Below, in pieces: positions 1 through 38,137 of a stretch of DNA of 38,137 nt; positions within the stretch are counted from its first letter, which is position 1; each line of letters starts with the position of its first letter. Origin of the DNA: a virus. A program made the position numbers and the translations under genes. The notes below the pieces were generated by a model. That model had not been told where the DNA came from and ran no database searches. It worked only from the letters and a program-made list of their open reading frames with translations. The DNA is taken from positions 1 through 38,137 of IMG/VR virus record IMGVR_UViG_3300025128_004916; one strand, 5' to 3'.

Positions 1-21
1 GCGCAGCTTTAGGAGCTGCGC
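1..21. repeat. GC-rich inverted repeat at the left end
   Basis: Eight-base arms (GCGCAGCT and AGCTGCGC) flank a five-base loop and form a perfect hairpin. It lies downstream of the leftward operon that ends with the PPK2 gene, so it could be that operon's terminator. The T-tract needed on the - strand would lie to the left of base 1 and cannot be seen. Confidence 0.5.
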
Positions 22-34
22 AAAAGTTGGTCCA

Positions 35-65
35 AATGCGAATGGTAATGAGAATGATTCGCATT
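35..65. promoter_or_regulatory. Fur-box-like AT-rich repeat
   Basis: AATGCGAAT (35-43) is followed by AATGAGAAT (47-55) and the inverted ATTCGCATT (57-65). The 19-base unit 47-65 resembles Fur-type iron boxes seen upstream of TonB-receptor genes in gammaproteobacteria. A second copy differing at two positions lies at 2542-2560, so the two flank the leftward operon. No promoter was recognised beside this copy. The resemblance is by eye and could be coincidental. Confidence 0.3.
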
Positions 66-74
66 CCGCCCGGC

Positions 75-125
75 GGAACCGGTCCGAACCTGTATGAATG
101 TACAGTGCCTTGTTGGAACCGGTCC
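75..125. repeat. Short direct repeat pair
   Basis: The 11-mer GGAACCGGTCC occurs at 75-85 and again at 115-125, exactly 40 bases apart, in the noncoding stretch downstream of the PPK2 gene. Function unknown. The rest of 1-194 is GC-rich, with short repeats around TTTTGTCAAGC at about 138-175, and no convincing gene. Confidence 0.5.
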
Positions 126-194
126 CGCGCCGAATTTTTTTGTCAAGCCGCGAGCCGCGCGATTTTGTCAAGCGCGCCGCACGCGCGCGCCGGC

Positions 195-920
195 TCATTC
201 GCCGAGCGCCGTGCAGAGTCTTGTTAGTAGGTCAAGCCGTCCCGCTCGCTTGTTATTAAAATCGATAGTCTCCCAGCCGCCGCGAGAAATCACGCGCTCC
301 TTTAATAGCGTCATCTCGTCATAGTAAGATAGTGCGCGCTCGTCATTGGGTGAAAGCTTCCAGTATTTAAGCGGCGAGTGCTTGCGCTCTTCTATTCGCC
401 GCGCTTGTTCTTTCTCGCTAATAGATAGCCAGAATTTAATAAAGCGTACAGGCTTGCGGTCTTCCCAGTCTAACACCTTGTCCATAAAATAATGGTATTG
501 ATAATCTGAGCACCAGCCATTAATTTTCTGCACCATTGCACGCGAGTACCACGAGCGATCATAAAAAACAATCTGTCCCTCTTCGGGCATTTTTTGTGCC
601 CAGTGACTAAACCAATTTTTCATGGTTCCCTTTCTAGGCTTTCGAGAGCTAACAACCGAGTAAAGGCGAGGAGGTAGGTAGTGAGTAAGTGCGCGAATCG
701 TGCCAGATTTCCCGGCAGTATCGCGCCCCTCTAATACCACGGCTATTGCTTCGCTATTATGCTCCGCGAGTAGATTAAGCCGCGCCTGTAGCCTTTCCAA
801 TTCGTTCAATTGAATATCAACCACAGAATCCCTCCCAATATAAGTAGATCCGCCGATATCGAGTATATCAGATATATCGTTAGCATTATCTTGCGTAGTT
901 TTTTCATCGTTTACCCTCAT
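195..920 (-). CDS. ppk2: Polyphosphate kinase 2 family protein (PPK2)
   Basis: Protein of 241 residues. PPK2 enzymes transfer phosphate between polyphosphate and nucleotides. Visible motifs are Walker A GRDTAGKSG (65-73), a Walker B-like segment IVFYDRSWYSRA (117-128) with the family's Asp-Arg pair, and the lid RRIEERKHSPLKYWKLSP (174-191). The length fits a single-domain PPK2. The open frame extends 45 codons upstream into the preceding gene, but ATG 918-920 has GAGG eight bases upstream and begins right after the preceding stop (922-924), so I prefer it. Last gene of the leftward operon. Whether it makes nucleotides from polyphosphate or the reverse, and which nucleotide it uses, cannot be read from sequence. 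A phage PPK2 is unusual. Family assignment is strong. Confidence 0.9.
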   Translation of the reverse strand: MRVNDEKTTQDNANDISDILDIGGSTYIGRDSVVDIQLNELERLQARLNLLAEHNSEAIAVVLEGRDTAGKSGTIRALTHYLPPRLYSVVSSRKPRKGTMKNWFSHWAQKMPEEGQIVFYDRSWYSRAMVQKINGWCSDYQYHYFMDKVLDWEDRKPVRFIKFWLSISEKEQARRIEERKHSPLKYWKLSPNDERALSYYDEMTLLKERVISRGGWETIDFNNKRAGRLDLLTRLCTALGE

Positions 921-921
921 G

Positions 922-1491
922 TTATTGTGCCTCAATTTGGCTAGGTTCTTCGTCGCGTACCATTGGCTCAGGGCAGCCATGAATGCCCGACGATCTTTTA
1001 TGCTCGACAATTTCCAAGCCAAGCGCCGTGTTAGATTTACGCCATGAATTCGCAAAACGACAAGCCGCTTGTTTTTTGCTCATGTTGTAAAATTCAGAAG
1101 AGCCGCCGACAGGCTTTTCGCCTTTCGTTCGCAGGTCTTGAAACAATCCCGTAACGCGGAATTGCTTATAGCGCGAATGGAAAAATTGCTCCGCGCTTAA
1201 CGTCTCGTTAAACGTGCCGAGTTTCGCAAAGTGCAGCCGAGCTATTAGCGTTCCACGTTCTAGCGAAAACGAGCGCTCCATATCCGCTAACGTGTTGATA
1301 ATGCGAGATTGCACACCATTCCAACCGCCGCTATAGCATTCCTTCGCGAAGCCATCCTTGAAGATTGACATACCCGCAAACGCTGGCACATGATCCCCAA
1401 GGTTGAGCAGTTCCCAAAGGTAGTTGTAGCCCAGATCCGCGAATGGCGAACCATCGCTAGTTTCGGGCTGTGAGATTGAAGTGATTTTCAT
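922..1491 (-). CDS. Hypothetical protein, unrecognised
   Basis: Protein of 189 residues that I do not recognise. It is soluble, with no signal peptide, membrane helix or obvious catalytic motif. Its ATG (1489-1491) overlaps the stop of the upstream HAD gene as ATGA, and its stop is two bases from the PPK2 start, so translation of the three genes is probably coupled. A KEPVGGSSEFYNM-like stretch around residues 124-137 (KGEKPVGGSSEFYNM) and several aromatic-rich segments suggest a folded enzyme or binding protein, but no function is offered. Position between a phosphatase and PPK2 hints at a nucleotide or phosphate role; that is inference only. Confidence 0.75.
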   Translation of the reverse strand: MKITSISQPETSDGSPFADLGYNYLWELLNLGDHVPAFAGMSIFKDGFAKECYSGGWNGVQSRIINTLADMERSFSLERGTLIARLHFAKLGTFNETLSAEQFFHSRYKQFRVTGLFQDLRTKGEKPVGGSSEFYNMSKKQAACRFANSWRKSNTALGLEIVEHKRSSGIHGCPEPMVRDEEPSQIEAQ

Positions 1492-1931
1492 TGGTATTTC
1501 CTTGCGTCTATGACGTTCATTTGTGAATTTTGTAAAGTATACAGGACATCTGTGTTATCGTCAAACATTACCGTATTTTTGATCCATTGCCCCCAAGTGT
1601 AACCCATGCGTTGCACAAAGTTCTGGATTAGGTCGAGTTTCATTGCACCGCACGACGTGTTATCCCCATGCTTGCGCGACAGAATAAAGACAGGATTAAT
1701 ATCGTTATCCTTTAGGAATTTATAATCCGCCGCTACCATTTGGCGAGATGTGCAGACAATAGTAGCGTTGCCTTTTCGGTTCTGCATTCGCAGATGTTGC
1801 GCGAGAGGCAGCAAACCGTCAGCCGCGATATTATCGGGCGTATTGTTAGCGTGCCAGTCGGCAAGCGAACCGTTGCCGAGTCGGTGGGAGCTGTCGATAA
1901 CAGTCCCGTCTAGATCATAGATATATAGCAT
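1488..1931 (-). CDS. HAD-family phosphatase
   Basis: Protein of 147 residues. Motif I is YDLDGTVIDS (5-14), with the nucleophile Asp6 and acid/base Asp8. Motif II is IVCTSRQ around residue 60, a conserved Lys follows in MKLDLIQ, and motif IV is MFDDNTDV near residue 122. These fit a small HAD phosphatase of the kind phages use as a nucleotide or nucleic-acid-end phosphatase, like the phosphatase half of T4 polynucleotide kinase. No cap domain is evident. The start ATG (1929-1931) lies inside the end of the upstream membrane-protein gene (17-base overlap). The substrate is unknown. Confidence 0.8.
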   Translation of the reverse strand: MLYIYDLDGTVIDSSHRLGNGSLADWHANNTPDNIAADGLLPLAQHLRMQNRKGNATIVCTSRQMVAADYKFLKDNDINPVFILSRKHGDNTSCGAMKLDLIQNFVQRMGYTWGQWIKNTVMFDDNTDVLYTLQNSQMNVIDARKYQ

Positions 1932-2118
1932 ATAAGTAGCCTCCGATGCCGATAATGTTTAAACAGATCAGATTATAGCATGCCTTGTGCCATGCTTGCA
2001 AGCATAGAATAGCCAGCCCAGCAATAGCTAATGCCTTGCCTAAATCCGTGTCGATGATGGGTGGAGCGATGCAAAGAAGCACCGCACCAACCCAGCCGCT
2101 AACAGTAGCCAGCGACAT
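1915..2118 (-). CDS. Small integral membrane protein
   Basis: Protein of 67 residues that is almost entirely hydrophobic. Helices are predicted at about 6-23, 27-43 and 48-66, with a WHKACYN loop between the last two. The layout resembles short SemiSWEET/PnuC-like three-helix proteins, but similarity that weak does not justify a function. The start ATG (2116-2118) lies two bases from the preceding gene's stop, inside a 20-base inverted repeat that also contains a possible ribosome-binding AAGGGAG. Confidence 0.6.
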   Translation of the reverse strand: MSLATVSGWVGAVLLCIAPPIIDTDLGKALAIAGLAILCLQAWHKACYNLICLNIIGIGGYLYAIYL

Positions 2119-2138
2119 GTTAAGGGATCTCCCTTAAC
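2119..2138. repeat. 20-base inverted repeat at a start codon
   Basis: Perfect nine-base arms (GTTAAGGGA and TCCCTTAAC) are separated by two bases. The repeat covers the stop codon of the helix-turn-helix-like gene and ends one base from the next gene's ATG. The geometry looks like an operator dyad. It also hides or presents the AAGGGAG ribosome-binding sequence, so it might tune translation of the membrane-protein gene. Confidence 0.5.
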
Positions 2139-2452
2139 AAGACATCGAGAGCGGAGCGCGTGGCTTTTTCAAGCCCTGCCAGCTCGTCAACGTCAGCATC
2201 TAACGCCTTAGCGATAGCTGCTACCATGTCAGCCTTTCGGCTAATGGGCGAACCATCCTTACGAACGGGACGCTTGACAGCATAGGGTAAGCCCATGCTT
2301 TTGATTTTAGCGATAACAGACCGCTGGGATTTGCCGATCTTCTCGGCAATCTCGGCAGCGACAGCACCGTTAAAGTTAGAGTAACCCGAAATGATAGCAA
2401 CCATTTCTGGGGTGTAGTTTGCCGCTTTCGCGGTCCTTTGCAGCTTAGGCAT
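2120..2452 (-). CDS. Helix-turn-helix-like phage protein
   Basis: Protein of 110 residues. The start at 2450-2452 is chosen because AAGGAGG lies five bases upstream; the longer open frame has no such site. Residues about 15-55 (YTPEMVAIISGYSNFNG, then AAEIAEKIGKSQRSVIAKI) read as a helix-turn-helix of the kind that senses or binds DNA. A basic linker (VKRPVRKDGSPISRK) and an acidic helical tail follow. Similar small proteins are widespread in marine tailed phages, usually without a known role. It is the first gene after the promoter at 2480-2508. A transcriptional regulator is the simplest reading, unproven. Confidence 0.65.
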   Translation of the reverse strand: MPKLQRTAKAANYTPEMVAIISGYSNFNGAVAAEIAEKIGKSQRSVIAKIKSMGLPYAVKRPVRKDGSPISRKADMVAAIAKALDADVDELAGLEKATRSALDVLLREIP

Positions 2453-2479
2453 AAAAGCCTCCTTAGTTAGTAAGCATGT

Positions 2480-2508
2480 ATTATCGGTCATTAGGCCCAA
2501 AATGTCAA
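2480..2508 (-). promoter_or_regulatory. Sigma70-type promoter, leftward
   Basis: On the - strand, TTGACA (2508-2503) is followed by a 17-base spacer and GATAAT (2485-2480). Transcription should start near 2473, about 20 bases before the start codon of the helix-turn-helix-like gene. The consensus match and spacing are nearly perfect. Confidence 0.8.
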
Positions 2509-2541
2509 CAGGGAATAATGGAGATATAATGGAAGTTTTGT

Positions 2542-2560
2542 AATGAGAAGCATTCGCATT
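2542..2560. promoter_or_regulatory. Second Fur-box-like site
   Basis: AATGAGAAGCATTCGCATT matches the 47-65 element at 17 of 19 positions and is an imperfect palindrome. It lies about 34 bases upstream of the -35 element of the 2480-2508 promoter and overlaps the end of the upstream membrane-protein gene. A regulator binding here could act on the leftward operon. Identity as a true Fur site is unproven. Confidence 0.35.
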
Positions 2561-2771
2561 AAGACGTCTCGTGGACAATTACCAGCATGAGAGTGAAGAA
2601 CAAAAACGAGAGCCCCATCATAGTGTAGCCGATCCATTCGTTAAGCCAGCTGGCGCCCTCGATAGTCACGAACATATAGCCAGTCAACGCGAACAGAATA
2701 ATAATCGCAGCCATAAACGCCGCGCCTAATAGTAGCGCGATTGTGCGCGAGATTTTCTTGAGTAGTGCCAT
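2559..2771 (-). CDS. Small two-helix membrane protein
   Basis: Protein of 70 residues with hydrophobic helices at about 8-35 and 43-66, separated by a short loop (IEGASWLNEWIG). A basic start (LLKKISR) suggests the N terminus faces the cytoplasm. It is the first gene of the leftward block and has its own promoter (2802-2830). No family is recognised. A small phage inner-membrane protein of this kind could affect host membrane functions or superinfection, but nothing in the sequence decides. Confidence 0.6.
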   Translation of the reverse strand: MALLKKISRTIALLLGAAFMAAIIILFALTGYMFVTIEGASWLNEWIGYTMMGLSFLFFTLMLVIVHETS

Positions 2772-2801
2772 GTCAGATACCTAATTAATTAAACAGGGTA
2801 T

Positions 2802-2830
2802 ATTCTAAGGGAACCGCCTCGATAAGTCAA
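2802..2830 (-). promoter_or_regulatory. Sigma70-type promoter, leftward
   Basis: On the - strand, TTGACT (2830-2825) is followed by a 17-base spacer and TAGAAT (2807-2802). It lies about 30 bases upstream of the first gene of the leftward block, the two-helix membrane protein. Confidence 0.7.
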
Positions 2831-3017
2831 GTCTTTTTTATACCGAGATAGCATATGCATATAGCAATAAGGTATAAGGGGGGGCGGTTAATTGACTTGA
2901 CACGCCGCTGCGCGGCGGGGCTCCCTTTCACGTAAACCGTGGGATATTTTGAAAACGAGATTAATAATTTTATGTATCAAATTATTGATTTCTCTTAACC
3001 AAATTTTAACATTTCTG

Positions 3018-3026
3018 TGTTATAAT
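3018..3026 (+). promoter_or_regulatory. Extended -10 promoter
   Basis: TGTTATAAT is a perfect TATAAT preceded by the TGn extension, 50 bases before the first rightward gene. No good -35 element lies at normal spacing, which is typical for extended -10 promoters. Confidence 0.6.
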
Positions 3027-3075
3027 ATATCAGAAATCAGTAGGGATTTCAAGTTTTATTTTAAGGAGAATTTAA

Positions 3076-3387
3076 TTGAGATTATTATTTGCCCTAATAC
3101 TACTCTTCACAATACCGTCCGCCTTCGCGGAAACTTACGTAGAGTATAAACACCAGTTAAAGTATAAAGATACTAATTTTAGGAAAGACATCCATCACTT
3201 TCGGGTAGGATACCAGACTAAGAAAAATTTTTATTTTGAAGCTGGCCCTCGCTCAAATGGTACTTCTGCAGAAGTAGGGTATAAGTTTGAGAAGGGGCCT
3301 TTCACAATCAAAGGAAAATGGGAAGGTTCCAAAACAGACTTCTTAGATCATAAACTAGAAACAAAAGTGAGATATACATGGAACTAA
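3076..3387 (+). CDS. Small exported barrel-like protein
   Basis: Protein of 103 residues starting with TTG, supported by AAGGAGA six bases upstream. Residues 1-18 form a signal peptide (MRLLFALILLFTIPSAFA, then ET). The rest alternates polar and hydrophobic residues in beta-strand fashion (VEYKHQLKYKD, HHFRVGYQTK, FYFEAGPRSN, AEVGYKFEKG, FTIKGKWEGS, LETKVRYTWN), as in outer-membrane barrels, and ends in an aromatic-rich strand. It is too short for a complete eight-strand barrel, so it may oligomerise or be a remnant. It overlaps the phosphate-transporter gene by ten bases. Confidence 0.65.
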   Translation: MRLLFALILLFTIPSAFAETYVEYKHQLKYKDTNFRKDIHHFRVGYQTKKNFYFEAGPRSNGTSAEVGYKFEKGPFTIKGKWEGSKTDFLDHKLETKVRYTWN

Positions 3388-4316
3388 TATGGATGGCCGT
3401 AGGCTTCTTTCTAGCTTCTTATGCTGTAATTGCAAATGACTCAGTACAAACACTCGGAACCTGGATATCTTCTAATAAAGAACGTTTCGACTGGAGAGTA
3501 ATGTGGGGAGCAGCATCAGCTGTACTCCTTTGGGCCATTTGGTATGGTTGGATCACATACGGAGGTGATATCTCCTATGGGAGATTAACAAGAATTCCTT
3601 ACCAGGAAGTCCAATGGTACCATGCTTTAGCCCCTGGCATATTATTACTACTTACTAGATTCGGCGTACCTGTATCAACCTCCTTTCTAGTACTCAGTGT
3701 TTTCGCAAGTACATTCGTACTCGAGAAGATGCTACTCAAAAGTGTGGCAGGCTACGCGATTGCGGCCGTAGCCGCATATGTCATATGGTGTGCAATCACA
3801 AAATACTTCGATGAAACCAAAAAGGTTCCCGAAAATCAAAAAGCTTTTTGGAGAACAACCCAATGGGTAGTCACAGGCTTTCTCTGGTGGACCTGGTTGT
3901 CGCATGATATGGCGAATATGGCAGTTTTTCTCCCTCGTGAGATACCTTGGGAAGTAATGGTTGGCATATCTGCGCTATTTGTGTCGGGCTTGGGCTGGAT
4001 GTTCTACGAGCAAGGTGGAAAGATTCAACAGATTGTACTATCAAAACAGAATACCCGTTATGTACGAAGTGCTACACTTATCGACTTAGTGTACTTAGCA
4101 ATACTGTTCTTCTTCAAAGAATATAATAATATACCTATGTCTACAACTTGGGTATTCATTGGGCTTCTATCAGGAAGAGAGCTAGCTCATGCTACTTTCT
4201 CTGATAAAGTTAAATTCAAAGGAGTGTTCCCTATTGTAGCGAGAGACTTCTTTAAACTAATGGTTGGTGTCGCAGCCTCCATATGTATAATACTAGGAAT
4301 TCATAACCTCACATGA
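3378..4316 (+). CDS. PiT-family inorganic phosphate transporter
   Basis: Protein of 312 residues with about eight to ten membrane helices. PiT carriers import phosphate with a cation across the inner membrane. Each half of the family carries a related signature. Here the first half has ANDSVQTLGT (19-28) and FGVPVSTSFL (95-104), and the second half has HDMANMAVFLPR (176-187) and NNIPMSTTWVFIGLLSGREL (250-269). It is shorter than typical bacterial PiT proteins, as compact viral versions would be. It overlaps the gene before by ten bases and the ParB-like gene after by ATGA. Pairing with the PPK2 gene across the divergent region suggests phosphate acquisition during infection (inference). Confidence 0.8.
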   Translation: MELIWMAVGFFLASYAVIANDSVQTLGTWISSNKERFDWRVMWGAASAVLLWAIWYGWITYGGDISYGRLTRIPYQEVQWYHALAPGILLLLTRFGVPVSTSFLVLSVFASTFVLEKMLLKSVAGYAIAAVAAYVIWCAITKYFDETKKVPENQKAFWRTTQWVVTGFLWWTWLSHDMANMAVFLPREIPWEVMVGISALFVSGLGWMFYEQGGKIQQIVLSKQNTRYVRSATLIDLVYLAILFFFKEYNNIPMSTTWVFIGLLSGRELAHATFSDKVKFKGVFPIVARDFFKLMVGVAASICIILGIHNLT

Positions 4317-4630
4317 CTTATAAAAGAAAAGACCTTCCTCAGATACGAGAAATAGATGTACATAAATCTTCCTTTCCGTATAAGAAGTTTAAAGTTGCCC
4401 CTCGGAAATTAATCCCTTCTCAGACCGAGAGAGTTCCTGCTCTTCTGAAAAAAGCAAAGGGAAAATTTCCAAATCCGAACCCGATAATAATTGATATAGA
4501 TTATCGCATAATAAATGGACATCATAGGTATGATGCAGCATTAGAACTAGGTGTATCTAAAGTCCCCGTACTCCAAGTACAAACTACTGTAAAGGAACTG
4601 ATCCGATACTTTGTTAAAAATAAGTCTTGA
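4313..4630 (+). CDS. ParB/sulfiredoxin-like domain protein
   Basis: Protein of 105 residues. The core IIIDIDYRIINGHHRYDAAL (58-77) followed by ELGVSKVPVLQV matches the N-terminal ParB/Srx fold, in which the GHHR/GxxR motif binds a nucleotide and phosphate. It has no helix-turn-helix, so it is not a complete partition protein. Phages carry such stand-alone domains as putative nucleases or nucleotide-binding proteins. Its start overlaps the transporter stop (ATGA), implying coupled translation. Its stop codon lies inside the -35 element of the next promoter. Confidence 0.75.
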   Translation: MTYKRKDLPQIREIDVHKSSFPYKKFKVAPRKLIPSQTERVPALLKKAKGKFPNPNPIIIDIDYRIINGHHRYDAALELGVSKVPVLQVQTTVKELIRYFVKNKS

Positions 4631-4656
4631 CTTCGAGACGTATATTAGTATATAAT
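4627..4656 (+). promoter_or_regulatory. Promoter of the CTTGAC family (1 of 4)
   Basis: TTGACT (4627-4632), an 18-base spacer and TATAAT (4651-4656), preceded by AAAATAAGTC. It shares the upstream A-rich stretch, CTTGAC and spacing with the promoters at 5508, 12453 and 15266. It drives the outer-membrane-protein gene through a leader of about 70 bases. Confidence 0.75.
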
Positions 4657-4733
4657 AGTTCAATAGTGGAGAAAAAATGGAGGGATCATTATTCTAATGG
4701 TCTCGTTTTATCTCCTATTAGGGGGACTATTAT

Positions 4734-5357
4734 ATGAAAAAACTCGCATTAGCGATACTATTAGCTTCTCTTGGTGCTACTGCTAACGCAGTAGAGGTGG
4801 ACGCATCAGCCGGACTGGTAAGCAATTACGTGTGGCGCGGTGCTACACAATCTAATGGAAATCCAGCTATTCAAGCTGCCATTGGACTTACTACAGAAAG
4901 CGGATTTTACGCGAACGCATGGGGAAGCCAAGTGGACTATGAAAATGACACGACTGCAGAAATTGATTTTACTGCTGGTTATTCAAATAATATAAACGAT
5001 AATGTATCTTACGATATTGGCTATATTCGATATAGCTATATGGGAGATGATGTAGACTTTGGGGATGACGTATCCGAAGTTTATGGGACGCTATCGTTAG
5101 GCCCTGTAAGTGGGACGATTTACCGAGACTTAGATAATGACACAAATTACTATGCCGGCGCTTTGTCAGTAAATGACATAGTGGATCTTCCGATAAACCT
5201 TTCAGGATTCGTCGGTCGTAATTCAGATGAAGAACTGGATACAGGTATTACTTTTGGTAAGGACTTTAACAACCTTAGCATTAACTACACCTGGACAAAT
5301 TCAGACGCTGAAGTAGAAGACTCTACTCATTCAGTAGGTATTTTCTACAACTTTTAA
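4734..5357 (+). CDS. Outer-membrane protein, Gcw_chp/TIGR02001-like
   Basis: Protein of 207 residues with signal peptide MKKLALAILLASLGATANA (1-19). The mature start, VEVDASAGLVSNYVWRGATQ, is the hallmark of the Gcw_chp (TIGR02001) family of proteobacterial barrel proteins of unknown function. Alternating strands continue to a C-terminal Phe (SVGIFYNF), the signal recognised by the BAM assembly machinery. Start supported by AGGGGGA upstream. The gene has its own promoter (4627-4656) and terminator (5389-5442), the layout of a moron gene expressed independently. It may alter the host surface, for example by blocking superinfection or letting solutes in; that is inference. Confidence 0.8.
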   Translation: MKKLALAILLASLGATANAVEVDASAGLVSNYVWRGATQSNGNPAIQAAIGLTTESGFYANAWGSQVDYENDTTAEIDFTAGYSNNINDNVSYDIGYIRYSYMGDDVDFGDDVSEVYGTLSLGPVSGTIYRDLDNDTNYYAGALSVNDIVDLPINLSGFVGRNSDEELDTGITFGKDFNNLSINYTWTNSDAEVEDSTHSVGIFYNF

Positions 5358-5388
5358 AAAATCTACTACGCATTGATTTTTTAAATTT

Positions 5389-5442
5389 CGGGACGGAAGA
5401 GACGCACAAGTTGCTTATCTTTTCCGTCCCGTTTCTTTTTTT
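5389..5442 (+). terminator. Rho-independent terminator
   Basis: Ten-base stem CGGGACGGAA (5389-5398) and TTCCGTCCCG (5422-5431) with a 23-base loop, followed directly by a T-rich tract (5432-5442). It closes the outer-membrane-protein unit before the packaging operon. Confidence 0.85.
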
Positions 5443-5507
5443 ATACCCGAGTGGTATATTCACCCACTTGAAAATTTTTTTTAAAACAACTCTTTAAAAA
5501 ATAACTC

Positions 5508-5537
5508 TTGACATCCTTGGTCTTTTTGTGGCATAAT
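5508..5537 (+). promoter_or_regulatory. Promoter of the CTTGAC family (2 of 4), near-leaderless
   Basis: TTGACA (5508-5513), an 18-base spacer and CATAAT (5532-5537), preceded by AAAAAATAACTC. The expected transcription start, about seven bases after the -10 element, is at the ATG of the next gene (5545), so the transcript should have no or almost no leader. Confidence 0.8.
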
Positions 5538-5544
5538 ATTCGCT

Positions 5545-6006
5545 ATGACTAAAGAAGTAACAACCCGAATCAGCCCAGAAAGTATTGAGATCGCCAATGC
5601 CTACTTGGAGAAAGGTGATATCACTGCAGTCAGTACGGAACTCAAGGTTCCGCGCGATGTCGTGTCCGAGTACCTAAATAAGCGAGAAGTCAAAAAGTAT
5701 ATCGACTCCGTTTATTTAGATGCTGGGTACAGAAACAGATTCAAACTAGCGGAAGTCATGGATACGTTAATTGACAGAAAGCTAGAGGAAGCTGAAGAAA
5801 CAGAGATGTATTCAAGTAAAGATCTCGCAGATTTACTTCAGATGGCGCATAAGATGCGTATGGATGAAATTAAAGCACAGACAGAAGCGGACAAGGCGAG
5901 TGCGGCAACAGTTAAAACGCAAAACAATGTTATGATTCAAGCTGACGCACCTTTCGGACAGGGCAACTATGGAGCACTGATCGATAAACTTCTGAAAAGC
6001 GAATGA
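5545..6006 (+). CDS. terS: Putative terminase small subunit
   Basis: Protein of 153 residues. Residues about 15-50 form a helix-turn-helix (AYLEKGDITAVSTELKV, then PRDVVSEYLNKREVKKYI), followed by long charged helices (residues 55-115) and a C-terminal tail (APFGQGNYGALIDKLLKSE). This is the layout of small terminase subunits, which bind DNA at the packaging site, oligomerise and recruit the large subunit. Start ATG lies right at the expected transcription start and has no ribosome-binding site. It is the first gene of the long rightward unit, but the large subunit is 8 kb downstream, an unusual separation. The call rests on layout and position. Confidence 0.65.
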   Translation: MTKEVTTRISPESIEIANAYLEKGDITAVSTELKVPRDVVSEYLNKREVKKYIDSVYLDAGYRNRFKLAEVMDTLIDRKLEEAEETEMYSSKDLADLLQMAHKMRMDEIKAQTEADKASAATVKTQNNVMIQADAPFGQGNYGALIDKLLKSE

Positions 6007-6098
6007 GAGTAAAAATGAAAAAAGCATGGAAACGACTCGATAAGTTATTGAAGTCGGGACGGTTAGACAACGTTGCGAAAGCAGCAGGACTCAAGTGA
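6003..6098 (+). CDS. Small basic peptide, 31 residues
   Basis: ATG 6003-6005 overlaps the preceding stop as ATGA, and the frame ends at 6098, just before the next gene's AGGAGG site. The product is lysine/arginine-rich (MRVKMKKAWKRLDKLLKSG start, AAGLK end) and predicted helical. The tight junctions on both sides suggest that it is translated. Function unknown. Confidence 0.5.
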   Translation: MRVKMKKAWKRLDKLLKSGRLDNVAKAAGLK

Positions 6099-6108
6099 AG
6101 GAGGTAAT

Positions 6109-6408
6109 ATGGAATTAAAAATCGTAAGGGTATGGGGAGAGACTAATAGTAACAATATTTCTAGGGTTGAATTAGTCGCTTCATCCACCGAAGGCGAGTA
6201 CACCGCAACTATGGAACGAGATGTGTGGCTAAATAATGGTGAGAATGCTATTTCGTGGGACGACGCTACCGAAGAGGTTGTAATGTCTCGGGTTATAAAC
6301 GAAATAGGGGAACAAGACATGAAAATGTTAGCCTGGCAGTTGGATAGCAGGATCAATGAACAAAAGAACCCACAGTTCATGATAGGGCTCCCATGGAAGT
6401 CCTCCTAA
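6109..6408 (+). CDS. Hypothetical protein
   Basis: Protein of 99 residues. Start at 6109 is set by AGGAGG six bases upstream; an upstream in-frame start is not needed. The first half looks like beta-strands (MELKIVRVWGETNS, RVELVASSTEGEYTATMERD) and the second half is helical. No membrane segment or signal peptide. No family recognised. It sits between the small terminase gene and two membrane proteins. Confidence 0.6.
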   Translation: MELKIVRVWGETNSNNISRVELVASSTEGEYTATMERDVWLNNGENAISWDDATEEVVMSRVINEIGEQDMKMLAWQLDSRINEQKNPQFMIGLPWKSS

Positions 6409-6581
6409 CCTACCCTCCCACGGCTGTCTATCAAAGACCTTATAAACAAGTTCAGGTACTGCCTGGAAGTGACCCTGGAACAAAGAGATATATTGAAACT
6501 ATCTATAATGTCACCATCTACGATAGAGCCGGGGTTTTACAAAGAATAACGAATAGTTATACGGTGAATTATGTAGTGTGA
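6393..6581 (+). CDS. Hypothetical protein, 62 residues
   Basis: Short protein rich in beta-type residues and tyrosine (TYPPTAVYQRPYKQVQVLPG, then IETIYNVTIYDRAGVLQRI). Its ATG overlaps the previous gene by 16 bases, and its stop overlaps the next start (GTGATG). Not recognised. Confidence 0.5.
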   Translation: MEVLLTYPPTAVYQRPYKQVQVLPGSDPGTKRYIETIYNVTIYDRAGVLQRITNSYTVNYVV

Positions 6582-6859
6582 TGGAAATATTTGATCTAAT
6601 AGGCCAAGTAGGAGCACCAATTGCTGCCGCACTGATTATGGGCTATTTTATCTTTCTAACTTTAAAGAATCTATTAGAAGGAATATTAGATCAAGTAAAA
6701 ATGGTGGATACCTTTACTATGAGTTTAGTTAATCGAGTAAAGACTATGAACAACGACTTGATACGTATTGATACTTTAGTAAGTCATGCACTGCATGTGA
6801 ATCCAGATGTAGAAAGACTTGCTAGAGCTAACGGTAAAGAAGATGCAAGACGCGATTGA
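6581..6859 (+). CDS. One-helix membrane protein with coiled coil, holin-like (copy A)
   Basis: Protein of 92 residues. One transmembrane helix at about 9-30 (GQVGAPIAAALIMGYFIFLT), then a charged helix likely to be a coiled coil (LLEGILDQVKMV to MNNDLIRIDTLVSHAL). The topology resembles the small BhlA/UviB-type membrane proteins often called holins in phages. It is paralogous to the next gene: both carry GxPI...MGY and a later NDLIR motif. ATG 6581 overlaps the previous stop by one base; GTG 6578 is a possible alternative. Located shortly before the cell-wall hydrolase gene, so a lysis role is reasonable but unproven. Confidence 0.5.
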   Translation: MEIFDLIGQVGAPIAAALIMGYFIFLTLKNLLEGILDQVKMVDTFTMSLVNRVKTMNNDLIRIDTLVSHALHVNPDVERLARANGKEDARRD

Positions 6860-7130
6860 TGCAATACAGCAGTACGGGTTTCCTATTGTTATGGCGGTTG
6901 GAATGGGCTATTACATTTACTTCATTTGGAAGTTTGTGATAGACGATATAACTCCTAAACTGGAGGAATCTCATCTTAACTTAATTAAGGTTATAGACCA
7001 GATAAGGATGCTAGACAATGATTTGATTCGTTTACAGCAGAAAGTAAATGTGGTATTGGAATATGAAAAAACTCGCAATAATACTTCTGATTCTGAGCAG
7101 TCCAGCAACCGCGGATCAGATAACACATAG
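6843..7130 (+). CDS. One-helix membrane protein with coiled coil, holin-like (copy B)
   Basis: Protein of 95 residues, a diverged tandem copy of the preceding gene. Transmembrane helix at about 11-32 (YGFPIVMAVGMGYYIYFIWK), then a coiled-coil helix (KLEESHLNLIKVIDQIRMLD) with NDLIRLQQKV matching NDLIRIDTLV of copy A. The tail is Ser/Asn-rich and probably flexible. ATG 6843 lies inside the end of copy A (17-base overlap). The next gene's start is buried 68 bases inside this one. Two related subunits suggest a hetero-oligomeric membrane protein. Confidence 0.5.
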   Translation: MQDAIDAIQQYGFPIVMAVGMGYYIYFIWKFVIDDITPKLEESHLNLIKVIDQIRMLDNDLIRLQQKVNVVLEYEKTRNNTSDSEQSSNRGSDNT

Positions 7131-7554
7131 GTTTAAGAGTCCTTCCTTTTCGGGCATTAATCAGTCACAGCATTATTTAACTATTGAAAACCAAGAGGCT
7201 TCGAGAAAGCAGTCCATCTTAGATGGGATCGAAGCAGATTTAAAAGAGTTAGAGAGGGAGGAGAAGAATAGTACTGTTAATCGTTTTCTCCGTAATTTTG
7301 AAAGTCGGATTTACTCGAAACTTTCAAAATCACTAGTAGAGTCCCTTTTTTCAGCAGGAGATATTGATCCTAATTTAGACGGACGGTTTTACTTTCAATC
7401 GGAGGATTACTACATCCGTTATTATATGAGAGAAGACGGTACGTTAATCATGGAGACCTATCCAGGTAAGTATGGGGAGGAAGGGTCTTATGAAGATTGC
7501 GCAGCGGAAGATTTATGTACAAGGATTATTGTACCTGTGGATACTTTTAGTTAG
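7063..7554 (+). CDS. csgF: CsgF-like curli assembly factor
   Basis: Protein of 163 residues. In curli systems CsgF is secreted, binds the CsgG pore at the cell surface and couples secretion to nucleation. Signal peptide at residues 1-17 (MKKLAIILLILSSPATA), then DQITHRFKSPSFSGIN, matching the conserved mature CsgF start (F-R-x-P-x-F-x-G-N) that plugs the CsgG channel. The helical middle (FLRNFESRIYSKLSKSLVES) and the beta-rich C terminus (YYIRYYMREDGTLIMETYPG to TRIIVPV) also follow CsgF. A charged insert at about 55-80 makes it longer than the roughly 138-residue E. coli protein. Start chosen for the signal peptide; it overlaps the previous gene by 68 bases. Confidence 0.85.
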   Translation: MKKLAIILLILSSPATADQITHRFKSPSFSGINQSQHYLTIENQEASRKQSILDGIEADLKELEREEKNSTVNRFLRNFESRIYSKLSKSLVESLFSAGDIDPNLDGRFYFQSEDYYIRYYMREDGTLIMETYPGKYGEEGSYEDCAAEDLCTRIIVPVDTFS

Positions 7555-8305
7555 TAGCGGTTGTGCCGTTACTAACCACATAGCTGAAATTCAAGTTGAA
7601 GACGCAAAAGTTTCCCCCTTACAATTAGACAAGCTTTCAACGATACCTCTTCCTGAACAACAGCCCGTAGTGGCTGTATACGCAGGAGGTTTTACAGACT
7701 TAACAGGGCAAAGAAAAAGTAATTCTGACTTTGCCCTATTTTCAACAGCAGTTACACAAGGAGGAGAAGCCTATTTAATAAGAGCATTAAAACACACATC
7801 TAATGGTAACTTTTTTAGAGTAGTAGAACGTGTAGGCATAGATAGTATTAATAAAGAAAGGCAGATTATACGAAGTACCAGAAAGGACTTCAGAGACAAA
7901 AATCAAATGCAGCCTTTATTATTCGCTGGCCTAATAATGCAGGGCGGAATTATTAGTTATGATACTAATATAAAAACTGGGGGAGCGGGAGCTCGCTACC
8001 TCGGTATTTCAGCTTCTAGGCAGTATAGGGAGGACATAGTAATTGTCTCTCTCCGGACTATTTCAGTTAGTTCTGGAGAAATCCTAATGGAAGTTCTAGT
8101 TACTAAAGAGTTACTTTCTGTAGGAGTTGCAACTGACTTGTTCCGATTTTATGAAATGGGAACTGAGTTAATTGAGGTGGAAGCAGGATCTACTGTTAAC
8201 GAGAGCATGGCAATAGCCTTGCAAAAAGCAATAGAAACCGCAGTCTACGAAACTATACATGAAGGTAAGGCTAAAGGCTTTTGGGTCTTTAAAGATGAAG
8301 GGTGA
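7490..8305 (+). CDS. csgG: CsgG-like outer-membrane secretion channel
   Basis: Protein of 271 residues, near the family length. CsgG forms a nonameric outer-membrane lipoprotein pore for curli subunits. Segments following CsgG: VAVYAGGFTDLTGQRKSNSD (61-80), FSTAVTQGGEAYLIRALK (84-101), ERVGIDSINKERQIIRST (113-130), GGIISYDTNIKTGGAGARYL (152-171), VSLRTISVSSGEILMEVLVT (186-205) and ETAVYETIHEGKAKGFW (249-265). A signal sequence ends at SSGC25, a slightly unusual lipobox. By eye, the constriction Phe is kept (F84), while the Asn before it is Leu and the Tyr is not aligned. Start has AAGGG upstream and overlaps csgF. No CsgE or CsgD was found. Confidence 0.9.
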   Translation: MKIAQRKIYVQGLLYLWILLVSSGCAVTNHIAEIQVEDAKVSPLQLDKLSTIPLPEQQPVVAVYAGGFTDLTGQRKSNSDFALFSTAVTQGGEAYLIRALKHTSNGNFFRVVERVGIDSINKERQIIRSTRKDFRDKNQMQPLLFAGLIMQGGIISYDTNIKTGGAGARYLGISASRQYREDIVIVSLRTISVSSGEILMEVLVTKELLSVGVATDLFRFYEMGTELIEVEAGSTVNESMAIALQKAIETAVYETIHEGKAKGFWVFKDEG

Positions 8306-8310
8306 CCAAA

Positions 8311-9198
8311 ATGAAACGTTTAATGCTCGGGACCGTCGCACTAATTATGTTAGGGACGAACGTGTTTGCAGCAGACAACCAAATTTATATTACCCAGACT
8401 AACGCCACCAACTCTCAAATAGATATTGAGCAGTTAGGATCGGGTAACCTTGTTGCGGATAACGCGAGTGCAACAGGCACTGTAGATGCAGCAATGAATA
8501 TAAATGGTACAGGGTTAAATTTTAACTTAGATCAACGCGGGGACGGCAACTGGTTCCTTACTGATTTAAATGGCAATGACGGTGTTTATACTTTTGACTT
8601 TATAGGTAATACGAATAAGTTTATTGGACAGTTAAACTCTGCCGGTACTTATAGTATGAATGATATGAACTTTAACAGTGTTGTTACTGGAGGTACAAAT
8701 ACCTTTACAGTAAATATCGCAGAAGATGACAATGCTGGAGATGCTGATATAGATTGGATTTTTGACGGATCGGATAATACTGTAGACTTTAATGTAGCCA
8801 CTGATTATACGAACGCTCGAATAGCCGCTCTTATAGGCAACAATGGCGTAGTAGCAGGAGATACAGCAGACTCTATAGTAATCAATTGGGATATAGATGG
8901 AAGTAATAATGAAATTGATAATATAGTTAACTCTTCTCATGTAGTTCAAGACTGGGATATTACAGGTAGTTATAATAAAATAGACTACGCAGGATTAAAC
9001 TATGAAGATGCAAGCGCTGGTGATGGACATTACTCTAAGGTAGAACTCACGGGTAGTTATTGGGATATGAAATTAATCCAACAATCTGCCGAAGCAAGAG
9101 ACTGGCTAAGAATAACCGCTACAGGCGATGGGACGGCTCAATCTAATGCGACACTCTGTATTGTTCAAAGTGATGCTGGTACTAGCGCTACCTGTTAG
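8311..9198 (+). CDS. Curlin-like repeat protein, candidate CsgG substrate
   Basis: Protein of 295 residues with signal peptide MKRLMLGTVALIMLGTNVFA (1-20). The mature start, NQIYITQTNATNSQIDIEQL then GSGN, has the I-x-Q...N...I-x-Q-x-G-x-G-N spacing of CsgA/CsgB repeats. Later repeats are looser but periodic: LDQRGDGNWFLTD, DFIGNTNKFIGQL, DWIFDGSDNTVDFNV, NWDIDGSNNEIDNIV, DWDITGSYNKIDYAG. Strongly acidic and Asn/Gly-rich, as expected for an amyloid or beta-solenoid. Two Cys lie at the C-terminal end (CIVQSDAGTSATC). ATG 8311 has AAGGGTG upstream, directly after csgG. Secretion through CsgG and assembly on the cell surface are inferred from the repeats and gene order. Confidence 0.7.
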   Translation: MKRLMLGTVALIMLGTNVFAADNQIYITQTNATNSQIDIEQLGSGNLVADNASATGTVDAAMNINGTGLNFNLDQRGDGNWFLTDLNGNDGVYTFDFIGNTNKFIGQLNSAGTYSMNDMNFNSVVTGGTNTFTVNIAEDDNAGDADIDWIFDGSDNTVDFNVATDYTNARIAALIGNNGVVAGDTADSIVINWDIDGSNNEIDNIVNSSHVVQDWDITGSYNKIDYAGLNYEDASAGDGHYSKVELTGSYWDMKLIQQSAEARDWLRITATGDGTAQSNATLCIVQSDAGTSATC

Positions 9199-10228
9199 TG
9201 CTAACACCAACATCGGAAACGTAACAGAGCTAGAAGGCTCTGCGGCTGTGTTTAGGGAAGAAGAACTAAACAATGCCAAATTAGACTTTGAAATAGAAAG
9301 CTATGATGATGTAAGGACTGCCCAAGGTAGAATCGCTCTGCAATTTTTAGACGATTCTACCTTGAAACTAACTGAGCATTCTTCTATTGTAATAGATGAG
9401 TTTGTATACGATGCAAATCCTTCTAACTCAAAGTTAGCACTTAATTTTGCCTCAGGCACTGCTCGCTTTATAAGCGGTGCTTTAGGCAAGATTGATAAAG
9501 AGAATATAAAAATAACTACTCCTACAGCAGAGATTGCGATTAGGGGTACAGACTTTACCGCGACGGTGGACGAGATTGGGCAGACTTTAATAATACTTCT
9601 GCCAGATGCACTAGGACTATCTTCAGGAGAGATATTAGTTTCTTCTCTTGGAGGACAAGTAGTTTTGAACAGGCCCTATCAAGCTACTACTGTTTCTACT
9701 GTTGATTCTTCCCCGTCGCAACCAAAAATACTAGATATAACTTTAGCAATGATTGATAATATGCTAATTGTTTCTCCCCCGAAGGAGGATGTCTCCGAGG
9801 AACAAGCGCAATCCAGAACTAAAGATATTCTAGATTTTGATGAGCTAGATCAAGACCTTCTCGAAGAAGACTTACTCGAGGATGAGCTTGTAGAGTTTGA
9901 AGAGTTAGACATTGATTTTTTAAATGTTGACTTCCTTACAGACTTATTAGATAACTTCGATGATCTAGAAGAAAAAGATGAAGACTTACTTAAAGAGGAT
10001 ACGGCTTTTGAAATCGTAGGAACTTCTTTAGGATTTGATTCTGATACGCAAATAAATACTTTTTTACAGGAGGAATATATAGTGTTATATCGCCAAGTTA
10101 GTAACTCATTCAGGTTAGAACTATCTTCTGACTCTTCTTATAACATTCATCTTGACGACGAGGGCAAGAGAGAGGATATTTTAATTAATAGTGGTAGTGA
10201 TGTTTATATTAAGATTAAACAACAATGA
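9146..10228 (+). CDS. Exported FecR-domain protein with acidic tail
   Basis: Protein of 360 residues. Signal peptide at 1-19 (MRHSVLFKVMLVLALPVSA), then a FecR-type domain at about 22-150: GNVTELEGSAAVFR, YDDVRTAQGRIALQFLDDST, FASGTARFISGALGK, ITTPTAEIAIRGTDFTATVD. Such domains act in the periplasm, classically in signalling to FecI-type sigma factors, but stand-alone forms are common and poorly understood. Residues about 215-290 are an extreme acidic/leucine repeat (LLEEDLLEDELVEFEELDID), then a beta-rich C terminus. ATG 9146 overlaps the curlin-like gene by 53 bases; ATG 9173 would leave a shorter signal peptide. Its place before the CHASE2 cyclase suggests a sensing partner (inference). 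Confidence 0.8.
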   Translation: MRHSVLFKVMLVLALPVSANTNIGNVTELEGSAAVFREEELNNAKLDFEIESYDDVRTAQGRIALQFLDDSTLKLTEHSSIVIDEFVYDANPSNSKLALNFASGTARFISGALGKIDKENIKITTPTAEIAIRGTDFTATVDEIGQTLIILLPDALGLSSGEILVSSLGGQVVLNRPYQATTVSTVDSSPSQPKILDITLAMIDNMLIVSPPKEDVSEEQAQSRTKDILDFDELDQDLLEEDLLEDELVEFEELDIDFLNVDFLTDLLDNFDDLEEKDEDLLKEDTAFEIVGTSLGFDSDTQINTFLQEEYIVLYRQVSNSFRLELSSDSSYNIHLDDEGKREDILINSGSDVYIKIKQQ

Positions 10229-10674
10229 AAAAACTACTACTTCTAATACTTTTCCCGTGCTCGGCATATGCTGAATTCGACACGGACTTATTATGTCTAG
10301 CCCATAATATCTATCACGAAGCACGCTCTCAGCCTATAGCTGAGAAAATAGCTATCTCCCACGTTGTGTTAAATAGAGTACAGCATGAGAAATATCCAGA
10401 AAGCGTGTGCTCAGTAATATATCAAGCGAAGAAAAAAGATACTCGTATACTACGCAATCAGTGCCAGTTTTCTTGGTACTGTGATGGGAAACTAGATTTT
10501 CCTACTAATAGAAAAGCTTGGACTGAGAGTGTGAATGCCGCTGCTATTGCTAAAGCAGTCAATTTTGATATTACAGAAGGAGCTACGCATTATCATGCTA
10601 ATTATGTAGATCCTAAGTGGGCATCCAAGCTGCACTTTACTATAGCTATTGGCAGACATAGGTTCTACAAATGA
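10225..10674 (+). CDS. SleB-type cell-wall hydrolase (endolysin candidate)
   Basis: Protein of 149 residues with signal peptide MKKLLLLILFPCSAYA (1-16). The remainder is a complete Hydrolase_2/SleB domain: LAHNIYHEARSQPIAEKIAI (25-44) with probable catalytic Glu32, VLNRVQHEKYPESVCSVIYQ (48-67), QCQFSWYCDG (79-88), GATHYHANYVDPKWA (119-133) and IGRHRFYK at the end. These enzymes cleave peptidoglycan glycan strands. The signal peptide means export by the host Sec system rather than simple holin release, so timing of lysis must be controlled differently. ATG overlaps the FecR gene stop, and its own stop overlaps the cyclase start. Confidence 0.88.
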   Translation: MKKLLLLILFPCSAYAEFDTDLLCLAHNIYHEARSQPIAEKIAISHVVLNRVQHEKYPESVCSVIYQAKKKDTRILRNQCQFSWYCDGKLDFPTNRKAWTESVNAAAIAKAVNFDITEGATHYHANYVDPKWASKLHFTIAIGRHRFYK

Positions 10675-12449
10675 GGTGGCTAGTAGGACTACTGTTAATC
10701 GTCGGCCTAGTAGGAATAAAACTACTAGACCCTTACCCTGTTGAAGTTTTAAGATTAAAAACTTTTGATTATTTCATATCTACACTAGAACCTCACTCCT
10801 CTAATATTATTACTTTAATATCTGTAGATGATGAGAGTCTGAATGCTATAGGACAATGGCCTTGGCCAAGAAATGCTTTCTGTAGCTTCTTAGGTTCCGC
10901 AGTCACGGGTGTAACTGTACTGTTCCCAGAAGAAGATAGGTACGGTACAGATAAAGATTTTTCAAATTGTATGGAATCCGTGGTTGTTTCTACAGCAGCT
11001 ACTAACTCAAGGATAGGAGGTAAACCTCCTCATGTCGGTACAGCCTCTATCGGCGCAGACCCTTTGCCATATTTGACAAATTTTGATGGGGTGCTAAATA
11101 ATGTGGAAGAAATCGAGAACAGCGCTTCAGGAAATGGAATAACTTCTACTGCATATGAGATTGATAGCTTAGTTCGCAGAGTCCCTTTAGTATTTAACAT
11201 AGGAGACACTTTATATCCTTCGTTCTCTATGGAAATTCTTAGAAACTTAGCAGGTGCTCCTTCATATGCTATTAAAACAAATGACGTAGGAGTAGAAGCT
11301 TTACGAATTAAAAACTATCCGATTATAAAAACAGACTCTCAAGCAAGAATATGGGTTAATTGGAATATTTCTTTCAAGAATATATCTGCCGCAGAGTACT
11401 TTAAGAACCCAGATCCTAATACTGTAGCAATTATTGGAGTTACAGCAAAAGGGGCTTCAACTCTTGTAGCTACTCCTGCGGGACTAAAAGCCCCTCACGA
11501 GATACAAGCTGCGGTATTAGCAACTTTAACCGAAGGAGTAGCTATATCTAGGCCTGAAACGGCTGTTACAACCGAGGCTATAGCACTGTTAGTAGGGCTT
11601 TCAGTGCTTTTATTGTTAAGTTTTAACATATATGCTTCTCTTCCTGCACTTCTATTAATGGTAGCAGGAGCAAGTTGGTATACTTTAAATACATTTACCA
11701 CTACTAACACCCTATTAGACCCTTCATTTGGTATTGTGGCAGCTATATTACTGTGGGCTACTTCTTCTTTTACTAACTATTTAAGGGAATTTAAGCTAAA
11801 ACAGCAAATCAAAAAACAATTCGAGCACTATCTTGACCCTGGCATGGTTAAAAAATTACAGGACAATCCGAGTCTACTGAGATTAGGAGGCGAAAGACGA
11901 GAAATGACATTCCTGTTCTCTGATATACGAGGATTCACCCCAATATCAGAGAGATACAAGGAAGACCCAGAAGGATTAGTTGAATTAGTAAATATATTTT
12001 TAACTAACCAGTCAAATGTCATCTTGTCACATGGAGGAACTATTGATAAATTTATGGGAGACTGTATTATGGCGTTCTGGAACGCTCCTATAGACGATCC
12101 TAACCATAAAGAGAACGCAATAAAAGCTGCTATTGAAATGAGAATAGCATTAGAGGAGTTAAATAATGTTCTCAGGACCGAAAGAGGCATTGAAATCAAT
12201 ACGGGAGTCGGAATCAATACTGGACCGTGCATTGTCGGTAACATGGGTAGTGATAGTCGCTTCGACTATAGTGTTATTGGCGATGCAGTTAACCTTGCTG
12301 CTCGCCTAGAGAGTAGTTGCAAAACTTATGAAACAGATCTTATCATATCCGAGTACAGTAAAGTCGATGGGTATGAGTATACGTACTTAGACGATGCCCT
12401 GGTCAAGGGAAAGTCTGAACCCGTTAAAATATATACCATACAAAAATAG
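10671..12449 (+). CDS. Membrane CHASE2-class III adenylate cyclase
   Basis: Protein of 592 residues. A first membrane helix (3-20) leads to a periplasmic CHASE2 sensor domain at about 25-290 (VEVLRLKTFDYFISTLEP, ITLISVDDESLNAIGQWPWP, RRVPLVFNIGDTLYPSFSME). Two or three helices follow (about 300-365), then a linker (FEHYLDPGMVKKLQ) and the catalytic domain (410-592). Metal-binding Asp418 (FSDIRGFT) and Asp464 (DKFMGD), adenine-contacting Lys460 and Asp538 (YSVIGDAVN), and transition-state Asn541 and Arg545 are all present. It should therefore make cAMP from ATP in the cytoplasm in response to a periplasmic signal. A phage-encoded cyclase is very unusual. ATG overlaps the hydrolase stop (ATGA). 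Confidence 0.92.
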   Translation: MRWLVGLLLIVGLVGIKLLDPYPVEVLRLKTFDYFISTLEPHSSNIITLISVDDESLNAIGQWPWPRNAFCSFLGSAVTGVTVLFPEEDRYGTDKDFSNCMESVVVSTAATNSRIGGKPPHVGTASIGADPLPYLTNFDGVLNNVEEIENSASGNGITSTAYEIDSLVRRVPLVFNIGDTLYPSFSMEILRNLAGAPSYAIKTNDVGVEALRIKNYPIIKTDSQARIWVNWNISFKNISAAEYFKNPDPNTVAIIGVTAKGASTLVATPAGLKAPHEIQAAVLATLTEGVAISRPETAVTTEAIALLVGLSVLLLLSFNIYASLPALLLMVAGASWYTLNTFTTTNTLLDPSFGIVAAILLWATSSFTNYLREFKLKQQIKKQFEHYLDPGMVKKLQDNPSLLRLGGERREMTFLFSDIRGFTPISERYKEDPEGLVELVNIFLTNQSNVILSHGGTIDKFMGDCIMAFWNAPIDDPNHKENAIKAAIEMRIALEELNNVLRTERGIEINTGVGINTGPCIVGNMGSDSRFDYSVIGDAVNLAARLESSCKTYETDLIISEYSKVDGYEYTYLDDALVKGKSEPVKIYTIQK

Positions 12450-12452
12450 TTC

Positions 12453-12482
12453 TTGACAAAACCGCACTATTTTTGGTATAAT
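12453..12482 (+). promoter_or_regulatory. Promoter of the CTTGAC family (3 of 4)
   Basis: TTGACA (12453-12458), an 18-base spacer and TATAAT (12477-12482), preceded by CAAAAATAGTTC and with GG before the -10. It starts the unit leading to the lipase and large terminase genes. Confidence 0.8.
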
Positions 12483-12526
12483 ACTTTCTAAATTTGTTGG
12501 TGTAAAAACCGAGCCAGGAGTAAATA

Positions 12527-12781
12527 ATGAGTAAATTAGGATCAATTCCTAAAGACAGACTACAAATAGCCACTGTGATTACTCTAGTGATACAGCTTTC
12601 TGGCATTGTCTGGTGGGCCTCGAGCGCGCAGGCATCGATAGACCGTCTAGAAGGATTACACTCAGCCGTTGACCATGATAGAATAGAGTTTTTTCAAAGA
12701 ATGTCTGTTGTTGAAACAAAAGTTGAAGCAAACAAACAAATCTTAGAAAGACTCGAAAATAAAATCGACAAGATGCAATAG
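12527..12781 (+). CDS. One-helix membrane protein with coiled coil
   Basis: Protein of 84 residues with a clear AGGAG site upstream. A transmembrane helix at about 13-33 (IATVITLVIQLSGIVWWASS) is followed by a long amphipathic helix (IEFFQRMSVVETKVEANKQI, then LERLENKIDKMQ) forming a coiled coil. The topology fits small phage membrane proteins annotated as holins or inner-membrane spanins. No lipoprotein partner typical of an outer spanin was found beside it. First gene after the 12453 promoter. Confidence 0.6.
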   Translation: MSKLGSIPKDRLQIATVITLVIQLSGIVWWASSAQASIDRLEGLHSAVDHDRIEFFQRMSVVETKVEANKQILERLENKIDKMQ

Positions 12782-12790
12782 GAGAATAGA

Positions 12791-12952
12791 ATGCAGGTAG
12801 TAAAAGGTCCGGGAGGGCTGTACTGGACAGTACAAGATGGGGAAGGAAACGTTATAAACGATGCTACATACGCTACTAAGGAAGATGCTGAAGCAGCTAT
12901 GGCAAAGCCCTCTGCAAAAGCAGCGGCAAGTGAGGAAGACGCAGATGTGTAA
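12791..12952 (+). CDS. Small hypothetical protein, 53 residues
   Basis: GGAGAATAG precedes ATG 12791. The sequence runs MQVVKGPGGLYWTVQDGEGN, then a short acidic helix and an Ala/Lys-rich tail. The start looks like a small beta-sheet domain of the kind used for binding. Not recognised. Confidence 0.55.
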   Translation: MQVVKGPGGLYWTVQDGEGNVINDATYATKEDAEAAMAKPSAKAAASEEDADV

Positions 12953-12992
12953 ATGTGAAAATTGCGAATGCAGCCCTTGTAAGTGTGGCTAA
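12945..12992 (+). CDS. Cysteine-rich 15-residue peptide
   Basis: The frame encodes MCKCENCECSPCKCG: six Cys in 15 residues, spaced CxCxxCxCxxCxC as in metal-thiolate peptides. ATG 12945 lies within the last codons of the previous gene, and the stop TAA (12990-12992) overlaps the lipase start as TAATG, so it fills the gap between two genes exactly and may be translated by coupling. A metal-binding, metallothionein-like role is inferred from composition alone. Its small size leaves a real chance that it is only a linker. Confidence 0.5.
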   Translation: MCKCENCECSPCKCG

Positions 12993-13720
12993 TGAATAAA
13001 AACTTTGAATACGCCAACTACGCAGCACTTGCGTATTTCGATCCTGGAGAGTCTAAGGACTCTGCATTTGAATATCGGACTATTTTTGTAGAGTCTGACA
13101 ATGCAGAAGCTTGGATCTTTTTTACTCCTGAAGTAAATGTTATTTCTTGTAGAGGCACAGAGCCTTCCCAGTTGAAAGATATAACTGCGGATCTTAAATT
13201 TTGGCGTATCGATCCAGCCGGAACGGGAGAAAAAGTACACTCAGGTTTTTGGTCTGAGGCTTTTTCTCTCTTTCCTAAGATAATAAGAAACTTACCTGAT
13301 GACAGTAAGCCATTAGCAATTACAGGACACAGTCTTGGTGGTGCAATGGCTGTTATTATGGCAGGTTTCTTACTAAAATCTGGTTATGATGTTAAAGATC
13401 TTTACACGTATGGGCAACCTCGTGTAGGTAACAAGCAATTCTGTAAAAGAATTGAGGCGGGGTGTAATTGGCAACGATTCGTAAACAATAACGACATAGT
13501 TCCTAGAGTCCCTCTTAAAATGGGCCGTCTTTTTCATGACGGGGGTAACCTTAATTATATTAATACTTATGGCCAAATTCGAAATTTAACTTGGTGGCAA
13601 AGTACAAAGGACTCTTGGAGAGGAAGGAAGGCTGCATGGAAAAAGAAACAGTGGTTTGATTCCTTTTATGACCATTCAGCAACTTTATACAGGGACCTAC
13701 TAGATGATGGACGCACATGA
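12992..13720 (+). CDS. Class 3 lipase (alpha/beta hydrolase)
   Basis: Protein of 242 residues without a signal peptide. The nucleophile elbow ITGHSLGGAMA (110-120) has catalytic Ser114, followed by the family motif YTYGQPRVGN (138-147), Asp168 (NNNDIVPRVP) and His228 (YDHSA), giving a complete triad of the Lipase_3 family. The early VISCRGTEPSQLKDITADL segment (50-68) is also typical. Such enzymes hydrolyse ester bonds in acylglycerols or phospholipids. Lacking an export signal, it probably acts in the cytoplasm on the inner membrane or after lysis begins. A role in membrane breakdown is inferred from location. The start overlaps the Cys-rich peptide stop. Confidence 0.88.
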   Translation: MNKNFEYANYAALAYFDPGESKDSAFEYRTIFVESDNAEAWIFFTPEVNVISCRGTEPSQLKDITADLKFWRIDPAGTGEKVHSGFWSEAFSLFPKIIRNLPDDSKPLAITGHSLGGAMAVIMAGFLLKSGYDVKDLYTYGQPRVGNKQFCKRIEAGCNWQRFVNNNDIVPRVPLKMGRLFHDGGNLNYINTYGQIRNLTWWQSTKDSWRGRKAAWKKKQWFDSFYDHSATLYRDLLDDGRT

Positions 13721-13940
13721 TTTTTGGCTTGAACAAGTATTAAATGAGTGTCAAACTACTTTAGTACATTTACAAAATAAGTATGGTACAAAAGAAATTT
13801 CTGTAGCTAATATAGAGCCTGAAGACTTGGTAGCAATAAATATTGCTTCGGGATTTGTTACTTTATATAGATTAGCGGCAGATAATAATCTAATTCAACA
13901 TCAACAGGAGCTATCCAGAGAAGCGATAGTAGTACACTAA
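13704..13940 (+). CDS. Hypothetical protein preceding the large terminase
   Basis: Protein of 78 residues, helical, soluble and acidic (FWLEQVLNECQTTLVHLQNK, later LVAINIASGFVTLYRLAAD). It overlaps the lipase gene by 17 bases and ends exactly before the large terminase ATG (TAAATG). Not recognised. The location leaves open a packaging accessory role. Confidence 0.55.
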   Translation: MMDAHDFWLEQVLNECQTTLVHLQNKYGTKEISVANIEPEDLVAINIASGFVTLYRLAADNNLIQHQQELSREAIVVH

Positions 13941-15242
13941 ATGTTAGAAATAAGTAGAGCTGATGTAGTAGGAACTAATTTAATGTCCTACTCTGCTGAA
14001 GAAAGATTTATAAAATTACCCGTTATTCCTTACTTGGAGCTTCTTGGGATAGAAGCAATTCCTTCTCAGGTAAGTATTATAAATGCTATAAATAATCCTA
14101 AGTATCGTTTTGTTTCAGGAGCCCTTTCCCGACGACAGGGTAAAACCTATATAGCTAATATAATTGGACAACTAACAGTTTTGATTCCAGGAAGTAATGT
14201 ACTACTTATGTCCCCAAATTATTCGCTTTCTCAAATTTCTTTTGACCTACAGAGAAATTTGATAAAGCACTTTGATTTAGAAGTAGTTAGGGATAATGCA
14301 AAAGATAGAGTTATAGAACTCTCTAATAACTCTACTATACGAATGGGGTCTATAAATCAAGTAGACTCGGTAGTTGGTAGAAGCTATGACTTAATTATTT
14401 TTGACGAAGCAGCTTTGACAGATGGTAGAGAAGCTTTTAATGTAGCTCTAAGACCCACACTAGATAAAGACAATAGTAAAGCATTGTTTATATCTACTCC
14501 GCGAGGACGAAATAACTGGTTCGCGGATTTCTTTCATAGGGGCTTCAACGATGAATTTCCTGAGTGGATATCTATAAAAGCAACTTATCACGAGAATCCT
14601 AGACTAAGTGAAGACGATATATCAGAAGCTAAGAAATCTATGTCTACGGCAGAATTTGCCCAAGAATACTTAGCTGATTTTAATACTTACGAAGGACAGA
14701 TTTGGAATTTTGATTACGAAGCCTGCGTTACTAATACCGACCAGTTTAAACCAGAAGGTATGGATATATTCGCAGGATTAGACGTAGGATACAAAGACCC
14801 CACTGCATTTTGTGTTATAGCATATGATTGGGATAGTGAACTTTATTATATATTAGATGAGTATATAGACTCAGAGAGGACAACGGAGCAACATGCCACA
14901 GAAATTAGAAAACTTATTGACAAATGGGATATCGACTATATTTATATCGACTCGGCAGCACAACAGACTCGATTTGACTTTGCCCAGAACTACGATATAT
15001 CCACAATTAACGCCAAGAAGTCAGTTTTGGATGGCATTGCACACGTTGCAAATATAGTTGACAATAAGAAACTTTTAGTGAGCCAGAAGTGCGAGCATAC
15101 ACTAGAATGTCTGGATCAATATCAATGGGACCCTAATCCTAACTTATTAAGAGAGAAGCCTAAGCATGACAGGTTCTCTCATATGTCCGATGCACTAAGG
15201 TACGCACTATACAGCTTTGAAGTTTCCGCAGGAACTTTTTAA
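13941..15242 (+). CDS. terL: Terminase large subunit
   Basis: Protein of 433 residues, the DNA-packaging motor and genome-cutting nuclease. ATPase part: adenine-contact and Walker A segment ALSRRQGKTYIA (61-72), Walker B LIIFDEAAL (151-159) and motif III FISTPRGR (183-190). Nuclease part: GLDVGYKDPTA (279-289) with Asp281, YIYIDSAAQ (333-341) with Asp337, and MSDALRYALYSF (415-426) with Asp417, the usual metal-binding acidic triad. No ribosome-binding site precedes the ATG, so coupling to the previous gene is likely. Followed by a promoter and an HNH nuclease gene, then portal. Confidence 0.95.
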   Translation: MLEISRADVVGTNLMSYSAEERFIKLPVIPYLELLGIEAIPSQVSIINAINNPKYRFVSGALSRRQGKTYIANIIGQLTVLIPGSNVLLMSPNYSLSQISFDLQRNLIKHFDLEVVRDNAKDRVIELSNNSTIRMGSINQVDSVVGRSYDLIIFDEAALTDGREAFNVALRPTLDKDNSKALFISTPRGRNNWFADFFHRGFNDEFPEWISIKATYHENPRLSEDDISEAKKSMSTAEFAQEYLADFNTYEGQIWNFDYEACVTNTDQFKPEGMDIFAGLDVGYKDPTAFCVIAYDWDSELYYILDEYIDSERTTEQHATEIRKLIDKWDIDYIYIDSAAQQTRFDFAQNYDISTINAKKSVLDGIAHVANIVDNKKLLVSQKCEHTLECLDQYQWDPNPNLLREKPKHDRFSHMSDALRYALYSFEVSAGTF

Positions 15243-15265
15243 AGCTACCAAGAAAAAAATAACTC

Positions 15266-15295
15266 TTGACTTTCGTACCCTAGATTTGGTATAAT
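15266..15295 (+). promoter_or_regulatory. Promoter of the CTTGAC family (4 of 4)
   Basis: TTGACT (15266-15271), an 18-base spacer and TATAAT (15290-15295), preceded by AAAAAAATAACTC, nearly the same upstream block as the 5508 promoter. The transcript would begin about 16 bases before the HNH ATG. Confidence 0.8.
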
Positions 15296-15317
15296 TTTTG
15301 AATGTGAAAAACTGTAA

Positions 15318-15689
15318 ATGAACCTAAAGCGAGACCTAGTAAAATACGTTAGAGATAAAGCAAAGGCGAAGTACCAGAAGGGTACGGAATGCTTTATTTG
15401 CGGAAGTGAAGAGACTCTGGATTTTCATCACTTCTACGGATTAACAGAACTGTTAGATATATGGCTACGTAAAAATAAGATAGTAATATCTACAGCTGAA
15501 GAGATTATGAACGTGCGGGATACCTTTATAGAGGAACATATGGTAGAGCTGTACGATGAGGCAGTAACTCTTTGTCATACTCATCACTTAAAGTTACATT
15601 CGATTTATGGAAAAAGACCTAAATTGGTAACAGGGCCCAAACAAAAACGTTGGGTGGATAAACAAAGAGATAAGTATGGCATGGTATAG
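15318..15689 (+). CDS. HNH-type endonuclease
   Basis: Protein of 123 residues. Zinc-site Cys25xxCys28 (ECFICGS), His37-His38 (LDFHHFYG) and a second Cys86xxHis89-His90 with His94 (TLCHTHHLKLH) form the HNH nuclease core. HNH nucleases placed beside the large terminase are known to stimulate its cutting in many HK97-like phages, so this is probably part of packaging rather than a homing enzyme. A basic tail (GPKQKRWVDKQRDK) would suit DNA binding. No clear ribosome-binding site before the ATG. It overlaps the portal gene by 14 bases. Confidence 0.85.
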   Translation: MNLKRDLVKYVRDKAKAKYQKGTECFICGSEETLDFHHFYGLTELLDIWLRKNKIVISTAEEIMNVRDTFIEEHMVELYDEAVTLCHTHHLKLHSIYGKRPKLVTGPKQKRWVDKQRDKYGMV

Positions 15690-16869
15690 TAACCTATTTA
15701 AAAGTGACGAAGAGAAAGCAAATCCCGCTCAGGAGTTTATAGCTAGAGAAGAGGGCTTTGGTCTTTCAACTACTGAAAACTATGTAAACTATGCAAATGC
15801 ATATGAACAGTTTGAAGTAGTTAATCGGGCCGTAAACATGGTTGTAGACGATGTTGCGGAAATACGAGTAGATGTAGGTAGAAAGCTAGGATTGACTCCG
15901 GTCTTCCCTAATATTAGAAAATCAAGAGTTGCTTTACTATTAAATACAGAACCTAATCCGTTTCAAGATGTAAATACTTTTAAAAGAAATCTTATAATTG
16001 ATTTACTAATAGACGGAAATATCTTTATTTACTTTGATGGAGCACATTTGTATCAGCTCCCCGCTAGAAATATTGAGATTGAAACAGACGAGAAAACGTA
16101 CATAAAGAATTTTGTATACGAAGGTAAACTGGATTATAGTCCTCAAGAGATTATACATATAAAAGAGAACTCCTTTAACTCTTTCTATAGAGGAGTTCCT
16201 CGGTTAAAGCCTGCGTATAAACGAATGCAACTACTAGGCTCAATGAGAAAGTTTCAGGAAAACTTCTTCAAGAATGGAGCAGTGCCAGGATTAGTAATTA
16301 AGAGTCCTAACACTTTGAGTGAAAAGATTAAAGAAAGAATGCTTGCAGCATGGAGGTCAAGATACAATCCAGAAGCAGGCGGACATCGTCCTCTTATTTT
16401 AGATGGCGGACTGGAAGTAACTAGTTTAAATGAAGTGAATTTTAGGGAGTTAAACTTTCAAGAATCCATAAGAGAGAATGAAAAAATTATCTTAGAAGCA
16501 ATAGGGGTTCCTCCTATTCTTCTTGATAGTGGCAACAATGCAAATATTAGACCCAATCATAGGCTATACTACTTAGAGACTATACTGCCTATCGTACGAA
16601 AGATTAATTTTGCATTTGAAAGGTATTTTGGTTATGATCTGCAAGAAGATGTTAGTAATATTCCTGCTCTCCGACCAGAATTACAAGATGAAGCCGCTTA
16701 TTACTCAACTTTAGTAAATGGCGGTGTAATGAGTCCAAACGAAGCTAGAGACGCCCTGAGATTAGATCCAGTTGATGGACATGACGATCTCAGAGTACCT
16801 GCAAATATTGCAGGATCGGCGGCAAATCCTTCAGAGGGCGGAAGGCCGGAAGAGAATACAGATGAATAA
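15676..16869 (+). CDS. HK97-type portal protein
   Basis: Protein of 397 residues that forms the dodecameric ring through which DNA enters the head. Recognised from the SPP1/HK97 portal pattern: YEQFEVVNRAVNMVVDDVAE (44-63), IIDLLIDGNIFIYFDG (107-122), the aromatic LYQLPARNI turn, RGVPRLKPAYKRMQLL, the NFFKNGAVPGLVIKSP region, and the late EAIGVPPILL...LYYLETILPIV helix. The N-terminal start GMV/MAW lies in the HNH overlap. It is followed directly by the fused protease-capsid gene (8-base overlap). Confidence 0.92.
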   Translation: MAWYSNLFKSDEEKANPAQEFIAREEGFGLSTTENYVNYANAYEQFEVVNRAVNMVVDDVAEIRVDVGRKLGLTPVFPNIRKSRVALLLNTEPNPFQDVNTFKRNLIIDLLIDGNIFIYFDGAHLYQLPARNIEIETDEKTYIKNFVYEGKLDYSPQEIIHIKENSFNSFYRGVPRLKPAYKRMQLLGSMRKFQENFFKNGAVPGLVIKSPNTLSEKIKERMLAAWRSRYNPEAGGHRPLILDGGLEVTSLNEVNFRELNFQESIRENEKIILEAIGVPPILLDSGNNANIRPNHRLYYLETILPIVRKINFAFERYFGYDLQEDVSNIPALRPELQDEAAYYSTLVNGGVMSPNEARDALRLDPVDGHDDLRVPANIAGSAANPSEGGRPEENTDE

Positions 16870-18883
16870 AATTTTTAATTTAACCTCCGTATTTAAAGCG
16901 CAGCCATCAGATGATGGCTCTGTAAAGATACGGGGTTATGCAAGTACAAATGATACGGACAGGGCAGGCGATGTAATCGAAAAAGACGCTTGGCTAAAAG
17001 GTGGTCTTGACAACTTCAAAAGCAATCCTATCCTATTGTTTAACCACGATTATGATACTCCAATTGGTAAAGCCACTGCGCTTGAAGTAACCGAGTATGG
17101 GTTGAAAATCGAGGGAATGATCTCCAAATCGGCAGGTAAAATTGCTGAGATGGTGAAGGAGGGCATCCTAGGCGCTTTTAGCGTTGGTTTCCGAATTAAG
17201 GATGCTGATAATATTGAGGAAACCGATGGTTTAAGGATCAAGGATGCGGAACTGTTTGAGGTGTCAGTTGTTTCTGTCCCCGCAAATCAATCCGCTATCT
17301 TCTCTGTCGCGAAATCGTTCGATACAGATGAAGAGTACGCGGACTGGAAAAAACAGTTTGTTAACGATCCTCATGTTGAAATAGATCAGTCCGAAAAGGA
17401 CTCATCAAAAGAAACAGCAAATGCTGTCTTCGGAGAAAATATAATGTCTGATAAAGACTTTGATCTCGAAGAGTTTGCTAAAGAAGTAGCCCGTAAGACT
17501 GCCGCTGAAATTCAGATGAAACAAGCTGAAGAAGCAACGGCTGCAAAGGCAGAGGCTGAGAAAGTCGCTGCTGATGCTGAAGTCCAAAAGGCTGCGGAAG
17601 AAGCTGAACTCGAAGAAAAGAAAGCTGAGGTGCAAGCTGTAGTACAGGGCGTAACGACAGGCGCGGAACGTCTCATCTCAGATTTGGAAGAAAGGGTTTC
17701 CAAAAATCAGGAGGACTTGGGCGACGTAGTTGAAGAGCTTCGAAATGAAATTAAAGAGAAGTCTCAAGAAATTCAACACATCCGTGAGTCTAAGCGAGTT
17801 TTTGGTGATCGTCAAGCAGGCGATTGGAAGAAAGCCTTCAGTCAAGATATTGATGAAGCTTACTTCTTAGCAAAAGCTACTGGTAAAGGTTATGAAACTG
17901 ACTTTGCCAAAGATGTCATGCAAAAAGTGAATGAGCACTCTGGTGTTCAGGTATCTTCTGCTGACTTCGAACAAGAAGTTTCAAGTAATATTGAGCGTGA
18001 TATTCAAGTTGAGCTAGTATTGGCTCCTCTTTTCCGCGAAATTCAAATGCGTTCAGCGACTCAGATCCTTCCCATCCTGCCGGATGCTGGATATGCTGAG
18101 TTTACCGCTAACCAAACTGCTTCGGGCTCTAGCCCTAAAGGTAACTTGGAAGCGCGAGGCGATACTTATGGCGCGCCTTTCGGTGGTGTCGATTTGACAG
18201 AGCGCACTCTCTCAACCAAAAAGCTGATTTCTCAGTCTTATCTTGGTAACGAAACTGAAGAGGATGCAATCATTCCGGTTCTTCCTTTGATTCGTGAGAG
18301 CGTTATTCGTTCACATGCTCGTGCAGTTGAGAATATGATTCTCGTTGGTAATAGTGCTGACGGTGCCTTTGGTACTGGTGGTGCGGCTCCTGACGGTATT
18401 ATTACTCTTGCTGCGGCAGATTCTGATAAAACTCAATCTGCTACTGCATTCGCCTCAGAATCTCTTACTGCTGCTCAACTTTTGGCAGCTCGTAAGAATA
18501 TGGGTAAGTATGGCATTCGTCCGGATCAGGTAGTTTATATCGTATCTGTGGCTGAATATCATAATTTGATTGCAGATGCTGCGTATGCAGACGCTAGCCA
18601 AGTCGAAGGGCTTGCTACCAAGCTGACTGGTGAAGTTGGTCGCGTTTACGGTTCTCCCGTAATCGTTTCTGACGAATTCGCAGCAGCAGCGGTAAGTAAG
18701 TACTACGCGGTAGCGGTTAATACGCGTAACTTTGTAATTCCACGTCTCCGTGGTGTTACGGTTGAAAGTGATTATGAAGTCGCTAATCAACGTCGAGTAC
18801 TGGTCGCTAGCCAGCGTCTTGGTTTCGTTGATATCATTAATGGTGCTACTAATAAGTGGGCACTTCAGTATAAAGCTTCTTAA
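16862..18883 (+). CDS. Fused prohead protease and HK97-type major capsid protein
   Basis: Protein of 673 residues joining three parts. Residues 1-165 are an S78 prohead protease: RGYASTNDTDRAGDVI, NHDYDTPIG with probable catalytic His62, GAFSVGF with Ser107, and EVSVVSVPANQSA. Residues about 195-330 are a coiled-coil delta/scaffold segment (Ala/Glu/Lys-rich). Residues about 340-673 are an HK97-fold capsid subunit, including the LFREIQMRSATQILPILPDA region and GVDLTERTLSTKKLISQSYL. The start at 16862 is chosen because the extended frame lies inside the portal gene. An in-frame ATG with GGAG upstream at 17444 (codon 195) could give a separate 479-residue scaffold-capsid protein. Codon use looks tuned for high expression. 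Confidence 0.92.
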   Translation: MNKIFNLTSVFKAQPSDDGSVKIRGYASTNDTDRAGDVIEKDAWLKGGLDNFKSNPILLFNHDYDTPIGKATALEVTEYGLKIEGMISKSAGKIAEMVKEGILGAFSVGFRIKDADNIEETDGLRIKDAELFEVSVVSVPANQSAIFSVAKSFDTDEEYADWKKQFVNDPHVEIDQSEKDSSKETANAVFGENIMSDKDFDLEEFAKEVARKTAAEIQMKQAEEATAAKAEAEKVAADAEVQKAAEEAELEEKKAEVQAVVQGVTTGAERLISDLEERVSKNQEDLGDVVEELRNEIKEKSQEIQHIRESKRVFGDRQAGDWKKAFSQDIDEAYFLAKATGKGYETDFAKDVMQKVNEHSGVQVSSADFEQEVSSNIERDIQVELVLAPLFREIQMRSATQILPILPDAGYAEFTANQTASGSSPKGNLEARGDTYGAPFGGVDLTERTLSTKKLISQSYLGNETEEDAIIPVLPLIRESVIRSHARAVENMILVGNSADGAFGTGGAAPDGIITLAAADSDKTQSATAFASESLTAAQLLAARKNMGKYGIRPDQVVYIVSVAEYHNLIADAAYADASQVEGLATKLTGEVGRVYGSPVIVSDEFAAAAVSKYYAVAVNTRNFVIPRLRGVTVESDYEVANQRRVLVASQRLGFVDIINGATNKWALQYKAS

Positions 18884-18898
18884 TCATACTGGGTAACT

Positions 18899-18927
18899 TA
18901 GGGGAGGTAATCCTCCCCTAGGTTTTT
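18899..18927 (+). terminator. Hairpin with T-tract after the capsid gene
   Basis: Nine-base stem TAGGGGAGG (18899-18907) and CCTCCCCTA (18912-18920) with loop TAAT, then GGTTTTT. It ends 13 bases before the next start codon. Probably a partial terminator or an mRNA-stabilising 3' hairpin that raises capsid output over the connector genes. Confidence 0.75.
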
Positions 18928-18939
18928 ACGAGGGAATTC

Positions 18940-19539
18940 ATGGCAGACTTGATCACGAGGGATGACTACAAAACCTACAAAGGTATCGATCATTTTAAAG
19001 ATGACACAAAGATCGACGCCTTGCTTTCGCCTATAAGTTCTCTGGTAAAAACCTATTGCGGTACTAGTTTTATAGATCATTATAGTTCGGATAAGGTTGA
19101 ATACTTTGATATACAAGATACTCAATCTACTGAATTGTTTCTTACCGAATCACCTTTAGTGAGTGTAACCTCGGTAAAAGAAAGAGAAGGTATTGGCTCA
19201 GATTATTCCACTTTAGTAAATAATAATGATTACTACATAGATCTAGAGCATGACAGATTGTATAGAATCGACGGAGATATTAGTTCTAAATCTTGGGCTA
19301 AAGGATTTTCTTCGGTTGAAGTTACTTACAAAGCTGGATATTCAGCGACTCCACAAGACTTGCGATTAGCTATTTTTGACTTAATCACTTATTACCTTAA
19401 AGAAGAGTACAAAGGGAGAAAGTCTTTAGCTGGTGCAACGCTTCAAAATGAAACGTCCACTACTATCCGCGAGGATATAGGGTTTCCAGATCACATTAAA
19501 AGAATTCTAGATATGTATAGAATTGTGGATGTTATCTAA
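18940..19539 (+). CDS. Head-tail connector (HK97 gp6-like adaptor)
   Basis: Protein of 199 residues. The opening (LITRDDYKTYKGIDHFKDDT) followed by a short helix and ISSLVKTYCGTSFID is the pattern of gp6-like connectors. These form a ring below the portal and start with two helices around DDxxLxxLIxxA(S). The later LRLAIFDLITYYLKEEYKGR and the C-terminal DHIKRILDMYRIVDV also fit. A beta-rich insert lies between (residues about 55-125), longer than usual. GAGGG upstream supports the start. Confidence 0.7.
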   Translation: MADLITRDDYKTYKGIDHFKDDTKIDALLSPISSLVKTYCGTSFIDHYSSDKVEYFDIQDTQSTELFLTESPLVSVTSVKEREGIGSDYSTLVNNNDYYIDLEHDRLYRIDGDISSKSWAKGFSSVEVTYKAGYSATPQDLRLAIFDLITYYLKEEYKGRKSLAGATLQNETSTTIREDIGFPDHIKRILDMYRIVDVI

Positions 19540-19985
19540 TGGCACGTTCAAACACCACTCGCCGCTCCGCCATACTGGATGCTATGGCAGAACTATTTGA
19601 GAAAATAGATGGGGGTGACGGCTATAAACAAGACCTAACCGGGGCTATAAGTACTCGAATGCAATTTTGGGACGAAGTAGATTCGTTCCCGTGTCTGCAT
19701 ATGGCTGCAGGCACTGAAACTCGTGAATATTATGGAGGGGGTAACAAATGGAGATTTTTAACTGTTACAATTCGAATCTATGTCAATTCTGAAGATCCCA
19801 TAACTGAATTGGAAGAATTACTAGAGGACGTTGAAACGGTTATTGACGACGCAGGCCAGTTTAACTATAGCACAACTGAAGGAACAAAAGATGTTTCCCA
19901 AGTGACTGTTATTAGTATAAGCACCGATGAAGGGGCACTTCAGCCTCTCGGGGTCGGCGAAATGATCGTAGAAATACGATATTAG
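19539..19985 (+). CDS. Tail terminator / tail completion protein
   Basis: Protein of 148 residues. It begins with a helix (RRSAILDAMAELFEKIDG), then strands FPCLHMAAGTETREYYGG, WRFLTVTIRIYVNSED, a helix (ITELEELLEDVETVIDDA), and closing strands (VIVEIRY-like GEMIVEIRY). This arrangement resembles the lambda gpU-like tail terminator that caps the tail tube. The start codon overlaps the previous stop (TAATG). Position between connector and tail tube agrees. Confidence 0.7.
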   Translation: MARSNTTRRSAILDAMAELFEKIDGGDGYKQDLTGAISTRMQFWDEVDSFPCLHMAAGTETREYYGGGNKWRFLTVTIRIYVNSEDPITELEELLEDVETVIDDAGQFNYSTTEGTKDVSQVTVISISTDEGALQPLGVGEMIVEIRY

Positions 19986-20048
19986 AGCTATACTACTTCA
20001 GCAAACGCATAAGTAAGTATCGCTCCAAGTTAATATAGGAGACCAATT

Positions 20049-21494
20049 ATGGCTCTATTTTTTCAACGTGATGCATCACTAACGGTGTATCCTGAAACCA
20101 GTGCCGGCGCTTTTGCAAATGGTGACACTGCTTATGTAGTACCTCTCTTGGAGGGCTTCAGTTTCAGTCAAACCACCAACTCTAGTGAGATAACACTTTC
20201 AGAGATGGAAAGCACAGGCGGAACCTCAAGACGTGGTAGAAAGATGTTTAACGACTCTCTCGCCCCCGTTGAGTGGAGTTTTTCTACTTATTTGAGGCCG
20301 TTCCTTTCTGGTACGACTAATAATGCTGCTACTTATGGAGCAGCAGGACAGCATTTAGTGGACGAAGTTCTTTGGAATGCCCTTTTGGCCAAAGGTCGAG
20401 TAGGTGAAGTAGCTACAGAGGTTGAGTCTATAACTCTTACTAGGGGTAGTTCTGTCTTTACTACTGCTCCCACTGTTTCTTTCAGTGGCGGTGGCGGTTC
20501 GGGCGCTACTGCAACAGCAGTACTATTCCCAACAGGGCACGCAGATGCAGGTAAGATTTCTCATGTAAATGTTACTGCGGGGGGAAGCGGATATAGTTCA
20601 GCTCCTACTGTAGCATTTAGTGGAAGTCCTGACTCAGGTTCTGGACACTCGGGTGTGGCCGTTGTAGGTGACGCAGACGACGCATTGTTGTCTAGGGGAA
20701 CCGCAGCCGGAGATGCAGATGCAAATGCTATGATTATGGACTCTCGTAGATCGAATAAATCTGCTTTGGAAACCATGACACTAGAGTTTAATCTGGGTAG
20801 TAATCAACTTTACAAAATTACTAAAGCAGTTGTTAACTCAGCTACTGTTAATTTTGATGTTGATGGTATCGCCACTGTAGAGTGGAGTGGAATGGGAGCA
20901 AACATCGTCAGTGTTACAGATGGGACTCAAATTACGAGTGCTAAGAAAATTACTGAAGGTGGAAGGGCTGCAGATACGAATAACTTTATTCGTAATCGAT
21001 TGACTTCAATGTCAATTGCCTTTGCAGACGGAGGAAACTCTGATCTTTCTCCCATCAATGATAATGCATACGCGCTCACAGTAACCGGCGGAAGTATTAG
21101 TATTGAAAATAATCTTTCATACTTAACGCCAGAAGAACTTGGTGTTGTTAACAAGCCGATTGAGCACGTAACAGGTGCTCGTAATGTTGGTGGAAGCTTC
21201 ACTTGTTATCTGGCTACAGGTACTGGAGGTAGTAGAGAGTTCTTTGATGATCTTGTATCGGATGCGGCTCTTGGTGTTACTACTCATGACTTTGCAGTTA
21301 CTTTCAATGTTGGAGGTACTACAGGTCAACCGCGAGTAGCCTTTACGATGCCACACTGTCACGTAGAGGTACCTAGTCACTCGATTGAGGACGTAATCTC
21401 TTTGGAAACTAACTTTACTTCGCTGCAAAGCGATATGGAAAGTAACGTTCCAGACGATTTCACAATCAAATCTTTTGGTAAGGCGTTAGCGTAA
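20049..21494 (+). CDS. Major tail tube protein with inserted domain
   Basis: Protein of 481 residues with AGGAGA upstream. The outer parts (LTVYPETSAGAFANGDTAYV, GFSFSQTTNSSEI, ending FTSLQSDMESNV and IKSFGKALA) look like a tail-tube subunit that stacks into the tail. Residues about 125-230 form an inserted Gly/Ser-rich region with two related units (FTTAPTVSFSGGGGSGATAT and YSSAPTVAFSG), the small beta domains often carried on tail tubes. It is followed by a GC hairpin and precedes the chaperones and tape measure. Strong expression is expected. Confidence 0.75.
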   Translation: MALFFQRDASLTVYPETSAGAFANGDTAYVVPLLEGFSFSQTTNSSEITLSEMESTGGTSRRGRKMFNDSLAPVEWSFSTYLRPFLSGTTNNAATYGAAGQHLVDEVLWNALLAKGRVGEVATEVESITLTRGSSVFTTAPTVSFSGGGGSGATATAVLFPTGHADAGKISHVNVTAGGSGYSSAPTVAFSGSPDSGSGHSGVAVVGDADDALLSRGTAAGDADANAMIMDSRRSNKSALETMTLEFNLGSNQLYKITKAVVNSATVNFDVDGIATVEWSGMGANIVSVTDGTQITSAKKITEGGRAADTNNFIRNRLTSMSIAFADGGNSDLSPINDNAYALTVTGGSISIENNLSYLTPEELGVVNKPIEHVTGARNVGGSFTCYLATGTGGSREFFDDLVSDAALGVTTHDFAVTFNVGGTTGQPRVAFTMPHCHVEVPSHSIEDVISLETNFTSLQSDMESNVPDDFTIKSFGKALA

Positions 21495-21501
21495 TAGAAT
21501 A

Positions 21502-21521
21502 GGCGGGGGTAAAACCCCGCC
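21502..21521 (+). terminator. GC hairpin after the tail tube gene
   Basis: Seven-base stem GGCGGGG (21502-21508) and CCCCGCC (21515-21521), with loop GTAAAA, but no T-tract follows (ATATTCAT). It is more likely an mRNA 3'-end protector or an attenuator than a strong terminator. Confidence 0.45.
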
Positions 21522-21538
21522 ATATTCATGGGGATAAA

Positions 21539-23008
21539 ATGGCAAAAGCAAATCTAAATAATTCATTAGATGATTTATATGACTTTTTGTTTCCAAAAGG
21601 CGCACAGGCTGGTGCGGATAATTTATTACGGAAAGAGTTAGATAAAGAAGTTCATATTTTTTCCGTTCATAGAGATACTGTAAAAAATCAACTTCTACAG
21701 CATCAAGAAGCTTTGGGAGGCGAAGGAAAGACTAAAGGTGAAAGGAAAAAATTGCCTAAGCATAGCCCTTTTGGTTCTAATGACGCGGGCATTTTAGAAG
21801 AATTTGCAGGAGATTTAATACTAGCTTTAGCAGATAGAGTTAAAAGCGGAAGCTTCGCAAAAGCGGAAGTAGAAACTATTATTCATCCCAGTACAAATAG
21901 TGGAAAACTATTAAAGATTAAAGTTTCCGGTTCTGCAAAACCGTATAATACTTTAAGTACTCTTAGGTCTGAGGTAGGGGGTAAGCTAATGAAGGCTCCC
22001 AAGTATAAAAAACTTTTTGAAAAAAGCTATCAAAGTGCTGGGTATTTAATGGCTATAGGACACGATGTTGGAGTTGTAAGTGCCAAGGGTTCTGCTATTG
22101 TAAACGAATTAGAAGACCATCAAGGAATAATAGTTGGTGAGATAGATGTCGCAAAAGATGCTATAGACTTAATTAAAAAGTTCGATTTGAAGTATAACTT
22201 ACAGTTAGCGCATTATCGTGACGTAAAAGTTAAAGCGGGGAAGTTAACCAAGGAAGTGGAAGTTCATTCTAACCTTGAAGGGCACTTCTATAATTCTGTA
22301 GTTAAAGCAAATCGAGAGGGGGATTTAGGATTTTCCGAAAAAGAAATATCCAAAAAAATACAAACAGTTTTAAAAGGTATTCGTAGAAGAGTAAATAAAC
22401 ATTTTGCTAGTTTAGGAGCAGACGAATTCGCAAAAGTAGAAACTTCTCAGTCGATGCTGGATGACATGAAAGCCATGATTCTTTTTAGCCCAAAAATTAA
22501 AAAAGTTACCAAGAATAAAAAGATAGTAAAAAAACTCCCTACTAAAGTAAAAGAGCCTAGAAATTTTTCAGATAAATCCAAGCCTAGAGAAAGAAAAATG
22601 ACTACAGTCTCTAAGCAGGATAAAAATTATTCTGCTATGCCGGCAAGAAAATCTCCGGCAAAAGAGAGAGCCACAACGGAGTCAGGAGACAGTCTTGCTC
22701 CTTTAATAGCAATTTTAAACTCAAAGCTACCTCAAACAGTAGCAAGAAACATGGGACCGCCAGGTCTAGAAAACCAAACAGGAAGATTCGCGAGCAGTGT
22801 TCGAGTAACAGATGTTAGTAGAACTGCAAAGGGATTCCCTAGTGTTGGTTATGATTATAGAAGAAACCCGTATCAAGTATTTGAAATGGGGTCAGGACAA
22901 GCTCCTTGGGCTAGTCCTGATAGAGATCCGCGAAAGCTGATTGATGCTTCTATACGAGAAATCGCAGCCCAGTTTGCAATAGGAAGGTTTTATACACGGA
23001 GAATATAG
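21539..23008 (+). CDS. Large virion-associated protein between the tail tube genes
   Basis: Protein of 489 residues that I do not recognise as a whole. The last 110 residues (LAPLIAILNSKLPQTVARNM to AIGRFYTRRI) contain a compact segment with GPPGLENQTGRFASSV, FPSVGYDYRRNPYQVFE and DPRKLIDASIREIA, which I have seen in neck or tail proteins of marine phages. The N terminus is helical and charged, and a Lys-rich linker lies at about 320-380. GGGGAT precedes the ATG. The stop overlaps the next gene's GTG start. Structural role inferred from position. Confidence 0.5.
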   Translation: MAKANLNNSLDDLYDFLFPKGAQAGADNLLRKELDKEVHIFSVHRDTVKNQLLQHQEALGGEGKTKGERKKLPKHSPFGSNDAGILEEFAGDLILALADRVKSGSFAKAEVETIIHPSTNSGKLLKIKVSGSAKPYNTLSTLRSEVGGKLMKAPKYKKLFEKSYQSAGYLMAIGHDVGVVSAKGSAIVNELEDHQGIIVGEIDVAKDAIDLIKKFDLKYNLQLAHYRDVKVKAGKLTKEVEVHSNLEGHFYNSVVKANREGDLGFSEKEISKKIQTVLKGIRRRVNKHFASLGADEFAKVETSQSMLDDMKAMILFSPKIKKVTKNKKIVKKLPTKVKEPRNFSDKSKPRERKMTTVSKQDKNYSAMPARKSPAKERATTESGDSLAPLIAILNSKLPQTVARNMGPPGLENQTGRFASSVRVTDVSRTAKGFPSVGYDYRRNPYQVFEMGSGQAPWASPDRDPRKLIDASIREIAAQFAIGRFYTRRI

Positions 23009-23916
23009 TGGAACTGTTACGAGAAAGTAAAGTATATATTGTTGAAGGTGGGACAACTTATCGTCTTCACGTTCAGAATATTGAGTTTAATCAAGCTTTT
23101 AAACAAGAAAGTTATAAGACAAAAACTTTACATGATCAAACTAGTTGGTACGAAGGCTCCAGTATTACTACTGCAAACAATGCGAATTTTTCGATCTCCC
23201 TCCACATGGTAGACGAAGGTTCTACTCATCAACATAAGTTAATTGATTTATTACTTAATACGAGTACAAATAACACTCTCAAGACTTTTACTTTATACAT
23301 TGACCCTGAAAAAGAGAATAAAATGTATAAACTAGATTCTTGTGTAATTACTTCTGGTGCGTTTAATTTGCCTCGTGGAGGTATAATGACTGCGGACTTT
23401 GAAGGACAGGGTACTAAATTATCTCGAATAAATGCAAATTCAGTTACTTTAACAGATGGCAGTTATGATACTACTCCCGATTTTGCGGTAGCAAAGAAAG
23501 TAGACGTAACTGTTAACTCACAAGCACTAGAAAATGTTTTAGGGGTTACTTTGGAAGTACAAAACGATATACAATGGATTAGGTCTAAAACTTTACAAAC
23601 TAGTTTATCTGTTACAGATGAGACTAATAGTATTTTTCCAGCTAATTTTATACTAACAAAGAGAGTAGTTGCGGGAAATATTAATCAGTATATAAACCAA
23701 AACATATCCCAGTCAAATACTAATGTACAGACTTGGAAAGAAAGTGTTCCAATACATATAAAAGCAGGATTAGCAAGCAATAATTATCAATTAAAGGCTC
23801 AATTAACTCCTTGCTCTTATACGAATAGAGTAAATCCTTCTGAAGCGTTTACTCAAGCATATGATTTTAGGTTGTTGCCAACAACAACCGCTTTAACAAC
23901 TTTAATAACTACGTAG
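23008..23916 (+). CDS. Second tail-tube-like protein
   Basis: Protein of 302 residues with a GTG start overlapping the previous stop (TAGTG). It is rich in beta strands: LHVQNIEFNQAFKQESYKTK, TTANNANFSISLHMVDEGS, KLDSCVITSGAFNLPRGGI, MTADFEGQGTKLSRI, as in tail tube folds. A second half repeats the pattern (LENVLGVTLEVQNDIQWIRS, IPIHIKAGLAS-like VPIHIKAGLAS). It might cap the tube or form a specialised tube ring near the tail tip. Firm identification needs a structure search. Confidence 0.5.
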   Translation: MELLRESKVYIVEGGTTYRLHVQNIEFNQAFKQESYKTKTLHDQTSWYEGSSITTANNANFSISLHMVDEGSTHQHKLIDLLLNTSTNNTLKTFTLYIDPEKENKMYKLDSCVITSGAFNLPRGGIMTADFEGQGTKLSRINANSVTLTDGSYDTTPDFAVAKKVDVTVNSQALENVLGVTLEVQNDIQWIRSKTLQTSLSVTDETNSIFPANFILTKRVVAGNINQYINQNISQSNTNVQTWKESVPIHIKAGLASNNYQLKAQLTPCSYTNRVNPSEAFTQAYDFRLLPTTTALTTLITT

Positions 23917-23926
23917 GAGAAATACG

Positions 23927-24376
23927 ATGAAACTAGAATCCTTGATGGTCGATACAAAAACAGCTTGGGTAGAGTTCCCTGGTTGTGATGGATTCGAAGT
24001 AGAGATAGCAAATCTAGCTCGAAAAGAACTAGTAAATTTAAGAAAAAAATGTGTAAAAACAAAATTCGATAGAAAAACTCATCAAGCGGTAGAGGATTTA
24101 GACGAAGAAAAATTTGTAGCAGAATTTACACGAGCTACAGTAAAAAATTGGAAAGGATTGAAACTAAAGTACTTAGAGGATCTAATTCTAGTAGACTTGG
24201 GAAGTAATGATCCGAACTCAGAGTTAGAATATACAGATGATAACTCTCAGTCTTTGGTTGCCAATTCTAGTGATTTTGATAATTGGTTGAACGAGGTAGT
24301 CTTTGACTTGGCCAATTTTCGTGGAAAATCAAAGAGAGACCCTGTGGAAAAGGTTAGAAACGTGGCAGCACAATAG
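23927..24376 (+). CDS. Tail assembly chaperone, upstream frame (gpG-like)
   Basis: Protein of 149 residues. A short beta start (AWVEFPGCDGFEVEIANLAR) leads into helices (KELVNLRKKCVKTKFDRK, FVAEFTRATVKNWKGLKL). This is the common pattern of the first of two tail chaperones that coat the tape measure before the tube assembles. AGGAG precedes the ATG. The end of this frame overlaps the next by 74 bases, the arrangement of frameshift-fused chaperones in lambda-like phages. Confidence 0.75.
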   Translation: MKLESLMVDTKTAWVEFPGCDGFEVEIANLARKELVNLRKKCVKTKFDRKTHQAVEDLDEEKFVAEFTRATVKNWKGLKLKYLEDLILVDLGSNDPNSELEYTDDNSQSLVANSSDFDNWLNEVVFDLANFRGKSKRDPVEKVRNVAAQ

Positions 24377-24716
24377 TGCGGCCAAAATGACCAAAGAACG
24401 TTATCTTGAGATGATGGATCAATTAGGCCAAGAGCCTAAGCCGGGGGAGATACCTCCTGATGCCGAAGATTTTCCAGATATAGTTTTAGATGCAATAAAT
24501 ACGTTTAATTCTTTAGGGGATAGAATTTTTCCCGATGTAGGGTACACCGGAAAAGACTACACTAATCTTTCGTATTATATAAAGATCTATAAAGTTCCAG
24601 AAGAAAACGAAGACTTATTTTTAGATATTTTATTGAGGCTAGATGCCGAAGCCATTAACACTTCTCAAAAACGATTGAAAAGTGAAATGGATAAGTTGAG
24701 ACGAAAAAATGGCTAA
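24303..24716 (+). CDS. Tail assembly chaperone, downstream frame (gpT-like)
   Basis: Open frame of 137 codons in +1 register (equivalently -2) relative to the upstream chaperone, overlapping it by 74 bases. No good ribosome-binding site precedes the TTG at 24303 or the internal ATG 24387, so it is probably made by programmed frameshifting from the upstream gene. Content: a helix, SAAKMTKERYLEMMDQLG, PDAEDFPDIVLDAINTFNSL, DRIFPDVGYTGKDYTNLSYY, then a charged helical end. No canonical slippery heptamer was found in the overlap. The tape measure gene starts before its stop (ATG 24709). Confidence 0.65.
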   Translation: MTWPIFVENQRETLWKRLETWQHNSAAKMTKERYLEMMDQLGQEPKPGEIPPDAEDFPDIVLDAINTFNSLGDRIFPDVGYTGKDYTNLSYYIKIYKVPEENEDLFLDILLRLDAEAINTSQKRLKSEMDKLRRKNG

Positions 24717-27700
24717 TGATCGCTTAATATTTGAAGTAGTAGCGCAAGGGAAAAACCTGAAGGTTGTTCAAAAACAAGCAGGGGATCTCGCTGACTCTAC
24801 GGAAAGAGCCAATAAAGCAAGGGAAAGAGGCACAAAAGTAGGCGGCGCTTACCATAAACAAGAGAAAGGTATTGCGCAGACAGGACTTTCCTCTGCTAAA
24901 GGTTTTTCAAAAATGGCACAAAGTATTGGGTCGGGATCGTCCGGTTTAGTAGGTGCCTACGCCACGTTGGCGGCAAATGTCTTTGCGGCAACAGCAGCTT
25001 TTGGAGCTTTACGTTCCGCTGCCCAAGTAGAGCAGTTAGCACAAGGATTAGAGTATGTAGGTCTTGAAGGAGGAAGAAATCTTCAAGCTATAGCAGCCAA
25101 TTTAAGAGAGATCACAGGATTAGCAATTTCATCAGAAGAAGCCATGAGAGGAGTAGCTCTCGGAGCCAGTGCCGGGTTTAGTAATGCTCAGTTAGAAGAT
25201 TTAACTAAAGTAGCCCGAGGAGCTTCCTTAGCTCTAGGTAGAGATATGGGCGATGCAATGAGTCGTCTTGTTCGAGGTGCCGCAAAACTAGAGCCAGAAA
25301 TTTTAGATGAATTAGGTATTATGGTTCGATTAGACGATGCTACCAGAGACTATGCCGACGCTATTGGCGTGAATGTAGCTTCTTTAAGTCAATATGAAAG
25401 ACGAATGGCTTTTGTTAACGCAATTAACGAACAAGGTTTAAGGAACTTTGGAAGTCTTTCAAATGCAGTAGATCCAAATGCTTACGATATGCTTTCTGCC
25501 TCTCTGCAGGACTTATATAAAGATTTTACGAATCTTTTAAATGTGGGCTTGGCTCCAATTGCTAAGTTCATTGCTGGATCTCTTCCTGCAATGATTGGTG
25601 TAGTAGTACTGTTCGCCAGTTCTATTAGTAAAATGATGGCTCCTGCTTTATTTAGTGCTGCGAAAGGCGCAGCAGATGCAGCAACAAACGTTAAAACAAT
25701 GGCTGCTTCAAAATTAGCGGATCTTAAAGTAACTAAAGAGTTTCCCAAAGGTTACAATAAGTTTAGAGACTCTGTTGTAGCAGGTACTGCTTCTATGGAA
25801 GAAATGGATGAGAAGCAAAAGAAGCTTACTAATTCTTTAAGAACTCATCAACGTCATGTAGACTTGTATGAAGAAGCTCAGAGAAAAGGGGTGAAGTATG
25901 AGGGGTCAGAAAGAATAGGAATTAAAGACGAAGCAACCCTTAAAAGAAAGAAAGCTATTGTTGAGGATTTAAAGAAACACCAAGAAGCTCTTAACGAAAC
26001 TGTAGATGGAGGAACCAGAGCCCAGATAAAGAATACGGAAGCTATGGCGTATTCAAATGCGAGACTGGGAAGCTTAAGAGAGGGCTGGGGACAAGTGACC
26101 GAGGCTCAAAAATTACAAACAGCGCAAACTCTTAAAGGTATAGAAGGACAAGGAAAAGTTCGATCAACATTAAAGAAAACAGGTGCCGCAGTAGGTAGGC
26201 TTAGCATGCGCTTAAAGTTTTTAGGCACAGCTTTTTTGAATTTAATTCCTTTTATTGGAATTGCAGTTACGGCTATAGGCTTACTTATAGCTGCCTGGGA
26301 AAAATTTGGTCCTAAACCTTCCGCTTTAGAAAAAGCTATGGATAAGACCTCGGAGTCTATAAAACATATAAATAAAACTTTTATTCAACTTGAAACAACT
26401 CTAATGTTAATAGAGGAGCAAGTTGATCGTACTATTGCTAAATGGAAAGCATACTCAGGAGCCGTTAAGACGGCCACCGATGCTATTATAGCTATGGCAA
26501 AAGCACAATTAGATGAAGCTCAAGCAGGTAAACAAGAAGAGGCCGCTGAAATTTCTAGATTGAGGGCTCTTAAAAAGAGACTGGAAGCCGCAAGAGCTGC
26601 GGGAGAAACTTTTAATCTTAAAGGGTTCGAAGGTTTTGGGTGGTTCGAGAGCGCTTATGGAAGCCTGGATGAACTCCAAATGCAACTAGATAAAGTAAAT
26701 AGAAAAATAGGGGAGTCTGAGACTGCTTTTGAAAAATTTAAAAAAGCGGGGGACATTATAGACGAGAAAAGTAGAGAGCTAATCGCTATGAAGATCGAGG
26801 AGCAGGCTCAAGCCCTATCTCAGGCCGGCGCTTCGTCTGTCGTTGAAGTGAAGAAGATGGGAGAGGTAGCCCAAAGAGTACGCGACGGCACGCTTTATTC
26901 TATGAAAGCTCTTACTCAAGAAATGGTTGGAGTAGCTGCTTCCTCTCAAGCGGTACAAGAAGGTTTTACAGGTATTTCTGATAAAGTGAAGAAATTCACG
27001 TCCGAAGTAAATAAATTAGGACAAAAACAAGTTACTCCTTTCGATAATGTACTAATAGGTCTTGAAGCCATTGTAGATCAATTTGACTTAATAGAGAAAA
27101 GGGGTCAAGAAGTATTCGAGGCAATGGGAGGGACAGCCACCACGCTACCGGGGCAGGCTGCATCTGTGGCACGATGGCGGGCAGAAAAAGAATTAAGGGA
27201 GGCGATTCTCTCTAGATTTAAGTTTGAAGCAGGAGCATACAAGAGAACAGAGGCTGATATTAAACGCTATCACAGAAACGTGAAAGACGCTGTTGATGTA
27301 GTTAAAATAAATAAAGAAGAAGTCAAACAGCTCTCTGATATACATAAGAAAGTTTCTGAGGTTGTTAAGAGCATGCCAGGCTTCTTAGAAGAGCAATTAG
27401 ATTTAGAAGAAGCGATACGTTTAAAGAAACTCGACGGCTTAGAAGCGCAAAAGACTGCGCAGGCGTTAATTCTTTCCGCAACTATGTCAGAGACAGAGAT
27501 ATATGAAAGACTTGCCCCGCTCAGAGAACAAATAACCACTTTACAAGCACAAGAGTTAGATGGAGAAGTAAGGCGGGTAAAGATATTAGTATCGCAAGAA
27601 CAGCAAGAAAAGAAGATATTTGAGATTGCAAAAGCTGTTTCTGAACAAAGGTCAAGAGGGTTACAAGTAGAGCATGATATACTCTCAACAAGAATGAAGA

Positions 27701-29433
27701 TAGCAGCATTAGATAGACCTTCTGGACAGAGGGAGCTTTCTGCGGGTGAAAATTATGCTCTAGCGGTCAGTGCAGCAAATGCAGAGCATGAACAAAAACT
27801 TATTCAGCATGCATTAAAGATGACTACTCTTCAATTAGATATGGAAATTCTTAAATTGCAGAATGACCTGTTACACGCACAAATTAATGAGAGGATTGAA
27901 CAAAAAAGAGCAGCCGAGAATAATAGAAAGGGTGGGGCTAGGAAGTCTGTGCTTGAAGAAATTGAGGCTGAACAGACAAGAGTTAATAGTCTTTTTGAGA
28001 CGTTAGGAACCCATATAGAGAATAAGAAAACAGCTATAGAAAAAATTATGGGGCAGGAACTCATACTTTCTGGAGAGATTAAACAGCTTAATGTTAAACA
28101 AGCTAAAAATGACTTTAAACAGTCCCTAATCGACTCCGTTAATGATGCTGCAAACGCAACAGAAGCTGCTGAGTTTTTAAGAAGAGCTGTAAGACCGGCC
28201 TCTAAAGAAACCATTGCTAAGATGGAACAGCATTCAGCACGTGTAGCTACTTTAGTAACAGATATCCTTGCCGCTGGCACTGATCCGGAGAAATTAAATG
28301 AAGCCTTAGAAAAAGCTAGAGAGGCTGCCGCCAATCCTCCAGAGGGTTCTACCGCCCCAATCGACATAGACCTCTCGAAGATGGAAAAGTTTAAGCTATT
28401 ATCAGGGTTCTTAGATCCTATGATAGAAAATCTAAAGTCAATCGGTCCAGACGGTCCACTAATGGGGGCTGCAATGCAAGGAATGATGAATATTACGGAC
28501 GCAGGTATTCAGACTGCGGAAGTTTTTGCGCGAACTGGGGACGATGTTGCGAAAGGTTACGAGAAAGTAGCAGCAGTAGCTCAAGTTGTTGGATCAGTAG
28601 TTGCAGCTGCTGCAAATATAATGGCAGAAGCTTCCAAACGTAGAGTAGCCTCTATAGACAAAGAAATAGAAGCAGAAAAGAAACGAGACGGAAAGTCAAA
28701 ACAAAGTCTCGCAAAGATAAAAGCTATGGAAGCTAAAAAAGAATCTATTAAGAAAAAAGCATTTGAACAAAATAAGAAAATGCAAATAGCTCAAGCAATT
28801 ATAAGTACTCTTACAGGTGCTATAGGTGCTTACGCTTCTTTAAGTGCTATACCTGGAATAGGTCCTTTTATCGCGCCTGCTGCTGCTGCTGCAATTACTG
28901 CTGTTGGTCTAGCTACTGTTGCAATGATTGCTGCTACTAAATATGAAGGAGGAGCAGCTTCCGGGGCTTCTGCTCCCCCTATGAGTTCCATAAGTATGGG
29001 CTCAAGAAACAATAAAGTAGATATTGCCGGCGGAAGAGGAAATGCAGCAGGAGAACTCGCATACTTAAGAGGAGCTAGAGGCTCTGGTTCGGGTGCACAT
29101 GATTTCCGTCCTGCTTTTACTGGTCGTAAATATAGAGCAGCAGGTGGAGCAGCCTATGTAGTTGGAGAGCAAGGGCCAGAATTGTTCGTGCCTTCGGTTC
29201 CGGGTCAAGTAGTAGCGAATGACGATATGGCAGCAGGTACAGCAGGAACTGTAAACTTTACAATCAACGCAATTGATGCAACGGGCGTGGAAGAGGTACT
29301 TGTAGGCCAGCGAGGAAATATTATTGGAATGATTCGAGAATCCGCAAACGAATATGGAACAAACTTTCTGGAAGAAGTAGATACCGAAGCATATACAGAT
29401 ACTACAGAAGGCACAGTTTACGGGAGAGCATAA
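24709..29433 (+). CDS. Tape measure protein
   Basis: Protein of 1574 residues whose length sets the tail length; at the usual 0.15 nm per residue it predicts a tail of about 235 nm. It has a helical N-terminal part, hydrophobic segments at about 285-305, 504-530 and 1383-1410, and long charged helices, for example around residues 800-1150. The C-terminal region has GGAAYVVGEQGPELFVPSVP, a motif common in tape measure C termini. No peptidase or lytic domain was noticed. The size and chaperone-preceded position make the assignment secure and mark the phage as long-tailed. Confidence 0.95.
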   Translation: MANDRLIFEVVAQGKNLKVVQKQAGDLADSTERANKARERGTKVGGAYHKQEKGIAQTGLSSAKGFSKMAQSIGSGSSGLVGAYATLAANVFAATAAFGALRSAAQVEQLAQGLEYVGLEGGRNLQAIAANLREITGLAISSEEAMRGVALGASAGFSNAQLEDLTKVARGASLALGRDMGDAMSRLVRGAAKLEPEILDELGIMVRLDDATRDYADAIGVNVASLSQYERRMAFVNAINEQGLRNFGSLSNAVDPNAYDMLSASLQDLYKDFTNLLNVGLAPIAKFIAGSLPAMIGVVVLFASSISKMMAPALFSAAKGAADAATNVKTMAASKLADLKVTKEFPKGYNKFRDSVVAGTASMEEMDEKQKKLTNSLRTHQRHVDLYEEAQRKGVKYEGSERIGIKDEATLKRKKAIVEDLKKHQEALNETVDGGTRAQIKNTEAMAYSNARLGSLREGWGQVTEAQKLQTAQTLKGIEGQGKVRSTLKKTGAAVGRLSMRLKFLGTAFLNLIPFIGIAVTAIGLLIAAWEKFGPKPSALEKAMDKTSESIKHINKTFIQLETTLMLIEEQVDRTIAKWKAYSGAVKTATDAIIAMAKAQLDEAQAGKQEEAAEISRLRALKKRLEAARAAGETFNLKGFEGFGWFESAYGSLDELQMQLDKVNRKIGESETAFEKFKKAGDIIDEKSRELIAMKIEEQAQALSQAGASSVVEVKKMGEVAQRVRDGTLYSMKALTQEMVGVAASSQAVQEGFTGISDKVKKFTSEVNKLGQKQVTPFDNVLIGLEAIVDQFDLIEKRGQEVFEAMGGTATTLPGQAASVARWRAEKELREAILSRFKFEAGAYKRTEADIKRYHRNVKDAVDVVKINKEEVKQLSDIHKKVSEVVKSMPGFLEEQLDLEEAIRLKKLDGLEAQKTAQALILSATMSETEIYERLAPLREQITTLQAQELDGEVRRVKILVSQEQQEKKIFEIAKAVSEQRSRGLQVEHDILSTRMKIAALDRPSGQRELSAGENYALAVSAANAEHEQKLIQHALKMTTLQLDMEILKLQNDLLHAQINERIEQKRAAENNRKGGARKSVLEEIEAEQTRVNSLFETLGTHIENKKTAIEKIMGQELILSGEIKQLNVKQAKNDFKQSLIDSVNDAANATEAAEFLRRAVRPASKETIAKMEQHSARVATLVTDILAAGTDPEKLNEALEKAREAAANPPEGSTAPIDIDLSKMEKFKLLSGFLDPMIENLKSIGPDGPLMGAAMQGMMNITDAGIQTAEVFARTGDDVAKGYEKVAAVAQVVGSVVAAAANIMAEASKRRVASIDKEIEAEKKRDGKSKQSLAKIKAMEAKKESIKKKAFEQNKKMQIAQAIISTLTGAIGAYASLSAIPGIGPFIAPAAAAAITAVGLATVAMIAATKYEGGAASGASAPPMSSISMGSRNNKVDIAGGRGNAAGELAYLRGARGSGSGAHDFRPAFTGRKYRAAGGAAYVVGEQGPELFVPSVPGQVVANDDMAAGTAGTVNFTINAIDATGVEEVLVGQRGNIIGMIRESANEYGTNFLEEVDTEAYTDTTEGTVYGRA

Positions 29434-30143
29434 TGGCGTTTTTAAATATTTTACCTGATCCAGACACTGAAATGACAGAGGCTGGAATAGATCATGCCAG
29501 CGGCAACAAGGGGCCTGGCTTTGCTAGTGTGTCAATCACATCAAATGACAAAGTTATGATGAATAAAACAAATACAGGCAGGATTATAACCCGTAAATTA
29601 GCTACACAGCAATGGAAAGTAAAAATATCTTATAACCCTCTTACTCGGGATGAGTTTGAGCCTGTATATAATTTTTTACTGTACTACGGAAAGTTACGTC
29701 CTTTCTTTGTTAGACTCCCTCAATATGAGTCGTCCAGAAATTCTAGTATTACTACTGGTAATATTACGATACCGTCAGAAGTTTCCGCCGGTGCACAGTA
29801 TATTACTGCTGCAGGTTTCAATTCAACTGCTACGGACGCCCCTAGACCGGGGGATATGTTTACAGTGAATGATAGCAGTGATTCTCTGCATCAAAAGGTA
29901 TATAGAGCAATAAGAGTAGAAACTCCCCAAACAAATCAACACGAGAGCTCCATTAATAGCAACACGGCCAGAATATGGACATACCCTAATGTATTGAGAA
30001 CTATATCAACCAGTGCGACTTTAGAATTTGGACCTAAAAACCCTAAAATGCGCGTAATCATGGATAAAGATGTGGTTTCTTATAGTTTAAATACAGATAA
30101 CCTTTACAAGTTTGATTTGCAACTTACGGAGGCTTTAGCATAA
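29433..30143 (+). CDS. Distal tail / minor tail protein
   Basis: Protein of 236 residues, starting TAATG on the tape measure stop. It opens with MAFLNILPDPDTEMTEAG and continues with IITRKLATQQWKVKISYNPL and EFEPVYNFLLYYGKLRPFFV, a pattern of the tail-tip protein that joins the tube end to the hub. A small inserted beta domain lies at about 100-160 (ITTGNITIPSEVSAGAQYIT). It is followed without a gap by the very large tail-tip protein. Confidence 0.6.
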   Translation: MAFLNILPDPDTEMTEAGIDHASGNKGPGFASVSITSNDKVMMNKTNTGRIITRKLATQQWKVKISYNPLTRDEFEPVYNFLLYYGKLRPFFVRLPQYESSRNSSITTGNITIPSEVSAGAQYITAAGFNSTATDAPRPGDMFTVNDSSDSLHQKVYRAIRVETPQTNQHESSINSNTARIWTYPNVLRTISTSATLEFGPKNPKMRVIMDKDVVSYSLNTDNLYKFDLQLTEALA

Positions 30144-33100
30144 TGGAAAGAGATTTACACTCTAATGTAAAAAGTACCTTACTTAACAATACTCCTTTTG
30201 TTTACGCTCATCTTATAAAATTTGAGCGTCCTAATATGACGGGCAACTTAAGCAAAACAAAACCGAGTACTAATAAGGAACACTATACCTATCTTACAGA
30301 TGCTTCTATAGACATTTCTTTTGATGATGGGAGCAAAAATAACGTAAATGGGAACAATGGTCCTGCACTCTATCGTGCGCAAAAAATATTAAGTGTTGGA
30401 GCGTATAGTGAGACTATAGATGCAAAAGCCACAAACATGAATCTAGTAGTGGACTCTACTGCGCTTGACGCAAGTGTTACAGCAACCACTTTTGAGTTTA
30501 GCGGTGCTACTATCATAACCACAGGAGACGATTTCCTTTCTTTAGGATTTAGAGAAGGGGATAAAATTACTATTACGGGGGCTACTACTGCTGCAAACAA
30601 CACTTCTGTAAATATTAAAGGTTTTACAAATAGTAACAAAACTATTACCGTAGAGGCTTCTGATGCCGATACTACTTTTAGCTCTTTTACTGCACAGGAC
30701 GACTCGGCAAATGTAACTATAAAAGTGGTTTCTCCAGAGATACAAGGTCCTCTTTTTAACGATCCTGGTGCTGATGTTATCGCCCCTGCTTACGCGAATA
30801 GAATAGTTTTTATTTATAAAGCCTTTTTAGACCCTGATGACTATACCATTATAGGGGCTCCGAATCTCGTTTTTAAAGGTTTTATAAATAGTACTCAAAT
30901 AAAAGAGAATCCAGAAAGGGATTCAAAAGTAACCTGGCAGCTTACCAGTCACTGGGGAGATTTTAATTTAGTAGGAGGACGATCCACAAATAATACCTCT
31001 CATAGAGCTTTAAACTCTGAAGGTTATGTGGAGCCTTCCGCTTTACTTCGCCCTCAATATGCTTACGATTTAGGATTTATACATGGTGATATAAGTTTAA
31101 GCACTATGGCTCGTTATGCGACTCAAGAGACTCGACAAAAATTAACAAGTAAAAAATCAGGACTTCTTAGGCGAAGAAAGTACAGGCTAGTAGATGAACA
31201 TTATACAAAAGCACATGAAGTAGACTTAAAGATAGATATTCAATCTGAAAGACTCCCTGTGATATATGGAGTACAGTTTCTAGAGGAACCTATACCAGTT
31301 TTTGCTGATACAAATAAGGTATTAACAGGGGGTTCTACTGTCATCTATAGAATCGATGCACTTTGTGAAGGAGAAATTCAAGGTATTTATGACTTTCATA
31401 TAGAAGACCAGCCTCGTGTATGTATAAATGCAGGTGATCTAGACGATAGAGGGCATGGAAATACCAATCCAGATTCAGGTATGGTTTGTTTCGGAGATGC
31501 TACTCGTGGACATACGTTAGGAAGTGCGGCGTATGAAAATCTTCAACATGCTATAGCGGAGTTTAGCTCGCAAACACACGATTATCATGCTTCAGCCGGA
31601 GCCTTCACGCCAGACGGTATCACAGTGAATGTAGAGGGTGTTCCTAATACTTGGTGGGCCAATACTATGATTCAAAGTGCAACTAAAATGGCTATGCACT
31701 CTATTCTACAAGGAGATGAGCCTTCGGGAGTAGATACTAATACAAGTAGTGGAAGAGGAATAACGGATGGTAGAATTCATAGAGGAGATGATCCTAATAA
31801 TTTTAAGATCGCTGTTAAAAATGGAAGCTCCCATCAGGAAGCTCACATTAAATTTGTAGCACTTGCAAAAAACAGAGATTTTAAGCGTCAAACAGATTAT
31901 TGGGAAAGTGATAAATATAGCTACTGGGGACCTAATCATAGACTATTAGATACGGCATATGCTGCTATTGAGTGTACTGTAAATGCAGATGAATCTCAAA
32001 TTCCTGATATTAAATATGTAGTTAAGGGTAAAAAAGTAGAATGCTTTAATTATGATTATAGTTATGAGCCTGTAGGCACTTCTCAAAATAATCATGGACA
32101 ATTTGACTTTGGCGATACAGTAGACATTGTACATATTACTACAGGAACTGTATATGTTACAAGTGCTATGATTATTGATAAGTTTTCTCATTTTGATGAT
32201 ACCACTGAAATACACAGATTTCGATTCGGAAATAATTTGGGAGAGCCCATAGATATTTCCGCCCAAATAGGAACCGCTACTCAATTTAGAATGAAGAAGG
32301 GTAGTGAGTATTGGTCAATGCAACTTTATAATCATAAGGAGCAGGAAGATCAAAATCTTGGGGGTACTTTATCCGTAGATGCTACTGCAATTGCTGGGAC
32401 AGGTAGTGGCTCTGTCGTATATACAGTCGCCTCTGTTCCTGCTTGGTTGACTAGTGATACTGAAGTACTTTTACATCCAAAAGCGAGTGCTTCTGATGCT
32501 ACTTCTACTTTTAAAACAGAACCAATATACGCTGTTACTGTAAGTGGTACAAGCATTACACTTAAACACACTGAAAATGCGGGCGCGTTCAGAACAATTC
32601 ATTCTATTAGTGGTAGTGATGAGTTACCTAGACTTGTAGCAAGTAGAAAGATACAATTACAGTCAAGTCTTAGTGATACTGCCGGAACCTATGAGGGTAA
32701 AAAACTAATACTTTATAGGAATAGTCCTTCAGGTGTAATGATACAAGAAAGAGTTATTACGAATTATATAGGAGGAAGTACTAGTATAGCAGAAGTTTCC
32801 GTGCCGTGGGATAATGGTTTTGCTCCTAATGTATACAACTTTAGGACTACGGGCTGGGATAACGAGGCTGATAGCTATGATATGCAAAATAACCTAAGGG
32901 ATGCTCGAGTAACTATTAATCCTTCTATGCAGTTATTAGATTATATGACAGGAATATATGGCAAAAATCTAGACTTAGAAGATGATATTGACTTGCCCGC
33001 TTTTCAACTAGCTGGAAGAACTTGTGATACTCAATCAGACATTACTCTCGAATCTACAACTGCTATAAGCGTTACAGCAGGAGATGTATACCAAAAGTTT

Positions 33101-36100
33101 GATGAAGCAAGTCCTGCAAAATTAGTTTGGCAGGGACAGATAAAAACTACAAGTCCCTCTCCCACGACCGAGCTAGTATTTACTAATTGTATTGGTAAGT
33201 TAAATAGAGTTTGGGATAATTATACTAACTATCCAAAGGGAAGAATTATAAAGTATAACGATCTTGTTTACAAAACTAATGACTCAGGACAGATTACGAC
33301 GGTTACTACGTCAAACACGACACTTCTGAGTAACTTTACTTTAGCTAAGGAAGTTGGTAGTGGTCCTTCTACTATAACAGCGAATGCCGACTCCGCTTAT
33401 AAGATAAAGTACTCTCTCTACGATGCGGACGATGTAAAGTATTGGAGATATTTCGGATGGGAATCTAGAGACCAAAGATGGGTAACTAGACACCAGCTTA
33501 ACGCAACTGTAGATACTAAAATATCAGTATTTCAGAATGTAAACAGCTTTTTACAACAGTTTAATGGAATACTTTCCTATCAGTCAGGAAAATACTCTTT
33601 AAGTGTGGCAACTAAATCGGATATCATTTCTTCTAATGTTTCTGGGGGTTACGAACAAAACGCGCGTTATATCACAAATGAAGATATAATAGGAAGTGTG
33701 AACGTAAAGGATGCTGGCCCTAAAAAATCTTTTAACTCTGTGGAAGCCACTATTTCAGACCCCGCCATTAAGTGGGGGGATAGGCAAGTAAGTTTTTATG
33801 ACTCTAATTATTTAAAAGCAGACAGATCAGTTAAGAAGGAAGGAAAAATACTAGTTTCCGGCATAACCAACTATCAAAATGCTAGAATATCTGTTGAAAA
33901 TTATTTAAGAAAGAGCAGATTCGGCCTTAGTGTAACCTTTACTATGGGACCTAAAGGATTAATTCTTTTGGCCGGGGATACGATAGCATTAACGTATGAT
34001 AGGTTTAGTTGGACGGGAAAATTATTCAGAATAACTAATCTTCAGTTTAAACAAGATTGTACCGTCCAAGTAAGCGCTCACGAATATGATGATAGTATGT
34101 ATACTATCACTGGGCCTACTGCTATTGATATAGATAATTTAGATAATAAGCCAGGATTAACCCCTGATATTGGATCCCCAGTTGCCCCTCTAGGAGTTCA
34201 AACAGCTACAAACGGAATAAAGATAACATGGAACAGACATGCTAATGCTAGTGCAAATACTGTCACAGAAATATGGATGAGAGTAGGAACCAATAATCGT
34301 TCAGGAGCTACTCTAATTCACACTACAGGAGGAGCAGAAACTTCTTATACACATTACGAGACAGCAGAGACAGGAACTCATTACTTTTGGGTTAGACATA
34401 AGAGAGCCCTTATTGGAAGTCAGGGCATATCTACAAATGTAATAACAGCAAAATATTCGGATTATTTACCTACTAGTGCTACTGGCGGAATAGCGGGTAC
34501 AATAACTCTACAGTCTTCTGGTACTAATTCTAAGAGTGTTAAACTTACTCCTAATAAGCATGTATTGGTGTATAATGAAGATGAGGATGAAAGTCCTGCT
34601 ACTACTTTTACTTTCACTACTTCTGTTCAAAATATGGGTGTGAGTGCTTCAAATACCCATTACGAATTTTTAGTAAATGGGAATGCTCCGCATCAAGGGC
34701 AAAATAGCGATACAACAACTACTACCTTTACTCTACATCAAAATGATGAACCCTCAATAGGAGGAACTACAACAGTAAGTGTAAACGTAAGAGAGAATTC
34801 TACTACTAGTGCTGTGGTTGCTACTGATAGTTTAACTTTATATGCTGTACAAGACGGTTCGGATTCTATTACAACTTTTCTAACAAACGCTGCTCATACC
34901 GTAGATGCGAGTTCTTTAGGGGTAATTTCTTCTTTTTCAGGTGCAGGAGGAAACTGTAAAGTTTTTAAAGGTTCTACGGAAATCACTTCTTCTTGTGGAT
35001 TTTCTATACAGAATGCGACGGGAGGCTTGACTATGGCAGTCGATGGTAACGGTGCTTATACGGTTTCCGCTTTAACTGCTGCCTCGGCAACTGCAACAGT
35101 TAGAGCAAATATTCCTGCCACTTTAGTAGCAGGAGATAATGCCTTGCCTGTTGATAATACTTATAGTATTAGTAAATCTGTAGCAGGAACCGCAGGGAGG
35201 AGTGTCCATTTAACTTCTACGGATTATTCAATAGTTTATGACTCAGCAGGGGCTAATCCTTCTTACACGGCGGGTTCTACTGCTGGAAAAATTGAATTAA
35301 CAGCTTCTGAGCACGGCTATGAGCAACCAAGGTATCAATTCAAGCTAACAACAGGAGGAAGCACTTCAACTGTGCAAGCATTTAGTGCAACTGCTACTTA
35401 TGAATATACTATTCCTTCTACTCTTTCATCTTTCGGAACCACGAAGGTATTTACTTTGGAAGCAAGAGAAGGAGATAGTGGGCCCGCTACTTCAACAGAT
35501 AAGATTTCTGTTTTTGGTATTCAAACAGGAAGTCAAGGTAACTCAGTAGCAGAATTACTTATTTATAAGGCGTATGCTACCACAGCAGGCTGGACTCTTT
35601 CTACTCCTACTGGAGGGAGTTTTAATTTTAATACTAATACTTTAACACCTCCTAACGGCTGGCAGACTGCCCCTACTACAGGTAGTGGCAGAACTAACCT
35701 TCGTTACGTCTCTAAAGGTCTTGCGTCAGCTGCACCTACTGCAACAGATAATAGCATAACTTGGTCTCCCCCAATTCAGGAGGACTCGTTAGACACTATA
35801 GATATTATATTCAGAAGAAGTGCGACTAATCCAGGAGCCCCGGATGATACAGCACCCGGAACAACCCCTTCTGGTTGGTATACTAATGTATCAAGTGTCC
35901 CTAGCTCTGTTCATCCTTTGTGGTCTACTCAAGGAATGCCAGGAGATGTGGTCATGAACGGCTTAGATGCTACTATGCAGGTAGCTTGGCAGACTCCAAC
36001 ACAGTTAGAAGGATTAGATGCCCATACGGGGTTTTTATCTAATGCGTCTCATACGGTGGCTGCGGAGGAAGATGGTACTGGATATAGCCTAACAAATGCA

Positions 36101-37207
36101 GGAGGAACTTTTGAAAGATTTAGAGGAGGGACAGATTTAACTGGGGCAAATACTACGTATGCAATTACTGGAGGTACGAATACAGGTAATCCTACAAAAA
36201 CTCAGAATGGTTTAACATTTACAATTGCTCAAGCAACTGGAGTATATACTATATCTGGAGGTTCTTGGACTTCTGATTCTGAAACCTTTACTATTACTGC
36301 TACTTCGGATACTGTAGTAGTATCTAATAAATATAGTATTAGTAAGTCAAAAGGTGGAGCAGGAGCTTATGATGTCGAATTCCAGAGTAATGCAGTAGTC
36401 CTTCCAGCTTCTTCTACGGGAGCAGTATCTAGTTTTTCAGGATCAGGACAGGTAATTAAAGTGTCTAAGGCAGGAACTGCTTTATCTGCGGTTACCGGAA
36501 CTCCTTCTACAGGACAGTTTGGGGTTAGCAGAAGCTTTAGTGGTATATCTGGAGGTACTCAAACGGCAAGTGGTACAACAATGACTTTTGCTAATGCAAG
36601 TACAATGGCAAATGGAACAGATACAGCTACTATTACTTATACTATTAATTGTGAAAATAAAGTTAATATAGTAAGAAAACAAGAATTTTCAAAATCTAAG
36701 AAAGGGGATGAAGGAATAAGAAGTGAAACTTTCTTGATATATAAAACCGCAGCTTCTTCAGGCACTCCAAGTACTCCTTCCGCTACTAGCTATACCTTTA
36801 GCACGGGAGCGTTTGTTTCGTTAACTTCTGGATGGTCTAAGAATGCTCCTTCGATTGCGGGCGCTAATGCGAATAATTTTTGGTATGTTAGAGTATTTGC
36901 AGTTGAAAACTCAAGCGGGACAAATTCTTCTTCTGGATCAAACCTATCCTTTGTAGCTCCTGAGAGACGATTTACTGGGGTAGGGGATACCTTTTCGTTA
37001 GACACAACGGATTTTGCTTTTGACTATGGGGGTAGCAATGAGAATGCCCGTCTTATGATTAATAATGCGGCGGTATCTACTGTTCCAGCGCCGGATTCTA
37101 TAAAAAATCCTCCCTTTACAACAGGAACATCTTTTCCGAGTAGTCCAAAAGACGGACAAGTATTTTATAATACTAGTACTAAAAGACTATATAAGTATAA
37201 AGTATAG
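30143..37207 (+). CDS. Giant tail-tip / central-fibre protein (hub plus Ig-like repeats)
   Basis: Protein of 2354 residues. The N-terminal third resembles fused minor-tail and hub domains (FERPNMTGNLSKTKPSTNKE, VYGVQFLEEP-like VIYGVQFLEEPIPV, VNSFLQQFNGILSYQSGKYS). A fibronectin type III-like domain lies at about 1345-1443 (VAPLGVQTATNGIKITWNRH). From about 1450 to 2290 come repeated Ig-like units: three of the TTFLTNAAHTV / YSISKS type near 1573, 1964 and 2070, two ELLIYKAYATTAGW-type units, and two VKLTP/HLTSTDYSIVYD types. It ends with FPSSPKDGQVFYNTSTKRLY, a common C-terminal fibre motif. It probably contacts the host surface and sets host range. Confidence 0.85.
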   Translation: MERDLHSNVKSTLLNNTPFVYAHLIKFERPNMTGNLSKTKPSTNKEHYTYLTDASIDISFDDGSKNNVNGNNGPALYRAQKILSVGAYSETIDAKATNMNLVVDSTALDASVTATTFEFSGATIITTGDDFLSLGFREGDKITITGATTAANNTSVNIKGFTNSNKTITVEASDADTTFSSFTAQDDSANVTIKVVSPEIQGPLFNDPGADVIAPAYANRIVFIYKAFLDPDDYTIIGAPNLVFKGFINSTQIKENPERDSKVTWQLTSHWGDFNLVGGRSTNNTSHRALNSEGYVEPSALLRPQYAYDLGFIHGDISLSTMARYATQETRQKLTSKKSGLLRRRKYRLVDEHYTKAHEVDLKIDIQSERLPVIYGVQFLEEPIPVFADTNKVLTGGSTVIYRIDALCEGEIQGIYDFHIEDQPRVCINAGDLDDRGHGNTNPDSGMVCFGDATRGHTLGSAAYENLQHAIAEFSSQTHDYHASAGAFTPDGITVNVEGVPNTWWANTMIQSATKMAMHSILQGDEPSGVDTNTSSGRGITDGRIHRGDDPNNFKIAVKNGSSHQEAHIKFVALAKNRDFKRQTDYWESDKYSYWGPNHRLLDTAYAAIECTVNADESQIPDIKYVVKGKKVECFNYDYSYEPVGTSQNNHGQFDFGDTVDIVHITTGTVYVTSAMIIDKFSHFDDTTEIHRFRFGNNLGEPIDISAQIGTATQFRMKKGSEYWSMQLYNHKEQEDQNLGGTLSVDATAIAGTGSGSVVYTVASVPAWLTSDTEVLLHPKASASDATSTFKTEPIYAVTVSGTSITLKHTENAGAFRTIHSISGSDELPRLVASRKIQLQSSLSDTAGTYEGKKLILYRNSPSGVMIQERVITNYIGGSTSIAEVSVPWDNGFAPNVYNFRTTGWDNEADSYDMQNNLRDARVTINPSMQLLDYMTGIYGKNLDLEDDIDLPAFQLAGRTCDTQSDITLESTTAISVTAGDVYQKFDEASPAKLVWQGQIKTTSPSPTTELVFTNCIGKLNRVWDNYTNYPKGRIIKYNDLVYKTNDSGQITTVTTSNTTLLSNFTLAKEVGSGPSTITANADSAYKIKYSLYDADDVKYWRYFGWESRDQRWVTRHQLNATVDTKISVFQNVNSFLQQFNGILSYQSGKYSLSVATKSDIISSNVSGGYEQNARYITNEDIIGSVNVKDAGPKKSFNSVEATISDPAIKWGDRQVSFYDSNYLKADRSVKKEGKILVSGITNYQNARISVENYLRKSRFGLSVTFTMGPKGLILLAGDTIALTYDRFSWTGKLFRITNLQFKQDCTVQVSAHEYDDSMYTITGPTAIDIDNLDNKPGLTPDIGSPVAPLGVQTATNGIKITWNRHANASANTVTEIWMRVGTNNRSGATLIHTTGGAETSYTHYETAETGTHYFWVRHKRALIGSQGISTNVITAKYSDYLPTSATGGIAGTITLQSSGTNSKSVKLTPNKHVLVYNEDEDESPATTFTFTTSVQNMGVSASNTHYEFLVNGNAPHQGQNSDTTTTTFTLHQNDEPSIGGTTTVSVNVRENSTTSAVVATDSLTLYAVQDGSDSITTFLTNAAHTVDASSLGVISSFSGAGGNCKVFKGSTEITSSCGFSIQNATGGLTMAVDGNGAYTVSALTAASATATVRANIPATLVAGDNALPVDNTYSISKSVAGTAGRSVHLTSTDYSIVYDSAGANPSYTAGSTAGKIELTASEHGYEQPRYQFKLTTGGSTSTVQAFSATATYEYTIPSTLSSFGTTKVFTLEAREGDSGPATSTDKISVFGIQTGSQGNSVAELLIYKAYATTAGWTLSTPTGGSFNFNTNTLTPPNGWQTAPTTGSGRTNLRYVSKGLASAAPTATDNSITWSPPIQEDSLDTIDIIFRRSATNPGAPDDTAPGTTPSGWYTNVSSVPSSVHPLWSTQGMPGDVVMNGLDATMQVAWQTPTQLEGLDAHTGFLSNASHTVAAEEDGTGYSLTNAGGTFERFRGGTDLTGANTTYAITGGTNTGNPTKTQNGLTFTIAQATGVYTISGGSWTSDSETFTITATSDTVVVSNKYSISKSKGGAGAYDVEFQSNAVVLPASSTGAVSSFSGSGQVIKVSKAGTALSAVTGTPSTGQFGVSRSFSGISGGTQTASGTTMTFANASTMANGTDTATITYTINCENKVNIVRKQEFSKSKKGDEGIRSETFLIYKTAASSGTPSTPSATSYTFSTGAFVSLTSGWSKNAPSIAGANANNFWYVRVFAVENSSGTNSSSGSNLSFVAPERRFTGVGDTFSLDTTDFAFDYGGSNENARLMINNAAVSTVPAPDSIKNPPFTTGTSFPSSPKDGQVFYNTSTKRLYKYKV

Positions 37208-37216
37208 GAGAGCATT

Positions 37217-38137
37217 ATGGGATGGGAATTAATAACACCAAACAGCTTAGCAGAATTAGATTCTGCTCAAGATACTAAACTTGGGGGAGTAGAAGAAGGT
37301 GCAACAGACGGAGCTACTTGGGGTAATAATGTAGGGGGTAGGCCTACCGAACTTACTGACGGAAGAGTTGGAACTGGACTTAATAATTCCGGTGTTATAC
37401 AGACTACTGTTCCTGTAGCTCGAGGCGGTACAAGTCAAACAAGCACGGATACTTTTTTAAATAATGAAATTGGTATATCCACTACTGGTTCTAGTATAAC
37501 TATTAATCGCGGGTCTACCTACGGTAGCACCGCTATTTCTAATCTAGGACAAGGACTTGTAGGCCTCAGTGGTGTAGCTAATAATGCGGACCAAACAAGC
37601 TCCAATACATCTTATGATACAGCTAGAGTAAATAGCACGAGCGCCGCAACTGTTAGTAGTGGAGCAGGGAGAGCCAACACGGGGTTAAATAGTGAGGGCC
37701 TTGTACAGATAATGGTTCCAACAGGGTATGGCGGGACTGGTACCACTACTACTTCTAATTTTTTAAATAGTGACTTAGGAGTTAATCTAACTGATGGAAC
37801 TTTAACCCTAACAAGAACTAGTGGTAATGCTACTGCTAATGTTCCCACTACGCTTAGAAATTCTCAAATAACTACAAACGCTAATGGTACTTTAAACTAT
37901 GATGGTACAACAGCGGCGACTCCTAGCGTAGCAAGCATAGGTGGTATACTACCAGAGGATAGAGGCGGAACAGGGCTTACATCTGCTGGTAATGCTATTG
38001 TTAACTCAAGAATAACTACAAACGCTAATGGTACTTTAAACTATGATGGTACAACAGCGGCGACTCCTAGCGTAGCAAGCATAGGTGGTATACTACCAGA
38101 GGATAGAGGCGGAACAGGGCTTACATCTGCTGGTAAT
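37217..38137 (+). CDS. Tail fibre protein, incomplete at the right end
   Basis: Open frame of 307 codons without a stop before the window ends. Ribosome-binding TAGGAGAG precedes ATG 37217. It begins MGWELITPNSLAELDSAQDT and is built of Gly/Asn/Thr-rich beta repeats with recurring ARGGTSQTSTDTFLNNEI and GYGGTGTTTTSNFLNSDLG-type motifs, typical of receptor-binding side fibres. The final 144-base period repeats from 37867 (see repeat entry), so the true number of repeats and the C-terminal receptor-binding tip are unknown. Confidence 0.8.
   Translation, partial: MGWELITPNSLAELDSAQDTKLGGVEEGATDGATWGNNVGGRPTELTDGRVGTGLNNSGVIQTTVPVARGGTSQTSTDTFLNNEIGISTTGSSITINRGSTYGSTAISNLGQGLVGLSGVANNADQTSSNTSYDTARVNSTSAATVSSGAGRANTGLNSEGLVQIMVPTGYGGTGTTTTSNFLNSDLGVNLTDGTLTLTRTSGNATANVPTTLRNSQITTNANGTLNYDGTTAATPSVASIGGILPEDRGGTGLTSAGNAIVNSRITTNANGTLNYDGTTAATPSVASIGGILPEDRGGTGLTSAGN
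37867..38137. repeat. 144-base tandem repeat at the window end
   Basis: Bases 37867-37993 recur exactly at 38011-38137 (127 of 127 identical), a shift of 144 bases or 48 codons in frame within the fibre gene. The match begins after a mismatch (37866 A, 38010 G) and runs precisely to the last base of the window. It encodes an exact repeat of the fibre's beta unit. Confidence 0.95.

Follow-up and report, generated by a model that had tools for sequence, protein, structure and literature searches.

The window, meaning the whole stretch of DNA analysed here, is a 38,137-base IMG/VR virus record that carries curli-type secretion and signalling genes between its terminase genes. From its sequence the carrier, a marine phage, is classed as a T5-like siphovirus because of its head and tail genes (portal, fused protease-capsid, tail terminator and distal tail protein, Dit) and the identities of TerL, whose nearest isolates are T5-like Vibrio, Pectobacterium and Serratia phages at 47-49% identity. 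The prohead protease and major capsid protein are apparently fused in one 703-aa ORF (16772-18883). The genes and sites of the locus are listed below.

5508-5537, +, promoter-like site TTGACA-18-CATAAT with TG before the -10, upstream of terS (consensus scan only)
5545-6006, +, terminase small subunit, terS, left flank (phrog_3802, E 2.4e-37)
6578-6859, +, small transmembrane and helical protein, type 1, 93 aa (phrog_18771)
6819-7130, +, small transmembrane and helical protein, type 2, 103 aa (AlphaFold2 single long helix, pLDDT 89.6)
7063-7554, +, CsgF-like protein with signal peptide and N-terminal F-K-S-P-S-F-S-G motif (PF10614, E 6e-10; alignment)
7472-8305, +, CsgG outer-membrane pore lipoprotein (PF03783, E 3e-48)
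8302-9198, +, curlin-repeat-like exported protein, predicted beta-solenoid (family Curlin_rpt matches, GxxN/Q columns, AlphaFold2)
9128-10228, +, exported FecR-domain protein without a sigma-regulator part (PF04773, E 7e-12, residues 60-152; phrog_37870)
10225-10674, +, SleB-type cell-wall hydrolase (Hydrolase_2) with signal peptide (PF07486, E 3e-23; phrog_938 endolysin, E 6e-21)
10671-12449, +, CHASE2-sensor class III (IIIb-type) adenylate cyclase (PF05226, 2e-28; PF00211, Guanylate_cyc, 1e-19)
12453-12482, +, full-consensus extended sigma-70-like promoter TTGACA-18-TATAAT with TG, right behind the stop codon of the cyclase gene (consensus scan only)
12527-12781, +, 84-aa transmembrane and coiled-coil protein, resident neighbour (HMM matches in L099, L100, L102 and L103)
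12983-13720, +, class 3 lipase-like protein, resident neighbour (PF01764, E 4e-24; retained in L099)
13941-15242, +, terminase large subunit, terL, T5-like, right flank (phrog_2, E 4e-48)

An earlier note on this DNA had described a cassette of six overlapping or abutting genes, from csgF to the cyclase gene, between the two terminase genes. All six ORFs are present on the plus strand in that order and at those positions, five of them with clear Pfam matches; terS lies to the left and terL to the right, and 4-base start/stop overlaps occur at csgG/curlin, FecR/SleB and SleB/cyclase. The limits had been drawn slightly too narrowly, as the two small transmembrane ORFs ahead of csgF also belong to the module. 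The site at 5508-5537 is a candidate promoter of the transcription unit, and the sigma-70-like sequence after the cyclase gene suggests that a new unit starts at 12453-12482. A terminator scan gave a result not above chance.

Proteins of the module

Sequence features of CsgF, CsgG and the curlin-like protein, and intact cyclase residues, support the earlier note. The CsgG profile matched solved E. coli CsgG structures over the full length (E 9e-66). In an alignment of 13 CsgF sequences, F24, P27, F29 and G31 of the N-terminal F-x-x-P-x-F-x-G peptide are invariant; the N-terminal peptide of E. coli CsgF sits inside CsgG. A CsgG gene with 38% identity also occurs in OR851715.1, a 1.5-kb record named as a Salmonella phage and possibly host sequence.

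The curlin-like protein of the window itself falls below the Pfam cut-off, and Curlin_rpt (PF07012) is matched by 19 of 42 aligned family members (best 2e-5). Q, G and N positions that never vary in the family alignment form GxxN/Q turns spaced as in curlin turns, and GxxN occurs 8 times in the window protein against 3.4 expected, a two-fold excess (P 0.011). AlphaFold2 models the protein as a beta-solenoid (pLDDT 82, pTM 0.81); a fold search of this model against the PDB returned nothing at E <= 0.001, the best E being 0.2. Methylophilales phage Melnitz, a carrier of the module, was stated to be without a curlin subunit (PMC9004378). Our sequence-based assignment contrasts with that statement on Melnitz and agrees with PMC9599517.

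The FecR protein has an N-terminus that resembles a signal peptide by eye, and PF04773 was the sole domain found. The traits of a sigma regulator, namely a cytoplasmic anti-sigma part and a transmembrane helix in the protein and a sigma factor gene next to it, were not found. The last gene is predicted to encode a class III adenylate cyclase with an N-terminal CHASE2 domain and an intact active site (D418, K460, D464, S534, N541 and R545). The metal-binding Asp pair, the purine Lys, the class IIIb Ser/Thr and the Asn/Arg pair are retained in 73-77 of 77 phage cyclases.

Each small upstream protein has one hydrophobic segment and a long helix. The upstream gene of published phage modules was labelled 'histidine kinase' (PMC9599517), and we equate the small genes of the window with those genes by position. 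This label was rejected: neither HisKA/HATPase nor any other kinase family was matched in Pfam by 35 members, and the structure model is a single helix. By contrast with that label, 17 of the 35 members matched the holin family phrog_4898 (best 2.6e-5) and 10 weakly matched YvrJ. The small proteins thus resemble holin-like proteins, for which hole formation is putative. Both the rejection of the kinase label and the holin likeness are new relative to the published annotation.

Conservation and relatives

Scans of viral contigs yielded >590 CsgG relatives, 80 of them retained for analysis, and the comparison set comprised about 100 phage fragments. With our own profiles, the common order in the fetched loci was one or two small membrane genes, csgF, csgG, curlin, FecR, an optional second curlin gene and the cyclase gene, and the genes stay together in >90 contigs, in support of the earlier note. 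Among phage-type contigs with enough sequence, from which a few bacterial-looking loci were excluded by inspection, curlin follows csgG in 97 of 97, FecR is present in 89 of 89 and small transmembrane genes precede csgF in 97 of 98, the exception being L187. The cyclase gene is found in 47 of 55, so that some phage modules do without it. Median dN/dS was 0.10-0.14 for every module gene tested, values that point to purifying selection.

No CsgG pore without a curlin substrate was seen in the 97 phage-type contigs; a CsgG-only pinholin is disfavoured because curlin always accompanies CsgG. Pfam scans matched no module ORF to the CsgE gate, and CsgC, CsgD and a separate nucleator were not identified with the module. 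An ungated CsgG could in principle admit larger molecules during infection, a nutrient or cofactor uptake hypothesis raised in PMC7029224 and PMC9599517 and consistent with the lack of a CsgE match. It would leave the invariable curlin substrate and CsgF unexplained, and inner-membrane uptake partners were not seen among the recurrent neighbours; we consider it improbable.

The earlier note knew of no phage in which a curlin-like substrate, FecR and a cyclase occur together. That claim was wrong, because Pelagibacter phage HTVC008M, Melnitz and published uncultivated pelagiphages carry the module: in HTVC008M and Melnitz, csgF and csgG are accompanied by genes for a curlin-associated protein, FecR, another curlin-like protein and the cyclase. 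The csgF/csgG pair has been described in pelagimyophages (PMC7029224), and for pelagiphages of the podovirus and myovirus types PMC9599517 reported a module that also includes FecR, 'histidine kinase' and cyclase genes. The window shares its gene order with these type VIII secretion modules (HTVC008M, Melnitz and HTVC023P-type podoviruses; PMC9599517, PMC9004378, PMC7029224) and differs in that its carrier is a T5-like siphovirus, its module lies between terS and terL, and a SleB-type hydrolase occupies the position of the second curlin gene; the small proteins, moreover, are not kinases by sequence. With bacterial curli (csgBAC-csgDEFG) it has in common the CsgG pore, CsgF with a conserved CsgG-binding motif and a curlin-type repeat substrate, although the phage substrate repeats are longer and less regular, FecR and a cyclase are attached, and no CsgC, CsgD or CsgE was identified.

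The pairing of FecR with the cyclase has bacterial counterparts. Campylobacterota are a published case of FecR genes clustered with CHASE2-cyclase genes (PMC9239204), and S. meliloti has a FecR gene close to cyaD1 that was dispensable for the tested signal (PMC5498481). In at least 24 of 59 alphaproteobacterial genomes that have both, FecR lies <=4 kb from a CHASE2-cyclase gene, against about 0.4 expected, the genome counts being lower bounds. Judged by gene position, FecR beside a CHASE2-cyclase is therefore a recurrent bacterial pair, and the clusters of Campylobacterota, S. meliloti and other Alphaproteobacteria place the same kind of exported FecR-domain protein beside a CHASE2 cyclase. 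The phage pair differs in lying inside a secretion operon, and the phage cyclase is shorter (592 aa, against mostly 735-850 aa in the bacterial clusters).

On the CsgG tree the T5-like carriers require at least 4 changes, which rules against a single acquisition by T5-like phages; the module would therefore have been acquired or exchanged several times. In L180 (5082-6111), IscU-like and IscA-like iron-sulfur assembly ORFs lie between terS and the small membrane genes, as seen by eye. Four different curli-module contigs (L183, L184, L188 and L189) come from one Rhodobacteraceae MAG (Water_Bin34) and probably belong to phages that were assigned to the same bin. T5-like relatives repeatedly encode several small, very basic proteins in the stretch from the module to terL (L018:9040-9672; L241:12502-13690).

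The resident SleB hydrolase and neighbouring lysis genes

The earlier note had counted SleB, whose gene lies between FecR and the cyclase in the window, as a member of the cassette, which the comparison does not bear out. L099, a relative with a 94% identical TerL, has terS, a 62-aa gene, SleB, small genes, the transmembrane protein, the lipase and terL, and no curli module; the 84-aa transmembrane and coiled-coil gene is thus also retained in a module-free relative. In L102 the order is FecR, second curlin, SleB, cyclase; L103 has SleB and no cyclase. A search of 23 related records found Hydrolase_2 in 3 and not in the other 20. Because of the gene content of L099, L102 and L103, SleB is best read as a resident lysin, not constant in the module, around which the module was inserted. 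In L099 (1259-3917) the slot between SleB and the resident transmembrane gene holds 4-5 other exported or membrane proteins.

The absence of the module from so close a relative is what might be expected of accidental, functionless passenger genes. Against this stand dN/dS of about 0.1 throughout, intact catalytic residues and an order retained in >90 contigs, and we find the idea scarcely credible.

The earlier note had also placed the cassette in what looked like a lysis region. This holds for many relatives, in which the module abuts endolysin and spanin genes; most T5-like carriers have no such neighbours. A lysozyme, spanin or SleB gene lies inside the module or <=2.5 kb from it in 16 of 29 dereplicated phage loci, counted where both flanks were present and after removal of near-identical CsgG copies. 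Counted by distance from the module across 86 loci, there are 58 lysozyme or spanin genes at up to 2.5 kb, 0 at 2.5-5 kb and 2 at 5-10 kb (301, 197 and 156 kb of sequence searched, respectively), and all 58 are on the strand of the module. A PF00959 lysozyme often adjoins the module in other carriers, and when the neighbours were clustered, lysozyme was joined by Rz-like spanins of the inner (phrog_739, 5e-12) and outer membrane type (phrog_812, 3e-13) and by a membrane protein of 159 aa (phrog_1544). In L015 the cyclase gene is followed after 4 bases by an Rz-like spanin gene, then by o-spanin and lysozyme genes. T4-like carriers and most T5-like carriers have no endolysin genes next to the module, and a search of the cassette phages for the T5-type endolysin peptidase PF13539 gave nothing above the cut-off. 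Lysis genes are not mentioned in the main texts of PMC9599517 and PMC7029224; PMC9004378 proposed a pinholin or secretin and argued for a lysis role from other neighbours. The module shares with phage lysis cassettes (endolysin, Rz/Rz1 spanins) a neighbourhood, a strand, holin-like small proteins and, in the window, a SleB endolysin homologue, whereas its core proteins are those of secretion and signalling, not of lysis.

Such a neighbourhood could mean that the module is itself a lysis-timing device, in which CsgG, the holin-like proteins, FecR and the cyclase would sense the envelope or open it and, together with the neighbouring endolysin and spanins, determine when the cell lyses, the curlin being a plug or trigger and not a fibre. 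Support comes from the loci with an endolysin or spanin gene within or near the module, such as L015, from the likeness of the constant small proteins to holins, from the presence of SleB in the unit of the window and from the published pinholin idea (PMC9004378). Yet L099 retains SleB and its neighbours without the module, so that lysis in that lineage does not depend on it, in T4-like carriers the module lies away from lysis genes, and the curlin is always present and under purifying selection. CsgG, furthermore, acts in the outer membrane and holins act in the inner membrane. We regard a lysis-timing device as a serious rival, on the unlikely side.

A possible role in late infection

The reading we prefer, to which we give an even chance, is a phage type VIII (curli) module that would be expressed late, secrete a fibre, sense the envelope through its cyclase and act in time with lysis. 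The analysis itself establishes which genes are present and in what conserved order, that active-site residues are intact, that selection is purifying, and that there are curlin-type turns and lysis genes nearby. From these we infer that the module is expressed late, that its product is secreted and forms fibres, that FecR is coupled to the cyclase and that the phage benefits. Late in infection, phage-made CsgG would form an outer-membrane pore with CsgF, through which the curlin-type beta-solenoid protein would be exported, to assemble on the infected cell or be shed. FecR, once exported, and the CHASE2-cyclase in the inner membrane would act as an envelope-sensing pair taken from bacteria, converting a periplasmic or outer-membrane state into cAMP, and the one or two small holin-like proteins would be constant phage-specific partners at the inner membrane. 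Since the module stands beside endolysin and spanin genes in many phages, its expression is probably timed with lysis. The module goes unmentioned in a published transcriptome of infection (PMC12753301).

The phage may benefit through a changed cell surface, or through aggregation or capture of hosts; the authors of the Melnitz study saw no clumping of infected cells (PMC9004378). A surface fibre or altered outer membrane might instead shield infected cells from competing phages, as proposed in PMC9599517, and such superinfection exclusion fits the surface location. Genes linked to lysis and expressed late would come at a bad time for exclusion, and we see little chance that this is the function. 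A bolder reading, which we think rather unlikely, is an extended marine-phage lysis operon in which holin-like proteins, an amyloid-export pore with its amyloid-like substrate, a FecR-CHASE2 cAMP sensor, endolysin and spanins would together time or shape bursting and leave sticky amyloid around the virions.

Phage curli modules have previously been reported as common in the ocean. What is new here is the module in a T5-like siphovirus, between terS and terL, and SleB as a resident lysin. Also new are the frequent lysis genes nearby, the turns and predicted beta-solenoid of the curlin-like protein, the intact cyclase site with its low dN/dS, and FecR beside CHASE2-cyclase as a recurrent pair in bacteria. 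Together, the lysis neighbourhood, the rejection of the kinase label, the resident SleB and the bacterial FecR-CHASE2 pairing reduce the range of functions to be considered for the module, and those that are left can be tested in two cultured phages.
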